DNA of 64,000 nucleotides from Falsiroseomonas tokyonensis. Its GTDB lineage: Bacteria; Pseudomonadota; Alphaproteobacteria; Acetobacterales; Acetobacteraceae. Location of the stretch: assembly GCF_019024325.1 (NCBI RefSeq), contig NZ_JAFNJS010000006.1, forward strand, positions 310,001 through 374,000. Reading direction: 5' to 3'. The notes under the pieces were generated by a model that saw only the letters and a program-made list of their open reading frames with translations, made no database searches and was not told the DNA's origin. Of this stretch, positions 1-64,000 are shown in pieces. The translations under genes and the position numbers were made by a program. Numbering within the stretch: position 1 is the stretch's first letter; each line of letters starts with the position of its first letter.

Positions 1-617
1 ATCAGGTTCAGGATCTGCGCCTGCACCGAGACGTCGAGCGCCGAAGTCGGCTCGTCACACACCAGGAATTCCGGGTTCGAGGAGAGCGCCCGCGCGATGG
101 AAATGCGCTGCCGCTGCCCGCCCGAGAATTCATGCGGGAATTTCTGGCCGTCGAGCGGGGAAAGGCCGACCTGCGTCAGCAGTTCCGCCACCCGCGCCGT
201 GATCTCGTCCTCGGACTTCAGCAGGCCGAAGGCGCGGATCGGCTCGGCGATGATGTCCCGCACGCGCCAGCGCGGATTCAGGCTGGCATAGGGGTCCTGG
301 AAGATCATCTGCATGCGGCGGCGCTGGGTGCTGTCCGCGCGCGCCTCCGACAGGTCCTTGCCATCGAAGATCACGCTGCCGCGCGTCGGGCCATAGAGGC
401 CGACGACCAGCCGCGCCACGGTGGACTTGCCGCAACCGCTTTCGCCGACCAGCGAGAGCGTGGTGCCCTTCTGGATGGCGAAGGAAACGCCATCGACCGC
501 GCGCAGCGTGCGCTTGCCCTCGCGCGCCAGCAGGCGCTGCACCAGGGGGCGGGAGACGTCGAAGTGGCGCGCCACGTCGATGGTCTCGAGCATCGGGGTG
601 CCATCGGCGTTACGCAT
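1..617 (-). CDS. ABC transporter ATP-binding protein, DppF/OppF-like (partial, C-terminus beyond the window)
   Basis: This is the second ATPase of a peptide/nickel-type importer and powers transport from the cytoplasmic face. The visible 205 or so residues carry Walker A GESGCGKST (about 58-66), a Q-loop in IFQDPYASLNP, the signature FSGGQRQR and Walker B CDEPTSALD. The reading frame runs off base 1, so the C-terminal oligopeptide-family extension is not visible. The chosen ATG at 617 overlaps the stop of the preceding ATPase gene by 8 bases, which suggests translational coupling. An ATG at 593 (MLETIDVARHF) is the alternative start. It is the last visible gene of a five-gene minus-strand operon. 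The ABC family is clear; the substrate is not. Confidence 0.93.
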   Translation of the reverse strand, partial: MRNADGTPMLETIDVARHFDVSRPLVQRLLAREGKRTLRAVDGVSFAIQKGTTLSLVGESGCGKSTVARLVVGLYGPTRGSVIFDGKDLSEARADSTQRRRMQMIFQDPYASLNPRWRVRDIIAEPIRAFGLLKSEDEITARVAELLTQVGLSPLDGQKFPHEFSGGQRQRISIARALSSNPEFLVCDEPTSALDVSVQAQILNL

Positions 618-1596
618 GGCGCGGCACTCCCTGCTCGGCGTAGAGCCAGCAGGCGGCGAGATTCTCCCGCGCCGGCATCAGCTCCGGCCGCTCCATGCGG
701 CAGCGGTCGAAGACCTGCGGGCAGCGCGGATTGTAGGGGCAGCCGCGCGGGATGGCGGAAAGCCGCGGCATGGAGCCGTCGATCTGCTGCAGCCGCTCCA
801 GCCGCCGCCCGACGGGCGGGATGGAGCCCATGAGGCCCGCGGAATAGGGGTGGCTGGCGTTCAGCACGACGTTGCGCACCGCACCGATCTCGACGATGCG
901 GCCGGCATACATCACGGCCACGCGGTCTGCCGTCTCCGCGATCACGCCCATGTCGTGGGTGACCAGCATCATGCTGGTGCCCTTGTCGCGGGCGAGCGAC
1001 TTCAGCAGCGTGATCACCTGCGCCTGGATCGAGACATCCAGCGCCGTGGTCGGCTCATCCGCCACGATCAGCTTCGGCTCCGCGCAGAGCGCGAGTGCGA
1101 TCACCACGCGCTGGCGCATGCCGCCGGAGAACTCATGCGGGTAGCTGTCGATGCGCTGGCTGGCGGCGGGGATGCCGACGAGTTCCAGCCACTCGATCGC
1201 CTTGGCTCGTGCCTGTGCCGGGTTCAGCGGCAGGTGCGTGACCATCGTCTCCACCAGCTGCTGGCCCACGGTGTAGAGCGGGTTCAGCGTGGTCAGCGGA
1301 TCCTGGAAGATCGCGCCGATCTCCCGCCCCCGCAGCTTGCGCAACTCGGCATAGGGCAGGTTGTCGATGCGGCGGCCGTTGAGCAGGATCTGGCCGCCGG
1401 CGATGCGGCCGGGGGGCTCCAGCAGCCCGATGATGGCGGCGCCGGTCATGGACTTGCCGGCGCCGGATTCGCCGACCACGCCCAGCACCTCGCCATGCGC
1501 GATGGAGAAGGAGACGTCGTCGAGGGCGACCAGGGTGCCGCGGCGCGTCGGGAACTCGACGCGCAGATTGCGGACTTCAAGCAGGGGTGCGGTCAT
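610..1596 (-). CDS. ABC transporter ATP-binding protein, DppD/OppD-like
   Basis: This is the first ATPase of the peptide-type importer, 328 residues, the usual length for the family. It shows Walker A GESGAGKS (about 38-45), Q-loop IFQDPLTTLNP, signature FSGGMRQR, Walker B VADEPTTALD and H-loop VTHDMG. The C-terminal cysteine-rich motif CPYNPRCPQVFDRC is typical of the oligopeptide/dipeptide subfamily and is associated with an iron-sulfur cluster in some members. The ATG at 1596 shares one base with the stop of the upstream permease gene (TAATG overlap). An open frame continues upstream of this ATG, but it lies inside the permease gene and has no family similarity, so it was discarded. Confidence 0.95.
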   Translation of the reverse strand: MTAPLLEVRNLRVEFPTRRGTLVALDDVSFSIAHGEVLGVVGESGAGKSMTGAAIIGLLEPPGRIAGGQILLNGRRIDNLPYAELRKLRGREIGAIFQDPLTTLNPLYTVGQQLVETMVTHLPLNPAQARAKAIEWLELVGIPAASQRIDSYPHEFSGGMRQRVVIALALCAEPKLIVADEPTTALDVSIQAQVITLLKSLARDKGTSMMLVTHDMGVIAETADRVAVMYAGRIVEIGAVRNVVLNASHPYSAGLMGSIPPVGRRLERLQQIDGSMPRLSAIPRGCPYNPRCPQVFDRCRMERPELMPARENLAACWLYAEQGVPRHA

Positions 1597-2531
1597 TATC
1601 GGAGCTTCGGGTTCAGGGCGTCGCGCAGCCAGTCGCCCAGCAGGTTCACGGACAGCACCAGTAGAATGAGGGCAATGCCGGGGAAGATGGTGATCCACCA
1701 CTCGCCCGAGAACAGGAAGTCATTGCCGATACGAATCAGTGTGCCCAGCGAGGGCTGGGTCGGCGGCACGCCGACGCCGAGGAAGGAGAGCGTCGCCTCC
1801 GCCAGCACGGCGAAGCCGAGGTTCAGCGTGGCAATCACCAGCACCGGCCCCAGCACGTTGGGCAGCACATGCGTCACCATGATGCGCGCCCGGGACAGGC
1901 CGATGACGCGCGCCGCCTGCACATATTCCTTGTTGCGCTCCACCATGGCGGAGCCGCGCACGGTGCGGGCGAAGGAGGGCCAGTTGGAGATGCCGATGGC
2001 GAAGATTACGACGTACAGCGCGATCTGGTCATGCACCTCCCTCGGCAGCGCGGCCCGCACCACGCCATCGATCAGCAGCGCGATCAGGATGGTGGGGAAG
2101 GTCAGCTTGATATCGGCGATGCGCATCAGCACCGCATCCACCGTGCCGCCGATATAGCCCGCCGCCAGCCCGGCAGTAATGCCGATGGAGACGGACAGAA
2201 GCACGGCGCAGAAGCCCACCAGCAGCGAGACCCGCGCGCCATACATGATGGCCGAGAGCACGTCGCGCCCCTGGTCGTCCGTGCCCAGCAGGTAGGTCGG
2301 GTCGCCCTCCGCCTCCCAGGCCGGCGGCTTGAAGGCGTCCATCAGCTGCAGGGAGGCGAGGTCGAAGGGGTTGTGCGGCGCGATCCAGGGCGCCAGCACC
2401 GCGCCGCCGACGCAGATCAGCGCGACGATGGCCGAGGCCACCGTGACCGGGGACCGGGTGAAGGAATACCAGAGGTCGCTGTCCAGCGCGCGACGGATGG
2501 CATTGGGGCGGGCGGGGGCGGTGGCGGACAT
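1596..2531 (-). CDS. ABC transporter permease, DppC-like
   Basis: This is an inner-membrane permease of 311 residues. After a short cytoplasmic N-terminus (MSATAPARPNAIRR) come a membrane helix and a periplasmic stretch containing LGTDDQGRDVLSAIMYGAR, a hallmark of the DppC/OppC half. A core of about five helices follows, with the EAA-type cytoplasmic loop around VQAARVIGLSRARIMVTHVLPN that docks on the ATPases. The start at 2531 leaves only two bases after the dppB-like stop, so the two permeases are almost certainly cotranslated. Substrate cannot be told from the permease; peptides, nickel chelates and opines are all used by this family. Confidence 0.94.
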   Translation of the reverse strand: MSATAPARPNAIRRALDSDLWYSFTRSPVTVASAIVALICVGGAVLAPWIAPHNPFDLASLQLMDAFKPPAWEAEGDPTYLLGTDDQGRDVLSAIMYGARVSLLVGFCAVLLSVSIGITAGLAAGYIGGTVDAVLMRIADIKLTFPTILIALLIDGVVRAALPREVHDQIALYVVIFAIGISNWPSFARTVRGSAMVERNKEYVQAARVIGLSRARIMVTHVLPNVLGPVLVIATLNLGFAVLAEATLSFLGVGVPPTQPSLGTLIRIGNDFLFSGEWWITIFPGIALILLVLSVNLLGDWLRDALNPKLR

Positions 2532-2533
2532 GG

Positions 2534-3517
2534 TCAGTGCGCCCCCTTGCCGCGGCCGATGCGAAGCCTGGGATCCACCGCGTAGTACAGCAGGTCTACG
2601 ATCAGGTTGATGGTGACGAACATCAGCGCGATCAGCAGCAGATAGGCGGACATCACGGGGATATCGGCCGCGCCGACGCTCTGGATGAAGAGCAGCCCCA
2701 TGCCGGGCCACTGGAACACCGTCTCCGTCACGATGGCGAAGGCGATGATGGCGCCCAGCTGCAGGCCGGTGATGGTGATGACCGGCACCAGCGTGTTCTT
2801 CAGCGCATGGCCGAAATGCACCGCCCGGTTGGTCAGGCCACGGGCGCGGGCGAACTTGATGTAGTCGGTGCGCAGCACCTCCATCATCTCCGCCCGCACC
2901 AGGCGCATGATCAGCGTCAGCTGGAACAGGCCCAGCGTGATGGAAGGCAGGATCAGCGCCTTCCAGCCTGAAAGCGTCAGCAGCCCCGTGCTCCAGCCGC
3001 CGATATTCACCGTGTCGCCACGCCCGAAGCTGGGCAGCCAGCCGAGCCAGACGGAGAAGGTGAGGATCAGCAGGATGCCGATCAGGAAGGTGGGCAGGGA
3101 CACGCCGATCAGGCTGAAGGTCAGGAAGAAGCGGCTGAGCCAGGAATTGCGATAGAGCCCGGTATAGACCCCCATCGGCACGCCGATCGCCAGCGCCAGG
3201 AAGGCGGCGCACAGCGCCAGTTCCAGCGTCGCCGGCGCGCGTTCCGCGATCAGCTGCGCCACCGGGCGCGACAGGCGGTAGGACAGGCCGAATTCGCCCT
3301 GCGCGGCATTGAAGACGAATTTCGCGAATTGCACGAAGAAGGGCTGGTCCAGCCCCAGATCGGCGACCAGCTGGTCGCGTTGGGCGATGGTATAGTCCTG
3401 CCCGAGCATGATGGCGACCGGATCGCCGACATAGGCGAACATGGCGAAGGACAGCAGGGCGACCGTCAACATGACGGGCAGCGCCTGCAGCAGCCGGCTG
3501 ATGATGAAGGCGAACAC
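2534..3517 (-). CDS. ABC transporter permease, DppB-like
   Basis: This inner-membrane permease of 327 residues begins MFAFIISRLLQALPVMLTV, the typical N-terminal helix of the DppB/OppB half. It has about six helices and the EAA-type loop near TDYIKFARARGLTNRAV. The family-typical C-terminus VDPRLRIGRGKGAH is intact. It lies 68 bases downstream of the receptor gene, and that gap holds a stem-loop. It pairs with the DppC-like protein encoded next to it. Confidence 0.94.
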   Translation of the reverse strand: MFAFIISRLLQALPVMLTVALLSFAMFAYVGDPVAIMLGQDYTIAQRDQLVADLGLDQPFFVQFAKFVFNAAQGEFGLSYRLSRPVAQLIAERAPATLELALCAAFLALAIGVPMGVYTGLYRNSWLSRFFLTFSLIGVSLPTFLIGILLILTFSVWLGWLPSFGRGDTVNIGGWSTGLLTLSGWKALILPSITLGLFQLTLIMRLVRAEMMEVLRTDYIKFARARGLTNRAVHFGHALKNTLVPVITITGLQLGAIIAFAIVTETVFQWPGMGLLFIQSVGAADIPVMSAYLLLIALMFVTINLIVDLLYYAVDPRLRIGRGKGAH

Positions 3518-3547
3518 TCGGGCGGGAATCCTTGGGCTTGAGGCTGC

Positions 3548-3574
3548 GCGGGCCCGGCAAAAGGCCGGACCCGC
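3548..3574 (-). promoter_or_regulatory. Stem-loop between the receptor gene and the permease genes
   Basis: Two 11-base arms (3548-3558 and 3564-3574) pair with a single mismatch around a 5-base loop. The position just after the receptor stop and before the DppB-like gene is where many ABC operons carry a hairpin that protects receptor mRNA and attenuates the permease genes. There is no T-run, so it is not a strong terminator. The structure is seen; the role is inferred. Confidence 0.45.
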
Positions 3575-3585
3575 GGCTGGCGGTC

Positions 3586-5184
3586 TCAGTTCATGCGCGC
3601 GAAGCGGAAGAAGGGCTGGTTGTTCGCCGCATGCGGGATCTGCAGATTGGCCCGCATCGCCCAGGGGATCATCTGGTGGTGCAGCGGGATATGCGGCACG
3701 TCCTCGCGGTACATGCGCAGCGCCTCATGAATCGCCTCGGTCCGCTGCGGGCCGGATTGCGTCTTCATGCGGGTGATCAGCGCATCCATCTCCGGGTTGG
3801 AATAGCGGCCGTAGTTCCAGATGCCGTCGCCCTGCGCGCCGTTCCGCGTGGCCAGCAGCGACTGGAAGGAATAGAGCGCATCCAGCGCCGGGACGCCCCA
3901 GCCCAGCAGATAGACGCTGACATCGTCGCGCTGGATCTGCGCGAAGAAGGGCGCCAGCGGCTGCGCCCGCACCGTGGTGCGCACGCCGATCCGCGTCCAC
4001 ATGGCGGCGATCGCCTGGCAGATCTGCTCGTCGTTGATGTAGCGGTTGTTCGGGCAGTCCAGCGTGATGCCGAAGCCGTTCGGGTAGCCGGCCTCCGCCA
4101 GCAGCGCCCGCGCCCGGGTCGGGTCATGCGGCAGGCGCACGTCCTGGGCCTGCGTGTAGCCATTCACCTGCGGCGGGAAGAAGGTGCCGGTGGGCACGCT
4201 GAAGCCGCGCATGGTGGTGCGGTGGATCGCCTGGATGTCGATCGCGTGGTACAGCGCGCGCCGCACCCGCAGGTCCTTCATCGGGTTCTGGCCGCGCACG
4301 TCGCTGTACAGCAGCTCGTCGCGGAACACATCCATGGCGATGAAGATGGTGCGGATCTCCGGCCCCTCCAGCACGCGCAGCCCCGGGGCATTGCGCAGCC
4401 GGTTCAGGTCCTGCAGCGGCGGGTCCAGCACGAAGTCCACCTCGCCCGAGAGCAGCCCGGCGATGCGCGTGGCGTCGGAGGCGATGGGGCGGAAGACCAG
4501 CTCCTGGATATTGGCCTCGGTGCTGCCCTGCTCCCGCCAGCCATACCAGTCGGCATTGCGGCGGAAGACGGTGCGCACATCCTGCTCACGCGACACCAGG
4601 CGGAAGGCGCCGGTGCCGTTCATGTTGCGGACGGTGTGCATCTCCTCCCGCGCCCTGGTGTTCTGGGGGCGCGTCGCATTGTTCGCCTCCGACCAGGGCT
4701 TCGACATGATGAAGATGGAGGCCAGCTTGTTCGGCAGGATCGGGTCCGCGATCTTCAGGAAGATGTCGACCGTGAAGTCGTCCACCTTCACCGCGCGCTC
4801 CACCGTATCGACGAAGATGCCGTAGTTGGAGGTGGGCGCCAGCGCCCGATCGATGGAAAACACCACGTCATCCGCGGTGAAGGCCTGGCCCTCATGGAAG
4901 CGGACCCCCTGGCGCAGGACGAAGCGCCAGCGCCGGGGCTCCGCCTCGGTCCAGGAAGTGGCGAGGCCAGGGCGCAGCGAAAGGTCCGCATTGCGCGTGA
5001 TCAGCGGGTCATAGACCTGCTGCAGCAGCAGCGCGACGCTGCCGATATTCTGGCTGTGCGGGTCCAGCGTATTGGCATCCGCCGCCGCGGTCCAGCGCAC
5101 CGTCTGCGCCTGGACCGGACCGGCCATGGCGCCGGCCCCCAGCACCAAGGCGGCGGCCGCCGCCCGAAACACCCTTCCGATCAT
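3586..5184 (-). CDS. ABC transporter substrate-binding protein, family 5 (peptide/nickel type)
   Basis: This is the periplasmic receptor of the operon, 532 residues. The chosen ATG at 5184 gives a classical signal peptide (MIGRVFRAAAAALVLGAG, cleavage after PVQA). The mature protein starts with VRWTAAADANTLDPHSQN, the usual SBP family 5 opening, and contains the EPRRWRFVLRQGVRFHEGQ and FTADDVVFSIDR motifs. A purine-rich G-run lies about 10 bases upstream of this ATG. The frame is open further upstream, but that sequence is not signal-like. It is the first gene of the five-gene operon and probably the most strongly expressed. Peptides, opines or similar compounds are possible ligands. Confidence 0.93.
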   Translation of the reverse strand: MIGRVFRAAAAALVLGAGAMAGPVQAQTVRWTAAADANTLDPHSQNIGSVALLLQQVYDPLITRNADLSLRPGLATSWTEAEPRRWRFVLRQGVRFHEGQAFTADDVVFSIDRALAPTSNYGIFVDTVERAVKVDDFTVDIFLKIADPILPNKLASIFIMSKPWSEANNATRPQNTRAREEMHTVRNMNGTGAFRLVSREQDVRTVFRRNADWYGWREQGSTEANIQELVFRPIASDATRIAGLLSGEVDFVLDPPLQDLNRLRNAPGLRVLEGPEIRTIFIAMDVFRDELLYSDVRGQNPMKDLRVRRALYHAIDIQAIHRTTMRGFSVPTGTFFPPQVNGYTQAQDVRLPHDPTRARALLAEAGYPNGFGITLDCPNNRYINDEQICQAIAAMWTRIGVRTTVRAQPLAPFFAQIQRDDVSVYLLGWGVPALDALYSFQSLLATRNGAQGDGIWNYGRYSNPEMDALITRMKTQSGPQRTEAIHEALRMYREDVPHIPLHHQMIPWAMRANLQIPHAANNQPFFRFARMN

Positions 5185-5279
5185 TCCCAAGACCCCCTGG
5201 TTTTCCGCCGCGGGTCGTCGCGCCCGCCTGCATGAAGACGTGTCCATATCGTGACGCCACCCCCGGCGGAAGCCCGATG

Positions 5280-6353
5280 TCAGGGCTTCGAGCGGGCTTG
5301 CGTGGTGGCCGGCCCATGGCCTGCCCAATCGCGCAGCAGGGTGAACCCCACTGCCAGCAGAACGGGCCCCAGGAACAGGCCCAGGATGCCGAAGCCGATC
5401 ACGCCGCCGATGGCGCCCAGCAGGGTCAGCAGCAGCGGCAGGTCCGCGCCGCGGCTGATCAGCCAGGGGCGGATGACATTGTCCACCGAGGATATGCCCG
5501 CCGCCCCATAGATCGCCATGAACAGGCCCCAGGCCGTCTCCCCTTGCGTGAACAGCCAGATCGCCGCCGGCGCCCAGATCAGCGGCGCGCCCACCGGCAG
5601 GATGGACAGCACGCCCGCCACCACGCCCAGCAGCACCGGCTGCGGCACGCCGGAAATCCAGAGGCCGAAGACCGTCATCGCCCCCTGCAGCACGGCGGTG
5701 CCCAGCAGGCCATAGACCACGCCGCGCGTCACATCGCCGGTCAGCTGGATCAGCCGGCGCGTCCCCGGGCCGGCCATCTTTTCCATCGCCGCCTCGGCCA
5801 CCGCGGCCATGGCGGGGCCGTCCCGGTAGAAGAAGAAGGCCAGGAAGATGGCCATGATCAGCTCCGCCAGGCCGGAAAGCAGCGCCAGCAGCACGGCCAG
5901 CGCATTGCTGGCGATCGCCCCGGCATAGGGGCTGATGGTCTCAAACAGGCCGGCGAAGGTGGTGTCCCAGCCGCTCAGCAGGCCACTCAGCGTGGGGCCT
6001 ATGAAGGGCAGCCCGCCCAGCCAGGTGGCCAGGTTCGGCAGGCCGGTGACCAGCAGCCCCTCGAAGGAGGTGCGAAGCCCATCGATCTCCTCACGCGTGG
6101 TGGGGGTGGCGAAGACCAGGGGCAGGGCGATCAGCACGAATTCCAGCGTCACCATCACCAGGGCGGCGGCGCCCGGCCCCATCCCCGTCTTCTCCCGCAG
6201 CATGCGGAAGGCCGGCCAGGTGGTGTAGGCCAGGATCACGGCCCAGAGCAGCGCGGAGATGAAGGGCCGCATCACCCAGAAGCAGCCCAGCCCCAGGGCG
6301 AATAGCGCCGCCAGGCCGAGAAGGCGGGCGGGGCGGATGGGTTCCTGGCTCAT
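5280..6353 (-). CDS. AI-2E family transporter (PerM/DUF20-like membrane protein)
   Basis: A polytopic membrane protein of 357 residues with about seven or eight hydrophobic helices. The N-terminus contains FWVMRPFISALLWAVILAY and the C-terminal half contains ILPVGAPLIWAPAAIWLF and LGPVLLAVGFTLLRDW, both characteristic of the AI-2E exporter/PerM superfamily. Family members include exporters of autoinducer-2, lipids or ions, so the family name should not be read as a substrate. The ATG at 6353 was chosen because the protein then begins MSQEPIRPARLLGL, directly before the first helix. It stands alone between the peptide transporter operon and the divergent hyi gene. Confidence 0.87.
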   Translation of the reverse strand: MSQEPIRPARLLGLAALFALGLGCFWVMRPFISALLWAVILAYTTWPAFRMLREKTGMGPGAAALVMVTLEFVLIALPLVFATPTTREEIDGLRTSFEGLLVTGLPNLATWLGGLPFIGPTLSGLLSGWDTTFAGLFETISPYAGAIASNALAVLLALLSGLAELIMAIFLAFFFYRDGPAMAAVAEAAMEKMAGPGTRRLIQLTGDVTRGVVYGLLGTAVLQGAMTVFGLWISGVPQPVLLGVVAGVLSILPVGAPLIWAPAAIWLFTQGETAWGLFMAIYGAAGISSVDNVIRPWLISRGADLPLLLTLLGAIGGVIGFGILGLFLGPVLLAVGFTLLRDWAGHGPATTQARSKP

Positions 6354-6394
6354 GCGGGCTCCGGTCTGGGAATGCAGGCTTAGCCGAAGGCCCA

Positions 6395-6418
6395 AGCTTG
6401 CGCATCAGCTTGCGCATC
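6395..6418. repeat. Perfect 12-bp tandem repeat, two copies
   Basis: The unit AGCTTGCGCATC occurs twice head to tail at 6395-6406 and 6407-6418, in the divergent spacer between the AI-2E family gene and hyi. It could be a replication-slippage duplication or a pair of adjacent protein-binding half-sites. Nothing else in the spacer decides between these. Confidence 0.6.
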
Positions 6419-6510
6419 CATCTCCCGCATCACCCCGCTGGCATGCGGCGGGCTTGCCGGCCGGCGGGGGTCGGGGCATCACCCAGGCAAAGTCGACGGA
6501 AGGACCCGCC

Positions 6511-7290
6511 ATGCCGCGCTTCGCCGCCAATATCTCCCTGATGTTCACCGAACTGCCCTTCCTCGACCGCTTCGAGGCCGCGGCCAAGGCCGGGTTCAAG
6601 GCGGTGGAGTTCCTGTTTCCCTACGACTTCCCGGCGGCCGAGATCGCCAGGCGCCTGAAGGACAACGGCCTGTCCCAGGTGCTGTTCAACGGCCCGCCGG
6701 GCGACTGGAACGCCGGCGAGCGCGGCCAGGCCGCCCTGCCCGGCCGCCAGGCGGAATTCCGCGAGGGTTTTCGGAAGGCGCTGGACTACGCGGCCGCGCT
6801 CAGCTGCCCGCGCATCCATGTCATGTCCGGCCTGGCACCCGCCGGCGTGCCGCATGACGCGATGACCGCGACGCTGGCCGCGAACCTGGCCTGGGCGGCG
6901 GAGCTGGCCGGCCCGGCCGGGGTCAAGCCGGTGATCGAGCCGATCAACCACCGCGACATCCCCGGCTTCTTCCTGAACACCACGGACCAGGCCGCCGCCA
7001 TCATCCAGGCGATCGGGCCGGAAAAGATCGGCATGCAGTTCGACCTGTATCACTGCCAGATCACCGAGGGCGACATCGTCAAGCGGGTGGAGAAGCACCT
7101 GCCGCTGATCGCCCATATGCAGGTGGCCGATAATCCCGGCCGCAACGAGCCCGGCACCGGCGAGGTGAACTGGCCCTTCGTCTTCGACCGCATCGATGCG
7201 CTCGGCTTCCGCGGCTGGATCGGCTGCGAATACCGCCCGGCCGGGGAGACGGTCGCCGGCCTCGGCTGGTTCGCGACCTACAAGGGCTGA
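6511..7290 (+). CDS. hyi: Hydroxypyruvate isomerase family protein
   Basis: This TIM-barrel isomerase of 259 residues interconverts hydroxypyruvate and tartronate semialdehyde in glyoxylate/glycerate metabolism. The N-terminus MPRFAANISLMFTELPFLDR matches the Hyi signature closely. Metal and acid residues sit in VIEPINHRDIPGFF, QFDLYHCQ and GWIGCEYRP. A GGAAGGA Shine-Dalgarno lies just before the ATG at 6511. The tartronate semialdehyde reductase gene two positions downstream uses the product of this reaction, which supports the assignment. Glyoxylate carboligase, the usual third partner, is not in the window. Confidence 0.92.
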   Translation: MPRFAANISLMFTELPFLDRFEAAAKAGFKAVEFLFPYDFPAAEIARRLKDNGLSQVLFNGPPGDWNAGERGQAALPGRQAEFREGFRKALDYAAALSCPRIHVMSGLAPAGVPHDAMTATLAANLAWAAELAGPAGVKPVIEPINHRDIPGFFLNTTDQAAAIIQAIGPEKIGMQFDLYHCQITEGDIVKRVEKHLPLIAHMQVADNPGRNEPGTGEVNWPFVFDRIDALGFRGWIGCEYRPAGETVAGLGWFATYKG

Positions 7291-7316
7291 GCCCAATTCC
7301 CGGCCCCCTGCACCCG

Positions 7317-7940
7317 GTGGAGGACCTGCTGCTGGTCGTCGACCCGCAGCCGACCTTCATGGAGCTGTGCCCGGATGAGCTGCCGGTGCCGGGGGCGGAG
7401 GCGGTGATCCCGGTGATTAACCGCATCCTGGCCGGGCCCATCGCCCGCGCCGCGGTCACGCAGGACTGGCACCATCCTCGCCATGCCTCCTTCGCCTCCC
7501 AGCACCCCGGCCGGCAGCCCTATGACCAGGTGGCGCTGGCCTATGGGCCGCAGACGCTCTGGCCGGATCACGGCGTGCGGGCGACGCCGGGGGCGGCGAT
7601 CCACCCGGCGCTGGACCAGGCCAAGGTCGTGCTGGTGCTGCGCAAGGGCTTTCGCCAGGACATCGACAGCTATTCCGGCTTCCGGGAGAATGACCGCAGC
7701 ACCGGCACGGGCCTGGCGGAATGGCTGCGCGCGGTGGGCGTGCGGCGCGTCTTCATCGCCGGAATCACCCGCCCCTATTGCGTCGACTGGACGGCCGAGG
7801 ATGCCGCGGCGCTCGGCTTCGAGAGCTGGGTGGTCACGGATGCCTGTGCCCGACTCGGGCCGGAGGCGGCGCTGGCCGAAAGCAAGGCCCGGCTGGCCGC
7901 CGCCGGCGTGCGCTTCACCACCGCGGCTGGCCTGGCCTGA
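7317..7940 (+). CDS. Nicotinamidase/isochorismatase-family cysteine hydrolase
   Basis: A cytoplasmic amidohydrolase of 207 residues. It has the catalytic Asp in LLVVDPQPTF, the zinc-binding DxHxxxH-like segment in TQDWHHPRHASFAS, the Lys in LVLRKGF and the nucleophilic Cys in GITRPYCVDWTAEDA. These are the nicotinamidase (PncA) positions, so deamidation of nicotinamide to nicotinate is the best guess. The location between hyi and a tartronate semialdehyde reductase gene is odd for NAD salvage, so a ureide or other small amide is a reasonable alternative. The start is a GTG at 7317 with no clear Shine-Dalgarno; no better in-frame start is visible. Confidence 0.85.
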   Translation: MEDLLLVVDPQPTFMELCPDELPVPGAEAVIPVINRILAGPIARAAVTQDWHHPRHASFASQHPGRQPYDQVALAYGPQTLWPDHGVRATPGAAIHPALDQAKVVLVLRKGFRQDIDSYSGFRENDRSTGTGLAEWLRAVGVRRVFIAGITRPYCVDWTAEDAAALGFESWVVTDACARLGPEAALAESKARLAAAGVRFTTAAGLA

Positions 7941-7972
7941 CCCTTCCAAGACCTTCAACGGAGAGAGCATCC

Positions 7973-8857
7973 ATGAAAATCGGCTTCATCGGCCTCGGCA
8001 TCATGGGCAAGCCCATGGCGCTGCACCTGAAATCCGCGGGCCACGAGGTCTGCGCGCCGGAGCGCGCCAGCCTGACGGATGAGCTGCGCGGCGCGCTGAC
8101 CATCCTGCCGGATGCCGCCGCGGTGGCGCGGGCGGCGGAGGTCATCATCCTGATGGTGCCGGACACCCCCGATGTGGAAGCCGCGCTGTTCGGCGCCGGC
8201 GGAGTCGCGGAGGGGCTGGCCCCCGGCAAGCTGGTGATCGACATGTCCTCGATCAGCCCGACCGCCACCAAGGCCTTCGCCGCGAAGGTGGCGGAAAAGG
8301 GCTGCGACTACCTGGACGCCCCGGTCTCGGGCGGCGAGGTGGGCGCCAAGAATGCCAGCCTGACCATCATGGTGGGCGGCAGCGACTCCGCCTTCCAGCG
8401 CGCCAAGCCGCTGTTTGAGGCGATGGGCAAGAACATCACCCTGGTGGGCGAGACCGGCGCTGGCCAGACCTGCAAGGTGGCCAACCAGATCATCGTGGCG
8501 CTGACGATCGAGGCGGTGGGCGAGGCGCTGGTCTTCGCCAGCAAGGCAGGAGCCGACCCGGCCAAGGTGCGCCAGGCGCTGATGGGCGGCCTCGCCACCT
8601 CCCGCATCCTGGAACTGCATGGGGAGCGGATGATCAAGCGCACCTTCGCCCCGGGCTTCCGAATCGAGCTGCACCAGAAGGACCTGAACCTGGCGCTGCA
8701 GGCCGGCAAGGAATTGGGCGTGGCGCTGCCCAATACCGCCTCCACCGCGCAGCTGTTTGCCGCCTGCGCGGCCATGGGCGGCGCGGCGGATGACCATTCC
8801 GGCATGGTCAAGGCGCTGGAGACGCTGGCCGCCCACAAGGTGGCGCCGGACGCCTGA
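7973..8857 (+). CDS. glxR: 2-hydroxy-3-oxopropionate (tartronate semialdehyde) reductase, beta-hydroxyacid dehydrogenase family
   Basis: A reductase of 294 residues that would convert tartronate semialdehyde to glycerate with NAD(P)H. The Rossmann fingerprint GFIGLGIMGKPMALHLKSAG is at residues 3-22. The substrate-binding DAPVSGGEVGAKNASLTIMVGG follows at about 120, and the catalytic Lys lies in GQTCKVANQIIV. An AACGGAGAGAG Shine-Dalgarno lies before the ATG at 7973. It is 32 bases after the nicotinamidase-like gene and is likely cotranscribed with hyi. Other members of the family act on 3-hydroxyisobutyrate, but the hyi context favours tartronate semialdehyde. Confidence 0.9.
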   Translation: MKIGFIGLGIMGKPMALHLKSAGHEVCAPERASLTDELRGALTILPDAAAVARAAEVIILMVPDTPDVEAALFGAGGVAEGLAPGKLVIDMSSISPTATKAFAAKVAEKGCDYLDAPVSGGEVGAKNASLTIMVGGSDSAFQRAKPLFEAMGKNITLVGETGAGQTCKVANQIIVALTIEAVGEALVFASKAGADPAKVRQALMGGLATSRILELHGERMIKRTFAPGFRIELHQKDLNLALQAGKELGVALPNTASTAQLFAACAAMGGAADDHSGMVKALETLAAHKVAPDA

Positions 8858-9143
8858 ACCGCCCGCCCGTCGTCAGCGCCGGGCGTTCCAGCCAGCGGAA
8901 AAGAGCGCGGCGGATGATCCCGCCCGCCGCGTCACGCCGCGCGGGTTGCCCGCCGAAAGGGCAAGCCCCGCCCCGCTCCACAACCATAGGCGGTATCCCG
9001 CGACCGCCGATTACAATTTTCCCGTGTTTTTCGCGTTGCATCCGGCGCGCACGTCCCGCAATTTAGCACCAGAAGCGTGATCGCTGAGATTCTGTCTCCG
9101 GCATCATGGTTGTATCTGGATCACTGGACCTACGGGGGATTGC
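8858..9143. other. Intergenic spacer of 286 bases, no gene seen
   Basis: The spacer between glxR and the XRE-type regulator contains an AT-richer block at about 9005-9045 that stands out from the GC-rich background and may hold the regulator's promoter. The sequence just before 9144 has a GGGGGA ribosome-binding site. No credible ORF or RNA gene was found. Confidence 0.4.
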
Positions 9144-10019
9144 ATGCGTTTCGCGGATATAGGTCAGCAATTGCGTGCCTATCGCCTCGAATCTGGCCTC
9201 CGGGCTGAGGAGATCGCAGCGCGGCTCGGCGTCTCCCGCGCCGCGCTCTATCGCTATGAGAAGGGCGAGGTCATCAAGCTGGACACGATCCGGCGCCTCG
9301 CGGAGCTGCTGAAGATCTCCCCCCTTTCGCTGCTGGGAATCGGCGTCGAGTATTTCGCCCGGCCGCTGGCCTTCCAGGAAAGGCTGCGGCAGGTCGAGGA
9401 ACAGGCCGACCAGATCCTGATCGTGGGCGGCGCCTTCTGCTACCAGACCACGACGGATGCCTTCGACGGCGCGGTGGGCGAGGCCTGGACGGAAGCCGCG
9501 GATGCCGCCCCGGAACGGCTGCAGGCCCGCGCCAGCGCGGACCAGGCGCTGGGCCTTCTCGCCGCCCGCAAGCGCCTGCACGCCGCCCGCCGCCCCACCA
9601 TCATCGCGATCCTGGGCGAGGCTGCCTTGCGCCGCTTCCTGCAGGATGGCGTGGCCGCCGGGCTGACGGTGCCGGAACGCACCCGCCAGCGCTGCCTGGC
9701 CGCCGCGCGGGCGGAGGCCGAGGCGATCGCCGCCATGATGGAGAGCGTGCCGATCGGCGTGCAGCTCGGCCTCGCCTCCGGCACCGAGCCCACCGGCGGC
9801 TTCATGGTGATGCGCGGGCGGGAACGCGCGCATGTCGTCTCCTCCCCCTTCGCCGCGGATACGCCGCCCAGTGGCGGCCTCGGCGTGGGCTCGATCACCG
9901 CGGCGGATGAGGCCGTGGCGGCGCATCAGCGGGTGGCGGAAGTGGCCTGGCGCGACGCGCTGAAGGGCGCCGCCGCCGCCGCCCGCGTCCGCGAACTGAT
10001 CCGCACCACGGCGGGCTGA
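9144..10019 (+). CDS. Helix-turn-helix (XRE-type) transcriptional regulator with uncharacterised C-terminal domain
   Basis: A DNA-binding protein of 291 residues. Residues 1-65 are an XRE/Cro-type helix-turn-helix, with the recognition region EEIAARLGVSRAALYRYEKG and the following helix RRLAELLKISPLSLLG. Residues from about 75 onward form an alpha/beta region of unknown family, including DQILIVGGAFCYQTTTDAF, that may be an effector-binding domain. The protein is cytoplasmic with no membrane segment. It stands alone and converges on the Pat-like gene, with a hairpin between them, so its targets cannot be read from context. Confidence 0.82.
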   Translation: MRFADIGQQLRAYRLESGLRAEEIAARLGVSRAALYRYEKGEVIKLDTIRRLAELLKISPLSLLGIGVEYFARPLAFQERLRQVEEQADQILIVGGAFCYQTTTDAFDGAVGEAWTEAADAAPERLQARASADQALGLLAARKRLHAARRPTIIAILGEAALRRFLQDGVAAGLTVPERTRQRCLAAARAEAEAIAAMMESVPIGVQLGLASGTEPTGGFMVMRGRERAHVVSSPFAADTPPSGGLGVGSITAADEAVAAHQRVAEVAWRDALKGAAAAARVRELIRTTAG

Positions 10020-10025
10020 CCTTCT

Positions 10026-10048
10026 CCCTCCCCCTGAAGGGGGGAGGG
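10026..10048. terminator. C/G-rich hairpin between convergent genes
   Basis: A 9-bp stem (CCCTCCCCC at 10026-10034 pairing with 10040-10048) closes a 5-base loop. It lies in the 48-base gap between the XRE-type gene and the convergent Pat-like gene and could act for both strands. There is no T-run. Similar CCCTCCCC palindromes recur at about 13770, 13885 and 43185. Confidence 0.55.
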
Positions 10049-10067
10049 TCGGGGTGGGGGGTGCCCC

Positions 10068-12698
10068 CTACCCCGCCGGCGGCACGCTCCGCCGCGCCTC
10101 CACCACATCCTCATCCTCGGGGCTGCGGCGGGTCGCGAATCCCAGCGCCCGGATGAAGGCCAGCATCGGCGCATTATCCGCCAGCACCTGGCCCACCACT
10201 TCCCGGATCCCGGTCTCCGCCGCCCAGTCGAACAGGCGCTGCATCAGGTGGCGGCCCAGCCCCTGCCCCTTCATGGCGCGGTCCACCACCACGGCGAATT
10301 CCGCCGTCATGCCATCCGCCTCCCGGATCAGGCGGGAGACGCCGAGCATATCCTCCGCCCCGTCCGGACGGCGGCGCATGGCGACGAAGGCCATTTCGCG
10401 GTCGTAGTCGATCTGCGTCAGCCGGGCGATCTGCACCGCCGGCAATTCCCGGATCTGGCTGAAGAAGCGCCAGCGAACATCCTCCGGCGCCAGGCGGCGG
10501 AACATCTCGGCATGCGCCTCGGCATCCTCCGGCCGGATCGGCCGCACCATCAACACCTCGCCCGAACGCGCCTGCCAGGGCGCCGCCCACTCCTCCGGAT
10601 AGGGCGGCACGGCCAGCAGCGCCCGCTGCCCTCCCGGCCGCAGCAGGCAGGAGGCATCGGCGGCCATCACCCCCGCGGCATCGGCAAACAGCGGGTTCAC
10701 CCCGATCGAGGCGATTTCCGGGAAATCCACCGCGATCTGCGACAGCCGCATCAGCGCCCCCGCCACGGCATCGAGGTCCACCGGCGGATGATCCCGATAG
10801 CCGGCCAGCAGCGGTCCCGCCCGGGTGCGGCCGATCAGCCCCTGGGCCAGGGCATGGTTCAGCGGCGGCAGGTCGAACCCCTCATCGCCCAGCAGGTCCG
10901 CCGCCGTGCCGCCCAGGCCGAAGCCCAGGAAGGGGCCGAACATCGCATCCTCGCCGAGGCGCATGCGAAGCTCCTGCACGTGCGTTGCCTGGCGCTGAAC
11001 CAGAAAGCCGTCGAGCCGCGCCGCCGGGCGGTCCCGCGCCGCACGCTCGGCCATCGCCTCCGCCGCCTCCCGCACCGCGAGCGGGCTGCGCAGGCCCAGC
11101 GCCACGCCCCCGATCTCCGTCTTGCGGGCGATATCCGGGCTGCGCAGCTTCAGCACCACGGGGAAGCCGAGTTCCACCGCCGCCGCTTCCGCCGCCGCCG
11201 CATCGGCCGCGACCCGGCCCGGCACGACCGGCAGGCCATAGGCGGCCAGCACCGCCAGCGCCGCATCCTCGGTCAACGAAAGCCGCCCTTCGGCGCGGGT
11301 CCGGGCCAGGATGGCGGCGACCGCCGCGCGGTCCGGCTGCAGGGCCAGCACCTGCCGGCCCGGCAGTTCCGCCGCGGCGGCGCGGTTCTGCCGGTCGTGC
11401 AGCAGGTGCAGCGCGCCGCGCACCGCGGCCTCCGGCGTCGGGAAGACGGCGAGGCCCGCGGCGGCCAGGGCGGCGCGTTGCGCGCCGGCCGTGGCCTGGC
11501 CGGCCCAGCAGACCAGGATCGGCGCGGCCCGCGTCGCCTTGGCGGCGGCGGAAAGTGCGGCGGCCGTGGTGGCGGTATCCTCGCCCGCCACCGGCGCGTG
11601 CAGCGCCACCACCGCCTCCGCCTGGCGCAGCCCGGCCAGCATGGAAGCGGCCTCGCCCAGCGCGGTGGCGGCGCCGGGACCGAGCACCAGCGGATTGGTG
11701 CCGTGCCAGCCCGGCCGCAGCCCGATCGCCAGCGCCTGCAGCGCTTCCTGCGGCAATTCGGCCAGGCGGGCGCCGCCGGCCAGCACGGCATCGGCGGCCA
11801 GCAGGCCGAGGCCGGTGGCATTGGCGACCAGGGCGATGCCGCCGCCGGGGGTGGGCCCGCCGGCGCCGGGCACCAGCTTCACCCGCGCCAGCGTCTCCGC
11901 CGCCGAGAGCAGGTCATCCAGCCCCGCCACGCGCAGAACGCCGGCGCGGCGCAGCGCCGCATCCATCACCGCCTCCGCGGTGCCGGAGGGATCGGCCAGG
12001 CGGCCGCCGGCGCGGATGGCCACCACGGGGCGCATCCGCGCCGCGGCGCGGGCGGCGGAGATGAACATGCGGCGGTTCTTGATGCGGCGCAGTTCCAGCA
12101 GGATGGCCCCGGTGCCGGGATCCCGGGACAGCCAGTCCAGCGCATGGGCGAAGCCGAGGTCGTCATTCTCGCCGATGCCGATGACATGGCTGAAGCCCAC
12201 CGCCTCGGCCTCCGCCCAGTCCAGCACGGCGCGCGCCAGGGCCGAGGACTGGCCGACCAGCGCCAGCCGCCCCTTTCGGGGCGCGAGATGGGAGAGCGAG
12301 GCATTGAGCCCGATGCCGGGGACGCAGATGCCGAAGCTGCCCTGGCCCAGCACCCGCACGCCGGTGCGGCGCGCGATGCCGGCCAGGTCGGCTGCCACCC
12401 CCGGCACCACCGCCGCATGGCAGCCGCGGGCCGAAAGCGCGGCCATGGCCGGCTCCAGCTGCTCCGGCGGCAGCGACAGCACGGCGAGGTCGGGCACCTG
12501 CGGCAGGCCGGCGATTCCCGCCACCGCCTGCAGCAGCGCCAGCGAACCCGAAAAGCCGCCGGCCTGCAGGTTCTGCGCAAGCGTGGCCGAGGCGGGCAGC
12601 GACGGATCCGCCACCAGCACCACATGCCGGGGGCGATACAGCGCCTGCTCGCGGAAGCGCACCGCGGAATGCCCGGACAGGCTGGTCGAAAGACTCAT
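10068..12698 (-). CDS. Bifunctional acyl-CoA synthetase (ADP-forming)-like/GNAT N-acetyltransferase, Pat-type
   Basis: An 876-residue fusion. It has a CoA-binding and ligase domain related to ADP-forming acetyl-CoA synthetase (about 20-460), an ATP-grasp domain (about 475-690, opening LTEDAALAVLAAYGLPVVPG) and a C-terminal GNAT domain (about 700-870) with the acetyl-CoA loop KGQGLGRHLM. This is the layout of PatZ/YfiQ protein lysine acetyltransferases, which silence acetyl-CoA synthetase. The histidine motif (SHTG) expected of active ligases reads PSGTAEAV here, and the usual HKxDxGGV of the ATP-grasp domain reads ARKTEIGGV. The ligase half is therefore probably non-catalytic and regulatory. 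The ATG at 12698 was chosen; one at 12713 is possible. It is divergent from the esterase gene. Confidence 0.88.
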   Translation of the reverse strand: MSLSTSLSGHSAVRFREQALYRPRHVVLVADPSLPASATLAQNLQAGGFSGSLALLQAVAGIAGLPQVPDLAVLSLPPEQLEPAMAALSARGCHAAVVPGVAADLAGIARRTGVRVLGQGSFGICVPGIGLNASLSHLAPRKGRLALVGQSSALARAVLDWAEAEAVGFSHVIGIGENDDLGFAHALDWLSRDPGTGAILLELRRIKNRRMFISAARAAARMRPVVAIRAGGRLADPSGTAEAVMDAALRRAGVLRVAGLDDLLSAAETLARVKLVPGAGGPTPGGGIALVANATGLGLLAADAVLAGGARLAELPQEALQALAIGLRPGWHGTNPLVLGPGAATALGEAASMLAGLRQAEAVVALHAPVAGEDTATTAAALSAAAKATRAAPILVCWAGQATAGAQRAALAAAGLAVFPTPEAAVRGALHLLHDRQNRAAAAELPGRQVLALQPDRAAVAAILARTRAEGRLSLTEDAALAVLAAYGLPVVPGRVAADAAAAEAAAVELGFPVVLKLRSPDIARKTEIGGVALGLRSPLAVREAAEAMAERAARDRPAARLDGFLVQRQATHVQELRMRLGEDAMFGPFLGFGLGGTAADLLGDEGFDLPPLNHALAQGLIGRTRAGPLLAGYRDHPPVDLDAVAGALMRLSQIAVDFPEIASIGVNPLFADAAGVMAADASCLLRPGGQRALLAVPPYPEEWAAPWQARSGEVLMVRPIRPEDAEAHAEMFRRLAPEDVRWRFFSQIRELPAVQIARLTQIDYDREMAFVAMRRRPDGAEDMLGVSRLIREADGMTAEFAVVVDRAMKGQGLGRHLMQRLFDWAAETGIREVVGQVLADNAPMLAFIRALGFATRRSPEDEDVVEARRSVPPAG

Positions 12699-12804
12699 TG
12701 TGCGATGCAACATGGGCTGTGCAGGTGGCCCCCGCAACCGGATGGGGGTTGCGGCAGGCCGCTTTCCCGCCTCCGATACCGGGGAACCGATGAAGGGAGC
12801 GACA

Positions 12805-13758
12805 ATGCCAGCCAATGACCCCCGCTGGGACCCGGAAATGCTCGCCTTCCAAAGCTTGATGGAGGCCGAGGGCGCCAAGCTGCCACCCATCACCCTGACC
12901 CTGCCGCTGGATGCGGCGCGGGCGCAGACCGAAGCGCTAAACATCCCGCTCACGGAAGGCGGGCCGGTGATGGCCGAAAGCAGCGACCGCTGGCTGCCGG
13001 TGCGCGGGCGGCGCATCCAGTGCCGGCTGCACCAGCCGTCCTCCGGCACGCTGCCGGTGCTGGTCTATATCCATGGCGGCGGCTGGGTCTGGAACAGCAT
13101 CGATACGCATGACCGGCTGATGCGGGACTATGCCGCCGGCGCCGGCTGCTCCGTGCTGGGGCCGGACTACGCGCTGAGCCCGGAGGCGCCCTTCCCCCAG
13201 GCGCTGGAGGAATGTGCGGCGGTGGTGCGCTGGGTGGCGGCGCGGGGCGCGGAATGGGGGCTGGATCCGGCGCGCATCGTGTTGGGCGGGGACAGTGCCG
13301 GGGCCAATCTGGCGATGGGCGTGGCGCTGCTTCTGCGGCAGACCGATCCCGCCCTGACGCTGCGCGGATTATTGTTGAATTACGGGGTCTTCGAGGCCGA
13401 CTTTACCACGCCGTCCTATGGGGAATTCGCCGATGGCTACTTCCTGACGCGGGAGAAGATGCGCTTCTACTGGGACTGCTACGCCCCCCGCGCGACGGAC
13501 CGGCTGAACCCCCTGGCCGCCCCGCTCCGCGCCGATCTGCGCGGCCTGCCGCCCTGCCTGCTGCATGTGGCGGAGCTGGATGTGCTGGCGTCCGAGAACC
13601 TGGCCATGGGGGATGCGCTGCGGGCGGCGGGGGTGGAGGTGCAGCAGGCGCTGTTCCCCGGCACCGCGCATGGCTTCCTGCGCTCGCTGAACCATGTGGC
13701 GGCCGCGCGGCGGGCGGTGGCGGAAGGGGCGGCCTGGCTGAAGCAGGTCGCCGGGTGA
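12805..13758 (+). CDS. Alpha/beta hydrolase, hormone-sensitive-lipase-like esterase
   Basis: A serine esterase of 317 residues. It has the oxyanion-hole motif HGGGW (about residue 87), the nucleophile elbow GDSAGANLA (about 158), the acid Asp in LHVAELDVLAS and the catalytic His in GTAHGFL near the C-terminus. These define the family IV (HSL-like) carboxylesterases that act on short-chain esters. No signal peptide is visible, so it is cytoplasmic. The ATG at 12805 was chosen because AGGGAG lies eight bases upstream; an ATG at 12790 in the same frame overlaps that site. The physiological ester is unknown. Confidence 0.9.
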   Translation: MPANDPRWDPEMLAFQSLMEAEGAKLPPITLTLPLDAARAQTEALNIPLTEGGPVMAESSDRWLPVRGRRIQCRLHQPSSGTLPVLVYIHGGGWVWNSIDTHDRLMRDYAAGAGCSVLGPDYALSPEAPFPQALEECAAVVRWVAARGAEWGLDPARIVLGGDSAGANLAMGVALLLRQTDPALTLRGLLLNYGVFEADFTTPSYGEFADGYFLTREKMRFYWDCYAPRATDRLNPLAAPLRADLRGLPPCLLHVAELDVLASENLAMGDALRAAGVEVQQALFPGTAHGFLRSLNHVAAARRAVAEGAAWLKQVAG

Positions 13759-13771
13759 GTCGGAAAGCCCT

Positions 13772-13806
13772 CCCCCGTTTACGGGGGGTTGCGGCGCTGC
13801 CGCAAC
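13772..13806 (+). terminator. Double hairpin after the esterase gene
   Basis: Two perfect stem-loops lie side by side 13 bases after the stop: a 7-bp stem (13772-13778 with 13781-13787) and an 8-bp stem (13788-13795 with 13799-13806). There is no T-run, but the tandem arrangement between convergent genes suggests termination. Confidence 0.5.
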
Positions 13807-13882
13807 GCCGAAGGCTGGTTGGGTGGGGGGTCGCGACGGATGGGCACGGCCGCAATTATGGCGCAGCCCCCCCACCCCGCCC

Positions 13883-13902
13883 CTCCCCCCCTGTCGGGGG
13901 AG
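13883..13902 (-). terminator. Hairpin after the M20 amidohydrolase gene
   Basis: A 7-bp stem (CTCCCCC at 13883-13889 with 13896-13902) around a 6-base loop, 11 bases beyond the stop of the minus-strand amidohydrolase. It belongs to the same C/G-rich palindrome type as the hairpins at 10026 and 43185. Confidence 0.5.
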
Positions 13903-13912
13903 AGGGAGACGC

Positions 13913-15061
13913 CTACTCGCCCAGGGCGCGCTTGGCGACGCTGGCCAGGAAGCCACTCGCCACCGGCAGGACCTCGTCGTTGAAGTCGTAATGCGGGTTG
14001 TGCAATTCGCGGCCGCCCTCGGCCGGGCCATTGCCGATCCAGACGAAGGCGCCCGGCACCTCCTTCAGAAACCAGGAGAAGTCCTCCCCCGTCATCGCCG
14101 CCGGCAGGTCACGGCGCACCGGCGCCACGGCCTCCGCCGCGCGGGCGGCCAGGTCGCGTTCGGCCGGGCTGTTCGCCGTGACTTCCACGCCCTGGCGCCA
14201 GCCCACCTCGGCGCGCACGGCGCAGGTGGCGGCGATGCCCTCCGCCACCCGGTGCAGGCCTTCCTTGATCGCGGCGCCTGCCGAATCCGCCAGCCAGCGG
14301 GCGGTGCCCTTCAGCACCACCTGGGCCGGGATCTGGTTCTGCGCCTCCCCGCCATGCACCATGGTCACGCTGACCACGCCGCCGGCCAGCGGGTCCAGGT
14401 TGCGGCCGACGATGCTCTGCAGGGCGACTATGCAATGGCCGGCGGCCACCATCGGGTCGCGCGACAGGTGCGGCAGGGCCGCATGGGCGGCATGGCCCTC
14501 GAAGGTGATGTCGAAGCGGGCGCCGGCGGCCATCACCGCCTTGTCATGCACCGCGATGGTGCCGGCCGGCAGTCCGGGCCAATTATGCCATCCGAAGATG
14601 CGGTCCATCGGGAAGCGCCGGAACAGGCCCTCCGCGATCATGCTGCGGGCGCCGCCGCCGCCTTCCTCCGCCGGCTGGAAGACCAGATGCACCGTCCCCG
14701 TCCAGGACCGATCCTCCAGCAGCAACCGGGCCGCGCCCAGCAGAGCGGTGGTATGGCCGTCATGGCCGCAGGCATGCATCACGCCGGGGACGGTGCTGCG
14801 ATGGGGCAGCGCCTCGTTCGCCTCCTGGATCGGCAGCGCGTCCATGTCGCCGCGCAGGCCGACGCTGCGATTGCCACCCGCCCGCCGCAGCGTCGCGACC
14901 ACGCCATGGCCGCCGACGCCTTCCGTGATCTCCGTCACCCCCAGCTCCCGCAACCGCTCCACCACGAAGGCGGCGGTCGTTTTCTCGTGCAGGGTGAGGC
15001 CCGGATGGGCATGCAGGTGGCGGCGCCAGGCCGTCAGCGTCTCGGCAAATGCGGTGTCCAT
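13913..15061 (-). CDS. M20 family amidohydrolase/carboxypeptidase
   Basis: A metal-dependent amidohydrolase of 382 residues, the usual length for the hippurate hydrolase/HipO-AbgB-like M20D group that cleaves N-acyl amino acids. Visible landmarks are RRHLHAHPGLTLHE at the N-terminus, RGDMDALPIQE, MHACGHDGHTTALLG (metal ligands Cys and His), QPAEEGGGGARSMI (catalytic Glu) and GEDFSWFLKEVPGAFVWIG at the C-terminus. The ATG at 15061 is preferred because family similarity begins at MDTAFAETLTAWRRHLHAHP. The start faces the divergent tamA gene. No signal peptide; probably cytoplasmic. Confidence 0.92.
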   Translation of the reverse strand: MDTAFAETLTAWRRHLHAHPGLTLHEKTTAAFVVERLRELGVTEITEGVGGHGVVATLRRAGGNRSVGLRGDMDALPIQEANEALPHRSTVPGVMHACGHDGHTTALLGAARLLLEDRSWTGTVHLVFQPAEEGGGGARSMIAEGLFRRFPMDRIFGWHNWPGLPAGTIAVHDKAVMAAGARFDITFEGHAAHAALPHLSRDPMVAAGHCIVALQSIVGRNLDPLAGGVVSVTMVHGGEAQNQIPAQVVLKGTARWLADSAGAAIKEGLHRVAEGIAATCAVRAEVGWRQGVEVTANSPAERDLAARAAEAVAPVRRDLPAAMTGEDFSWFLKEVPGAFVWIGNGPAEGGRELHNPHYDFNDEVLPVASGFLASVAKRALGE

Positions 15062-15179
15062 CCGGTAAGGGTAGCCGCTTCGGCCCGCCGCCTCCACCCC
15101 GCCGGCAGATCCCCCCACCGGACCGCATGATCCGCGGCGCCGATGCAACCCGGAAGCGCCCTTCGCGCTTCCTCACACG

Positions 15180-17072
15180 GTGAGACAGCTCCTGCGCATC
15201 AGAACCCTCCTTCCCGTGCTTCTGCTCGCGGCCACGCCGCTGGCGGCCCAGCCGGGACCGACCACCGGGTCGCCCGCCCTGGATGCATCCACCGATGCCG
15301 CCACGCCGGCTTCCCTGCCCTATGCCACGACCATCCCGCCGACGGGGGTGGAGGCGCTGGACGGGCCGCTGCGCGATGCCTCGCGCCTCATTCGCCTTTC
15401 GGACGAAGCCCCGGTCGATGCCTATGGCCTGGTCGCCCGGGCGCTGGGAGAGCCGCCGCTGCTCGATGCCGTGCTGCGGGCGGAAGGATATTGGGCCGGC
15501 CGGATCGAGGTGCTGATCGCCGGCACCCCCGCCGGTGCCCCGGGCCTCGCCCAGCGCCTGGCGGCCGCACCGCCGTCGCAGCCCGTGCCGGTCGAAGTCC
15601 GCGTCACCCCCGGGCCACGCTACAGCCTGCGCCGCATCACGCTGCGACCGGATGGGCCGGCCGCCGTCGCGCCCGTCGCGGCACTTGGCCAGCCGGAAGG
15701 CCTCGCACCCGGCGACCCGGCCCGTTCCGGCCCGGTGCTGGATGCCGAATCCGCGCTGCTCGACCGGCTGCGCACCGCCGGCTATCCGCTGGCCGCCGTG
15801 GTGGACCGGGAGGTGCTGGTCAATCACGAGGCCCAGGCGATGGACGTCACCTGGCTGCTCGCGCCCGGGCCCCAGGCCCGCTTCGCCCCGCCTCAGATCG
15901 CCGGCGAAACGGCCGTCAGCCAGCGCCTGCTGGCGCGCGTCACCAATCGCCTGGCCGGCGAGCCCTACTCCCCGGCAGCGCAGGAGGCGACGCGGCGGCA
16001 GCTGCTGGCCCTCGGCGCCTTCGATTCCGTCCGCGCCCGCGCGGGGGACCGGCTGGACGAGGCCGGCCGGCTGCCGGTGACCTTCACGGTCAGCGACCGG
16101 CCGCGCAATGCCGCCGGCGCGACGCTGGCCTATGAGACCAATTTCGGCCCCTCCGCCACCGTCTACTACGAACGCCGCAACCTGTTCGGCAATGCCGAGC
16201 TGCTGCGGCTGGAGGCCAGCGCGTCCCGCCTCGGCGGGGAAACGGAGGACAACAACTACCGGATCGGCGCCAATCTTCGCCGGCCGGGGCTGTTCGATGG
16301 CCGCACCTCCCTGGTGCTGGATGCGGCGATGCTGCGGGAAAGGCTGGATGCCTATGACCGCGACGCGGTCACCGCCTCCGCCCTGCTGGAACGCCCCTTC
16401 GGCAATCGCTGGGTGCTGCAATCCGGCCCCACCTTCGAGACCGGGCGGATCGGCCGCGACGGCAACCTCGAGCCCTTCACCCTGGCGGGGCTGGTGATGG
16501 GCGCGCGCTACGACAACACCAATGATCCGCTGGATCCCCGCAGCGGCCTGCGCGGCACCATCAACGTCGTGCCCTATGCCGATCTCGCGGAAGGCGGCGG
16601 CTTCGTGCGGGCGATCGGCACGCTGCGCAGCTATTTCGACCTGACCGGCTCGGGCGGCACGGTGCTGGCGCTGCGCGGCACGCTCGGCAGCCTGGTGGGC
16701 GCGGATCGCGCCGTGCCCTTGGACAAGCGCTTCTATGCGGGCGGCGGCGGGTCCGTGCGCGGCTATGCCTATCAGAGCATCGGGCCGCGCGATTCACAGA
16801 ACCGGCCGAATGGCGGATCGAGCCTGGTGGAAGGCTCGGTCGAGCTGCGCCAGCGCGTCTCCGGCGCCTTCGGCATGGTCGCCTTCCTCGATGCCGGTTC
16901 GGTCGGCCAGGAGGAAACGCCGAGCTTCGAGGAGGTGCGCCTCGGCGCCGGGCTCGGCGTGCGCTACGCGACGGCAATCGGGCCGCTGCGACTGGACGTC
17001 GCCATTCCGCTGAACAAGCAGAGCGGCGATGACGGGTATGGTTTGTATGTCGGACTCGGCCAGGCCTTCTGA
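15180..17072 (+). CDS. tamA: TamA-like outer-membrane assembly protein (BamA/Omp85 family)
   Basis: An outer-membrane beta-barrel protein of 630 residues. It starts with a signal peptide (MRQLLRIRTLLPVLLLAATP, cleavage after LAAQ), continues with POTRA-like domains (about 100-310) and ends with a C-terminal bacterial surface antigen barrel. The barrel carries the Omp85 lid-lock-type motif KRFYAGGGGSVRGYAYQ (about 515) and a terminal Phe (YVGLGQAF). Together with TamB it forms the translocation and assembly module that spans the envelope. The start is a GTG at 15180. The tamB frame begins before this gene ends (26-base overlap), so the two are coupled. Confidence 0.9.
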   Translation: MRQLLRIRTLLPVLLLAATPLAAQPGPTTGSPALDASTDAATPASLPYATTIPPTGVEALDGPLRDASRLIRLSDEAPVDAYGLVARALGEPPLLDAVLRAEGYWAGRIEVLIAGTPAGAPGLAQRLAAAPPSQPVPVEVRVTPGPRYSLRRITLRPDGPAAVAPVAALGQPEGLAPGDPARSGPVLDAESALLDRLRTAGYPLAAVVDREVLVNHEAQAMDVTWLLAPGPQARFAPPQIAGETAVSQRLLARVTNRLAGEPYSPAAQEATRRQLLALGAFDSVRARAGDRLDEAGRLPVTFTVSDRPRNAAGATLAYETNFGPSATVYYERRNLFGNAELLRLEASASRLGGETEDNNYRIGANLRRPGLFDGRTSLVLDAAMLRERLDAYDRDAVTASALLERPFGNRWVLQSGPTFETGRIGRDGNLEPFTLAGLVMGARYDNTNDPLDPRSGLRGTINVVPYADLAEGGGFVRAIGTLRSYFDLTGSGGTVLALRGTLGSLVGADRAVPLDKRFYAGGGGSVRGYAYQSIGPRDSQNRPNGGSSLVEGSVELRQRVSGAFGMVAFLDAGSVGQEETPSFEEVRLGAGLGVRYATAIGPLRLDVAIPLNKQSGDDGYGLYVGLGQAF

Positions 17073-20000
17073 GGCGCAGCCCCGACCGAAACCCCGCCGC
17101 CGGTGGCTGCGCTGGGTGGTGGGCGTGGTGCTGGTGCTGCTGCTGCTGCCGGTCCTGCTGGTCGGCGGCGGGCTGCTCTATGCGAATACCGAGGGCGGGC
17201 GGGAACGCCTGGCGAGCCTGGCGGAATCCTTCGTCCCCGGCCTGACGCTGGAAGGTCTGCAGGGCCCCCTGCCCGGCCGCCTGGCCATCCGCCGCATCGC
17301 GCTGGCGGATGACCAAGGCATCTGGCTTGAGATCGAGAATGCCGAGCTGGACTGGGACCCGATGGCACTGCTGCAGCGCCGGGCGCACATCACCCTGCTG
17401 CAGGCCGATCGCCTGGCGCTGCACCGCCTGCCGCCCGGCGCGCCCGAGGATCCGGATGCCCCGGCCGGGCCGCTGATCCCCAGCCTGCCGCAACTGCCCG
17501 TGGCGCTGCAGCTCGACCGCCTGGCGGTGGACCGCATCGAGCTGGCGGAGCCGGTGGCGGGCGTGGCCGCGCTGCTGCGGGCGCAGGGCATGGCGCAGCT
17601 GGATGCCGAGGGGCTGGAAACCACGCTCGACATCTCGGCGCCGGAGGGGGCGACCACCCTGGCCGTCCAGGCCGCGCTGCGCCCCGCCACCGGCCGGCTT
17701 TCCGCCACCATCCGCCTGCGCGACGTGGCCGGCGGCCTGGTGCCGGGGCTGATCGGCCAGCCGGGGCGGCCGCTGGCGCTGGACCTGACGCTGGACGGCC
17801 CGGCCGAGGCCGCGGCGCTGACCCTGGTGGCGCAGGCGGGGCCGAACCTTTCGCTGGATGTCGCCGGCACCATCCGCGCGCCGGACATGGACCATCTGGG
17901 CGCGGAGCTGCGCGGCACCGCCAATGCCTCCGCCCTGCTGGAAGGCCCGCTCGCCGCCCTGGCCGGCCCGCTCGACCTGGTGCTGGATGCCGCGCGCGGG
18001 CCGGATGGCGCGATCGCGCTGCGACAGCTGCGGCTGGCCGGCGCGGCCGGGCGCATCGCCGCGGAGGGCACCATCGCCGGGGATTTCGCCAGCGCGCAAT
18101 TGCAGGTCGATGCCGACCTCGCGGGGTCCGAGACCTTCGCGGCGCTGCTGCCGCCGGGGCTGGTCGCCTGGCAGGGGCTGGAGCTGCGCGGGACTGTTTC
18201 CGGCCCACTGGCCAGCCCGACCGTGGATGCAAGGCTGGCGGCGCGCGGCTTCGCCTCCAGCCAGCCGCCGGTCGCGGCGCTGCTGGGCAGCACGCCGCAG
18301 CTGGCGATCCGGGCGACGCTGCCCGACCGCATCGCGCGCCTCACCCTGGAAGGCGCCGGCCTGCGGGCGGAGGCGAGCGGGCTGGTCGGCCAGGCGCTGG
18401 ACCTGCGCTTCGCCGCCGAACTGGCCTCGGTCGAGGGCGCGGCCCCGGGCGTGTCCGGCGCGCTGCGGCTGTCCGGCACCGCCATCGGGCCGATGGCCGA
18501 TCCCACCCTGACCATCGAGGCCGCCTCCGACCGCCTGGAAGTCGCCGGCCAAGTGCTGGAGGCGCTGGCGCTGAATGCGCGCATCGCGACGCCAGCCACC
18601 GCGCCCGCGGTGAATGCCCAGGCCAGCGGCCGCTTCCAGGGCCTGCCCCTGGCGCTCGATATCCGCGGCGGGCCCGAAGGGGCTGACAAGCTGCGACTGC
18701 AGGCCGCGACCGCCCGGCTCGGCCCGGCGGAGCTGGCGGCGGAAGGCGTGCTGGACCTCGCCACCACCATCTTCGAAGGCACCGCCCGGCTGGCGGTGGA
18801 GGACCTGGCGCCACTCTCCCCGCTGGTCGGCCAGCCCCTGGCGGGCAGCCTGCGCCTGAATGCCACGCTGGCGGCGCGGGAAGGCCAGCAATACGCCGAC
18901 CTGCGGCTGGAGGCGCCGCGCCTGGTCGCCGCCGGCACCGAGATGCGCCGCCTGGCCGCCACGGTGGACGGCACGCTGCAGGCGCTGGGCTTCACCCTCT
19001 CGACCCAGGTGGCGACGGCGGAGCTGGAGGTGCGCGGCCGCATGACGGCGCAGCCCGGCGGCGCCCGGCAGATCGACCTCGCCACCTTCCAGGCACGCGC
19101 GCCGGAGGAGACGGTGCGGCTGGCGGCGCCGGCGCGGGTGGTGCTGCGGCCGGATGGCGGCATCGACGTGGCGGCGCTGTCGCTGACCAGCGGCCGCGGC
19201 GGCACGCTGAACCTGACCGGAAGCTGGTCCGATGCGCGGGCCGATCTGCGCGCTACGCTCGCCATCCCGGACCTGGCGACGCTGGCCCCCCTGCTGCCGG
19301 GCATCGCCCCCACCGGGCGCGTGACGGCGGATGCGCGCATCACCGGGCCGGGCACCGCGCCGGAGATCGCGGGCAATCTGCGCGTCAGCAATCTGCGCTC
19401 CAGCGCCGCCTGGGCGCGCGGCCTGCCGGCGGTGGAAATCCAGGCCGAAGGCCGGCGCGCCAGCGATGGCGCCATATCGGGCCGCGCCACCGCCAATGCC
19501 GGCGCCGCCACCCGCCTGACCGCCACCGCCAACCTGCCGCGCGGGCCGGAGGGGCCGCTGGAGGGCACGCTGGACGGCCAGGCCGATCTCGGCGCGCTGA
19601 CCGCGCCGCTGCTGGCGGCGGGCGCGGACCGGGTGACCGGGCGGCTGACGCTCGCACTGCGCGCCAGCGGCACCGTGGCGGAGCCGGTGCTGGGCGGCCA
19701 GGCGCGCCTGGTCGGCGGGTCCTATCGCAATGCGGAGCTGGGCGTGGCGCTGACCCAGCTTTCCGGCACCATCTCCGCCGAGGGGCCGCGGCTGCGCGTC
19801 GACCTCACCGGTGCCACGGCGGGCCAGGGGCGCATCGCGCTGGCCGGCACGCTGGACCCGCTGAGCGCCGGGATGCCGGTGGACCTCACCCTGCGCGCCA
19901 CCCAGGCGCAACCCGTCTCCTCCGACCTCATCACCGCAACGCTGGATGCGGAGCTGTCGCTGACCGGGCAGCTGGCCAACGGCGCCCGGCTGAGCGGCCC

Positions 20001-20925
20001 GCTGCGCCTGCGTCGCGCCGATATCCGCGTGCCGGACCGGCTGCCGAGCTCGGTGCGCAGCCTGGGCCCGGTGACGGAGGTGGGGCAGATTCCCGGCCGC
20101 AGCACGCCGCCGCCGCGGCCGACGGCGAATGGGCCGCGCAATGCGCCGAGCGCGAATGGCGGCGGCTCCGCGCTGCCGATCGCGCTGGATCTGACGCTGG
20201 AAGCGCCGCGCGGCGTCTTCGTGCGCGGGCGCGGACTGGATGCGGAGCTGGGCGGGCAGCTCGCCATCGGCGGCACGATCAGCAATCCGGAGATCTCCGG
20301 CGCCCTGTCCCTGGTGCGGGGCGAGTTCCAGATCCTGGCCCGGCGCCTGACCTTCAGCCGCGGCCGCCTGGATTTCACCGGCGGGCTGATCCCGGACCTG
20401 GATTTCGAGGCGAGCAGCCAGACCGGCGGCGTGACCGTGCGCGCCACCGTCACCGGCCCGCCGAGCCAGCCGGTGATCACCTTCTCCTCCACGCCGGAAT
20501 TGCCGCAGGACGAGGTGCTGGCCCGGCTGCTGTTCGACCGGCCGGTCAGCGCGCTGTCGCCCTTCGAGATCGCGCAGATCGCCCAGGCCATCGCCGGCGC
20601 CACCGGCCTGGTGGGCGGCGGCGCCTCCGGCGTGCTGGACCGGGTGCGGCAGACGCTGGGGCTGGATCGCCTCGCGGTCGGCGGCGGCGGCGAGACGGCG
20701 GCGCGCAGCACGGAGGCGGATGAGCGCGCCGGCCCGACGCTGGAGGCCGGGCGCTATGTCGCGGACGGCGTCTTCGTCGGCGTGCGCCAGGGCACCGAGA
20801 GCGGGTCCTCCCGCGTCGGCGTGCGGGTGGACCTGACGCCGCGCATCAAGCTGGAGGCCGAGACCGGCGATCGCGAGGCGGGGGAGCGGGTGGGCCTCAG
20901 CATGGAATGGCAGTGGGGGCGCTGA
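17047..20925 (+). CDS. tamB: TamB-like translocation/assembly module protein (DUF490)
   Basis: A very long envelope protein of 1292 residues. It has one N-terminal membrane anchor (WVVGVVLVLLLLPVLLVGGG, about 20-40), a repetitive beta-rich AsmA-like body and the C-terminal DUF490/TamB domain (from about residue 950), including SLVRGEFQILARRLTFSRG and a final GLSMEWQWGR. Such proteins form a hydrophobic groove across the periplasm and are implicated in outer-membrane protein assembly or phospholipid transport. The ATG at 17047 lies inside the end of tamA; an ATG at 17029 in frame is possible. A proline/asparagine-rich linker lies near residue 1025. The gene converges on the next gene with a 6-base gap. 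Confidence 0.92.
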   Translation: MSDSARPSEAQPRPKPRRRWLRWVVGVVLVLLLLPVLLVGGGLLYANTEGGRERLASLAESFVPGLTLEGLQGPLPGRLAIRRIALADDQGIWLEIENAELDWDPMALLQRRAHITLLQADRLALHRLPPGAPEDPDAPAGPLIPSLPQLPVALQLDRLAVDRIELAEPVAGVAALLRAQGMAQLDAEGLETTLDISAPEGATTLAVQAALRPATGRLSATIRLRDVAGGLVPGLIGQPGRPLALDLTLDGPAEAAALTLVAQAGPNLSLDVAGTIRAPDMDHLGAELRGTANASALLEGPLAALAGPLDLVLDAARGPDGAIALRQLRLAGAAGRIAAEGTIAGDFASAQLQVDADLAGSETFAALLPPGLVAWQGLELRGTVSGPLASPTVDARLAARGFASSQPPVAALLGSTPQLAIRATLPDRIARLTLEGAGLRAEASGLVGQALDLRFAAELASVEGAAPGVSGALRLSGTAIGPMADPTLTIEAASDRLEVAGQVLEALALNARIATPATAPAVNAQASGRFQGLPLALDIRGGPEGADKLRLQAATARLGPAELAAEGVLDLATTIFEGTARLAVEDLAPLSPLVGQPLAGSLRLNATLAAREGQQYADLRLEAPRLVAAGTEMRRLAATVDGTLQALGFTLSTQVATAELEVRGRMTAQPGGARQIDLATFQARAPEETVRLAAPARVVLRPDGGIDVAALSLTSGRGGTLNLTGSWSDARADLRATLAIPDLATLAPLLPGIAPTGRVTADARITGPGTAPEIAGNLRVSNLRSSAAWARGLPAVEIQAEGRRASDGAISGRATANAGAATRLTATANLPRGPEGPLEGTLDGQADLGALTAPLLAAGADRVTGRLTLALRASGTVAEPVLGGQARLVGGSYRNAELGVALTQLSGTISAEGPRLRVDLTGATAGQGRIALAGTLDPLSAGMPVDLTLRATQAQPVSSDLITATLDAELSLTGQLANGARLSGPLRLRRADIRVPDRLPSSVRSLGPVTEVGQIPGRSTPPPRPTANGPRNAPSANGGGSALPIALDLTLEAPRGVFVRGRGLDAELGGQLAIGGTISNPEISGALSLVRGEFQILARRLTFSRGRLDFTGGLIPDLDFEASSQTGGVTVRATVTGPPSQPVITFSSTPELPQDEVLARLLFDRPVSALSPFEIAQIAQAIAGATGLVGGGASGVLDRVRQTLGLDRLAVGGGGETAARSTEADERAGPTLEAGRYVADGVFVGVRQGTESGSSRVGVRVDLTPRIKLEAETGDREAGERVGLSMEWQWGR

Positions 20926-20931
20926 GCCGGG

Positions 20932-22614
20932 TCAGGCCAGCGCCGGCACACGGCGCAGAAGTGCTGCGTCCAGTTCCGCCCGCCGCTCCCACAGGCTGCG
21001 ATACCAGTCGAGCCGCGGCGCCACCTGGCGGGCGAGAAGCCGTTCCTCTCGCACCCAGGCGCGGGCGGCCTCCGCGATCGCCAGCGCCCGGGTTGGTTCG
21101 GCCAGCAGCGCGCGCAGTTCGTGGCCCAGGCTTTCGGGATCCGGCAGGATCAGCCCGGTCTCGCCATGACGCAGGCTGGCGGCATAGACGGTGGGGCTGG
21201 CCAGGCTGCAGAGCCGCAGACCGCCGGCCTCCACCGCCTTCAGGTCGGATTTCATCCGGTTGAAGCGGGTGTCCGCCAGCGGCAGGAAGGCGAGTTCGCA
21301 GCCGGCCATCAGGCGGCGGTAGGTGGCGTAGTCGGCGGTGGGCGTGTAGCGCTTATGCGGCGTGTCGAGCGCGGCGAAGCTCTTTTGGTCATGCACCACC
21401 TCCACCGCCAGCCGTCCCGCGGCCTCCGCCAGCACCTGGTTCAGCACGGGCAGGAAGGGGGCGATATCGGCCTCGCGGTTCAGCGCGCCGAAGAACAGGG
21501 TGAGTCGGGATGGGTCGCGGAAGTTCTGCGGCTCCGGCAATTCGGCCAGGGCATTGGGGAAGACGGCGATCTCGTCATTGAAGGGCGAGAGCAGGTCGCG
21601 CAGCGCGGGGGTGGAGGTCTGCACCGCATGCACGCCGCGGAAGGCCAGGTTGTTGTTGCCGGCGATCACCGGCCAATGCGCCGGGTCGTCATCGAATTCC
21701 TGCACCAGCAGGGCGCCAGTGGCGCGCAGGCCGCGCAGGTAGTCGAGGCTTTCCGGGCGGTCCAGCAGGCGGCGCTGCAGGATCAGCACGCGCGGCACTT
21801 CAGGTTCCAGCTTCGGCAGCTGGGCCTCCGGCCCCGCCGCCGTGCTGACGCCGGGGCGGCTGGCCAGCGCCCGGAAAGGTTCGAGGATGCGCACATCGTT
21901 CACCCCGCCCACCGGGCGCAGCGTGCGCGCCACCAGCACCATGAGCCGGGGCGGGCGGCGGGTGGCGCGCCAGACATATTGCAGCGGGGCGGAACGGCGC
22001 AGCCAATCCTCCTTCGCCACACCGATCGCCTTCAGCGCCGGGGCCATGGCCTCGGCGAAGGCTTCCGCCCGCTCCGGCTCGAAGATCCGCGGCAGAACAT
22101 CCAGCGGCTGCAGCCCGGCCTCACGCAGCGCCTCCAGCATGGTCTGGCGGCTGAACCAGCGCAGATGGGTGCGATCGAACAGGCCCTGATCCGTGTAGCG
22201 CCAGCGGCCAGCCAGCAGCTGCGCCGCGAAACCCCAGAATTCGACATTGGGCACGCAGACCAGCAGCACGCCGTCTTCCGCCAGCAGCGCCGCGTCGCGC
22301 TGCAGCACGGCCCAGGGGTCGCGCAGATGCTCCAGCACATCGCCATAGATCAGGGCGTCCAGGCTGCCGGGCGGGATGGGCGGCGCCGTGGACTCGATGT
22401 CGATGCGGTGCACCAGGTCGTAATGCCGCGCGGCCTGCTCGGCCAGCGCAGGGTCCGCCTCCACCGCCTCCAGCCGCGTGGCGGGATTGCGGCGGCGGAA
22501 GGTGGCGCCGAGCGCCCCGGCGCCGCAGCCCACATCGAGCACGCGCCGCGCATCCAGGGGGATGCGCGCCAGCAGGTCCGGATTGGCCTGCGCGCCGTAG
22601 GCCGCTTGCGTCAT
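20932..22614 (-). CDS. Methyltransferase-glycosyltransferase fusion protein
   Basis: A 560-residue protein with two parts. Residues about 15-200 are a class I SAM-dependent methyltransferase with motif I VLDVGCGAGALG and a DALIYGDVLEHLRDPW segment. Residues about 225-555 resemble a GT-B glycosyltransferase C-terminal half (LTLFFGALNREADIAPF, later SDLKAVEAGGLRL and ETGLILPDPESLGHELRALL). The chosen ATG at 22614 overlaps the stop of the M28 peptidase gene (ATGA), which marks a cotranslated operon. The frame is open upstream, but that sequence lies within the peptidase gene. Surface polysaccharide or glycan modification is plausible; the acceptor is unknown. Confidence 0.82.
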   Translation of the reverse strand: MTQAAYGAQANPDLLARIPLDARRVLDVGCGAGALGATFRRRNPATRLEAVEADPALAEQAARHYDLVHRIDIESTAPPIPPGSLDALIYGDVLEHLRDPWAVLQRDAALLAEDGVLLVCVPNVEFWGFAAQLLAGRWRYTDQGLFDRTHLRWFSRQTMLEALREAGLQPLDVLPRIFEPERAEAFAEAMAPALKAIGVAKEDWLRRSAPLQYVWRATRRPPRLMVLVARTLRPVGGVNDVRILEPFRALASRPGVSTAAGPEAQLPKLEPEVPRVLILQRRLLDRPESLDYLRGLRATGALLVQEFDDDPAHWPVIAGNNNLAFRGVHAVQTSTPALRDLLSPFNDEIAVFPNALAELPEPQNFRDPSRLTLFFGALNREADIAPFLPVLNQVLAEAAGRLAVEVVHDQKSFAALDTPHKRYTPTADYATYRRLMAGCELAFLPLADTRFNRMKSDLKAVEAGGLRLCSLASPTVYAASLRHGETGLILPDPESLGHELRALLAEPTRALAIAEAARAWVREERLLARQVAPRLDWYRSLWERRAELDAALLRRVPALA

Positions 22615-24332
22615 GCGCCGGGCACGGCCTCCATCGCCGCATCCAGCGCGGCCAGCACATGGTTCAGGCCGCGCCGCAGCTGGGTGGTGGCGAAGCCCAG
22701 CGCCTGGGGCGGGTAGCGATCCAGCTCCGCCGCCACCGCCAGATGGGTGAAGGGCGGCGCCGGCAGGCCGAAATCGCGGCGCCAGCGGGTGCCGCGCGTA
22801 TAGTCCAGCGGCACGAGGTGGCGCAGCACGGCCAGCCGCGTGGCGGTGGCCACCGCCGGCGGTGGCGAGCCTGCCTCGAAATCCGCGAGCCGCGCGGCCA
22901 GCGCCGCCAGCCCGGCCGCGGCGGGCGCCAGGTCGAAGCGATCCCCGGCTGCCCTGGCGTAGCGCGCCAGATGGCCCTGCAGGTCCTCCACCAGCGCGCC
23001 GGGGTCCAGCGGCAAGGCGGGCAGCGTGGCCATGCGGAAGACCGCCAGGGCATAGAGCCGGATATCGGTCAGCAGCACGTCGGGGTCCGCCACCTCGATC
23101 TGGTCGCGATCGGTGTGCCAGGCGGTATTGCCGCCATTGCCCATGACGAAATACCAGCCGCGCCGCTCCACCTCCGCCTTCGGGATGCGGGAGGAGGCGG
23201 AGAAGCAGCCCGAAATGCCGAGGTTGTTGAAGGAGAAGTCGCTGGATTGCGTCGGCCGCTTGCCGCCGGCGACCTTGCCGGTGGCGTCGCGCACCGCATC
23301 GGTGACGAAGGCGCGGTTCTCCGCCATCCAGGGGATGGTGGGGTAGTCGGTCGCGTCGCGGCAGCCGGGGCTGTCGCAGTTCAGATGCGCCACGCAATGC
23401 TTTGCCAATTCCAGCGCGTGCTGGTCGGCATACCAGGTGCTGCCGGCGAATTTGCCGGTGGAATGGCCGGGCCACCAGCAGATACGGACGCCGCGCTGCA
23501 GCTTCGCCCGGTGCTCGTGCAGCGTGCGCGCCACTTCCAGCAGGCAGGCATCGCCGGTGGCATTGTCGCCGACGCCGACATCCCAGGAATCGTAGTGGCC
23601 GTGCAGCAGGACGAAGCCGGGCTCCCTGCCCTCGATCCGCACTTCGGGTAGCACCTGGTCGAACCAGCCCTCCTCCACCACCGTGGTCAGCGTGGCGGAG
23701 GCACCGCGGGCGGCGGCTTCGATCAGCTTCGCGCCATCGGGGGCGGAGACCGAGCAGCCGGGGATCGGCGTGCGGCCCGGCAGATCGTCCAGGTCCGGCG
23801 TGCCCCAGATGGCGCTGCCGCTGCCCCAATGCATGTCGGGGCCGGGATTGATGGCGATGACCCCGGCGGCGCCGAGGGCGGCGAATTGCAGGATGCGCTC
23901 GGCCAGGATCATGCCGCGGAACAGCACCAGCTTGCCGGTCACGTCCGGCACGCCGGGGGCGGGGTCGTAGCCTTCGCCGAAGAGCGGCGCGGAGTTCGGC
24001 GTCCAGCCCATCGGCGGGCCGACCGGGTTCTCGACGAAGACCAGCGGCGCGGTCAGCCCCTCCGGCGCGGTCGGGGCAAGCTGCGCCGGGCGGGCGCGGA
24101 ACTGCACGCCCTCCAGCGCCACATGCGCCGTCTTCGGCACGGCGAGATACAGAAGCGGGCGATGCACCGTCACCGGCAGGCCGAGCGCCTTCAGGCGCCG
24201 GACGATCTCCTCCCCCGCCGCCGCGGCTTCCTCGGGGTCCTGGCGGCGCATGGTGGAAAAGCGCTGCACCAGGGACCAGGCATCCTCGATGCGGGCGGAG
24301 GCCATCAGGGCGGCCTCGTCGGGCGTGGTCAT
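22611..24332 (-). CDS. M28 family metallopeptidase
   Basis: A 573-residue peptidase. A PA-like region contains GKLVLFRGMILAERILQFAA. The M28 catalytic core has LLHGHYDSWDVGVGDNATGD (zinc ligands His and Asp, about 244-263) and HLNCDSPGCRDATDYPT. No signal peptide is obvious, so it may be cytoplasmic, unlike many M28 aminopeptidases. The ATG at 24332 lies five bases after the Bug receptor stop; a TTG nine bases upstream is a less likely start. It is cotranscribed with the receptor upstream and overlaps the methyltransferase-glycosyltransferase gene downstream. A role in breaking down an imported peptide-like compound is inference. Confidence 0.88.
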   Translation of the reverse strand: MTTPDEAALMASARIEDAWSLVQRFSTMRRQDPEEAAAAGEEIVRRLKALGLPVTVHRPLLYLAVPKTAHVALEGVQFRARPAQLAPTAPEGLTAPLVFVENPVGPPMGWTPNSAPLFGEGYDPAPGVPDVTGKLVLFRGMILAERILQFAALGAAGVIAINPGPDMHWGSGSAIWGTPDLDDLPGRTPIPGCSVSAPDGAKLIEAAARGASATLTTVVEEGWFDQVLPEVRIEGREPGFVLLHGHYDSWDVGVGDNATGDACLLEVARTLHEHRAKLQRGVRICWWPGHSTGKFAGSTWYADQHALELAKHCVAHLNCDSPGCRDATDYPTIPWMAENRAFVTDAVRDATGKVAGGKRPTQSSDFSFNNLGISGCFSASSRIPKAEVERRGWYFVMGNGGNTAWHTDRDQIEVADPDVLLTDIRLYALAVFRMATLPALPLDPGALVEDLQGHLARYARAAGDRFDLAPAAAGLAALAARLADFEAGSPPPAVATATRLAVLRHLVPLDYTRGTRWRRDFGLPAPPFTHLAVAAELDRYPPQALGFATTQLRRGLNHVLAALDAAMEAVPGA

Positions 24333-24337
24333 GGCGG

Positions 24338-25303
24338 TCAATCCAGCGTCACGCCGGTGGCGCGCACCACGGCGCCCCAGCGGTCCATCTCGGACAGCAC
24401 ATAGGCCTGGGTTTCGTCGGGCGGCGTGCCGCCGGGCTCGACACCGATGCTGGCATAGCGGCTGCGCACCGCCTCGCTGGCCAGGGCGCGCTGCAGCTGG
24501 GCGTAGAAGGCGCGCACCACCTCATCCGGCACCGCCGCGGGGCCGGCCAGGCCGAACCAGTTGGTGGTGACCACCGTGGGAAAACCCTGCTCGGCCAGCG
24601 TCGGGATCTCGGGGAAGGCGGCGCTGCGGGTGGCGGTGGAGACGGCCAGCGCGCGCACCGCGCCGCTGCGGATATGCACCGCGGCCGAGGGCAGGCTGTC
24701 CCACATGCCCTCGATGCGCCCGCCGATCACATCCGCCGTCGCCGCCTGGGCGCCACGATAGGGCACATGGGCGATATCGACGCCGGCTGCGGCCTTCAGC
24801 AGCTCCCCGGTCAGGTGGTGCAAAGTGCCATTGCCGCCGGAGCCGAAGTTCATCGCGCCGGGGCGGGCCTTGGCGGCCGCGATATAGCCGGCGAGATCGG
24901 CGAAGGGCTGGTCCTTGCTCACGATCAGCACCAGCGGCAGCGTGCCGATGATGGTGATGTTCCGGAAGTCGCGGCGCGTGTCGTAGGGCAGGTCGCGGCG
25001 CAGCGAGGGGAAGATCGCCTGCGGGCCGACATTGGTGGTCATCCAGGTATAGCCATCCGGCGCCGACTTGGCGACGAAGTCGGAGGCGACGACCCCGCCG
25101 GCGCCGGCGCGATTCTCCACCGGGAAGGGCTGGCCGGTCTGGTCCTGCAGCGCCTGGGCCAAAGTGCGCGTCAGGATGTCCGAGGCCCCGCCGGGCGGGG
25201 CGGAGGAGATCATGCGGACGGGCCGGTTGGGCCAGGCGGCCTGGGCCAGGGCCGGCATGGCGGGCGCCAGGGCGAGGGCGGAAAGCAGGCTGCGGCGGCG
25301 CAT
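24338..25303 (-). CDS. Bug family tripartite tricarboxylate transporter substrate-binding protein (1 of 4)
   Basis: A periplasmic receptor of 321 residues. The signal peptide MRRRSLLSALALAPAMPALA is followed by the Bug signature WPNRPVRMISSAPPGGASD and ENRAGAGGVVASDFVAKSAPDGYTW. These proteins capture carboxylates and hand them to TctA/TctB membrane proteins, which are absent from this window. The ATG at 25303 was chosen because it gives the signal peptide. It is the first gene of a three-gene operon with the M28 peptidase and the methyltransferase-glycosyltransferase, and is divergent from the ABC-F gene. Confidence 0.93.
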   Translation of the reverse strand: MRRRSLLSALALAPAMPALAQAAWPNRPVRMISSAPPGGASDILTRTLAQALQDQTGQPFPVENRAGAGGVVASDFVAKSAPDGYTWMTTNVGPQAIFPSLRRDLPYDTRRDFRNITIIGTLPLVLIVSKDQPFADLAGYIAAAKARPGAMNFGSGGNGTLHHLTGELLKAAAGVDIAHVPYRGAQAATADVIGGRIEGMWDSLPSAAVHIRSGAVRALAVSTATRSAAFPEIPTLAEQGFPTVVTTNWFGLAGPAAVPDEVVRAFYAQLQRALASEAVRSRYASIGVEPGGTPPDETQAYVLSEMDRWGAVVRATGVTLD

Positions 25304-25458
25304 CGGCGGGGATCCTTGTGCGGAAGGTTGCGATGATGGGACACGCGATGCGCGCCGCCAGCAAGGTGATGCCCCCGCGGCGGAGCCGCGATGCCAAACG
25401 ACGGCCGCCAGCGGGCCGATGCTTGACGCGCGGCGCCTTGCCACGCAATCCCCCCGGC

Positions 25459-27270
25459 ATGGCCCTTCCCCCCCTGCTGCATCTGCGCGACATCCGGCTC
25501 CGCCTCGGCTCCACCCAGCTGCTGGATGGGGCGGAGATCGCCGTCTCGCCGGGGGATCGGCTGGCGCTGGTGGGGCGCAATGGATCGGGCAAGTCCACGC
25601 TGCTGAAGATCGCGGCGGGGATCATCGATGCCGATGCGGGCAGCGTCTTCGTCCAACCGGGTGCCACCATCCGCTACCTGCCGCAGGAGCCGGACCTGGC
25701 GGGCTTTGCCACCACCGGCGCCTATGTCGCCGCCGGCCTCGGCCCGGGCGATGACCCGCATCGCGCGCGCGTGCTGCTGGAGGGGCTGGGCCTGAGTGGG
25801 GAGGAACACCCCGACAACCTCTCGGGCGGCGAGGCACGGCGCGCGGCGCTGGCCCGCGTGCTGGCGCCGGAGCCCGACATCCTGCTGCTGGATGAGCCAA
25901 CCAATCACCTGGACCTGCCGGCGATCGAATGGCTGGAACAGGAACTCGGCCCGCTGCGCAGCGCGCTGGTGCTGATCAGCCACGACCGGCGCTTCCTGGA
26001 GCGGCTGTCGAAATCCATGGTCTGGCTTGACCGCGGCACCACCCGCCGCCTCGACCAGGGTTTTTCCCACTTCGAGGCCTGGCGGGACCAGGTGCTGGAG
26101 GAGGAGGAAACCCAGGCGCACAAGCTCGCCCGCAAGATCGTGCGGGAGGAGCATTGGCTGCGCTACGGCGTGACCGCGCGGCGCAAGCGCAATGTGAAGC
26201 GCCTGGCCGGGCTGCAGGAGTTGCGCAAGCGGCACCGCGAACGGGTGACGGCGCCGGGCACCGTGCGCATGGCGGCCAGCGAGGGCGATGCCTCCGGCAG
26301 CCTGGTGGCGGCGCTGGAAGGCGTGACCAAGGCCTATGGCGAGGCGGCGCCCGTGGTGCGGGACTTCTCCACGCGGATCATGCGCGGCGACCGGGTGGGC
26401 ATCGTCGGCCCCAATGGCGCGGGCAAGACCACGCTGCTGAACCTGCTGATCGGCAAGCTGGCCCCCGATGCGGGCCAGGTGCGGCTGGGCGCCAGCTTGC
26501 AGATGGTGACGCTGGACCAGAACCGCGACAGCCTGGACCCGGGGACCACGCTGCAGGATGCGCTGACCGGCGGGTCCGGCGACCAGGTGCGGATCGGCGG
26601 CGAGGTGAAGCACGTCATCGGCTATATGAAGGACTTTCTGTTCCTGCCGGAGCAGGCGCGGACGCCGGTCTCAGCGCTTTCGGGCGGGGAGCGGGGCCGG
26701 CTGATGCTGGCGCGCGCCATGGCCACGCCGTCGAACCTGCTGGTGCTGGACGAGCCGACCAACGACCTCGATCTGGAAACGCTGGACCTGCTGCAGGAAC
26801 TGCTGGCGGATTACGGCGGCACCGTCATCGTCGTCAGCCATGACCGCGATTTTCTGGATCGCGTGGCCACCAATGTGATCGCCAGCGAGGGCCAGGGCCG
26901 CTGGCAGGATTATGCGGGCGGCTATTCCGACATGGTGGCGCAGCGCGGGCGCGGCGTGCAGGCGAAGGCACGCGCGGCGGCGGCTGCCGTCGCGGCCGAG
27001 CGCGGGGTCGAGGCGCCGCGCGCGGTGGCACGAGCGAAAATGTCGTTCAAGGACAAGCACGCGCTGGAAACGCTGCCGGCGCGCATCGCGCAGCTGGAAC
27101 GCGAGATCGGCGTCTTGCAGAAGGCGCTGGCCGATCCGGGGCTTTATACCAACGACCCGCCCGGCTTCGCGGCGCGGTCGAACCTGCTGGCGAAGAAGCA
27201 GGCGGAACGCGAGGCGGCCGAAGAGGACTGGCTGCGCCTCGAAATGCTGCGGGAGGAGCTTGAGGGATGA
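25459..27270 (+). CDS. ABC-F family ATPase, Uup-like
   Basis: A soluble tandem ABC ATPase of 603 residues without membrane domains. ABC domain 1 has Walker A GRNGSGKST, signature LSGGEARRAAL and DEPTNHLDLPAIEWLE. The interdomain linker is rich in basic residues (RYGVTARRKRNVKRLAG). ABC domain 2 has GPNGAGKTT, LSGGERGRLML and DEPTNDLDLETL. A C-terminal coiled coil (about 525-603) is typical of Uup. ABC-F proteins act on the ribosome; Uup is linked to suppression of precise transposon excision and to ribosome assembly. The ATG at 25459 starts the protein at MALPPLLHLRDIRLRLG. The gene overlaps the M24 peptidase gene by ATGA. Confidence 0.93.
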   Translation: MALPPLLHLRDIRLRLGSTQLLDGAEIAVSPGDRLALVGRNGSGKSTLLKIAAGIIDADAGSVFVQPGATIRYLPQEPDLAGFATTGAYVAAGLGPGDDPHRARVLLEGLGLSGEEHPDNLSGGEARRAALARVLAPEPDILLLDEPTNHLDLPAIEWLEQELGPLRSALVLISHDRRFLERLSKSMVWLDRGTTRRLDQGFSHFEAWRDQVLEEEETQAHKLARKIVREEHWLRYGVTARRKRNVKRLAGLQELRKRHRERVTAPGTVRMAASEGDASGSLVAALEGVTKAYGEAAPVVRDFSTRIMRGDRVGIVGPNGAGKTTLLNLLIGKLAPDAGQVRLGASLQMVTLDQNRDSLDPGTTLQDALTGGSGDQVRIGGEVKHVIGYMKDFLFLPEQARTPVSALSGGERGRLMLARAMATPSNLLVLDEPTNDLDLETLDLLQELLADYGGTVIVVSHDRDFLDRVATNVIASEGQGRWQDYAGGYSDMVAQRGRGVQAKARAAAAAVAAERGVEAPRAVARAKMSFKDKHALETLPARIAQLEREIGVLQKALADPGLYTNDPPGFAARSNLLAKKQAEREAAEEDWLRLEMLREELEG

Positions 27271-28481
27271 CCATCGGCGTCGGCGGATCGGATTTCGCCA
27301 CGGAACTGGCCGCCATCCGCAACCAGCGGGACGTGGTGCCGCCCATCGGGGCGGAGGAGCATGCGCGGCGCGTGGCCCGCGCCCAGGCGCGCATGGCGGA
27401 GCTCGGCATTTCGGCGCTGTGGCTGGATGGCACGACGAACCTCGCCTGGATGACCGGCCTGAAGCACGGCCAGTCCGAGCGCCCCGTCGGCGCCGTGCTG
27501 CCCGTGCGCGGCCCCCTCACCTATCTCTGCCCGGAATTCGAGGTGGAGAAGCTGAAGACCATGCTGCTGCTGCCGGGCGAGGTCCGCGGCTGGGAGGAGG
27601 ATGAGGACCCCTACGCCCTCTTCTCCGACATTTTGCGCAGCACCGATGTGCCGGGCGGCACCGTGGCCCTTGATGAGATGGCGCGCGTCTTCGTGGCGGA
27701 GGGGCTGCGCGCGGCGCTGCCGAACCACCACTTTGTTGCCAGCGGCGCCGTCACCGGCTTCCTGCGTCAGCGCAAGACGGAGCAGGAGGTGGCGCTGCTG
27801 CGCCAGGCCATGGGCATGACGCTGGAGATCCAGGCCGCCGCGGCGCGCTGCATGCGGGAAGGCGTCACCACCACCGAAGTCTCCGCCTTCATCGACGCCG
27901 CGCATCGCAAGGCGGGCTTCGACACGGGCAGCATGTTCTCCCTCGTGCTCTTCGGCGAGGCCAGCGCCTATCCGCATGGCGTGCCCTATCCGCAGACGCT
28001 GCGGGACGGCGACGTGGTGCTGATCGACACCGGCGCGCCGCTGCATGGCTATGTCTCCGACATCACCCGCAGCTACGTCTTCGGCACGCCGACGCAGCGC
28101 CAGCGCGACATCTGGAACCTGGACCACGCGGCGCAGGCCGCTGGCATCGCGGTGGCGAAGCCCGGCATCACCGGCGGCGCGATCGACGATGCGGTGCGTG
28201 GCGTGGTCGTTGCCGCCGGCTTCGGCCCCGGCCACAAGACGCCGGGCCTGCCGCATCGCGCGGGGCACGGCATCGGCATGGACGTGCATGAGGGCCCGTA
28301 TTTCGTGAAGGGCGGCAAGGAAGTGCTGGCCGCCGGCGTCACCGGCAGCATCGAGCCCACCATCGCCATCTACGGCGAATTCGGCATCCGGCTGGAAGAC
28401 CATATCGTCATCACCGAGACCGGCGCGGCATGGCTGACGCCGCCGGCGAAGTCCGTCGACGATCCCTTTGCACAGGATTGA
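27267..28481 (+). CDS. M24 family Xaa-Pro peptidase/creatinase-like hydrolase
   Basis: A 404-residue protein with an N-terminal creatinase/prolidase domain (about 20-170) and a C-terminal pita-bread metallopeptidase domain. Metal-binding positions are seen in VVLIDTGAPLHGYVSDITRS (two Asp), HRAGHGIGMDVHEGPY (His), SIEPTIAI (Glu) and GIRLEDHIVIT (Glu). These five ligands indicate an active dinuclear aminopeptidase rather than a creatinase. It starts at 27267 with an ATGA overlap with the ABC-F gene and is followed four bases later by a GST gene. The substrate, probably a proline dipeptide or related amide, cannot be specified. Confidence 0.91.
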   Translation: MTIGVGGSDFATELAAIRNQRDVVPPIGAEEHARRVARAQARMAELGISALWLDGTTNLAWMTGLKHGQSERPVGAVLPVRGPLTYLCPEFEVEKLKTMLLLPGEVRGWEEDEDPYALFSDILRSTDVPGGTVALDEMARVFVAEGLRAALPNHHFVASGAVTGFLRQRKTEQEVALLRQAMGMTLEIQAAAARCMREGVTTTEVSAFIDAAHRKAGFDTGSMFSLVLFGEASAYPHGVPYPQTLRDGDVVLIDTGAPLHGYVSDITRSYVFGTPTQRQRDIWNLDHAAQAAGIAVAKPGITGGAIDDAVRGVVVAAGFGPGHKTPGLPHRAGHGIGMDVHEGPYFVKGGKEVLAAGVTGSIEPTIAIYGEFGIRLEDHIVITETGAAWLTPPAKSVDDPFAQD

Positions 28482-28485
28482 ACCC

Positions 28486-29142
28486 ATGCTGACCATCTAT
28501 GGCTGCCTGCGCTCCCGCGCCTCCCGCAATGTCTGGCTGGCGCATGAGGCGGGGCTGGAATTCCGGCATGTGCCGGTGGTGCAGCATTATCGCGTGGCAA
28601 AGCCCGATGCGGCGGATGCGCCGATGCACACGCGCTCGCCCGAATTCCTGGCGGTGAACCCGAACGGGCATATCCCCTCGCTCACCGATGGCGAGCTGGT
28701 GCTGCACGAAAGCCTGGCCATCAACCTCTACCTGGCGCGCACCTATGGCGGCGCGCTCGGCCCCGCCGATGCGGCGGAGGACGGGCTGATGGGCATGTGG
28801 GCGCTCTGGGCCGCGACCGAGGTCGAGCCGCACAGCATCGAGATCCTCTACAACCGCGTCGGCAAGCCGCCGGCGGAACGCGATGCGGCCAAGGCCGATG
28901 CGGCGGTGGCCGCGCTGCGCAACCCCGTCGCGGTGCTGGATGCGGCGCTGGCCGGCACCGGCTTCCTGGTCGGCGGCCGCTTTACCGTGGCCGATATCAA
29001 TGTGGCGGAGGTGATGCGCTACGCCCTGCCGGCGCCCGAGCTCTTCGCGCAGGCGCCGCATGTCCAGGCCTGGATCAAGGCCTGCCACGCCCGCCCCGCC
29101 TATCAGCGGATGATGGCGGCGCGGGAGAAGGAACCGGCCTGA
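28486..29142 (+). CDS. Glutathione S-transferase family protein
   Basis: A cytoplasmic protein of 218 residues with an N-terminal thioredoxin-fold domain (about 1-85). The opening MLTIYGCLRSRASRNVWLAH suggests that Ser or Cys near residues 7-11 is catalytic. The glutathione-binding segment reads VNPNGHIPSLTDGELVLHES. A helical C-terminal domain contains GTGFLVGGRFTVADINVAEV, the N-capping-box region conserved in GSTs. The ATG at 28486 gives the canonical beginning; the frame is open a little further upstream inside the previous gene. It ends an apparent three-gene set with the ABC-F and M24 genes, and a hairpin follows. Confidence 0.92.
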   Translation: MLTIYGCLRSRASRNVWLAHEAGLEFRHVPVVQHYRVAKPDAADAPMHTRSPEFLAVNPNGHIPSLTDGELVLHESLAINLYLARTYGGALGPADAAEDGLMGMWALWAATEVEPHSIEILYNRVGKPPAERDAAKADAAVAALRNPVAVLDAALAGTGFLVGGRFTVADINVAEVMRYALPAPELFAQAPHVQAWIKACHARPAYQRMMAAREKEPA

Positions 29143-29160
29143 GCACAGCCTGGTGGCGGG

Positions 29161-29187
29161 GCGTGGCAACCTCTGCGGTTGCCACGC
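29161..29187 (+). terminator. Strong stem-loop after the GST gene
   Basis: A perfect 10-bp stem (29161-29170 with 29178-29187) closes a 7-base loop, 18 bases after the GST stop. It is nested in a wider inverted repeat (CCTGGTGGC at 29149-29157 with 29220-29228). There is no T-run, so termination is likely but not certain. Confidence 0.55.
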
Positions 29188-29271
29188 GTCGGCCCAGTCA
29201 TGCGGGAAGCGGTCCCGTGGCCACCAGGGATACAGAGATGCACCGCACCGTCACCGGGATACGGGCGCGGC

Positions 29272-30224
29272 ATGGCTGAGTCCGCCCCGCCCGCGCCCGC
29301 ACCCTCCGGCCTCGTCCTGCCGGTCTTCCTCTCCTCGGCCGGCGTGCTGCTCGCGCTGGTGCTCTTCGCCGGCCTGTTCCTGCAGCCGGCGGCCGCTGCC
29401 TTCACCGCGGCGCAGGCCTGGGTCATCGAGAGCTTCGGCGGGTTCTACATGCTGGCCGTCGCCATCTTCGTGATCGCCTGCGTGGTGCTCGCCTTCGGCC
29501 GCCATGGCGCGGTTCGCCTGGGCCGGGACGAGGAGACGCCGGAATTCGGCAACGGGTCCTGGTTCGCCACGCTGTTCAGCGTCGGCATGGGCATCGGCCT
29601 GATGTTCTTCGGCGTGGCCGAGCCGGTGATGCACTATGCCGCACCTCGCCCGACACCAATGGCGACCCGCAGCGCTTCGGCGCGGCGCGGGAGGCGATGG
29701 TCTCCAACTTCTTCCACTGGGGCCTGCATGCCTGGGCGGTCTATGCGATGGTCGGGCTGGTGCTGGCCCATTTCGGTTTCCGGCGCGGCCTGCCGCTGAC
29801 CTTGCGCTCCGCGTTGTATCCCCTGCTCGGTGAGCGCTTCCGCGGCTGGGCCGGGCATGCGGTGGATCTTCGCGGTGATCGGCACCATGCTCGGTGTGGC
29901 CACCTCGCTCGGCTATGGCGCGGCGGAGGCCAATGCGGGCCTCGCGCACCTCACCGGCCTGCCGGCCGGGCCCTGGGTGCAGGTGGCGCTGATCGCGGGC
30001 ATCATCGGCATCGCGCTGGGTTCGGTCGTGATGGGGTTGGATGCGGGCATCCGGCGGCTGTCCATCCTGAACCTCGGCCTGGCGCTGGGGCTGATGGTCT
30101 TCGTGCTGCTGACGGGGCCGACGCTGTTCCTGCTGCAGGCCTATGTGCAGAACACTGGCGCCTACCTGGCCGATATCGTCGGCCGCGCCTTCCGGCTGCA
30201 TGCCTACGAACCCTCCGCCGGGTC
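29272..30224 (+). pseudogene. BCCT family betaine/choline/carnitine transporter, N-terminal part, frameshifted
   Basis: From the ATG at 29272 the frame gives [19 protein letters not shown] and BCCT helices up to [19 protein letters not shown]. Near 29645 the homology moves to another frame ([18 protein letters not shown], then [20 protein letters not shown]), consistent with one missing base. Near 29862 it moves back ([20 protein letters not shown]), consistent with two missing bases. BCCT similarity stops at about 30224 after [14 protein letters not shown], just before the Trp-rich WTLFYWxWW core that the family needs for substrate binding. Roughly 310 of more than 500 residues remain. Either the gene is dead or the assembly has errors here. 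Confidence 0.8.
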
Positions 30225-30626
30225 CTGGCCGGGTTGCTGCTGGCGGCGATCTGCGTCGGGCTGGCGCTGGGGCTTTCCGCGCCGCAGGGTTTTGGGCTGC
30301 TGGCGCTGGCCGCCTGCTTTGGCGGGCTGGCCCTGCCCTGCTATTCCATCGCCGCCGCGCATGCCCATGACCATGCGGATCCGGCGGATTACGTGGGCTC
30401 CGTCATCGGCCCGCCCGGGGCCGCGCTGCTGATGCGGTCCTTCCCAGGCGGCGGGCTGTTCCTGTTCATCGCGCTGACCCAGGCGCTGCTGCTGGGCTTC
30501 GTGCTGTGGCGCCTGCGCCAGCGCGCCGCCCCTGAGTTGCGCGAGACCTTCGACATGGCCGCGACCTCTCCCGCCATGGTCGGCGCCGTCATCGCGCCGG
30601 GGGCGGAGGGCGAGGACCGCGGCTGA
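30220..30626 (+). pseudogene. MFS transporter, C-terminal remnant
   Basis: From about 30220, in a frame different from the adjoining BCCT segment, the sequence encodes [40 protein letters not shown] and [18 protein letters not shown], ending at the stop 30624-30626. The [11 protein letters not shown] motif and the later GP...LM segment resemble the C-terminal half of YcaD-like major facilitator carriers, not BCCT. A stretch between ADYV and GSVIGP appears shorter than in that family, so a further deletion is likely. No start codon or first half exists. It abuts the convergent Bug receptor gene with no spacer. Confidence 0.65.
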
Positions 30627-31613
30627 TCAGCCGAGCTGCGCGCCGGAGGCTCGCACCGCATCGCCCCACCGCCGGCGCTCGCCGGCGATGAAGGCGGCAA
30701 AGTCGTCCGGGGTCATGGCCGGGGCGGGTTCCGCCCCGCGGGCCCGCAGCGCGGCTACCACGGCCTCCTCGCGCAGCCCGGCGGTGAAGGCGGCGTTCAG
30801 CCGCTCGATCACCGGCATGGGCGTGCCGGCCGGCGCGAAGATGCCGTCCCAGGCGCTGACCTCGAAGCCTGGCAGGACGGAGGACGCGGTGGGCAGGTTG
30901 GGATGCGTCGCCAGCGGCGTGGCGGAGGTGACGGCGAGCGTCCGCACCGCGTCATTCTGCATGGCGGCGAAGGCGGCCGGGATCAGCTCGATCGCCATGT
31001 CGATGCGCCCGGCGGCCAGATCCGTCATCGCCGCGGCATTGCCGCGATAGGGCACATGCTGGATGTCCACGCCGGCGGCGATGCGGAACATCTCCGCTGC
31101 GATATGCCCGGTTGTGCCATTGCCGGCGGAGCCATAGCTGGCCTGGCCCGGACGGGCGCGCAGCCAAGCGATGAGTTGGGGCAGCGTCTCCACCCGCAGG
31201 TCGCGCTTGACCAGCACCACCAGCACGATGCGCGACAGCGGCGCGACCGGGATGAAGTCCTCATGCGGGCGGAAGCTCAGGCGCGGGTACAGCGCCTCAT
31301 TGATCGCATGGGTGCCGTTGGTGCCGTAGAACAGGGTGTAGCCGTCCGGCGCCGCGCGGGCGGCGAGCTCCGCGCCCACATTGCCGCCGGCGCCGGGGCG
31401 GTTGTCCACCACGATGGTCTGACCGAGCCGCGCCTGGGCCGGGCCGATGGCCAGTCGCGCCAGCGTATCCCCGCCGCCGCCGGCCAGGAAGGGCACGATC
31501 AGCCGGACCGGCCGGTCCGGATAGGTTTGGGCCCGGGCGGCACCCGCCGCCAGCACCGCCCCTGTCGCCAGCACGCCGCGCCGCGTCACGCGGGGGCCTG
31601 TTCCATCGTGCAT
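30627..31613 (-). CDS. Bug family tripartite tricarboxylate transporter substrate-binding protein (2 of 4)
   Basis: A periplasmic receptor of 328 residues. The N-terminus carries a twin-arginine-like pattern (TRRGVLATGAVLAAGAARAQ). The Bug signature follows (YPDRPVRLIVPFLAGGGGD and DNRPGAGGNVGAELAARAAP), and the C-terminus contains RRRWGDAVRASGAQLG. The ATG at 31613 has an excellent purine-rich ribosome-binding site (GGGGAGG). It lies 31 bases after the M29-like gene on the same strand, suggesting that the receptor takes up the compound this enzyme acts on. No TctA/TctB genes are nearby. Confidence 0.93.
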   Translation of the reverse strand: MHDGTGPRVTRRGVLATGAVLAAGAARAQTYPDRPVRLIVPFLAGGGGDTLARLAIGPAQARLGQTIVVDNRPGAGGNVGAELAARAAPDGYTLFYGTNGTHAINEALYPRLSFRPHEDFIPVAPLSRIVLVVLVKRDLRVETLPQLIAWLRARPGQASYGSAGNGTTGHIAAEMFRIAAGVDIQHVPYRGNAAAMTDLAAGRIDMAIELIPAAFAAMQNDAVRTLAVTSATPLATHPNLPTASSVLPGFEVSAWDGIFAPAGTPMPVIERLNAAFTAGLREEAVVAALRARGAEPAPAMTPDDFAAFIAGERRRWGDAVRASGAQLG

Positions 31614-31644
31614 CGATTCCTCCCCTTCTTGATTGGGCCTGGCT

Positions 31645-32832
31645 TCAGACTGGCCAGGCTTCCAGCAGGTCCACCGGGTCGCCATAGGTCTCGGCCAGGG
31701 CGCGGACCTTGGGATCGCGCAGGGACAGCAGATAGCCGTCCTCCACCAGCGGCTTGTTCCCCGCCGTGACCGTGGCGTCGTAGAGTACCAGGTCCATGTG
31801 GATATGCGGCTCCTCCCAATTCGGCATGACCCGGCGGAGGTAGTCGGACGGTTTCGGCGCATTGATGCCGACATGCAGGCTGCCGGGCGAATTGGGGCCG
31901 GCCGGGTAGATGTCGAAGCGCGGGGCCTTCGGGTTGTGGCCGCAGCCCAACTCCTCCAGCGTGCCGCCGATCAGGTAGTCGCGCAGCACCTCGGCGGCAA
32001 AGCCCTCGCCGTGGACGGCGTGCACCAGGTCGTCCTGGAACTCGACGCCGACCGGGCTTTCGAAGGGCTTGTCGAAGCCGACCGCCCAGTTCGCCCAGAC
32101 GGTGCCGTTGATGCCGACCTTGTCCTCTGGCTTCAGGCCGACCATCGAGTATTCGAACAGGTTCGGGCCATGCGTCGGCAGGTAGTGCACGTAGCAGCCC
32201 GGCTCATCCGCCACGTTGTGGCCGCGCCAGCGGTTGTGCTTCCGCAGGTGCTGCAGCATGGCGTCGGTGTAGGGGATGCGCAGGTCCGTGCCGCGCGGGT
32301 CGGACAGGCGCAGGGTGAAATCGCCCTGTTCGGGGAACAGGCGGCCAGTGGCGCGGATGATCTCGCCCAGCAGGTCCAGCGGGAACTGCGCCTGCGGCGT
32401 GTGCAGCAGGTCCAGGTCGCGGAAGAAGGTGATCTTCACCCAGCGCTGGCCCTGGTTGCGACGCAGCCCGATGCAATAGGGATCGAGCACCGAGGCGAAC
32501 CAGGTGGAGACGACGAAGGTGGCGCGGGAGAGCATGGCCTTCGCCTCCTCCGGCACCGTCACGTAGCGGGTGCTTTCACCCATGTAGCTGGCGAAGGTGG
32601 CGCCGCGGCCGCGCGCCAGGCCCTGCACGGCCTGGATCACGCGCGGGTCCAGCAGCGGGTCGGTCAGCATCACCACATGGTCGCCGGGGCGGATCGCCAT
32701 GACGCGGCAGAAATTGTCGACGCCGCGCAGATAGGCGCCGAGGTCCGCCGGCGGATGCTTCACGGGATGCGGCAGTCCGCGGCGCGTGGGCGCGGCCAGG
32801 ATGTCTTCGATGCGCGTCGGGAAGCGCGACAT
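31645..32832 (-). CDS. M29-like metalloenzyme (aminopeptidase/2,5-dihydroxypyridine dioxygenase superfamily)
   Basis: A 395-residue cytoplasmic protein. The C-terminal half carries EELGCGHNPKAP, GSLHVGINAP and the metal-binding PHIHMDLVLYDATV. This arrangement, with an HxD pair near the C-terminus, is shared by M29 (leucyl, thermophilic) aminopeptidases and by the 2,5-dihydroxypyridine 5,6-dioxygenase NicX. The N-terminal region (GDHVVMLTDPLLDPRVIQAV) fits the same superfamily. Motifs alone cannot decide between peptide hydrolysis and ring cleavage. Cotranscription with a carboxylate-type Bug receptor mildly favours a small-molecule substrate. Confidence 0.78.
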   Translation of the reverse strand: MSRFPTRIEDILAAPTRRGLPHPVKHPPADLGAYLRGVDNFCRVMAIRPGDHVVMLTDPLLDPRVIQAVQGLARGRGATFASYMGESTRYVTVPEEAKAMLSRATFVVSTWFASVLDPYCIGLRRNQGQRWVKITFFRDLDLLHTPQAQFPLDLLGEIIRATGRLFPEQGDFTLRLSDPRGTDLRIPYTDAMLQHLRKHNRWRGHNVADEPGCYVHYLPTHGPNLFEYSMVGLKPEDKVGINGTVWANWAVGFDKPFESPVGVEFQDDLVHAVHGEGFAAEVLRDYLIGGTLEELGCGHNPKAPRFDIYPAGPNSPGSLHVGINAPKPSDYLRRVMPNWEEPHIHMDLVLYDATVTAGNKPLVEDGYLLSLRDPKVRALAETYGDPVDLLEAWPV

Positions 32833-32979
32833 GGGTGGTTCCTCCGCCGGGCCTTCAAGACCCTTACATCCCTAAGTATTGGGGCGGTGCGGCGGCGCCG
32901 TCCAGCCCCCCTCCGGCTGGGGCCGGGGACATGGCGCGGCGGGCGCAACCGGCCGCCACCTAGCCGGTGCCGCGCCCTG

Positions 32980-35136
32980 TCACGGATCTCCCATCATCGT
33001 GGCGAGCGCATCGGCCAGGGCCTGCCGGGCATAGGGCTTGCGCAGCACCATGGTGGAATCGGAGTCGCGACCTTCCAGCGCCGAGGCGCTTCCGTATCCC
33101 GTGACGAAGATGTAGGGCACGTCGCGCGTCTGCAGCAGATCCGCGACCGGAAAGGACCGCTCGCGCCCGCCAAGGTTCACGTCGAGAACCGCGGCGCGCA
33201 GATCCCGTTCGGTGGCGGCGAGCCGCAGGGCCTCGCCGAGGTCCCGTGCCGGCCCGACCACCTCGTAGCCCAGCTCCCGCAGCGTCGCCTCCACTTCGAG
33301 CGACAGCAACGTCTCGTCCTCCACCACCAGCACGCGCGGCGGCGACAGGCGAGCCGGCCCGGCCCCGGCTGGTTCCTGCCTTCGCAGCGCCACCGGCGTA
33401 TCCTTCGCCGCAAGCCCGTGGGCGCCTTCCAGCGCCGGGGCGCCGCCGGGACGGAGCGATGCCAAGCCGGCGGGCAGGGTCAGGGCGAAGCGCAGGCCGG
33501 ATTCCCGCCAGTCGAAGGCGGTCTCGCCGCGCAGCTGCCGCTCGGCGAGCTGCGCGATGAGCCGGGTGCCGAAGCGACGCTTTGCAGGCGGTCCGGCCAC
33601 CTTCGGCCCGCCCTCCTCCGCCCATGCCAGGCGCAGCCTGCCATCCTCCGCAGCCAGCTCCCAGCTCAGGCCGACCCGGCCCTCGGGCGTGGAAAGCGCC
33701 CCGTGCTTCGCGGCGTTGGTGGCCAGTTCGTGCAGCACCATCGCCATCGGCTGGACCGTCTCCGCCGTCAGATAGGCGGGGTCGCCGGCAAGGCGGACGC
33801 GGCCGGCATAGGGTGCCAGCTCATCCTCCGCCACCATGCGCAGCGCGGCGCCGCCCCAGGCCTCCTTCGCCAGCAGGGAATGCGCCCGTGCCATGGCCGC
33901 GACACGACCCTCGACGGATTCGGCGTATTGCTCGGGCGGCACGTCGCTCGGCGTGAGCCGGACCACGGAGAGCGCGACGGCCAGCGCGTTCTTGGCGCGG
34001 TGGTCAACCTCGCGGACCAGCAGCATCTGCCGCTCATCCGCGCTCCGCTTGGCGATGGCACGCGCCCGCAGCGCCGCATTGGCGGCGGCGATGCCGAGGC
34101 GCAGCTCCTCGAACTCGGCGACGTGCGAGGGCTCGGCCATCGGCTGTGCCAGCGCCTCCCCGGCATCGCTTGCGAAGGCCCGGGCATCGCCGACCAGCCC
34201 CGTCACGGGGCGGAGCAGGCGACGGGACAGCCAGATGGCGAATGCGGCGCCGAGACCGACGATCAGACCCCCGCCCAGTGCCATCATCTGCAGCGGCCCA
34301 CGCCAGGCGGCGGTGTAGGCGTCCCGGGACTCGGCGGTCCCGATGACCCAGCCCGGAGCGGAGCCGATCCGCGCGAAACCGACGACCACCTCCTGCCCCT
34401 CCAACGCCACGCCGTGGAGAAAGCCGGAAGACCGGCCGGCGATGCCGTCAAGGAACCACGCCGGCGCCGGCAGGCCCACATAGCGCTCCGGCTCGCGCGA
34501 TCGCGCCACCACCTTCCCGCTACCATCGACGATGACGTCGAAGGCCTTGCCCGGGGATGTCTGCGTCTCCAACAGGCTGTCGAGCCTCGTCAGCGGCAGC
34601 CGGGCCGCGAGCACGAAGCGGATCGCACCGTCACGCTCCACCGGGACCGCCACGCCGACCACCGGCCTGCGCGCGACGGCGCCGATCACGAGGTTGGTCA
34701 CCAGCGGCCGGCCGGTTTCGGTCACCGCGCGGAAATCGGCTGCCGAGACGCCCGCCGGCCGCGTCCCCTCGGGCAGCGCGGTGTTGATGATCTGCCGCAG
34801 GCTTACGGGGTCCAGCAGGATGATCGAGGTGCCGAGCCCGCCACCTGCGCGCCGCACCTCCCGCTCGAACATGGCAAGCTCAACATCGGGACCATCGAGC
34901 GCCGCGGAGGCGGCCAGCGCCGTGAGCGATGCCAGGTAGGTTCCGATCTCCCGGTCCGTCGCAAGGGCGAGCGCGCGCGCAGTATCCAGCAGCCGCGCCT
35001 CGAACGCCGCGCGATAGGCGCCCACGGCGCTCCACGCCGCCATGGCGCCGAGGCCGAGCGCTGGAATGAGCAGCGTCAGTCCGAGACCGAGAAGCACGGT
35101 CTGCAGGCGAAACTGCCGATGAGGCGACCGCTGCAT
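32980..35136 (-). CDS. Hybrid sensor histidine kinase (HWE type) with C-terminal receiver domain
   Basis: A 718-residue membrane sensor. One helix (LLGLGLTLLIPALGLGAMAA, about 15-35) and a second near 280-300 flank a periplasmic dCache-like region. A short HAMP-like region precedes the kinase. The phospho-acceptor motif is REVDHRAKNALAVALSVVRL (about 375), the N-box is LHELATNAAKHGALS, and LAWAEEGGP carries the Trp-x-E/x-G signature of the HWE/HisKA_2 class. Residues from about 600 are a receiver domain with VVEDE, phospho-Asp in VLDVNLGG and Lys in VLRKPYARQAL. Such hybrids often feed the general stress response in alphaproteobacteria. No response-regulator gene is adjacent, so the output is unknown. 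Confidence 0.9.
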   Translation of the reverse strand: MQRSPHRQFRLQTVLLGLGLTLLIPALGLGAMAAWSAVGAYRAAFEARLLDTARALALATDREIGTYLASLTALAASAALDGPDVELAMFEREVRRAGGGLGTSIILLDPVSLRQIINTALPEGTRPAGVSAADFRAVTETGRPLVTNLVIGAVARRPVVGVAVPVERDGAIRFVLAARLPLTRLDSLLETQTSPGKAFDVIVDGSGKVVARSREPERYVGLPAPAWFLDGIAGRSSGFLHGVALEGQEVVVGFARIGSAPGWVIGTAESRDAYTAAWRGPLQMMALGGGLIVGLGAAFAIWLSRRLLRPVTGLVGDARAFASDAGEALAQPMAEPSHVAEFEELRLGIAAANAALRARAIAKRSADERQMLLVREVDHRAKNALAVALSVVRLTPSDVPPEQYAESVEGRVAAMARAHSLLAKEAWGGAALRMVAEDELAPYAGRVRLAGDPAYLTAETVQPMAMVLHELATNAAKHGALSTPEGRVGLSWELAAEDGRLRLAWAEEGGPKVAGPPAKRRFGTRLIAQLAERQLRGETAFDWRESGLRFALTLPAGLASLRPGGAPALEGAHGLAAKDTPVALRRQEPAGAGPARLSPPRVLVVEDETLLSLEVEATLRELGYEVVGPARDLGEALRLAATERDLRAAVLDVNLGGRERSFPVADLLQTRDVPYIFVTGYGSASALEGRDSDSTMVLRKPYARQALADALATMMGDP

Positions 35137-35318
35137 CAGATACGACGCGTCCCCGGTGGAAGGGCATGGGCGCCGTTAGCAGGCATCCGCGCCGCGGGAA
35201 GCATTACCTCTGCAGTCGGAGTGGACGACAGGTCAATACCGCGGGGCGGTCGTTTCGCCTGCGCCCCGCCATCAAGCGCCGGAAGCTGCCCGCGCCCGCC
35301 TGCCCGCCCATACGCGGG

Positions 35319-35339
35319 CGCCCCGGAATGGCCGGGGCG
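35319..35339 (-). terminator. Hairpin after the GAF/liv operon
   Basis: An 8-bp perfect stem (35319-35326 with 35332-35339) around a 5-base loop, 9 bases beyond the stop of the last operon gene. No T-run follows. The rest of the 212-base gap up to the histidine kinase start holds no recognisable gene. Confidence 0.5.
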
Positions 35340-35348
35340 GAGGTAGTC

Positions 35349-35843
35349 CTATCCCTCCGAGATCACCTTCAGCACGCCGGGCACGGCCAGGGCGGCGAAT
35401 TGCTGGGCGGTGGCGATGTCGCCTTCATTGTACCAGCCGGCCTCGTGCAGCAGGTTGATGGTGGCGATGCTCTGGCCATCCCAGCGCACCGGCACGTTCA
35501 GCACGCTTTCGCAGCCCAGGCTGCGGATCAGCTCGTGGTCGTAGAAGACATCCGAGATATCGGCGTAGTTGTATCCGATATAGGGCACGCCCTCGCCCAG
35601 CACCTTCTGGAACCAATGCGTCGGGTTGATCGGCTTGCGGCCGCCCACCGGGTATTCCTTCGGCATGTTGGAGTAGTAGCGCTGGCTCTCATTGGCGCCC
35701 GGATGGATCACCAGGATGGTGAACAGCTTGTGGCCTATGGCCTGGCCCATGGCGGCGTCGAGCGCCGCGAAAAGCGCACCCGGCTGGCCGGGCTGCCGCA
35801 TGGCGTGGACGACGGGGGAAAAATCGGGAACGGGGCGGGTCAT
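35349..35843 (-). CDS. GAF domain-containing protein
   Basis: A small soluble protein of 164 residues that is essentially one GAF domain (about 20-160). It includes KLFTILVIHP, the YIGYNYADISDVFYDHE segment, and SLGCESVLNVPVRWDGQSIA followed by GTINLLHE-like sequence. GAF domains bind small molecules such as nucleotides, aromatic acids or haem. It is the last gene of the liv-type operon and overlaps livM by ATGA, so it is cotranslated with the permease. No output domain is fused. It may sense the imported ligand or be a small enzyme of unknown kind. Confidence 0.85.
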   Translation of the reverse strand: MTRPVPDFSPVVHAMRQPGQPGALFAALDAAMGQAIGHKLFTILVIHPGANESQRYYSNMPKEYPVGGRKPINPTHWFQKVLGEGVPYIGYNYADISDVFYDHELIRSLGCESVLNVPVRWDGQSIATINLLHEAGWYNEGDIATAQQFAALAVPGVLKVISEG

Positions 35844-36742
35844 GGGGTCGCCTTGGTACGGGTTTTCTCGGGGATCAGGCCCTGCGGCCGGAAGCGCAGC
35901 AGCAGGATGAGGCTCAGCGCGATCGCGCCCTCGCGCAGCGCCGCCTTCTGCACCGGGCTGACACCGGGGATGATGGCGGAGAGGAAGCGCGTGGATTCCA
36001 GCAGCGCGATGACGAAGAGCGCGCCGATGATCGCGCCGCGCATGGCGCCGACGCCGCCGGCGGTCAGCGCCAGAACGATGTAGATGGTCAGCAGCGGGGC
36101 GAAGCCGTCCGGCGCGATATAGGCGTTGTAATGGGCATAGAGCGCCCCTGCCCCGCCCAGCACGGCGGCGCCGATGGTGAAGGCGCGCACCTTGAACCAC
36201 AGCACCGGCTTGCCGGCGACGGCGGCGACATCCTCATCCTCCCGGATCGCGCGCAGCACGCGGCCGAAGGGGGAATGCGACAGGCGCGCCAGCAGCACGA
36301 AGACCACGGCCACCGCGGTCCAGACGATTCCGAGATAGATCAGGTTGAATTCGGGCGGCGAGACATCGCCGCGCCACGGCCCGGGGATGCCCGAGATACC
36401 GTCCGTGCCATTGGTCAGCCAGATCTCGTTCGAGGCGGTCAGGCGGATGACCTCCGCAAAGCCCAGCGTGACGATGGCCAGGTAGTCGCCGCGCAGCCGC
36501 GCCACGATCAGCGCCATGATGGCGCCGGCGGCGGCCGCCACCACCGCGCCGGCCGCCCAGCCCAGCGGCATCGGCCAGAACAGCTTCGTGGTCAGCAGCG
36601 CGGAGGCATAGGCGCCGAGGGCGAAGAAGCCGACCAGGCCGAGATTGACCATGCCGGTCAGGCCCCAGATCACGTTCAGCCCCAGCGCCATCAGCGCGTA
36701 GAAGCCGGCGAAGACCAGCATGGCGATCAGATAGGCGTCCAT
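35840..36742 (-). CDS. Branched-chain amino acid ABC transporter permease, LivM-like
   Basis: An inner-membrane permease of 300 residues with about nine to ten helices. It has the LivM hallmarks LGLNVIWGLTGMVNLGLVGFF at about 20-40 and the EAA-like loop LRAIREDEDVAAVAGKPVL near 185. It starts at 36742, sharing one base with the livH-like stop, and overlaps the GAF gene at its end. It forms the membrane pore with the LivH-like subunit. The transported ligand could be an amino acid, an amide or an aromatic acid. Confidence 0.93.
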   Translation of the reverse strand: MDAYLIAMLVFAGFYALMALGLNVIWGLTGMVNLGLVGFFALGAYASALLTTKLFWPMPLGWAAGAVVAAAAGAIMALIVARLRGDYLAIVTLGFAEVIRLTASNEIWLTNGTDGISGIPGPWRGDVSPPEFNLIYLGIVWTAVAVVFVLLARLSHSPFGRVLRAIREDEDVAAVAGKPVLWFKVRAFTIGAAVLGGAGALYAHYNAYIAPDGFAPLLTIYIVLALTAGGVGAMRGAIIGALFVIALLESTRFLSAIIPGVSPVQKAALREGAIALSLILLLRFRPQGLIPEKTRTKATP

Positions 36743-37614
36743 CAGTTGCGCCCCCCCAGGATCCCCTGCGGCCGGAACATCAGCACCAGCAGGATGGCGA
36801 GGAAGGCGGTGACAGTGCGGTAGGCGGGCGAGAGCACCAGCCCCGCCATCTCCTCGCCGACGCCGACCACCATCGCCCCCAGCGCCGCGCCGGGAATCGA
36901 GCCGAGCCCGCCGACGACAGCCGCGGCAAAGACGGAGAGCACGACGCGAAAGCCGGTCAGCGGATCGATGGAGGTATCGATGCCCACCAGCATGCCGCCG
37001 CAGCCCGCCAGCCCGCCGCCGATGAAGACCGCGACACGGGCAATGCGGTTGGGATCGACGCCCTTGATATCGGCCAGCACGGGATTGTCGGCCACCGCCC
37101 GCATGGCGCGCCCGAGCCGCGAGAAGCCCAGTAGAAGAAAAAGCCCGCCCGCGGCGACGATCGCATAGCCGGTGTTCTGCAATTGCTGCGGGTTGATGCG
37201 GATGCCGTCGAAGCGCCAGTCGCGCAGGATCGGCAGGTCGTAGCCGCGCAGGTCATTGCCGAAGCTGAACCGCAGGATGTTCTCGATCAGCAGCGTCATG
37301 GCGACGGAGGCGATGGCCACCGTCAGCGGCCCCGCCGGGCGCAGCGGGCGGAAGGCGGCCTCCTCCGCCAGCAGGGCGACCAGCCCCGCCACCAGGAAGG
37401 CCAGCGGCAGGGCGAGCCCCACCGGCCAGCCATAGACCGCATTCGCCACCCAGCCGGCAAAGGCGCCGGTGGTGGCGAAGCCGGCGATGGCGAAGTTCGG
37501 ATAGCGCAGCACGGCAAAGATGCAGTTGAAGCCGATGGCGGGCAGCATCAGCACGCTGCCCGCCATCACGCCATTCAGCAGGACCTGCGCCAGGTCCCTC
37601 CAATCTTGAATCAT
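36742..37614 (-). CDS. Branched-chain amino acid ABC transporter permease, LivH-like
   Basis: An inner-membrane permease of 290 residues. The N-terminal region reads VLLNGVMAGSVLMLPAIGFN and FAVLRYPNFAIAGFATTGAF, a LivH-type pattern. The cytoplasmic loop GRAMRAVADNPVLADIKGVD docks on the ATPases, and FAAAVVGGLGSIPGAALGAM is near the C-terminus. The ATG at 37614 was chosen; the longer open frame runs into the hairpin-rich spacer and has no family similarity. A 127-base spacer with a four-hairpin repeat separates it from livK. Confidence 0.93.
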   Translation of the reverse strand: MIQDWRDLAQVLLNGVMAGSVLMLPAIGFNCIFAVLRYPNFAIAGFATTGAFAGWVANAVYGWPVGLALPLAFLVAGLVALLAEEAAFRPLRPAGPLTVAIASVAMTLLIENILRFSFGNDLRGYDLPILRDWRFDGIRINPQQLQNTGYAIVAAGGLFLLLGFSRLGRAMRAVADNPVLADIKGVDPNRIARVAVFIGGGLAGCGGMLVGIDTSIDPLTGFRVVLSVFAAAVVGGLGSIPGAALGAMVVGVGEEMAGLVLSPAYRTVTAFLAILLVLMFRPQGILGGRN

Positions 37615-37628
37615 AGCGGTGCTCTCAA

Positions 37629-37724
37629 GCGCCGGGCGGCCGCTCCGCGGCCTTGGCTGCGCGGCACGGGCCGCGGCGGCCGTTCGGCCGCTCGGCCGGC
37701 GGAGATCGCCGGCCGCAGGTCGTG
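37629..37724 (-). repeat. Four-hairpin intra-operonic repeat, copy A
   Basis: Four consecutive perfect stem-loops lie between livK and livH: 37638-37643/37647-37652, 37660-37665/37670-37675, 37676-37681/37686-37691 and 37694-37701/37707-37714. Copy B at 51036-51123 has the same order of stems and the same conserved joints (GCGCCGGGC-like start, CTTGGCT, GCTCGG, GGCCGCAGGTCGT). Stems 1, 3 and 4 differ in sequence but still pair. Both copies face the same way relative to transcription. The position after a receptor gene recalls REP elements that stabilise upstream mRNA; that role is inference. Confidence 0.75.
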
Positions 37725-37741
37725 CCCGTTCGGCATAGGGC

Positions 37742-38947
37742 TCAAACGAGTTCGAGCACCCGATAGGCGCCGCCCTCGGCCACCTCGTAGCGGAACTTCG
37801 TGCCGCGGATGTCGCCGCGCTCGTCGAATTCGCAGGGGCCGGAGGCACCCTCGAAATTCACCGCGCGGCCGGCCGCGATCAGCCGCAGCCCGTCCGTGAC
37901 ATTGTCCACCTTCTCCCCATCGCCCTGGCAGATCTTGCGGACGTTGTCGCGGATGACGGTGCCCGTGGCGTCGCCGCCCTGCGCGGCGGCGAGGATCGCC
38001 ATGGTGGCGTGGTCGTGCACCTGGGCAGAATAGGGGTCGACCTCGGTGCTGCCGAAGGCGGCCTTCAGGCGGGTGAAGGCGGGGCTGTTCAGGTCCGGGC
38101 TGGGCTGGAAGGTGGTCAGGCCGTTCGTCACCTCGTTCGGCAGCGTGCCGAAGACGCTGGCCGGCGCGGCATAGGCGAAGGTGAAGCGGCGGCCGTCGAA
38201 GCCGGCGCGGTAAAGTTCGCGCAGCAGGATGGTGACGTCCGGCAGATAGCCGTTCAGCATCACCGTGTCGGAGCGCGAGCGCATGATGGTGTCCACTTCC
38301 GAGCGGAAGGCGGTCTTGTCGCGCTCATAGACCACATAGCCGGAGACGGCGCCGCCGCCGGCGCGCATCACCTCCGTCATCACATCCTGGCTGGACTGCG
38401 CGAAGGGCGATTGCGCGGCCATGTGGAAGACGCGCCTGGCGCCCTTGCCGAGCAGCCACTTCGTCGCGGTCTCGATCTGCAGGCGCGAATTGGGCTGGGT
38501 GCGGAAGATGTGGCCCTGGTGCGGCAGCAGGGTGATGCTGTCGGCGCCGGAGACGGTGAACAGCGGCACCCGGTTCTCCCAGCACAGCGGCGCCACGGCC
38601 GTGGTGACGGAGGACGCCCAGGTGCCCATCAGCGCCTGCACGCGGTCCACGTCGATCAGCTTGCGCGCGCCGCGCACGCCGGCATCGGGGTTGGTCTGGT
38701 CATCCTCGAAGGCGAGGCGAATCTGCCGGCCCTTGATGCCGCCGGCGCTGTTCGCGGCCTCCACCACGCCCTGCATGGCGCGCAGCATGGCCGGGCCATA
38801 GGGGCCGCCGGCACCGGTCAGCGGCGGCAGCGCGCCGAAGACCACCGGCGCGGTCTGCGCGAAGGCGCGGCCGCCGATGGCGAAGGTGGAGACGGCCGCG
38901 GCCGCCCCCAGCAGGGCGCCGCGGCGCCCGATTGTCGTCTGCATCAT
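37742..38947 (-). CDS. ABC transporter substrate-binding protein, LivK/Leu-Ile-Val family
   Basis: A periplasmic receptor of 401 residues. The N-terminus has a twin-arginine-like signal (TTIGRRGALLGAAAAVSTFA, cleavage near AFAQ). The mature type I periplasmic fold opens with VVFGALPPLTGAGGPYGPAM and contains GGIKGRQIRLAFEDDQTNP and VQALMGTWASSVTTAVAPL. An AAGGGAAG ribosome-binding site lies about 9 bases before the first of two adjacent ATGs (38947, 38944). It is the ligand-binding subunit of the liv-type importer. The ligand class (amino acid, amide, urea or aromatic acid) is not determined by the sequence. Confidence 0.92.
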   Translation of the reverse strand: MMQTTIGRRGALLGAAAAVSTFAIGGRAFAQTAPVVFGALPPLTGAGGPYGPAMLRAMQGVVEAANSAGGIKGRQIRLAFEDDQTNPDAGVRGARKLIDVDRVQALMGTWASSVTTAVAPLCWENRVPLFTVSGADSITLLPHQGHIFRTQPNSRLQIETATKWLLGKGARRVFHMAAQSPFAQSSQDVMTEVMRAGGGAVSGYVVYERDKTAFRSEVDTIMRSRSDTVMLNGYLPDVTILLRELYRAGFDGRRFTFAYAAPASVFGTLPNEVTNGLTTFQPSPDLNSPAFTRLKAAFGSTEVDPYSAQVHDHATMAILAAAQGGDATGTVIRDNVRKICQGDGEKVDNVTDGLRLIAAGRAVNFEGASGPCEFDERGDIRGTKFRYEVAEGGAYRVLELV

Positions 38948-38978
38948 CCGTCAGCTTCCCTTCTGTTCTTGGTGAAAC

Positions 38979-39692
38979 TCAGCCGCCCAGGAACAGGCGG
39001 CGCACTTCCGGGTCGGAGGCCAGTTCGGCCGCGGGGCCGGTGCGGGCGACGCGGCCATCGACCAGCACGATGCCATCTTCCGCGATCGCCAGCGCCTCCA
39101 GCGCATTCTGCTCCACCATCAGGATGGCGGTGCCCTCGGCATGGATGGCGGCGATGTCGTCGAAGAGGCTTTCGGCGGCCTTGGGGCTGAGACCCGCGGA
39201 GGGTTCGTCCAGCAGCAGCAGTTTCGGCGCCACCATCAGCGCCATGCCCATGGCAAGGATCTGCCGCTGCCCGCCCGAGAGCGTTCGCGCCGCGCGGCGG
39301 CGTTTTTCGGCCAGCATGGGGAAGCGGGCGAAGAGCCCCTCCACCCGCTGCGTGACGGTGGCGCGGGGTTCCAGGTAGCCGCCCATCTCCAGGTTCTCGC
39401 GCACCGAGAGGCTGGGGAAAATGTTGGCCTCCTGCGGCACGAAGGCGACGCCGCGCATGGCGACACCGCGCGGCGGCAGGCCGGTCAGCAGTTCGCCCGA
39501 CAGGCGCACCTGGCCCGACTTGGCCCGCAGCATCCCGGCGATGGCCTTCAACAAGGTAGACTTGCCGGCGCCGTTCGGGCCGACGATCGCCGCCATCCGC
39601 CGCTCCGGCAGGGCGACGGTGATGCCCTTCAGGATCTCATCGGCCGCGCCATAGCCGCCGACCAGGGCTTCCACTTCCAGCAGGGCGGTCAT
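38979..39692 (-). CDS. livF: Branched-chain amino acid ABC transporter ATP-binding protein, LivF-like
   Basis: A cytoplasmic ATPase of 237 residues, the usual LivF length. It has Walker A GPNGAGKST (about 38-46), the Q-loop region FVPQEANIFPSLSVRENL, signature LSGGQRQ, Walker B LLLLDEPSAGLSP and switch VEQNALEALAIAEDG, where VEQN in place of a typical H-loop is the LivF hallmark. The ATG at 39692 overlaps the livG stop. It works as a heterodimer with the LivG-like ATPase. Confidence 0.94.
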   Translation of the reverse strand: MTALLEVEALVGGYGAADEILKGITVALPERRMAAIVGPNGAGKSTLLKAIAGMLRAKSGQVRLSGELLTGLPPRGVAMRGVAFVPQEANIFPSLSVRENLEMGGYLEPRATVTQRVEGLFARFPMLAEKRRRAARTLSGGQRQILAMGMALMVAPKLLLLDEPSAGLSPKAAESLFDDIAAIHAEGTAILMVEQNALEALAIAEDGIVLVDGRVARTGPAAELASDPEVRRLFLGG

Positions 39693-40477
39693 GCGTGCAC
39701 CCGCCTGCCCATATAGGCTTCCTGCACCCGCGCATCGGCCGCGACCTGTTCGAAGGAGCCCTGCACCAGGAAGCGGCCCTCCGCCATGACGATGACGGGG
39801 TCGCAGAGGGAGGCGACGAAATCCATGTGGTGCTCGACGATCAGCACCGTCATGCCCTCGTCCCGCAGGCTGCCGATATGGCTGGCGATCTCGGCCGAGA
39901 GGCTGGGATTCACCCCCGCCACCGGCTCATCCAGCAGCAGCAGGCGGGGCTCCGCCATCAGGGCGCGGCCGATCTCCATCAGCTTCTTCTGGCCGCCGGA
40001 GAGGGCCGCCGCCTGGTTGTCCAGCACGCGGGTGAGATTCAGCCGCGCCGCCACCGCCCTGGCGCGCTCGCGCAGCGCCTCCTCCCGCGCCCGCATGGCG
40101 GCGGGGCGCAGGATGGCGGCGGCCACACCCTCCCCCGGCTGGGCTTGGCCATAGAGAAGAAGGTTCTCCAGCACCGTCAGGCGCGGAATGCCGCGCGCGA
40201 TCTGGAAGCTGCGCACAAGGCCCGCGCCGGTGATGCGGTCCGGCCGCAGCCCGGTGATGTCCTGGCCGTCAAAGATCACCCGCCCCGCATCCGGCCGGAT
40301 GACGCCCGAGATGCATTGAAAGGCGGTGGACTTGCCGGCGCCGTTCGGGCCGATCAGCGCGGTGACCGTGCCGGGCCGCACCTGCAGCGCGAGTCCATTC
40401 AGCGCGACCACCCCGCCGAAGCTGCGGCGGAGGTCGCTGATCTCCAGAAGGGCTGGTTGGGGGGAGGACTCCGTCAT
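39689..40477 (-). CDS. livG: Branched-chain amino acid ABC transporter ATP-binding protein, LivG-like
   Basis: A cytoplasmic ATPase of 262 residues. It has Walker A GPNGAGKST, LVRSFQIARGIPRLTVLENL, signature LSGGQKKLMEIGRALM, Walker B LLLLDEPVAGVNP and the LivG-type switch VEHHMDFVASLCDPVIVMA. The ATG at 40477 is preferred; a GTG one codon upstream is in frame. The stop overlaps the livF start by ATGA. It is the first transporter gene of the operon, 43 bases after a small hypothetical gene. Confidence 0.93.
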   Translation of the reverse strand: MTESSPQPALLEISDLRRSFGGVVALNGLALQVRPGTVTALIGPNGAGKSTAFQCISGVIRPDAGRVIFDGQDITGLRPDRITGAGLVRSFQIARGIPRLTVLENLLLYGQAQPGEGVAAAILRPAAMRAREEALRERARAVAARLNLTRVLDNQAAALSGGQKKLMEIGRALMAEPRLLLLDEPVAGVNPSLSAEIASHIGSLRDEGMTVLIVEHHMDFVASLCDPVIVMAEGRFLVQGSFEQVAADARVQEAYMGRRVHA

Positions 40478-40520
40478 CACGGGAACGCTACACGCGCGCC
40501 CGCCCTCCCGGAAGCCGTGG

Positions 40521-40721
40521 TCAGGCCGTCAGGCGGGTCCGTTTCGCCTTCGAATAGTCCGGGCGCGGCGGCAGCGGGGCCGGCCGTGCCGGGCGGTTCT
40601 GCTGGCCATGGGCCTCCGCCTCCTCCCGCATCCTTGCCAGCAGCGCCAGCTCCGCCGGCGCCGCCTCTCGCAACAGGCCCGAGGCGAGCATGCGCTCGCG
40701 CCGGAAAGCCTGGTCGTCCAT
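40521..40721 (-). CDS. Small hypothetical protein (66 residues)
   Basis: Not recognised. From the ATG at 40721 the protein is charged and helical in its first half (MDDQAFRRERMLASGLLREA, then ELALLARMREEAEAHGQQ) and proline/basic rich at the end (RPAPLPPRPDYSKAKRTRLTA). A perfect AGGAGG Shine-Dalgarno lies 7 bases before this ATG, the best in the neighbourhood and the main reason to believe it is translated. It lies between the NTF2-like gene and livG on the same strand. An upstream in-frame ATG at 40760 would lengthen it but lacks such a site. No signal peptide, membrane segment or cysteine pair is present. Confidence 0.6.
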   Translation of the reverse strand: MDDQAFRRERMLASGLLREAAPAELALLARMREEAEAHGQQNRPARPAPLPPRPDYSKAKRTRLTA

Positions 40722-40859
40722 GCAAACCTCCTCAACCCTGGACGGGACGTCCTCGCCCATCCTCGGGCACTCCCTAGCTGGTCATGGCGGCAGCCATCCG
40801 GCAGGGCCATGACAGGCAGGTGACACCAGTTCCGCTTAAGGAGTGTTGAAAGCGCCCGC

Positions 40860-41474
40860 CTATTCCTCCCAGCCATGCGCCTCCCCGGCCAGCCAGCGGC
40901 GCCCGGCGGCATAGAGCGCCTGGACCTTCTCCCCCTTCAGCCCGGGCATGTCGGTCTTTACCTCATAGCCAATGCCGGTCTGGAGATAGGCCAGGTGGCG
41001 ATAGCCTTCCGGGAAGCGGGCGAGCAGCGCCGGGTCCAGTTCCAGCTTCGCCGCGGGATCCACCGGGTCCATGCGGTCCTTCTCATAGATCGGCTGCCGC
41101 AGCACGATGCCCCATCGGCCGTCGCGCTGCTCGATGAAATCATGAAAACGGCCGGTGCAGACCACGTCCACCAGCACGCCATGCACCTCCGCCCGCTGGC
41201 TGATCGTCATCTTCGTCTGCGCGATGGCGCGGTTGCCGGCCAGGTCCACGGAGCAGCCGCCCAGGAAATGCAGGATGGAGACGCCGCGCGCCCAGCCGGC
41301 CTTCGACGCCGCGATGAAATCCGCCGCCGAGGCCTGGCACCAGGTGGCCATCATCCGCCCGTCTTCATGCCAGCAGGTGGCGAAGCGGTCCCAATCCCCG
41401 GCATCGCGCCACACAGCCCAGTTCTGCACCAGCTCCGCCACTTCCAGGCGGCGGAGGAGATCGGGGTTGGACAT
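40860..41474 (-). CDS. NTF2-like/SnoaL-like domain protein
   Basis: A 204-residue protein whose N-terminal two-thirds is a cone-shaped NTF2-like fold. It contains VAELVQNWAVWRDAGDWDRF, then CWHEDGRMMATWCQASAADF, the classic SnoaL_4 entry with possible active-site His and Trp. ILHFLGGCSVDL and the VVCTGRFHDFIEQRDGRWGI strand follow. Family members include isomerases, hydratases and non-catalytic ligand binders, often in aromatic or steroid catabolism. A GCGAGGA ribosome-binding site precedes the ATG at 41474. It probably opens the liv-type operon and may process the imported compound. It is divergent from a Bug receptor gene. Confidence 0.82.
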   Translation of the reverse strand: MSNPDLLRRLEVAELVQNWAVWRDAGDWDRFATCWHEDGRMMATWCQASAADFIAASKAGWARGVSILHFLGGCSVDLAGNRAIAQTKMTISQRAEVHGVLVDVVCTGRFHDFIEQRDGRWGIVLRQPIYEKDRMDPVDPAAKLELDPALLARFPEGYRHLAYLQTGIGYEVKTDMPGLKGEKVQALYAAGRRWLAGEAHGWEE

Positions 41475-41530
41475 GGCGGGTTCCTCGCTTCGATGGCTTG
41501 ACGGGCGGCGGCGGGGCCGCGATGGAAGAT

Positions 41531-41559
41531 GCAACAAACGATTGCAGCGATTGCAACAA
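41531..41559. promoter_or_regulatory. Short repeat block upstream of Bug receptor 3
   Basis: GCAACAA occurs at 41531-41537 and 41553-41559, and ATTGCA occurs at 41541-41546 and 41550-41555, in the divergent spacer between the NTF2-like and Bug genes. The AT-richer content and nested repeats could mark an operator or promoter. No regulator gene is adjacent, so this is a weak call. Confidence 0.25.
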
Positions 41560-41575
41560 CCCAGGGGGAATGTCC

Positions 41576-42550
41576 ATGACCAGCAAGATCGGCCGCCGCG
41601 GCGCCCTCGCCCTGCCCGCCCTGCTGCTGCCGCTGGCGGCGCGTGCGCAAGCCGCCTGGCCGGACCGGCCGGTGCGCTTCATCCAGGGATTCGGGGCCGG
41701 CGGCACCACCGATATCGTGGCGCGGCTGCTGGCGCCGTCAATGTCCGCCGCCTGGGGCCAGCCGGTGGTGGTGGAGAATCGCCCCGGCGCCGGCGGGACG
41801 CTCGCCGCCAATACCCTGGCACGGGCCAATGACGGCCATACGCTGATGCTGCTGAACAACGGTTTTGCGGTCTCCGCCGCGCTCTATCGCACCCTGCCCT
41901 ACGACCCGCGCGCGGATATCGAGCCGGTGGCCATGGTGGCCTCCACCGGCCTGGTGATCCTGGCCGGGCCGAACGGGCCCAAGGACATGGCGGAGCTCGT
42001 GGCGCAGGCCAAGGCGCGGCCGGATGCCATCAACTTCGCCACCGTCGGCGTCGGCAGCACCCAGCATTTCGTGGCGGAGGCGGTGCAGGGCGCCGGCGGT
42101 TTCCGGATGACCCATGTGCCCTATCGCGGCACGCCCGCCGCCATCGTGGCGCTGCGCAACGGGGAGGTGCAGGTGGTGGCGGAGACGGCCTCCGCCGTGC
42201 TCGGCCAGATCCGTGGCGGGGAGGTACGGGCGCTGGCCATCACCAGCGGCCAGCGCTCCCCCCTGCTGCCGGAGGTGCCGACGGTGGCGGAATCGCTCGG
42301 CCAGCCCGGCTTCGACATCGTCACCTGGTACGCCATCGGCGTGCCCGCCGGGACGCCACCCGCGGTTGTGCAGCGCATCACCGCCATGGCACAGGCGATG
42401 CATGGCAATGCGGAGCTGCAGGCGCGGCTCGGTGCGCTGGGGCTGACGCCGCGCGCGCCCGGCACACCGGCCGAAACCCGCGCCGCCGTGCATGCCGAGA
42501 TGGCGCGCTGGGCCGAGGTGGTCGAGCGCACCAATATGGAACGACAGTAG
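41576..42550 (+). CDS. Bug family tripartite tricarboxylate transporter substrate-binding protein (3 of 4)
   Basis: A periplasmic receptor of 324 residues. The signal is twin-arginine-like (MTSKIGRRGALALPALLLPL, cleavage near ARAQ). The Bug pattern is complete: WPDRPVRFIQGFGAGGTTD, ENRPGAGGTLAANTLAR, VGVGSTQHFVAEAV and a C-terminal MARWAEVVERTNM. The ATG at 41576 has an AGGGGGA site at good spacing; another ATG two codons upstream (41570) overlaps that site. A nitroreductase gene follows 9 bases later, so the two are probably cotranscribed. Confidence 0.93.
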   Translation: MTSKIGRRGALALPALLLPLAARAQAAWPDRPVRFIQGFGAGGTTDIVARLLAPSMSAAWGQPVVVENRPGAGGTLAANTLARANDGHTLMLLNNGFAVSAALYRTLPYDPRADIEPVAMVASTGLVILAGPNGPKDMAELVAQAKARPDAINFATVGVGSTQHFVAEAVQGAGGFRMTHVPYRGTPAAIVALRNGEVQVVAETASAVLGQIRGGEVRALAITSGQRSPLLPEVPTVAESLGQPGFDIVTWYAIGVPAGTPPAVVQRITAMAQAMHGNAELQARLGALGLTPRAPGTPAETRAAVHAEMARWAEVVERTNMERQ

Positions 42551-42559
42551 GAGTCCCGC

Positions 42560-43156
42560 GTGACCGACCGCACCGCCCCCGTTGCCCACCCGATCAACGC
42601 CCTGATGCAGGCGCGCTGGAGCCCACGCGCCTTCACCGGCCAGGCCGTGACGGCCGCGCAGGAAGCGAGCCTGCTGGAGGCCGCGCGCTGGGCCGCCTCC
42701 TGCTTCAATGAGCAGCCCTGGGTCTTCGTCACCGCCCGCAAGGACGAGGAAGGTTTCGCCGGCCTGCTGTCGCTGCTGAGCGCCAACAACCAGGCCTGGG
42801 CGGGTGCGGCCGGCCTGCTGATGATCGGCTTCGCCCGGACCACCTTCGCGGCGAACGGCAACCCGAATGCGATGGCGCAATACGACCTGGGTCAGGCGGT
42901 GGCGCAGATGGCGCTGCAGGCGGTGGAGCTCGGCCTGGCCAGCCACCAGATGCGCGGCTTCGACGTGGAGCGGGCGCGGACGGAGCTCGGCGTGCCGGAA
43001 GGGCATGAGCCGATGGTGGCGATCGCCTTCGGCACGCAGGGCGCGCCGTCCCTGCTGCCGGAGAAGCTGGCGGAGCGGGAAGTGGCGCCGCGGGTGCGGA
43101 AGCCGGTGACGGAGTTTGCCCATCTTGGGCGGTATGGGGTGCCGGTGAAGGTGTGA
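42560..43156 (+). CDS. Nitroreductase family protein
   Basis: An FMN-dependent oxidoreductase of 198 residues. The N-terminal flavin-binding motif MQARWSPRAFTGQAVTA is typical of the family (RRSxRxF position). ARWAASCFNEQPWVFVTARK (the SxxNxQPW region) and DLGQAVAQMALQAVELGLAS follow. Members reduce nitroaromatics, quinones, enones or flavins; the native substrate here is unknown. The start is GTG at 42560 with AGGAG six bases upstream. It shares a transcript with the Bug receptor, and a strong terminator follows. Confidence 0.91.
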   Translation: MTDRTAPVAHPINALMQARWSPRAFTGQAVTAAQEASLLEAARWAASCFNEQPWVFVTARKDEEGFAGLLSLLSANNQAWAGAAGLLMIGFARTTFAANGNPNAMAQYDLGQAVAQMALQAVELGLASHQMRGFDVERARTELGVPEGHEPMVAIAFGTQGAPSLLPEKLAEREVAPRVRKPVTEFAHLGRYGVPVKV

Positions 43157-43184
43157 GGGGTGGGGCGAGAGAGCCCCCACCCAA

Positions 43185-43216
43185 CCCTCCCCCGCAAGCG
43201 CGGGGGAGGGCTTTCT
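43185..43216 (+). terminator. Intrinsic terminator after the nitroreductase gene
   Basis: An 11-bp perfect stem (43185-43195 with 43200-43210) and a 4-base loop are followed by the T-rich CTTTCT. A second C/G palindrome at about 43219-43274 reaches into the end of the convergent aminotransferase gene and may serve the other strand. The same CCCTCCCCC palindrome type occurs at 10026 and 13883. Confidence 0.7.
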
Positions 43217-43266
43217 CCCTCCCCCGTTGACGGGGTAGGGTCGGGGTGGGGGCTTGGCGCCGCCCC

Positions 43267-44577
43267 CTACCCCACCGCCTCCCGCACCAGCGCCCCGCGG
43301 ATCTCGCAGAAATCCGCGAAGGCACTCACGAATCCCTCGCACTCCGCCTCGCCCACCGCCAGCGACAGCGCCACCATCCCGCGTCGCGCGATGTAGTAGC
43401 CGCGGTCGAGCAGATCGAGGAACAGCAGCTCCTTCAGCGCCTGGTTGCCCTCCGCCGCTTCCTCCGCATTGCGCGGCGCGGTCGGCATGAAGTGGAAGGC
43501 CATCATGCTGCCGCGGCCCGTCACTTGGATGGGCAGGTCGCCCGCCGCGCGCTGCAGCGCCTGTCGCAGCGCATCGCCGCGGGCGTTGTGGCGCAGCGCG
43601 ACCTCGGGCGTGTAGATCTCGCCCAGCGCGGCGATGCCGGCGGACATGGTCAGCGTGTTGTTGTTGAAGGTGCCGGCATGCGGCACGGCATCCGGGCGGC
43701 GCGGGTCGAAGATCGCCATCAGATCCTCCCGCCCGCCGAAGGCGCCAAAGGACATGCCGCCGCCGACGTATTTTCCCAGCGTGGTCAGGTCCGGCGTCAC
43801 GCCGGTAAGTTCCTGCAACCCGCCCGGGGCAAGGCGACTGGTCATCACCTCGTCGAAGATCAGCACGGCGCCCGTCTCATCCGCCAGGGCGCGCAAGCCG
43901 CGCAGGACATCGTCGGTCGCGGCGATGCAGCCGCCGCCGCCCAGCATCGGCTCCAGGATGATGGCGGCCAGGTCCCCGGCATTCTCGCGCGCCAGCGCCG
44001 CGGCTTCCGCCAGATCGTTGTAGCCGGCCAGCACCACGCGGTGCGGCACGTTGATCGGGTTGGCGCCGGGGCCGAAGGTCATCAGCCCGCCGTGGTAGCC
44101 GCCGCGAAAGCCCAGGATGGTCTTGCGGCCCGTCGCGATGGTGGCGCAGGCCAGCGCCAGCAGATTCGCCTCCGTCCCCGAATTGGTGAAGCGCAGCGTC
44201 TGCAGCGAGGGGAACCGGTCCCGCACCATCCGGGCGAAGCGCGCCTCGAAGGGGTTATGCGCGGTCAGGTTCACGCCGGTGTCGAGCGCCCGCAGCACGG
44301 CGGCGCGGATCGCCGGATGCGAATGGCCGAAGAGGCCTGCGGTGTATTCGCCGATCATGCTGACGTAGGCATGGCCGTCCAGGTCCCGCACCCGGCAGCC
44401 CTCCCCGCTTTCGGCCGTGAAGGGAAAGGGCCCGTGGAACAGCACGCTGCGGGTATTGCCGCCGGGCATCACCTGCGCGGCCTCCGCATGCCGTGCGGCG
44501 CTGAGGGGGCGCGCGGTGGCATAACCCTCACGCGCCTCGACCAGCGCATCTTCCAGCAGGGCATTGCGGACGGACAT
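43267..44577 (-). CDS. Class III aminotransferase, glutamate-1-semialdehyde aminomutase-like
   Basis: A PLP-dependent fold type I enzyme of 436 residues. VMPGGNTRSVLFHGPFPF and TNSGTEANLLALACATIATG are close to glutamate-1-semialdehyde 2,1-aminomutase. The PLP Asp lies in LIFDEVMTSRL, and the Schiff-base Lys in LTTLGKYVGGGMSFGAFGG. HAGTFNNNTLTMSAG is also family-typical. Such paralogs outside haem operons are usually catabolic or biosynthetic aminotransferases on small keto acids or semialdehydes rather than true HemL. It is downstream of the DHCW cupin gene on the same strand (36-base gap). Confidence 0.91.
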   Translation of the reverse strand: MSVRNALLEDALVEAREGYATARPLSAARHAEAAQVMPGGNTRSVLFHGPFPFTAESGEGCRVRDLDGHAYVSMIGEYTAGLFGHSHPAIRAAVLRALDTGVNLTAHNPFEARFARMVRDRFPSLQTLRFTNSGTEANLLALACATIATGRKTILGFRGGYHGGLMTFGPGANPINVPHRVVLAGYNDLAEAAALARENAGDLAAIILEPMLGGGGCIAATDDVLRGLRALADETGAVLIFDEVMTSRLAPGGLQELTGVTPDLTTLGKYVGGGMSFGAFGGREDLMAIFDPRRPDAVPHAGTFNNNTLTMSAGIAALGEIYTPEVALRHNARGDALRQALQRAAGDLPIQVTGRGSMMAFHFMPTAPRNAEEAAEGNQALKELLFLDLLDRGYYIARRGMVALSLAVGEAECEGFVSAFADFCEIRGALVREAVG

Positions 44578-44613
44578 GTCGATCTCCTCGGCAGCGGCCG
44601 AGGCTAGCGCCGA

Positions 44614-44943
44614 TCAATCGACGATGAACAGCCTGGCTCCGGTGGCGGTGCGGCTGCGATGCGGCTCGGCATTTTCCGCCACCTGGTAGGAACATCCCTC
44701 CCGCATGGTGAAGACGCGGCCGTCCGCCAGCTCCGTCACCAGCTCCCCCTGCATCACCAGCAGCACATGGCCGCGGGAGCACCAGTGGTCCGCTAGGTAG
44801 CCGGGCGAATACTCCACCATGCGCACGCGGATATTGCCGACCTCCAGCGTGCGCCACAGCGCGTGCCCGGTCTCGCCGGCATGGCGCGTCTCCGGCCAGC
44901 CGGACCAATCGGCCACCTGGAAGGGCACATTCTCGATGATCAT
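44614..44943 (-). CDS. DHCW-motif cupin fold protein
   Basis: A single-domain cupin of 109 residues. The family name motif is in YSPGYLADHWCSRGHVLLVM, and the protein opens MIIENVPFQVADWSGWPETR and closes GCSYQVAENAEPHRSRTATG. The His residues of the cupin barrel could bind a metal, but no activity is established that I know of. The ATG at 44943 matches the usual family start; an ATG three codons upstream is also in frame. It shares a transcript with the aminotransferase and is divergent from a LysR-type gene that probably controls it. Confidence 0.9.
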   Translation of the reverse strand: MIIENVPFQVADWSGWPETRHAGETGHALWRTLEVGNIRVRMVEYSPGYLADHWCSRGHVLLVMQGELVTELADGRVFTMREGCSYQVAENAEPHRSRTATGARLFIVD

Positions 44944-44982
44944 GCTGCGCATCGCCTCGTTGAACACCGGCTGAATACCAGG

Positions 44983-45006
44983 CGCTTGACGCCCCAGCCA
45001 CAAGCG
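44983..45006. promoter_or_regulatory. Candidate LysR-type operator between the cupin and lysR genes
   Basis: CGCTTG (44983-44988) and CAAGCG (45001-45006) form an inverted repeat with a 12-base spacer, in the 117-base divergent spacer. LysR regulators usually bind such interrupted dyads next to their own gene. A TTGACG hexamer at 44986 could be a -35 box for the LysR gene. Position supports the call, but no second site was found. Confidence 0.35.
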
Positions 45007-45060
45007 GAAACTGTAGCGCGCAAACAGACCTGGCAAGCATCAGGAGCGGAGAGACAATTC

Positions 45061-45957
45061 ATGCTGCCACCAGGCCTGCGCTGCTTCCTGGCCGTCGCCC
45101 AGGCGGGGTCGATGCGGGAAGCCGCGCAGCGGCTGCGCCTGGCCCAATCCGCCATCAGCCGCCGCATCCAGCAGCTGGAGGAAGACCTCGGCGTGCAGCT
45201 GCTGGAACGCGGCGCCCGCGGCGTGGCCCTGACGCCCGCCGGGGAGATCCTGCTGCATCATGGGCGGGAGGCGACGCATCTGACGGAGCGGCTGCGCGCG
45301 GACCTCGATGCGCTGCGCGGCGTGCGCCGCGGCCATGTGGTGCTGCGCCTGGCCGAAAGCTTCGCCGCCAATGGCCTGGCCACCGCACTCTCCGCCTTCC
45401 GCAGCGCCTATCCCGCCGTGACTCTGGATATCGCCGTGGTGGGGTCGGAGGCGATCCTGGCCTCGCTGCATGACCGCACCTGCCATCTCGGCATCGCCTT
45501 CAACCCGCCGGCGGATCCGGAGGTGGAGGTGCTGGCCTCCGCCGCCGAGCCCCTGGCGGTGATGATGGCGCCCGGCCACCGGCTGGCGGATGCGCCCAGC
45601 CTGACGCTGGCGGACCTGGCCGGCATGCCGCTGGTCGCCCCCTCCTATCTCGGCAGTTCCCGCGACCTGTTCGACACCGCCTGCCGCGCCGCGCGGTCGC
45701 CGATCCGGCCGATGCTGGAGACCAATTCGCCACATGTCGCGGCCGCCTTCATCGCCGATGGCAAGGGGGTGGCGGTGATGGTGCCGCGCGTGCTGGCGCT
45801 GCACCTGGCGCAGGGCAAGGTGCGCGCGGTGCCGCTGGCGGATCCGCTGCTGACCGGCGGGCGCATTGCCCTGCTGGCGCGCCGCGGGCGGCGCCTGCCG
45901 GCGGCGGCGGAGGCGCTGTCCGCCAGCCTGGCGCGGGTGCTTGAACAGGCGCGCTGA
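45061..45957 (+). CDS. LysR family transcriptional regulator (divergent to cupin/aminotransferase)
   Basis: A 298-residue regulator. The N-terminal winged helix-turn-helix is residues 1-60 (FLAVAQAGSMREAAQRLRLA and QSAISRRIQQLEEDLGVQLL). The rest is the periplasmic-binding-like effector domain from about 85. The ATG at 45061 follows a GGAGCGGAGAG ribosome-binding region. It is transcribed away from the DHCW cupin-aminotransferase pair and most likely regulates it. Its TGA stop at 45955-45957 is the exact target of a MITE-like insertion, which duplicated the TGA and left the protein complete. Confidence 0.92.
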   Translation: MLPPGLRCFLAVAQAGSMREAAQRLRLAQSAISRRIQQLEEDLGVQLLERGARGVALTPAGEILLHHGREATHLTERLRADLDALRGVRRGHVVLRLAESFAANGLATALSAFRSAYPAVTLDIAVVGSEAILASLHDRTCHLGIAFNPPADPEVEVLASAAEPLAVMMAPGHRLADAPSLTLADLAGMPLVAPSYLGSSRDLFDTACRAARSPIRPMLETNSPHVAAAFIADGKGVAVMVPRVLALHLAQGKVRAVPLADPLLTGGRIALLARRGRRLPAAAEALSASLARVLEQAR

Positions 45958-46119
45958 GAGCCTGACCCAGAAGATCGGCAGGTCGGTCCGGTGCGTCTTT
46001 TCCGCCCTGGCGGCGTCCGACAACTTGCCGATGCAACCAGCATCGGCGGCCTTGCCGTCCTGGCCAGGACGAAAAATTCCATAACCGGCCCTCAGCCGCC
46101 GACCCTCTGGGTCAGGCTC
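45958..46119. mobile_element. MITE-like element with IS1031 (IS5-family)-type ends, 162 bp
   Basis: The first 14 bases (45958-45971, GAGCCTGACCCAGA) and the last 14 (46106-46119) are perfect inverted repeats; similarity extends to about 22 bases with two mismatches. TGA directly flanks both ends (45955-45957 and 46120-46122), a 3-bp target duplication. GAG ends with a TNA duplication are the mark of the IS1031 group of IS5. The inside holds no ORF but several hairpins: an 8-bp stem at 46027-46047, a 16-base perfect palindrome at 46056-46071, and ATCGGCA (45974-45980) pairing with 46026-46032. It has inserted at the stop codon of the LysR gene. Confidence 0.8.
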
Positions 46120-46181
46120 TGAGGCCGGGGCGGAGGTCATCGCCCCTTCCCCAGCCGCCCTGCCCTGCCCATCTGTTGTGC

Positions 46182-46445
46182 ATGGCAAGCGGATGGGCGC
46201 CGGATGGCGCGGTTCAGGATCAGATCGACGACACGGTGCGGGACGGCATCCTGCGCGCCCGCGCGCGGATGACGGCCGGGCCGGGCGAGATCCATTGCGT
46301 CGAATGTGGCGAGGAGATCGCGGCGGCCCGGCGTGCCGCCCTGCCGGGCGTGCGCACCTGCATCGCCTGCCAGTCCGCCCGCGACAAGCGCCCCGCCGCC
46401 TTCGGCATCAACCGCCGCGGCAGCAAGGACAGCCAGCTCAAATAG
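46182..46445 (+). CDS. DksA/TraR C4-type zinc finger protein, YbiI-like
   Basis: An 87-residue protein. It begins MASGWAPDGAVQDQIDDTV, the usual opening of the short YbiI-like DksA/TraR group, and has a four-cysteine zinc finger (HCVECGEEI and RTCIACQ, about residues 42-66). It lacks the long coiled coil of true DksA, so binding in the RNA polymerase secondary channel is uncertain. The ATG at 46182 fits the family start. Its 3' end overlaps the 3' end of the convergent glpD gene by 8 bases. The MITE-like element lies 62 bases upstream and may have displaced or supplied promoter elements. Confidence 0.9.
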   Translation: MASGWAPDGAVQDQIDDTVRDGILRARARMTAGPGEIHCVECGEEIAAARRAALPGVRTCIACQSARDKRPAAFGINRRGSKDSQLK

Positions 46446-47910
46446 CGCTGGCAAAGGCCTCGCGCTGCGCCGCGGTCATATGCAGGCCGAGGCGGGAGCG
46501 GCGCCAGAGGATGTCCTCGGCCGTGCGGGCCCATTCCTCGCGCCGAAGCCAGTCCACCTCGCGCTGGGTCAGGCCGGCGCCGTGGTCCTGGCCGAGATCG
46601 GCGATCGACCCGGCATCGCCCATCAGCGCCGGCACCTCGCTGCCATAGGCGCGCACCAGCCGGGCGCGCAGCGGCGCGGGCAGCCAGGGGTAGCGGGCGG
46701 CGATCTCCGCCTCATAGCCCGGCAGGTCGCGGCCGCCGAAATCGCCGCCGGGCAGTGCGGCCGTGCCGGTCCAGGCCGGCGCCTCCTGCCCCAACGCGCG
46801 GCCGATCTTCTCCACCGCCTCCTCCGCCAGGCGGCGGTAGGTGGTGATCTTGCCGCCATAGATGCTCAGCAGCGGCGCGCCGGACTCGTCCAGCTTCAGC
46901 ACATAGTCGCGGGTGATGGCGGAGGGGTCGTCCGAGCCATCATCATACAGCGGCCGCACCCCGGAATAGGACCAGACGATCTCGGCCGGGGTGACCTGCC
47001 GCTTGAACTGGCGGCTGACGGCGCCGCAGAGGTATGCGGCCTCCTCCGGCGTGCAATGGGCGGTGGCGGCATCGCCCTCATGCGGCACGTCGGTGGTGCC
47101 GACCAGGGAGAACTTCCCCTGGTAGGGGATGACGAAGACCACGCGGCGGTCGTCGTTCTGCAGGATATAGGCCTGGTCGCCCTCATAGAGCGCCGGCAGC
47201 ACGATATGGCTGCCGCGGATCAGCCGGACGCTGCCCGCCCGCTTCGCATGGGTGCCGTCCTGGGCGGCCATCACCCAGGGGCCGGCGGCATTCACCAGGG
47301 CGCGGGCGCGCAGCGTCTCCTCCGCCCCATCCTCGGCCCGCAGCCGCACCGTCCAACCCGCCGCATCCCGCGCGGCATCGACGAAGCTGGTCCGGGTACG
47401 GATGCTGGCGCCGCGGCGGGCGGCATCCTTGGCGTTCAGCACCACCAGGCGCGAATCCTCGACCCAGCAATCCGAATAGGCGAAGCCATTGGCAATGCTG
47501 GGCGAAAGCGGCGTGCCATAGGGGTGCTTCCGGAAATCCAGCCCCTCCGCCCCCGGCAGGCTGACCCGCCGGGCCAGATGGTCATACAGGAACAGCCCGG
47601 CCCGGATCAGCCAGCGCGGCCGCATCTCCGCCCGATGCGGCAGCACGAAGCGCATCGGCCAGACGATGTGGGGGGCGATGCGCAGCAGCACCTCGCGCTC
47701 GGCCAGTGCCTCCCGCACCAGGCGGAATTCGTAGTGCTCCAGGTAGCGCAGCCCGCCATGCACCAGCTTGGAGGAGTTGGAGGAGGTGCCGCCCGCCAGG
47801 TCCCCGCGCTCCACCAGGCAGGTCGAGAGCCCCCGCCCCACCGCATCCCGTGCGATGCCCGCGCCATTGATTCCCCCGCCGATCACCAGCAGGTCGAAGG
47901 AGTTGGTCAT
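46438..47910 (-). CDS. glpD: Glycerol-3-phosphate dehydrogenase (FAD-dependent, aerobic)
   Basis: A membrane-associated flavoprotein of 490 residues that oxidises glycerol-3-phosphate to dihydroxyacetone phosphate and passes electrons to quinone. It has the FAD dinucleotide fold LLVIGGGINGAGIARDAVGR (residues 8-27), the family signatures GGTSSNSSKLVHGGLRYLEH and NAAGPWV, and a C-terminal helical domain with the family motif in LTQREVDWLRREEWARTAED. Length and order match GlpD. No glpK, glpF or glpR is next to it in this window; it follows the CitE-type lyase gene on the same strand by 50 bases. Confidence 0.95.
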   Translation of the reverse strand: MTNSFDLLVIGGGINGAGIARDAVGRGLSTCLVERGDLAGGTSSNSSKLVHGGLRYLEHYEFRLVREALAEREVLLRIAPHIVWPMRFVLPHRAEMRPRWLIRAGLFLYDHLARRVSLPGAEGLDFRKHPYGTPLSPSIANGFAYSDCWVEDSRLVVLNAKDAARRGASIRTRTSFVDAARDAAGWTVRLRAEDGAEETLRARALVNAAGPWVMAAQDGTHAKRAGSVRLIRGSHIVLPALYEGDQAYILQNDDRRVVFVIPYQGKFSLVGTTDVPHEGDAATAHCTPEEAAYLCGAVSRQFKRQVTPAEIVWSYSGVRPLYDDGSDDPSAITRDYVLKLDESGAPLLSIYGGKITTYRRLAEEAVEKIGRALGQEAPAWTGTAALPGGDFGGRDLPGYEAEIAARYPWLPAPLRARLVRAYGSEVPALMGDAGSIADLGQDHGAGLTQREVDWLRREEWARTAEDILWRRSRLGLHMTAAQREAFASAI

Positions 47911-47960
47911 GGCGCTGTCATGTAAGGCGGCCGGCCGGCTGGCAAGCCCCAGCCGCGCCG

Positions 47961-48821
47961 TTACCGCGCGGCGGCGAGGATCCGCCGGGCGCGGCGCAGG
48001 ATGGGCTCGTCCACCATGCGCCCATCCACCTCGAACGACCCGCGGCCCTCAGCCTCCGACGCCTCGGCCGCCGCGATCTGCCGGCGGGCGAGATCCAGCT
48101 CCTTCTCACTCGGGGAAAAACCCTCGTTGAGGATGGGGATCACCGCGGGGTGGATGCAGCTGCCGCCCGTAAAGCCGGCGCGGCGCGACTTCGCCACCAC
48201 GTCGCGCAGCTTCTCCAGGTCGCGGAAATCGGCGATGGAGCCGAGCGTGCCCATCGCTGCCACGCCGGCCTGGGCCGCGGCCACCGCCATGCGGCGCTTG
48301 ATCGAGACCATCACCTCATCGTCCGAGGTGCAGCCGATCTCGGCCGCCAGGTCCTCGGCGCCGACCAGCAGGCCGGCGACGCGGGGCGAGGCCGCGCCGA
48401 TCTCGGCCATGCGTTCGATGGCCGAGGCGCTTTCGATCAGCGGCAGCAGCCGGCAGCGCGGCGTGGTGCCTTCCAGCTCATCGACCACCTCGGCGATCAG
48501 CCGGACATGCCCCGCATCCATCGCCTTGGTCAGCAGAATGCCGTCGGCGCCGCAGGCGATCGCCGCCTCAATGTCGCGCACCGCCATGCGCAGCGGGCGG
48601 TTGATGCGGACCAGCACGGCGGCGGGGCCGGTGCGGCAGGTGGCGACGGCCTCCGCCAGCCCCTCCCGCGCCGCCTGCTTCTGCGCCACGGGCACGCTGT
48701 CCTCGAGGTCGAGGATGATCGCATCGGCGCCGGAGCCCGGGGCCTTGGCGACGAAGCGCGGCACATTGGCCGGGACATAGAGCATGGAGCGCCAGGTGGC
48801 GGCGCGCGGGGTGAAGGTCAT
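47961..48821 (-). CDS. HpcH/HpaI aldolase/CitE-like citramalyl- or malyl-CoA lyase
   Basis: A TIM-barrel C-C lyase of 286 residues. It begins TWRSMLYVPANVPRFVAKAP and has the conserved substrate and metal residues in DAIILDLEDSVPVAQKQAAR, LVRINRPLR, LLPLIESASAIERM and GLLVGAEDLAAEIG (Glu and Asp magnesium ligands), plus SCIHPAVIPILNEGFSPSE. These are features of CitE-type lyases that split 3-hydroxyacyl-CoAs such as citramalyl-CoA or malyl-CoA. In context with a CoA-transferase and a hydratase, (S)-citramalyl-CoA cleavage to pyruvate and acetyl-CoA is the best hypothesis. It is the last gene of the cluster. Confidence 0.9.
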   Translation of the reverse strand: MTFTPRAATWRSMLYVPANVPRFVAKAPGSGADAIILDLEDSVPVAQKQAAREGLAEAVATCRTGPAAVLVRINRPLRMAVRDIEAAIACGADGILLTKAMDAGHVRLIAEVVDELEGTTPRCRLLPLIESASAIERMAEIGAASPRVAGLLVGAEDLAAEIGCTSDDEVMVSIKRRMAVAAAQAGVAAMGTLGSIADFRDLEKLRDVVAKSRRAGFTGGSCIHPAVIPILNEGFSPSEKELDLARRQIAAAEASEAEGRGSFEVDGRMVDEPILRRARRILAAAR

Positions 48822-48837
48822 GGTCGGTCCACTCGTC

Positions 48838-49803
48838 TCAGTTCGCGGTCACGCCGGCGGCGCGGATCAGCTCGCTCCAGCGCGAGACCTCGCTGCGGAT
48901 CAGCTGGCCGAAGGCTTCCGGCGTCATCGGCAGCGGCTCCGCGCCATCCTGCCGCAGCCGGGCGGAGACATCGGCCGTGTTCAGGCTGGCATTGATCTCG
49001 GTGTTCAGCCGGGCGATCACCGCCGGCGGCGTGCCGGTCGGCGCGGCGATGCCGTACCAGGGCACCGCATCGAAGCCCGGCGCCACCGTCTCCGCCGCCG
49101 TCGGCAGCTCCGGCAGGCTCGGGACCCGCTGGGCGGAGGAGACTCCGAGCGCCCGTAGCAGGCCCTGGCGCGCCAGCGGCATGACGGTGGGGGCGCCGCC
49201 CCAGGTCAGGTCCACATGTCCCGCCACCAGGTCGTTCAGCGCCGGGCCGAGGCCGCGATAGGGCACATGCTCCATGTCCAGCTTCGTCGCATGCAGGAAG
49301 GCCAGCATCACCGTATGGCCCGCGCTGCCATTGCCGGCGGTGCAGTATCGCAGGCGTCCGGGATTGGCCTTGGCAAAGGCCACCAGGCTCGGCAGGTCCT
49401 GGTAGGGACGCTGGGGATTCACCACCAGGACATTCGGCGTGGTGGCGATCATCGCCACCGGGGCGAAATCCCGCACCGGGCTGTAGGTGAGGTTCGGATA
49501 CATGGCGACATTCACCGCCAGCGTGCCGATATGGCCCAGCAGCAGCGTATAGCCATCGGGCGCGGAGCGGGCCACGGCCTCGGAGCCGATGGTGCCACCG
49601 GCGCCGCCGCGATTCTCCACCACCACGGCCTGGCCGAGGCGGGGCGAGAGCTGGTCGGCCATGGCGCGGCCCAGCGTGTCATTCGCCGCCCCCGGCGGGA
49701 AGGGCACGACCAGGCGGATCGGACGGCTGGGCCAGGCGCCCTGGGCCAAAGCGGGGCTGGCGAGCGTGGCCGCGGTGGCGGCCAGCAGGTGTCGGCGCTT
49801 CAT
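48838..49803 (-). CDS. Bug family tripartite tricarboxylate transporter substrate-binding protein (4 of 4)
   Basis: A periplasmic receptor of 321 residues with signal peptide MKRRHLLAATAATLASPALA. The Bug signature is WPSRPIRLVVPFPPGAANDT, with ENRGGAGGTIGSEAVARSAP and the C-terminal SRWSELIRAAGVTAN. The ATG at 49803 overlaps the stop of the CoA-transferase gene by four bases, so it belongs to the hydratase/CoA-transferase/lyase operon. A C4-C5 dicarboxylate ligand (itaconate, mesaconate or citramalate) is inferred from that operon. Confidence 0.93.
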   Translation of the reverse strand: MKRRHLLAATAATLASPALAQGAWPSRPIRLVVPFPPGAANDTLGRAMADQLSPRLGQAVVVENRGGAGGTIGSEAVARSAPDGYTLLLGHIGTLAVNVAMYPNLTYSPVRDFAPVAMIATTPNVLVVNPQRPYQDLPSLVAFAKANPGRLRYCTAGNGSAGHTVMLAFLHATKLDMEHVPYRGLGPALNDLVAGHVDLTWGGAPTVMPLARQGLLRALGVSSAQRVPSLPELPTAAETVAPGFDAVPWYGIAAPTGTPPAVIARLNTEINASLNTADVSARLRQDGAEPLPMTPEAFGQLIRSEVSRWSELIRAAGVTAN

Positions 49804-50996
49804 GCCGCGTCCCCCATCAGCCGCGCGCGGTCCTCGGCGCCATAGCCGATTTCGGCGAGAATCTCGGCAGTCTGCGCGCCCTGGCGTGGCGCGCGGCGCG
49901 ATTCCGGCAGGCCGGAGCCCGCGAAGCGATTGGCGTGTCGCAATCCCAGCATGTGTTCCTCCCCTTCTTCTTGTGTGAGCACGCCGGAGCCGCGCAGCTG
50001 CGGATCCTCCAGCAGGGTTTCGAGCCGATGATAGGGCATGGCCGGCACGTCGTGGCGGCGCAGCAGTTCCACCCATTCCGCCGTGGTCTTCGCGCGCAAG
50101 GATTCGGCGCGCAGCGCAAAATACTCGGCGACATTGGCCAGCCGCGCGGAGACGTTGCGGAAGCGCGGATCCTCCATCAGCTCCGGCCGGCCGATCGCCG
50201 TGAAGAAGCCGCGCGCCTGCGGGTCCGTATTGGCGGAGACGCAGATATAGCCGTCCTTCGTCGGCATCGGCCGCGCATCGGGCGTCATGATGCGCGGATC
50301 GCCGAAACTGCCCTGCGGGTCGAAGGTGCGCTGGCCGAGATGTTCGGAGAGCACGAAGGCCGCCGCATTCTCGAACATCGGCACCTCGATCGCCTGGCCC
50401 TCGCCCGTGCTGGCGCGGGCCACCAGTGCGGCGCAGATCGCCTGGGCGGCGATGATGCCGACGATATGGTCCGTGAGGACAAAGGGCGCAAAACGTGGCT
50501 CGCCCAGCACCGTCTCCAGGCAGGCGGCGACGCCGGACAGGCCCTGGATGATGGTGTCGTAGGCCGGTGCGCCGTCATAGGGGCCGCCCGTCGCGAAGCC
50601 CGCGATGGTGCAATGGACCATGCGGGGATTCAGCGCCAGCAGCGCCTCTGCCGTCAGGCCGAGGGCCTTCAGGGCGCGCGGCCGCATATTGCTGACGAAG
50701 ACATCGCTCGTCTCCGCCAGGCGCTGGATCACCTCCCGCCCCTCCTCGGATTTCAGGTCCAGAACGATGGACCGCTTGTTGCGGTTGAAGTGCATGAACT
50801 TGGGCGACATGCCCGGCGCATCGGCCGGCGCCTTGCCGCCCAGCTTGCGCATCAGGTCGCCCTCCGGCGGCTCCACCTTGATGACATCGGCGCCCTGCTC
50901 GGCCAGCAGCAGAGTCGACATCGGGCCGACGATGACGCCGGTGCAGTCCAGCACGCGGATGCCGGCGAGCGGCCCGCGCTTCGAGGTGTCGCTCAT
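49800..50996 (-). CDS. Class III CoA-transferase (CaiB/BaiF family)
   Basis: A 398-residue CoA-transferase. It begins PLAGIRVLDCTGVIVGPMST, contains IKVEPPEGDLMRKLGG, and has the catalytic Asp in GAPAYDTIIQGLSGVAACLE. FNRNKRSIVLDLKSEEG and the TDHIVGIIAAQAICAAL helix are standard. The family moves CoA from succinyl-CoA, acetyl-CoA or another donor to a carboxylate. In this cluster it would activate the dicarboxylate taken up through the Bug receptor. It lies downstream of the hydratase gene, across a spacer with a hairpin and the second four-hairpin repeat. Confidence 0.93.
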   Translation of the reverse strand: MSDTSKRGPLAGIRVLDCTGVIVGPMSTLLLAEQGADVIKVEPPEGDLMRKLGGKAPADAPGMSPKFMHFNRNKRSIVLDLKSEEGREVIQRLAETSDVFVSNMRPRALKALGLTAEALLALNPRMVHCTIAGFATGGPYDGAPAYDTIIQGLSGVAACLETVLGEPRFAPFVLTDHIVGIIAAQAICAALVARASTGEGQAIEVPMFENAAAFVLSEHLGQRTFDPQGSFGDPRIMTPDARPMPTKDGYICVSANTDPQARGFFTAIGRPELMEDPRFRNVSARLANVAEYFALRAESLRAKTTAEWVELLRRHDVPAMPYHRLETLLEDPQLRGSGVLTQEEGEEHMLGLRHANRFAGSGLPESRRAPRQGAQTAEILAEIGYGAEDRARLMGDAA

Positions 50997-51003
50997 AGCC
51001 GGC

Positions 51004-51026
51004 GCACGAAGGTTTCACCTTCGTGC
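51004..51026 (-). promoter_or_regulatory. Hairpin just upstream of the CoA-transferase start
   Basis: A perfect 10-bp stem (51004-51013 with 51017-51026) with a 3-base loop ends 7 bases before the start codon. On the mRNA it contains the only purine-rich GAAGGT-type stretch near the start, so it could limit ribosome loading. It is not followed by a T-run and is unlikely to terminate transcription. Confidence 0.45.
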
Positions 51027-51035
51027 CCCTCAGAC

Positions 51036-51123
51036 GCCGGGCGCCGCGCATCCGCGCGGCTTGGCTTCGCGGCACTTGCCGCGGCGCGCATTCGCGCGCT
51101 CGGCCCTTCGGGCCGCAGGTCGT
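51036..51123 (-). repeat. Four-hairpin intra-operonic repeat, copy B
   Basis: Stems are 51043-51049/51054-51060, 51068-51073/51078-51083, 51084-51089/51094-51099 and 51102-51106/51110-51114. Stem 2 is identical to copy A (CGCGGC with GCCGCG). Stems 1, 3 and 4 have other sequences yet pair perfectly, which points to selection on the fold. It lies between the hydratase and CoA-transferase genes in the same orientation to transcription as copy A at 37629. Confidence 0.75.
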
Positions 51124-51141
51124 AGCGTCGAGCTTTCGGTT

Positions 51142-52026
51142 TCACACCATCTCGCCCGGCTCGGCGGCGGCTTCGGCCTGGGCCACGATCTTGCCCTGCT
51201 CGTTCAGCGCCCAGAGGCGCAGCGAGCCGTCCTCCTCCCGCTTGCAGCGCAGCTCGCCCACGCGGTTGACGAAGAAGGGATTCACGTTGCGCACCGAGAA
51301 GCAGCCGAGCCTGCCGCCGGGCAGGTTGCGCCGCGCCATCTCATGCAGGAACAGCGCATGCAGCCCGCCATTCACGACCAGGCCGGGATAGCCTTCCTCC
51401 TGCGTCGTATAGGGCTGGTCGTAATGGATGCGGTGGCCGTTATAGGTCAGCGCGGAATAGCGGAAGAGATGTGTCGTCTCCGGCGCATAGACCTGGGTTT
51501 CGTCCGGCGCGGGCAGTTCCACGGGCGCCTCGGCCTTGGGCGGCGCGCCGGCGCCGGGCTTGGCTTCCTCGCGATAGACGATGTCCTGCACCTCGGTCAG
51601 CACCGGCTTGCCGTCCATCTCCACCACATGGTCGACCCGGACAAAGATCATCTCCCCCGTGCGGCCGGTCTTCGGCGTGATGGCGCCTATGGTGGAGGTG
51701 CGGCGGATCTCCGCGCCGATGGTGATTGGCACCAGGTAGCGCAGCCGGCGGCCGGCGAACATGCGGCGCGGCAGCGGGACCGGCGGCAGGAAATCGCCCT
51801 TCTTCGGATGGCCGTCCGGGCCGAGCTGCGACTGCCGCGCGATGGGCGCGAAGAAGACGGAATGCCAGCCCTCCGGCAGCGCATCGCCGCGGCGGTAGGC
51901 CAGCGGGTCCTGGTCCAGCAGCGCGGCCATGCGGCGGATGATGGGCAGCGCCACCTCATCCTCCAGCACTTCCTGGCGGCCGATCCAGCCGGCCATGCCG
52001 CCGGCATCCATCTGCGTATCGGGCAT
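51142..52026 (-). CDS. MaoC-like/FAS1-like dehydratase (itaconyl- or mesaconyl-CoA hydratase candidate)
   Basis: A double hot-dog protein of 294 residues. The N-terminal part contains PEGWHSVFFAPIARQSQLGP and GDFLPPVPLPRRMFAGRRLR, typical of the FAS1-like dehydratase group that includes mesaconyl-C4-CoA hydratase. The C-terminal hot-dog contains RYSALTYNGHRIHYDQPYTT, the hydratase-2 motif with catalytic His/Asp-type residues, and YPGLVVNGGLHALFLHEMAR. A GGAGGAAG ribosome-binding site precedes the ATG at 52026. It opens the cluster and is divergent from a LysR gene. Hydration of an unsaturated dicarboxyl-CoA to citramalyl-CoA is inferred from the CoA-transferase and CitE-type neighbours. Confidence 0.87.
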   Translation of the reverse strand: MPDTQMDAGGMAGWIGRQEVLEDEVALPIIRRMAALLDQDPLAYRRGDALPEGWHSVFFAPIARQSQLGPDGHPKKGDFLPPVPLPRRMFAGRRLRYLVPITIGAEIRRTSTIGAITPKTGRTGEMIFVRVDHVVEMDGKPVLTEVQDIVYREEAKPGAGAPPKAEAPVELPAPDETQVYAPETTHLFRYSALTYNGHRIHYDQPYTTQEEGYPGLVVNGGLHALFLHEMARRNLPGGRLGCFSVRNVNPFFVNRVGELRCKREEDGSLRLWALNEQGKIVAQAEAAAEPGEMV

Positions 52027-52080
52027 ATTGCTTCCTCCGTGGCCCCGACTCTCGCGCCGCGCGCACGCCGCGTCCAATGC

Positions 52081-52114
52081 AATATAGTGACCGCGTGATG
52101 CGCCCGGTGCATCA
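52081..52114. promoter_or_regulatory. Divergent promoter/operator region of the hydratase operon and lysR
   Basis: A dyad TGATGC (52096-52101) and GCATCA (52109-52114) with a 7-base spacer lies 9 bases before the LysR start. Just to its left are overlapping -10-like hexamers: TATAGT (52083-52088) on the plus strand and TATATT (52086-52081) on the minus strand. In this layout the dyad falls near the -35 position of the minus-strand promoter, as expected for a LysR activator site. It was found by eye and no second site is clear. Confidence 0.45.
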
Positions 52115-52122
52115 TCCCGGCC

Positions 52123-53067
52123 ATGTATCTGGACCTGCCGGGCCTCGAGGCCTTCATCGCGGTGGCCGAGCTCGGCTCCTTCCGCCGCGCCGCCAGCCGC
52201 CTCGGCCTCAGCCAGCCGGCCCTCACCCGCCGCGTGCAGCGGCTGGAGGGCGCGACGGGGGCGGAGCTGCTGGACCGCCGCGCCCAGCCCATCCGCCTGA
52301 CCGCCGCCGGCACCGCCCTGCTGCCGGAGGCGCAGGAGGCGATCGCCCGGCTGCGGGAGGCGATGCGCCGCGCGGTGGATCCCGACCGCGGCCAGCGCAT
52401 CGAGATCGGCTGCCTGCCGACGCTGGCGGTGCGCCACCTGGGCCCGGTGCTGGCCGCCCATGGCCGCGAATGGCCGATGTCGGAAGTGGTGGTGCATGAA
52501 AGCTCCGCCACCGAGATCCGCGCCATGCTGGACGCCAACCGGGTGGATTTCGCCCTCGCCGCCATCGGCGCCGAGCGCTGGACCGTGGAGCGCCAGCCGC
52601 TGTTCGACGAACCCTTCTTCCTGGTGCTGCCGCTGGATCACCGGCTGGCGGGCGGCAAGTCCGTCGCCTGGGCGGAGCTGCGCGACGAGCGGATGGTCGC
52701 GACCCATGCCATCAGCGAGAACCGCCGCCTGGTGGATGCGGCGCTGGACCAGGCGCGCATCCATACCAGCTGGCGGATCGAGGTGCGGCACCTGGCCACC
52801 GCGGTTGCCATGGTGGCGGCCGGCGCCGGCGTGGTCGCCCTGCCCGCCTCCGCCATCCCGGACCCGCTGCCGCCGGGCGTGGTGACGCTGCGGCTGGTGC
52901 GCCCGGCGCTGACCCGCCGCATCGGCCTGCTGAGCCCGCGCGAGCGCCAGCTTTCGCCTGCCGCGCGCAGCCTGATGGCGGCGATCACCGCCGCCCTGCG
53001 CCAGGTGCGGGAGGCCGCGCCGCCCCGCGCGCCGAGGGGTTTACGCAAGCCGGCGGCGCCCCGATAA
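52123..53067 (+). CDS. LysR family transcriptional regulator (divergent to hydratase/CoA-transferase operon)
   Basis: A 314-residue regulator. Residues 1-62 form the winged helix-turn-helix (FIAVAELGSFRRAASRLGLS and QPALTRRVQRLEGATGAELL). The effector domain (about 90-300) includes RIEIGCLPTLAVRHLGPVL. The C-terminus carries an arginine/proline-rich tail (APPRAPRGLRKPAAPR). It is transcribed away from the hydratase-CoA-transferase-Bug-lyase operon and probably activates it in response to the substrate. The DHDPS-family gene 31 bases downstream could be on the same transcript. Confidence 0.92.
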   Translation: MYLDLPGLEAFIAVAELGSFRRAASRLGLSQPALTRRVQRLEGATGAELLDRRAQPIRLTAAGTALLPEAQEAIARLREAMRRAVDPDRGQRIEIGCLPTLAVRHLGPVLAAHGREWPMSEVVVHESSATEIRAMLDANRVDFALAAIGAERWTVERQPLFDEPFFLVLPLDHRLAGGKSVAWAELRDERMVATHAISENRRLVDAALDQARIHTSWRIEVRHLATAVAMVAAGAGVVALPASAIPDPLPPGVVTLRLVRPALTRRIGLLSPRERQLSPAARSLMAAITAALRQVREAAPPRAPRGLRKPAAPR

Positions 53068-53098
53068 GGGCCGCCGCACTGCCGGGGAAGACCTTTCC

Positions 53099-54040
53099 AT
53101 GCCACTCGATGTGACCGCCAAGGGCGTCTATGTGATCGCGCCCACGCCCTTCCACCCGGATGGCCGCATCGACGAGGCCAGCCTCGACCGGATGACCGAT
53201 TTCTATCTCGGCGCCGGCTGCGACGGCATGACCATCCTCGGCGTGATGGGCGAGGCGCCGAAGCTGGACGGCGCGGAATCGCTGGAGCTCAGCCGCCGCA
53301 TCATCCGCCGCGCCGGCAAGGCGGGCATCATCGTCGGCGTCACCGCCCCGGGTTTTGCGGCCATGCGCGCCCTGGCGCAGGGCGTGATGGAAGCCGGCGC
53401 CGCCGGCGTGATGATCGCGCCTCCAAATCACCTGCGGAACGACGATGCGGTGGTGACCTACTACCACCAGGCGGTGGAGGCGATCGGCGCGGACGTTCCC
53501 TTCGTGCTGCAGGACTATCCGCAGCTCTTCCAGGTGCAGATGACGCCAGCGGTGATCCGCCGCATCGTCATGGACCTGCCCTCCTGCGTCATGCTGAAGC
53601 ATGAGGACTGGCCGGGCCTCGAGAAGATCTCCGCGCTGCGCCGCTTCCAGGCAGAGGGCAGCATGCGCCCGCTGAGCATCCTCTGCGGCAATGGCGGCAT
53701 CTTCCTGGATTTCGAGATGGCGCGCGGCGCCGATGGTGCCATGACCGGCTATGCCTTCCCCGACATGCTGGTGGACCTGGTCCGCCTGTCCCAGGCCGGT
53801 GAGAAGGAGCGCGCGCATGACCTGTTCGACGCGCATCTGCCGCTGATCCGCTACGAGCTGCAGCCGGGCCCGGGCCTGGCCGTGCGGAAGTATGTGCTGA
53901 TGCGGCGCGGCATCATCGCCTCCGACGCGCAGCGGCGGCCGGGCACCGCGCTGACCGCGACCGCGCGGGCGGAGGTGGAATACCTGCTGCAGCGCCTGGC
54001 GCGGCACGATGCGCGGGCGAAGCTGCCGGCGCTGGCCTGA
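53099..54040 (+). CDS. Dihydrodipicolinate synthase/N-acetylneuraminate lyase family aldolase
   Basis: A class I TIM-barrel aldolase of 313 residues. It begins GVYVIAPTPFHPDGRIDEAS, the usual DHDPS-family entry. The catalytic Tyr is in VLQDYPQLFQ, the Schiff-base Lys in PSCVMLKHEDWPGLEK, and LCGNGGIFLDFEMARGADG follows. The family includes lyases and dehydratases for sugar acids (KDG aldolase, 5-keto-4-deoxyglucarate dehydratase) and pyruvate-dependent aldolases. The TxxE-type motif reads ILGVMGEAPKLDGAE, so true lysine biosynthesis is unlikely. It sits between the LysR gene and the LacI-controlled cluster and could belong to either. Confidence 0.88.
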   Translation: MPLDVTAKGVYVIAPTPFHPDGRIDEASLDRMTDFYLGAGCDGMTILGVMGEAPKLDGAESLELSRRIIRRAGKAGIIVGVTAPGFAAMRALAQGVMEAGAAGVMIAPPNHLRNDDAVVTYYHQAVEAIGADVPFVLQDYPQLFQVQMTPAVIRRIVMDLPSCVMLKHEDWPGLEKISALRRFQAEGSMRPLSILCGNGGIFLDFEMARGADGAMTGYAFPDMLVDLVRLSQAGEKERAHDLFDAHLPLIRYELQPGPGLAVRKYVLMRRGIIASDAQRRPGTALTATARAEVEYLLQRLARHDARAKLPALA

Positions 54041-54049
54041 CCGGCGCGG

Positions 54050-54086
54050 CCCCGGGGCCATCCCCTGGGGCCATTCCCTGGGGCCC
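54050..54086. repeat. Imperfect 13-bp tandem repeat after the aldolase gene
   Basis: About three copies of a CCCCTGGGGCCAT-like unit follow each other directly (54050-54061, 54062-54074, 54075-54086). Each unit is itself a near-palindrome of C-run and G-run, so the block could fold into hairpins and act as a terminator before the LacI-controlled promoter. Confidence 0.55.
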
Positions 54087-54102
54087 GCTGCGGCCGCCCG
54101 CC

Positions 54103-54118
54103 TTGCATACGCATGCAG
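54103..54118. promoter_or_regulatory. LacI-type operator 1 (upstream of the histidinol-dehydrogenase-like gene)
   Basis: TTGCATACGCATGCAG is a 16-bp near-perfect palindrome with a central CG, the classical LacI/GalR operator layout. It lies 39 bases before the start codon. Its reverse complement differs by one base from the site at 57325-57340, and a LacI-family gene lies in the operon it precedes. The match of two sites to one local regulator makes this a strong inference, including autoregulation. Confidence 0.8.
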
Positions 54119-54157
54119 AATGCGGGCACTCTCGGCCCATCGGAAGGGGAAGACGAC

Positions 54158-55465
54158 ATGGCGACCTGGCTCAAGCGCTCCATCGGCGCCGATGACAAGG
54201 CGGCCGCGCAGACCGAGGTGCGCGCCACCGTGGAGCGCCTGCTGGCGGATATCGCAGCGCGCGGCGATGCCGCGGTGCGGGAGATGTCGGCCCGCTTCGA
54301 CGGGCTGGAACGCCAGGATTCCCGCCTGACCGATGCCGAAATCCGCGCCTGCCTGGCGGAGCTGCCGGCGCGTGCCCTGGACGATATCCGCTTCGCCCAG
54401 GAACAGGTCCGCAACTTCGCCCAGCACCAGCGCGCCGCGCTGCAGGATATCGAGGTGGAGACCCTGCCGGGCGTGGTGCTCGGCCACAAGAACATCCCGG
54501 TAAACTCCGTGGGCTGCTACGTGCCGGGCGGCAAGTATCCGCTGCTGGCCTCCGCCCATATGTCCGTGGTGACGGCGAAGGTGGCCGGCGTGAAGCGCAT
54601 CGTCACCTGCGCGCCGCCCTATCAGGGCCGCCCCGCGCCCGCCATCGTCGCGGCGCAGCACCTGGCCGGCGCGGATGAGATCCATTGCCTGGGCGGCGTG
54701 CAGGCGGTGGGCGCCATGGCGCTGGGCACGGAGACGATCGGCGCGGTGGACATGCTGGTGGGCCCCGGCAATGCCTATGTCGCGGAGGCCAAGCGCCAGC
54801 TCTTCGGCCGCGTCGGCATCGACCTGTTCGCCGGACCGACCGAGACGCTGATCATCGCGGATGAGACGGTGGATGCCGAGATCTGCGCCACCGACCTGCT
54901 CGGCCAGGCCGAGCACGGCCCGACCAGCCCGGCCATCCTGCTGACCAATTCGGAAAAGCTCGCCCGCGCCACCATGGCGGAGGTGGAGCGCCTGCTGACC
55001 ATCCTGCCGACCGCCGCCGTGGCCGCGAAGGCCTGGGCCGACTACGGCGAGGTGATCCTCTGCGCCGACCATGCCGAGATGCTGCGCGAGGCCGATCGCA
55101 TTGCATCCGAGCATGTGCAGGTGATGACCTCGGATGACGACTTCTTCCTGAACAACATGACCAACTACGGCGCGCTGTTCCTCGGCCCGCGCACCAATGT
55201 CAGCTATGGCGACAAGGTCATCGGCACCAACCACACCTTGCCGACGCTGGGCTCGGCCCGCTACACGGGCGGGCTGTGGGTCGGCAAGTTCCTGAAGACC
55301 GTGACCTACCAACGGGTCCTGACGGATGAGGCCAGCGCGATGGTGGGCGCCTATTGCTCCCGCCTCTGCATGTTGGAGGGCTTTGTCGGCCATGCGGAGC
55401 AGGCGAATATCCGCCTGCGTCGCTATGGCGGCCGCAACGTGCCCTATGGCCAGGCGGCCGAGTAG
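54158..55465 (+). CDS. Histidinol dehydrogenase family oxidoreductase (HpsN-like candidate)
   Basis: A zinc- and NAD-dependent alcohol-to-acid dehydrogenase of 435 residues. It has [51 protein letters not shown], zinc ligands in [15 protein letters not shown] (Gln and His), the Glu-His pair in IASEHVQVM, the [11 protein letters not shown] loop and the last His in [14 protein letters not shown]. All catalytic positions of HisD appear kept. The setting is catabolic (SDR, LacI, ABC importer), not a his operon. Catabolic relatives include sulfopropanediol dehydrogenase HpsN, so oxidation of a small polyol-like compound to an acid is likely. The ATG at 54158 has GGGGAAG upstream. Confidence 0.86.
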
Positions 55466-55466
55466 C

Positions 55467-56231
55467 ATGACCCTGCCCCGCACGCCTTCCTTCCGCCTGG
55501 ATGGCCGCCGCGCGCTGGTGACGGGCGCGGGGCGCGGCATCGGTCTGGCCGCCGCCGCGGCGCTGGCCGAGGCCGGCGCGCATGTGGTGCTGGCGGCGCG
55601 GTCGCGCGAGGAGATCGAGGCCGCCGCCGCGGAAATCCGCGCGGAGGGCGGCAGCGCGGAGGCGCTGGTTCTGGACGTCGCGGATATCGAGCACGCCGCG
55701 GCGCAGATCGCGGCACAGCCGCCCTTCCACGCGCTGGTGAACAACGCCGGCACCAACCGCCCCGCCGCCTTCCAGGATGTGACGCCGGCGGATTTCGACG
55801 CGGTGATGGCGCTGAACCTGCGCGCCGCCTTCTTCGTGGCGCAGGCCGTGGCGCGCGGCATGATCGCGGCGCAGATCCCGGGCGCCATCCTGCATGTCTC
55901 TTCGCAGATGGGGCATGTCGGCGGCGCGCGGCGCAGCGTCTATTGCGCCTCCAAATGGGCGATCGAGGGTGTGGCGCGCGCCATGGCGATCGACCTCGCG
56001 CCGCATGGCATCCGCGTGAACACGCTGTGCCCCACCTTCATCGAGACGCCGATGACGCGACCCTTCCTGCAGGATGAGGGTTTTCGCGCGCAGGTGATGC
56101 AGAAGATCAAGCTCGGTCGGCTCGGCCAGGTGGAGGATCTGATGGGCGCCATCCTGTTCCTGTGCTCGGACGCGGCCTCGCTGATGACGGGATCCTCGCT
56201 GCTGGTGGATGGCGGCTGGACGGCGGGATGA
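55467..56231 (+). CDS. SDR family NAD(P)-dependent oxidoreductase
   Basis: A classical short-chain dehydrogenase of 254 residues. It has the nucleotide-binding ALVTGAGRGIGLAAAAALAE (about 16-35), NNAG (about 90), catalytic Ser in LHVSSQMGHVGG, and the YxxxK pair in SVYCASKWAIEG. It ends SLMTGSSLLVDGGWTAG. It starts one base after the stop of the dehydrogenase gene and overlaps the LacI start by ATGA. It probably performs an alcohol/ketone step in the same pathway, for example epimerisation through a keto intermediate. Confidence 0.93.
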   Translation: MTLPRTPSFRLDGRRALVTGAGRGIGLAAAAALAEAGAHVVLAARSREEIEAAAAEIRAEGGSAEALVLDVADIEHAAAQIAAQPPFHALVNNAGTNRPAAFQDVTPADFDAVMALNLRAAFFVAQAVARGMIAAQIPGAILHVSSQMGHVGGARRSVYCASKWAIEGVARAMAIDLAPHGIRVNTLCPTFIETPMTRPFLQDEGFRAQVMQKIKLGRLGQVEDLMGAILFLCSDAASLMTGSSLLVDGGWTAG

Positions 56232-57292
56232 GCCGGAAGCGGCAGGCCACGGCGACCGACGTCGCGCGCCTCGCCGGCGTCTCGCAATCCGCCGTCAGCC
56301 GTGCCTTCACGCCGGGCGCCTCCATCGCGGAGGAGACGCGGGAGCGGGTGGCGGAGGCGGCGCGGCAGCTCGGCTATCGGCCGAATGCCATTGCGCGGTC
56401 CCTGACCACGCGGCGCAGCCGCATCATCGGCGTCGCCGCCAGCTATCTGCAGAACCACTTCTACCCCGATGTGCTCGAGGCGCTGTCGCGCGGGCTGCAG
56501 GCGCGCGGCTACCAGATGCTGCTCTTCATGCCGGATGCCGGCCGGCACGCCGATCCGCAGTTGCAGGAGGTGCTGGCCTGGCGCGTGGATGCGCTGATCC
56601 TCGCCTCCACCACCCTGTCCTCCGAACTCGCGGACCAGTGCCAGGCGGCGGGGATTCCCGTTCTTCTGTTCAACCGCACCAGCCGCGGGCCCAGCGTCTC
56701 CTCCGTCACCGGGGAGAATGAGCGCGGCGGGCGGCTGATCGCGGAGTTTCTCGTGGCCGGCGGCCATCGCCGCCTGGGCTTCTTGGCCGGGCTCGAGAAT
56801 TCCTCCACCAGCCGCGACCGCGAGAAGGGTTTTGCCGGTTGGCTGGCCGAGAATGGCCATCCGCCGCCGCTGCGCGAGGTGGGCCTGTACCAGTTCGAGG
56901 CGGCCTCCGCCGCCGCGCGCCGGCTGCTGGCGCGGCCGGACCGGCCGGATGCGATCTTCTGCGGCAACGACCACATGGCAACCGCGGTGGCGGAGGTGGC
57001 GCGGCATGAATTCGGGCTGCGGATTCCGCGCGACCTGTCGCTGGTCGGCTTCGACGATACCGGTCCCGCGCGCTGGCCCAGTTTTTCGCTCACCTCCTTC
57101 TCGCAGCCGGTTCAGCCCATGGTGGATGCGACCGTCGCCCTGGTCTGCGAGATGATCGAGAACCCCGCCGCGCCGACGCGGCATGAGGTCGTGCGCGGCG
57201 AACTGCTGGTGCGCGGTTCCGCGCGCATGCCGCCGGAGGGCTGCGTCAGCCTGGGCGAGCAGCTGGTCTGGCGACCGGTGCGGGACGGTTGA
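56228..57292 (+). CDS. LacI family transcriptional regulator
   Basis: A 354-residue repressor-type protein. The N-terminal helix-turn-helix is ATATDVARLAGVSQSAVSRA (about 7-26), with hinge helix RPNAIARSLTTRRSRIIGV. A periplasmic-binding-type effector domain follows (from about 65), including FCGNDHMATAVAEVARHEFG and LVGFDDTGPARWPSFSLTSF. It is the third gene of the operon that opens with operator 1 and lies just upstream of operator 2, so it probably controls both the dehydrogenase genes and the ABC importer, and itself. The inducer is unknown. Confidence 0.93.
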   Translation: MSRKRQATATDVARLAGVSQSAVSRAFTPGASIAEETRERVAEAARQLGYRPNAIARSLTTRRSRIIGVAASYLQNHFYPDVLEALSRGLQARGYQMLLFMPDAGRHADPQLQEVLAWRVDALILASTTLSSELADQCQAAGIPVLLFNRTSRGPSVSSVTGENERGGRLIAEFLVAGGHRRLGFLAGLENSSTSRDREKGFAGWLAENGHPPPLREVGLYQFEAASAAARRLLARPDRPDAIFCGNDHMATAVAEVARHEFGLRIPRDLSLVGFDDTGPARWPSFSLTSFSQPVQPMVDATVALVCEMIENPAAPTRHEVVRGELLVRGSARMPPEGCVSLGEQLVWRPVRDG

Positions 57293-57324
57293 GGCTTGCC
57301 AGCGGGGAAGACACGCGGCTAGGG

Positions 57325-57340
57325 TTGCATGCGTATGCAA
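57325..57340. promoter_or_regulatory. LacI-type operator 2 (upstream of the ABC importer genes)
   Basis: TTGCATGCGTATGCAA is a 16-bp near-perfect palindrome with central CG, 68 bases before the receptor start. Read on the other strand it differs from operator 1 (54103-54118) at only the last base. The pair defines a shared regulon of at least ten genes controlled by the adjacent LacI-family protein. Confidence 0.8.
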
Positions 57341-57408
57341 GAAGCCCGGTCCAAGCCGGGTCAGAATCGGCGCGGCGGTCAGCCGGCGCCAAGGGAGAGG
57401 GACCGACC

Positions 57409-58725
57409 ATGGCGATCCGCCGTCGTGAACTTTTGGCCGCCGCTGCCGGAGGCGCCGCCCTGGCCGCCGCTGCGCCCGCGCGCGCTTCCGTCACCGCGAC
57501 CCCCGGCCTGCGCCCGGGCAAGCCCTTCGCGGGGCAGGAGCTGAAGGTGCTCTGCGTCGTCTCCTCCCAGTTCCGCGCGCATGAGGCGCGGCTGGCGGCC
57601 TTCACCGAGCAGACAGGCATCACTGCAAAATACACCTTCGTGCCCTTCGCCAGCATGCGGGAGGCGCTGACGGCCGAGATGGTCGGCGGCGGCGGCGACT
57701 ACGACCTGGCCATCGCCATGGACCAGTGGGTCGCCTCGCTGAACAACCTGTTCGACCCGATCGACGACATCGTCCGCGCCAAGAACATCCCGCTGGATCG
57801 CTGGCCGGAGGCGCATCTGCGCCAGGGCCGCGTGAACAACCGCCTGCTCGGCCTGCCCAGCCGCGGCCATGTGCAGCTGCTGTTCTACCGGCGCGACCTG
57901 TTCGAGAAGCACAACCTGACCCCGCCCGCGACCTGGTCCGCTCTGGTCGAGACGGCCAAGGCGGTGCAGGAGAAGGAAAGCGGCATCGCCGGCGTCTCCG
58001 TGCCCTATGGCCGCGGCAACGGCCAGAACCTGATGGTCTGGTACAACTTCCTCTGGGGCCGCGGCGCCAGCCTGTTCGATGAGCGCGGCCAGCCCGCCTT
58101 CAACAGCGCCGCCGGCCTGCAATCGGTGCAGGACTATGTGGACCTGCTGCGCCGCCACCGCGTGGTGCCCGCCGGCGCCCTGTCCTTCACGGAACAGGAT
58201 GCGGTGAACAGCATGGGCCAGGGCAATGCGGCGATGCTGCCGGTCTGGTGGTGGGTGCGCTCCACCCTGGTGAACCCGCAATCCAGCAGGCTGACCGAGA
58301 GCCAGATCGGCTTCGCACCCATGCCGTCCTATGAGGGCAAGCCGCGCACCACCTTCACCAATACCTGGGTCTGGGGCATCACCCGCCGGTCCCGCCGCAA
58401 GGAGGCAGCCGCCGAGCTGCTGACCTGGATCGCCAACCCGGCGCTGGAGCGCGAGGTGCTGCTCGACCCGCGCGAGAACGACGTGGTGGCCGTGATGACG
58501 CCGAACCTGCTGGACGAGGCGGTGAACGCCCGCTTCGGCGGCATGCACCGCTATGCCGCGGAGGGTCTGGCCCGCACCCAGAGCATCACCTACGGCCCCG
58601 AATGGCCGCAGATCAGCGAGGCGCTGGAGACGGCGATGAGCGAGGCGGCGACCGGCACCACCACCGTCGAGGCCGCCTTCAACAACGCGGCCTCCCAGGT
58701 GCGCCGCATCATCCGGCGCGGCTGA
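57409..58725 (+). CDS. ABC transporter substrate-binding protein, family 1 (sugar type)
   Basis: A periplasmic receptor of 438 residues. The signal is twin-arginine-like (MAIRRRELLAAAAGGAALAA, cleavage near ARAS). The fold opens with ELKVLCVVSSQFRAHEARLA and contains YDLAIAMDQWVASLNNLFDP. FTNTWVWGITRRSRRKEAAA and ELLTWIANPALEREVL are typical of sugar-binding SBP family 1. An AAGGGAGAGGGA ribosome-binding region precedes the ATG at 57409. It is the first gene of the importer operon, six bases before the first permease gene. A sugar, polyol or related ligand is likely. Confidence 0.92.
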   Translation: MAIRRRELLAAAAGGAALAAAAPARASVTATPGLRPGKPFAGQELKVLCVVSSQFRAHEARLAAFTEQTGITAKYTFVPFASMREALTAEMVGGGGDYDLAIAMDQWVASLNNLFDPIDDIVRAKNIPLDRWPEAHLRQGRVNNRLLGLPSRGHVQLLFYRRDLFEKHNLTPPATWSALVETAKAVQEKESGIAGVSVPYGRGNGQNLMVWYNFLWGRGASLFDERGQPAFNSAAGLQSVQDYVDLLRRHRVVPAGALSFTEQDAVNSMGQGNAAMLPVWWWVRSTLVNPQSSRLTESQIGFAPMPSYEGKPRTTFTNTWVWGITRRSRRKEAAAELLTWIANPALEREVLLDPRENDVVAVMTPNLLDEAVNARFGGMHRYAAEGLARTQSITYGPEWPQISEALETAMSEAATGTTTVEAAFNNAASQVRRIIRRG

Positions 58726-58731
58726 CTGCGC

Positions 58732-59613
58732 ATGCAGGACCGCCGGCTGAAATATGTGCTGATCCTGCCGGCGGCCCTGCTCGTGCTGGGGACGACGATC
58801 TGGCCGCTTGCCGTCTCCCTCGTCACCAGCTTTCGCGACTGGCGGCTGACGCGGTCGCTGACGCCCGGGCCCTTCATCGGGTCCGAGCATTACGTCACCG
58901 CGCTGACCGACGATCCCGACTTCCTGAATGCGCTGCAGGTTACGGCGAGCTTCGTTGCCATCGACGTGACGCTGACCGTGGTCTGCGCGCTGGGCCTCGC
59001 CTTGCTGCTGCGCCGCGCCGGCGTGCTGCACAGCCTGACGCGCGCGGTGCTGATCCTTCCCTTCGCCGTCTCTCCGGCCCTCGTCGGCATCTCCTTCCGC
59101 TTCATGTTCAATGCGGAGATGGGCGTCTTCACCTGGCTGGCCGGCACGCTGGTGCCCTGGCTGAAGGGCTATGTCTGGCTTGGCGATCCCGTCGCCTCGC
59201 TGCTGGTGCTGGTCTTCTCCGATGCCTGGCGCTGGGTGCCCTATATGACCCTGGTGGTGCTCGGCGGCCTCTCCGCCTTGCCCAGGGAGCCGGAGGAGGC
59301 GGCGCGGATCGACGGCGCCAGCGAATGGCAGGTGCTGCGCGATGTGACGTTGCCGGCACTGCTGCCGGTGCTGGCCGTCGTCGCCATTCTCAAGACCGTC
59401 TTCGCGCTGAAGATGTTCGACCAGGTGGTGACGCTGACCGGTGGCGGGCCGGGGCAATCCACCACCACCCTCGCCTATCTCGTCTATTCCATCGCCTTCC
59501 GCTGGTACGACATGGGCTATGCCTCGGCAGTGGCCTGGATCCTCACGGCCATGTTGGTCTTCCTCGCCGTCTGGTACATGAAGCTGATCCTGCGCAAGCC
59601 GGGTGGCGCATGA
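58732..59613 (+). CDS. ABC sugar transporter permease, MalF/UgpA-like
   Basis: An inner-membrane permease of 293 residues with about six helices. The N-terminal helix YVLILPAALLVLGTTIWPLA and the following DWRLTRSLTPGPFIGSEHY segment are typical of the MalF/UgpA half. The EAA loop reads EPEEAARIDGASEWQVLRDV (about 185-205). It ends at a TGA that overlaps the start of the second permease gene. It pairs with the MalG-like subunit. Confidence 0.94.
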   Translation: MQDRRLKYVLILPAALLVLGTTIWPLAVSLVTSFRDWRLTRSLTPGPFIGSEHYVTALTDDPDFLNALQVTASFVAIDVTLTVVCALGLALLLRRAGVLHSLTRAVLILPFAVSPALVGISFRFMFNAEMGVFTWLAGTLVPWLKGYVWLGDPVASLLVLVFSDAWRWVPYMTLVVLGGLSALPREPEEAARIDGASEWQVLRDVTLPALLPVLAVVAILKTVFALKMFDQVVTLTGGGPGQSTTTLAYLVYSIAFRWYDMGYASAVAWILTAMLVFLAVWYMKLILRKPGGA

Positions 59614-60455
59614 GCGGCACCCGCGCCGCGGCGGCGCGCCGACGCAAGCTGGTGGTGAAGGCGGTGGAGAGCGCCATCCTGCTGCTGGCGCTGTTCCTCA
59701 TCCTATTCCCGATCGTCTGGATGGCGCTGACGGCCTTCAAGCGGCCGGTGGACCTCTTCGACCTCACCGTGACCTTCACGCCGACGCTGGACAATTTCCG
59801 CACCATCTTTGCGGCGCCCTGGAACATCGGCGCCGCCGTGTGGAACAGCACGGTGGTGGCGGGGCTGACGGTGCTGATCTCCATCCCCTGCTCGACGCTT
59901 GCGGCCTATGCCTTCAGCCGCTTCGAGATGCGCTTCAAGGGTGCGCTGTTCTTCACCATCCTGGCGACGCAGTTCATCCCCGCCGTGGTGGTGGTGCTGC
60001 CCTTCTACCTGCTGTTCCGCGACCTCGGCCTGCTGGACACGCATTTGGCGCTGGTCATCGTGAATCTCGCGATCGTCACGCCCTTCGCGGTCTGGATGCT
60101 GAAGGGCTTTCTCGATGCCGTGCCGACGGAGTCCGAGGAAGCGGCGCTGGTGGATGGTGCGACGCGGCTGCGCGTGATCCTCGACATCGTGGTGCCGATG
60201 GTCTGGCCGGGCGTGCTGGTCACCGCCGTGTTCTGCTTCATCCTGACCTGGAACGAGTTCCTGTTCGCGCTGATCCTGACGCGCGACGATGCCGTGACCC
60301 TCCCCGTCGGCATCACCCGCTTCCGGACGGAGCGCGGCGATCTGTGGGAGCTGATCGCAGCGGCGGGAATCCTGATCTCCATTCCGATGTTCCTTTTGTC
60401 CTCCGTCATCCAGCGCCACTTCGTGCGCGGCATGACCGGCGGCGCGGTGAAATGA
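59610..60455 (+). CDS. ABC sugar transporter permease, MalG/UgpE-like
   Basis: An inner-membrane permease of 281 residues. The first helix is LLLALFLILFPIVWMALTAF, and the second block has NSTVVAGLTVLISIPCSTLA and AYAFSRFEMRFKGALFFTIL, typical of MalG-type subunits. The EAA loop is in ESEEAALVDGATRLRVILDI. The ATG at 59610 overlaps the previous stop (ATGA). The longer open frame upstream lies inside the first permease gene. Confidence 0.94.
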   Translation: MSGTRAAAARRRKLVVKAVESAILLLALFLILFPIVWMALTAFKRPVDLFDLTVTFTPTLDNFRTIFAAPWNIGAAVWNSTVVAGLTVLISIPCSTLAAYAFSRFEMRFKGALFFTILATQFIPAVVVVLPFYLLFRDLGLLDTHLALVIVNLAIVTPFAVWMLKGFLDAVPTESEEAALVDGATRLRVILDIVVPMVWPGVLVTAVFCFILTWNEFLFALILTRDDAVTLPVGITRFRTERGDLWELIAAAGILISIPMFLLSSVIQRHFVRGMTGGAVK

Positions 60456-60461
60456 GGCATC

Positions 60462-61523
60462 ATGGCTGAAGTCAGCCTGCGAAACGTCACCAAGGCCTGG
60501 GGCAGTTTCACCGCCGTGCGCGACCAGTCGCTGGAGATTCGCGACGGCGAATTCATGGTGCTGCTCGGCCCCTCCGGCTGCGGCAAGACCACGACGATGC
60601 GCATGATCGCGGGGCTGGAGGAGCCGACGGCGGGCGATATCCTGATCGGCGGCCAGCGGGTGAACGACCTGCCGCCGCGCGACCGCGACATCGCCATGGT
60701 CTTCCAGTCCTACGGCCTCTATCCGCATATGACGGTGGAGGACAATATCGGCTACCCGCTGAAGCTGCGCGGCATCAAGGGCGCGGAGCGTGCGGCCCAG
60801 GTGCGCGCCGCGGCGGCGAAGGTGGAGCTGGAGGCGCTGCTGCACCGCCGACCGAAGGAGCTTTCGGGCGGCCAGCGGCAGCGCGTGGCGCTGGCCCGCG
60901 CCATCGTGCGACGCCCCACCGTCTTCCTGATGGACGAGCCGCTGTCCAACCTGGACGCCAAGCTGCGCGTCTCCACGCGCGCCGAGATCAAGCACCTGCA
61001 GCACGAGCTCGGCGTCACCACCGTCTATGTCACGCATGACCAGATCGAGGCGATGACGCTGGCACATCGCGTCGCCGTCATGCAGGGCGGCGAGATCCGG
61101 CAGCTTGATACGCCGGAGGTGATCTATGACCGGCCGGCGGACCTGTTCGTCGCCGGCTTTATTGGGTCCCCGCCGATGAATCTGGTGCAGGGCCAGCACG
61201 CCGATGGACGCTTCACGGCAGCGGGCGGCTTCCACGCCGTGACCGGCGTCGCGCGCCATAGCGGCCCGGCCGTGCTGGGCGTGCGACCGGAGGATGTGAC
61301 CGTGGCCCCCGCCGGTCAGGGCGACCTCGATGCCAGCATCTATGCGGTGGAACTCACCGGCGATGCGGTGCTGGTCACCGTGCAGGCCGGCGACTCCCGC
61401 ATCATCGCCAAGGCGGACCGTGCCTGGCGCGCCGAGATCGGCAGCAGCGTGGCGCTGCGCCTCGATGCGTCCCGCCTGCATCTCTTCGACGCCGCTTCCA
61501 CCAAGCGCCTGCAACCGGAATGA
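60462..61523 (+). CDS. ABC transporter ATP-binding protein, MalK/UgpC-like
   Basis: A cytoplasmic ATPase of 353 residues with an N-terminal ABC domain and a C-terminal TOBE/OB-fold regulatory region (from about 240). It has Walker A GPSGCGKTT, the Q-loop in MVFQSYGLYPHMTVEDNI, signature LSGGQRQRVALARAI, Walker B FLMDEPLSNLDAKLR and H-loop YVTHDQIEAMTLAHR. The TOBE part includes VLGVRPEDVTV. It completes the four-component importer and overlaps the bicupin gene by ATGA. Confidence 0.94.
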   Translation: MAEVSLRNVTKAWGSFTAVRDQSLEIRDGEFMVLLGPSGCGKTTTMRMIAGLEEPTAGDILIGGQRVNDLPPRDRDIAMVFQSYGLYPHMTVEDNIGYPLKLRGIKGAERAAQVRAAAAKVELEALLHRRPKELSGGQRQRVALARAIVRRPTVFLMDEPLSNLDAKLRVSTRAEIKHLQHELGVTTVYVTHDQIEAMTLAHRVAVMQGGEIRQLDTPEVIYDRPADLFVAGFIGSPPMNLVQGQHADGRFTAAGGFHAVTGVARHSGPAVLGVRPEDVTVAPAGQGDLDASIYAVELTGDAVLVTVQAGDSRIIAKADRAWRAEIGSSVALRLDASRLHLFDAASTKRLQPE

Positions 61524-62527
61524 CCGCCATGCTGAGCACCCGCCTGATCCGCTATGCGGACCTCATCCCCTGCCGCAATGCCTTCGTCGACAGCCGCACG
61601 CCCGGCTCCGACGCCAAGGAGAATTTTACGCTGATCGGGCCTGGCGTCAGCGAGAACCCGAATCAGCACGTCCATATCCCCGAAGCGCATGGCTTCAACA
61701 TCGGCGGGGCGCGGCAGCCGCCGGGCTGCCTGAACAGCCAACACAGCCACGAGACTGCGGAGGTCTTCATCGTCCACAAGGGCCGCTGGCGCATGATCTT
61801 CGGCGTGAACGCCGATGAAGGCGACGTGGTGATAGAGGAAGGCGACACCATCTCCATCCCCACCCAGATGTATCGCGGCTTCGAGAATATTGGCACGGAG
61901 ACCGGCTTCCTGTTTGCCGTGCTGGGCCGCGACAATCCGGGCAAGGTCACCTGGGCGCCGCGCGTCTTCGAACTCGCGCAGCGCTACGGCCTGGTGCTGC
62001 TGGAAGGCGGCCGGCTGGTCGATACCACGGTCGGCGAACGCGTGCCGGAAGGCGCCGTGCGGCAACAGCCGCCGGGGCCGGAGCAGATCGCGGCGCTGGC
62101 CACGCCACCCGCCGAGCGCCTGCAGGGCTGCGTGGTGAAGGCGGGCGACCTGCGTGCCAATCCGCATTCGCCGCTGGCGCGGGAGGGCGTGGAGGAGCTG
62201 CCGATCATCGGCCCCGCTAGCACCGGCGACGGTTTCGAACCGGGGCCGATCATCGGATGGTGGCCGCATGGCTTCAACCTGCGCGCCCTGCGCCTGGAAT
62301 CCGGCGCCAGCGTGCCGAGCCATGTGCGGGAGGAGGAGGAGGTGATCTTCGTCCATCGCGGCGTCCTGCAGGTCACGACGCCGCAGGGCGAGATCATCAT
62401 GGGCCCGGGGGATACCTTCACCACGCCGAAGGGCCTGCCGCGCAGCTTCCGCGCCAGCTCCTCCAACGGCGTCGCCGCCTATGTCGTGCGCGGCGGTGAT
62501 GCCCCCGCCGCACCGCGCTTCCTCTGA
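61520..62527 (+). CDS. Bicupin domain protein
   Basis: A 335-residue cytoplasmic protein with two cupin domains. The first (about 40-130) has metal-type residues in CLNSQHSHETAEVFIVHKG and GDTISIPTQMYRGFENIG. The second (about 240-330) contains SGASVPSHVREEEEVIFVHR and GPGDTFTTPKGLPRSFRA. The layout resembles gentisate dioxygenase-like and other bicupin oxygenases or isomerases. The second domain has His and Glu residues in place for a metal, but the function is not recognised. Four-base overlap with the ATPase gene places it in the importer operon, so it probably acts on the imported compound. Confidence 0.82.
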   Translation: MTAMLSTRLIRYADLIPCRNAFVDSRTPGSDAKENFTLIGPGVSENPNQHVHIPEAHGFNIGGARQPPGCLNSQHSHETAEVFIVHKGRWRMIFGVNADEGDVVIEEGDTISIPTQMYRGFENIGTETGFLFAVLGRDNPGKVTWAPRVFELAQRYGLVLLEGGRLVDTTVGERVPEGAVRQQPPGPEQIAALATPPAERLQGCVVKAGDLRANPHSPLAREGVEELPIIGPASTGDGFEPGPIIGWWPHGFNLRALRLESGASVPSHVREEEEVIFVHRGVLQVTTPQGEIIMGPGDTFTTPKGLPRSFRASSSNGVAAYVVRGGDAPAAPRFL

Positions 62528-62538
62528 GGCCGCGCCGC

Positions 62539-63666
62539 ATGACCCGCATCCGCACCACCCATGTCGGCTCCCTGCCCCGCAGCCAGATCGTGGCCGACTT
62601 CCTGTTTGCCCGCGAACGCGAGGAAGCGATCGACCCAGCCGCCTATGACGCCGCGATGGATCACGCGACGCATGAGGTGCTGCGGCGGCAGAAGGAGATC
62701 GGCATCGACATCCCCTCGGATGGCGAGACCTCCAAGATTTCCTATGCGACCTATATCAAGGACCGGCTGACCGGCTTCGCCGGCGACAGCCCGCGCCGCA
62801 TGCCGGCGGACCTCGGCGACTTCCCCGCCTATGCGGAGAAGATCGCGCGCGGTGGCGGCACGCCCACCTATCGCCGGCCGCGCTGCACCGGCCCGATCGG
62901 CGTGAAGTCGATGGATCCGCTGGCGCATGACCTGCGGCTGATGCGCCGGGCGCTGGATGCTGCGGGGTATGAGAGGGGCTTCATGAACAGCGCCTCCCCC
63001 GGCGTCATCGCGCTGTTCCAACCCTCTGACATCCACCCCGATATCGACAGCTACATGGCGGACCTGGCGGAGGGCATGCGGCATGAATACGAGGGCATCG
63101 TCGCCGCTGGCCTGACGCTGCAGATCGATGCGCCCGACCTCGGCCTCGGCCGCCACATGCTGTATCCGCAGCTGACGGAGGAGGCCTTCCTCGCGCGCGC
63201 CGAGCGGCATGTGGAGATGATCAATCACGCGCTGCGCAACATCGCGCCTGCGCAGGTCCGACTGCATATCTGCTGGGGCAATTACGAGGGCCCGCATACG
63301 CGGGACATCGCGCTCGGCCGCGTGCTGCCGGTGCTGCGCAAGCTGCGCATCGGCGCGCTGCTCTTCGAGGCTTCGAATCCCCGCCATGCGCATGAATGGA
63401 CCGTGTGGCGGGACCAGGGCGTGCCGCCGGACTGGGTGCTGATCCCGGGCTGCCTCGACAGCACCACCAACTTCGTCGAGCATCCGGAACTGGTGGCGCA
63501 GCGCATCGAAACCTTCGTCCGCATCGTCGGGCCGGAGCGCGTCATCGCCGGCACCGATTGCGGCTTCGGCACTTTTGCGGGCTATGGCGCCGTGCATGGC
63601 GACATCGCATGGGCGAAGCTGGCCGCGCTGGCCGAGGGGGCGCGCCTCGCCTCCGCGCGACTCTAG
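62539..63666 (+). CDS. Cobalamin-independent methionine synthase II-like protein (MetE C-terminal domain family)
   Basis: A zinc TIM-barrel protein of 375 residues that matches only the catalytic half of MetE. It begins TRIRTTHVGSLPRSQIVADF, the MetE-like opening. Zinc ligands are likely in VRLHICWGNYEGPHTRDIAL (His and Cys), ALLFEASNPRHAHEW (Glu) and VIAGTDCGFGTFAGYG (Cys). Family members outside methionine synthesis include alkyl-CoM transferases and other C-S bond enzymes. Its place at the end of a LacI-controlled importer operon argues for a catabolic thiol or alkyl transfer step. It converges on the next gene with a 4-base overlap. Confidence 0.85.
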   Translation: MTRIRTTHVGSLPRSQIVADFLFAREREEAIDPAAYDAAMDHATHEVLRRQKEIGIDIPSDGETSKISYATYIKDRLTGFAGDSPRRMPADLGDFPAYAEKIARGGGTPTYRRPRCTGPIGVKSMDPLAHDLRLMRRALDAAGYERGFMNSASPGVIALFQPSDIHPDIDSYMADLAEGMRHEYEGIVAAGLTLQIDAPDLGLGRHMLYPQLTEEAFLARAERHVEMINHALRNIAPAQVRLHICWGNYEGPHTRDIALGRVLPVLRKLRIGALLFEASNPRHAHEWTVWRDQGVPPDWVLIPGCLDSTTNFVEHPELVAQRIETFVRIVGPERVIAGTDCGFGTFAGYGAVHGDIAWAKLAALAEGARLASARL

Positions 63667-64000
63667 CGCCCGCTGCTGCTGATCCCGTCGATCAGCAGCA
63701 GGCGCTCGCCGCTTGAGGCGGGCTCGATGCGCGCCTCCACGCCATAGACTTGGCGCAGCATGACCGGCGTCAGCACCGCCTCGGCGCCGCCATCCGAATG
63801 CGCCTGGCCCTGGTGCATCACCAGCAGATGATCCGCCCAGCGCGCCGCCAGCGCCAGGTCGTGCAGGACCACCACCACGCTCCGCCCCTCCCGCGCCAGG
63901 TCGCGCAGCAGGGCCATCACCTCGAACTGCCGGCGCAGATCCAGCGCGCTGGTCGGCTCGTCCAGCAGCAGCAGGGGCGGGTCGCGGATGATGGCCTGGG
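63663..64000 (-). CDS. ABC transporter ATP-binding protein, iron-chelate/haem type (partial, N-terminus beyond the window)
   Basis: Only about the last 112 residues are visible. They begin QAIIRDPPLLLLDEPTSALD (Walker B and D-loop) and continue with VVVVLHDLALAARWADHLLV (H-loop) and EAVLTPVMLRQVYGVEARIE, a C-terminal pattern typical of FecE/HmuV/BtuD-type ATPases for iron chelates, haem or cobalamin. The Walker A end lies past base 64000. The stop at 63663 overlaps the stop of the MetE-like gene. The transported ligand cannot be judged here. Confidence 0.85.
   Translation of the reverse strand, partial: QAIIRDPPLLLLDEPTSALDLRRQFEVMALLRDLAREGRSVVVVLHDLALAARWADHLLVMHQGQAHSDGGAEAVLTPVMLRQVYGVEARIEPASSGERLLLIDGISSSGR

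Follow-up and report, generated by a model that had tools for sequence, protein, structure and literature searches.

Two kinds of short bacterial repeats are among the known systems closest to the element described here. Bacterial MITEs (PMC10969869) are short and non-coding, occur in many copies and in both orientations, and are bounded by inverted ends and a short target duplication. REPs, as presented in another source (PMC3733652), are 20-40 bp long with a GTAG or CGTC foot, and the tagged REP/BIME repeats are palindromic and form many copies with heterogeneous stems; REP families occur in Alphaproteobacteria, and that source gives CGTC repeats as absent from Acetobacteraceae. The window analysed here, a 64,000-nucleotide stretch of the Falsiroseomonas tokyonensis genome, contains two blocks, each of which is probably a copy of a short, non-coding and mobile piece of DNA whose family is spread through the Alphaproteobacteria. 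We read the element as class-wide, non-autonomous, MITE-like and palindromic. It has the MITE traits listed above, except that inverted ends are clear in some of its copies only, and differs in its four internal hairpins, its conserved joints and arms that covary across the class. While the element is MITE-like in behaviour, a MITE by descent it is not proven to be, because no parent insertion sequence was found.

The first copy occupies positions 37614-37741 on the + strand (128 bp), with a core, as matched by the covariance model, at 37622-37726; its limits are based on the model and on empty sites in relatives. It is flanked by genes on the - strand for a branched-chain permease (BPD_transp_2, 36742-37614) and a periplasmic binding protein (Peripla_BP_6, 37742-38944), in the gap for which a sequence-only reading had used the labels livK and livH. 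The second copy, likewise on the + strand, extends over 50996-51141 (146 bp; core 51027-51126) between a CoA-transferase III gene (49800-50996) and, from 51142 on, a gene that has a dehydratase region of FAS1 type, both on the - strand. The blocks as originally delimited (37629-37724 and 51036-51123) comprise the core only, whereas the whole elements were delimited against empty sites. Both copies have one shared orientation relative to transcription, as had been noticed at the outset; it is antisense to the flanking genes. The four consecutive stem-loops reported from the letters are also evident in the alignment, in the same order and with shared joints. In copy 1 they are found at 37638-37652 (GGCCGC-TCC-GCGGCC), 37660-37675 (CGCGGC-ACGG-GCCGCG), 37676-37691 (GCGGCC-GTTC-GGCCGC) and 37694-37714 (GGCCGGCG-GAGAT-CGCCGGCC), and in copy 2 at 51043-51060 (GCCGCGC-ATCC-GCGCGGC), 51068-51083 (CGCGGC-ACTT-GCCGCG), 51084-51099 (GCGCGC-ATTC-GCGCGC) and 51102-51114 (GGCCC-TTC-GGGCC), all on the + strand. 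Stems 1, 3 and 4 thus differ between the copies and still pair; stem 2, described as identical, is so in its arms (CGCGGC/GCCGCG) but not in its loop (ACGG against ACTT). Near its left end, 5′ of the core, copy 2 carries a fifth hairpin, designated hairpin 0, at 51004-51026 on the + strand (GCACGAAGG-TTTCA-CCTTCGTGC).

The resemblance of the two blocks is not due to chance, as evidenced by the covariation described below and by the occurrence of the element at 41 or more places in the genome of 6.16 Mb. An alignment by MAFFT of nine copies, the two window blocks and seven others from the same genome found by a joint-plus-stem pattern, reveals a shared skeleton that begins with CCCTCA(R)ACGCCGGGC, stem 1, the joint TTGGCT and stem 2 (loop ACNN or ATNN), and continues with stem 3 (loop mostly NTTC), the joint TC, stem 4 and GCAGGTC. 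The first covariance model was built from these nine copies, and the genome count obtained with it (E ≤ 1; weakest match 0.008) is a lower bound because only 150 of the 13,763 candidates were scored. The 15-base joint-plus-stem motif alone, allowing up to three mismatches, is not found above chance in the window (21 matches against 23.2 expected), and the reality of the element rests on its structure and on the copies elsewhere, not on this motif. Tandem arrays of the element were also found, and over a stretch of 120 nt copy 2 shares 96% identity with a further copy in the same genome. The family had been called unrecognised and is indeed a real repeat family without an Rfam match: none was obtained in the window at the gathering score, and the three matches in six further loci at E ≤ 0.5 do not fall on the element. 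No paper recognisable as describing the family was found in the literature, in which subscription journals were thinly covered. A subfamily with a longer stem 2 is represented by L031, L032, L035 and L078; the roughly 30 nt inserted there include GTGCAC/CTGCAC and extend to near GTCTGGGCGCG. L262 and L270 have similar inserts as judged by eye. Directly to the left of the cores in L026, L050, L098, L105 and L276 lies the palindrome TACCAACGG...CGTTGGTA or a near-identical one, which may be a second small element; the companion palindrome ACCAACGG...CGTTGGTA has one exact pattern match in this genome.

That the element is mobile is indicated by a comparison with relatives, in some of which the gene junction occupied by each window copy lacks the element and carries only one TCA. 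The copy-1 junction is empty with one continuous TCA in seven of the 14 relatives (G003, G004, G005, G006, G012, G013 and G014) and filled in G001, G002, G009 and G010, while G007 and G008 have other short gaps without the element and no such junction was found in G011. The copy-2 junction was located in five relatives, all five without the element; in two of them, G001 and G002, the sequence runs on through one TCA, and the flanking gene differs in length by 3 nt. Around each window copy, in contrast, the TCA is doubled. The left triplet of copy 1 (37611-37613) overlaps the permease start codon, which reads CAT on this strand, and the right one (37742-37744) is the stop codon of the binding-protein gene; for copy 2, the left triplet (50993-50995) overlaps the CoA-transferase start codon and the right one (51142-51144) is the stop codon of the adjoining gene, all four codons lying on the - strand. 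Since the empty junctions carry a single TCA and the filled ones two, the lengths of the inserted elements are 128 and 146 bp. We infer that the empty junctions represent the older condition. Coding constraint alone would suffice to keep TCA on both sides at stop/start overlaps, which counts against mobility; in favour of it, L059 and L025 each have one triplet of the pair that is no codon of a neighbouring gene.

Similar triplets are seen around other copies. Among 182 copies, TNA peaks 15 nt to the right of the core, where it is present in 35 (mean 6.2 per offset) and missing from 147, with lesser right-hand peaks at -5 (21 copies), +3 (19) and -7 (18); on the left side, the peaks lie 31 nt (21 copies) and 8-13 nt (13-17 copies each) before the core. 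The triplets on the two sides are equal in 26 of the 35 copies, compared to a random mean of 10.9 and a maximum of 18 in 1000 draws, the left offsets having been picked after the peaks were seen and the loop of hairpin 0 adding a few TCA matches, as it does in the random draws. Just inside equal triplets, the ends TACC...GGTA were detected in L059 and L068 by an automatic search and in L062, L064, L235 and L310 by eye. Terminal inverted repeats are weak or absent in many copies, and copy 1 lacks clear inverted ends. Over 216 copies, the automatic search gave equal triplets with five or six of six inverted bases in 15 cases against 3.3 expected, a modest excess from a procedure blind to right ends within the model match, such as those of L062 and L064. 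The triplet peaks, the inverted ends, the close relative of copy 2 and the tandem arrays all count for mobility, and the 147 copies without TNA at +15, the lesser right-hand peaks, the modest end excess and the lack of clear inverted ends in copy 1 count against it.

Another point against mobility is that no autonomous element with such ends was found among the loci searched. The 15 largest clusters among 708 predicted proteins from 193 loci beside copies include no transposase and correspond to unremarkable families such as ABC transporters, receptors and dehydrogenases. One transposase family, PF13586, was searched for and has 43 matches in 12 of the 15 genus genomes, and no TACC...GGTA ends were observed at the 30 of these 43 loci that were examined, several of which end at contig ends. 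IS5-type insertion sequences of the IS1031 group produce a 3-bp TNA duplication, as the element appears to do. In the genus, a DDE_Tnp_1_2 locus (L447, about 1448-2398) contains a 945-bp segment with 14-bp inverted ends, 13 positions of which match, and a TTA duplication; the ends of the segment (GAGCCCATCC...) are unlike the TACC...GGTA of the element. The 3-bp duplication of the element also bears on a second explanation, in which a RAYT (Y1 transposase) moves a repeat of REP/BIME type, since such a duplication is at odds with Y1 chemistry. The high copy number, the palindromes with heterogeneous stems, the placement at gene ends with few divergent gaps and the tandem arrays would all suit such a repeat, as would the presence of REP families in Alphaproteobacteria according to PMC3733652. 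However, Y1_Tnp (RAYT-type) matches were obtained in none of the 15 genus genomes and in five of the 14 control genomes, and the element, at 128-146 bp with four or five hairpins and no GTAG or CGTC foot, departs from the 20-40 bp REPs described in that source. For this genus, the RAYT explanation is therefore largely refuted, and we consider it very improbable overall.

The placement of the copies relative to genes also favours a mobile element. The sequence-only reading had regarded an mRNA-stabilising or attenuating role inside operons as plausible, and a structured RNA element in mRNAs, acting as a stabiliser, an attenuator or a translational regulator, has to be weighed accordingly. The at least 41 copies in this genome, however, occur in both orientations and in convergent gaps (10 ++, 11 convergent, 20 -- and none divergent), with gene orientation taken from our own hexamer gene caller, for which 27 open frames from the window were the training set. 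This goes half-way towards the outcome that the sequence-only reading had named as its own refutation. A set of 132 classified copies, which includes tandem, orthologous and a few distant ones, has 31 ++, 45 convergent, 50 -- and five divergent, plus one inside a doubtful frame. Both orientations with many convergent and few divergent gaps speak for mobility and against an RNA, as does the absence of both window copies from the same junctions, there with a single TCA, in several relatives. The ratio of convergent to divergent copies is 45:5 (p = 4e-9), while the gene pairs of the window itself are seven convergent, seven divergent and 42 tandem, 16 of which touch or overlap. The scarcity of divergent copies can be attributed to insertion at gene ends, but the convergent copies exceed what the count of gene ends would give (45 against 81 tandem, p = 0.007), which counts against the mobile reading. 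An orientation bias (31 ++ against 50 --) gave p = 0.045 with the tandem and orthologous copies included and p = 0.10 for this genome alone, and no claim is made from it. At the two window copies, neither a site like a Rho-independent terminator (a GC-rich hairpin followed by a T run) nor a promoter-like one was found. Separately, L075 (1501-1587) and L212 (1501-1600) contain an orthologous pair of copies that immediately follow a tRNA-Leu gene and share its direction.

A translational role could be suggested by the CCCTCA end, which in 17 of the 132 copies is followed, on the opposite strand, by a start codon at a distance of 6-10 nt, 16 of these starts being ATG and 14 of the motifs an exact TGAGGG. 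In copy 1, TGAGAG is located seven nt before the ATG; in copy 2, hairpin 0 intervenes and no Shine-Dalgarno-like motif is apparent by eye within 13 nt of the start. CCCTCA is kept in 14 of the 17 possible Shine-Dalgarno positions and in 63 of 76 positions beside stop codons, and these counts do not support a Shine-Dalgarno function under selection; as the motif is no better kept before starts, we take it as a by-product that makes the insertion tolerable. Antisense to an operon, the CCCTCA end would read as the Shine-Dalgarno-like TGAGGG and, together with the doubled TCA, would let overlapping genes survive an insertion between them. With its many copies, the element offers natural experiments on the tolerance of operons for insertions between overlapping genes.

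The most interesting part of the finding is the covariation of the arms, which had been proposed from two copies and proves to be real and far beyond GC content. In the nine-copy alignment, standard pairs make up 97.7% of the pair cells, and changes on both sides are seen in 12 of the 32 pairs, a covariation reached in none of 500 shuffles. Among 90 distinct copies, 98.4% of cells pair, 24 of 31 pairs show double changes (502 cells) and again no shuffle of 500 is equal, although these copies were found and aligned with a covariance model and lean towards its structure; with the partners slid by one to three columns, pairing falls to 32-53%. The same is seen between orthologues: in eight groups, 67 pair cells have changed on both sides and remain Watson-Crick, while 16 have changed on one side, so that paired double changes are about four times as frequent as single ones in these 22 pairwise comparisons, which are not independent and ten of which come from copy 1. 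Of the remaining cells, six have changes on both sides and do not pair, 453 are unaltered and paired, one is unaltered and unpaired, and 29 contain gaps. Between copy 1 and its counterpart in G001 (92% identity over 3.1 kb), two neighbouring stem 1 pairs have changed on both sides and none on a single side; that stem is seen at no other locus among the 191 copies sampled.

Such strong covariation is usually read as a sign of a functional RNA, and here it is found in a mobile DNA element present in both orientations, by which RNA-finding pipelines could be misled. Its extent, also between orthologues, the GC-rich stems and the joints conserved in distant families are all in keeping with an RNA; conserved internal joints are also unusual for a plain MITE and in this respect count against mobility. 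The wobble pairs were examined in 185 copies aligned by covariance models, where 4557 stem cells outside the joint pairs comprise 4213 G-C, 189 A-T, 43 G.T, 37 A.C and 75 other mismatches. In a control of 30 TPP riboswitches aligned by mafft and RNAalifold, there are 26 G.T and 10 A.C, which differs from the 43:37 of the element at p = 0.07, and relative to A-T the G.T pairs are about equally frequent in both (26:116 and 43:189). When sets of 30 element copies were aligned by the method of the control, three such sets gave 63-68 G.T, mostly from two G.T joint pairs, and 1-8 A.C. In the -- copies, the wobble excess is on the non-transcribed strand (15 G.T and 3 A.C, p = 0.008), contrary to an RNA role, whereas helix 1 has, on its + strand, two G.T pairs that hardly vary among the 90 copies and would agree with one. 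Weakened by the TPP control, the G.U comparison was discarded as decisive evidence; it does not favour the transcribed strand and leans, only weakly and without proof, to the upkeep of the hairpins at the DNA level. Taken with the gene placement and the evenly kept CCCTCA, these results make a structured mRNA element improbable.

A further explanation concerns the arms only and is compatible with a mobile element, namely that gene conversion swaps whole hairpins between copies. The high number of copies in each genome and the recurrence of stem variants would allow this, and in 145 parsed copies the association of stem 1 with stem 2 and of stem 2 with stem 3 lies only slightly above that of every one of 300 shuffles, stems 1 and 3 being independent. 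On the other hand, the changed stems of two orthologue groups, GCACGC..GCGTGC (L165) and CCTTGGC..GCCAAGG (L206), are present at no other locus among 191 sampled copies, which counts against simple conversion, and we regard such exchange as possible but rather doubtful. The covariation could be due to a fold that is recognised, to arm-templated repair, to an exchange between copies or to a role as RNA; the roughly 4:1 ratio of double to single changes makes arm-templated repair or selection on a DNA hairpin directly testable.

The element probably inserts mostly at gene ends and in doing so duplicates a 3-bp TNA triplet (TCA, TGA or TTA), which there is a stop codon or lies within a stop/start codon overlap. 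From the TNA duplication and the TACC...GGTA ends of some copies, it would be moved by a DDE-type enzyme acting in trans, and the hairpins might be DNA structures, cruciform or single-stranded, for that enzyme, or might be kept perfect by arm-templated repair. A tentative and on balance unlikely extension would be a class-wide mobile element recognised by its DNA hairpin fold and not by its sequence, in which the arms drift in pairs, the joints stay fixed between distant families and the ends leave both genes readable at stop/start overlaps.

The family is present in all 14 same-genus relatives scanned with the covariance model, as had been suggested as a check, with 31-67 matches each among 67 candidates scored per genome. 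In a search of 59 genomes, it was detected in 15 of 15 of the genus (the genome of the window included), two of 20 from other genera of the family and three of 24 more distant ones. With a second covariance model (E ≤ 0.001), 41 of 385 alphaproteobacterial genomes match under 25 family labels, ten candidates being scored per genome and matches near the cut-off possibly being due to chance. A sample of the phylum gave matches in 15 of 398 genomes at E ≤ 0.0001, all Alphaproteobacteria, the share of the 398 outside the class not being stated. Among the matches listed, the skeleton is found in Roseomonas, Falsiroseomonas, Azospirillum, Nitrospirillum, Magnetospirillum, Erythrobacter, Sphingomonas, Qipengyuania and Terasakiella, by a pattern that itself demands the joints. 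A Sphingomonas contig with an element copy also carries a manganese riboswitch (RF00080, 65.1 bits; L312, 453-629, - strand). Phage records contained no element match at E ≤ 1e-5 and plasmid records one partial match, while 61 matching stretches are located in viral contigs. One 47.9-kb contig of the viral collection, IMGVR_UViG_2708742415_000004, has 18 skeleton matches in the stretches L381, L419 and L421, partly arranged head to tail with a 108-bp period.
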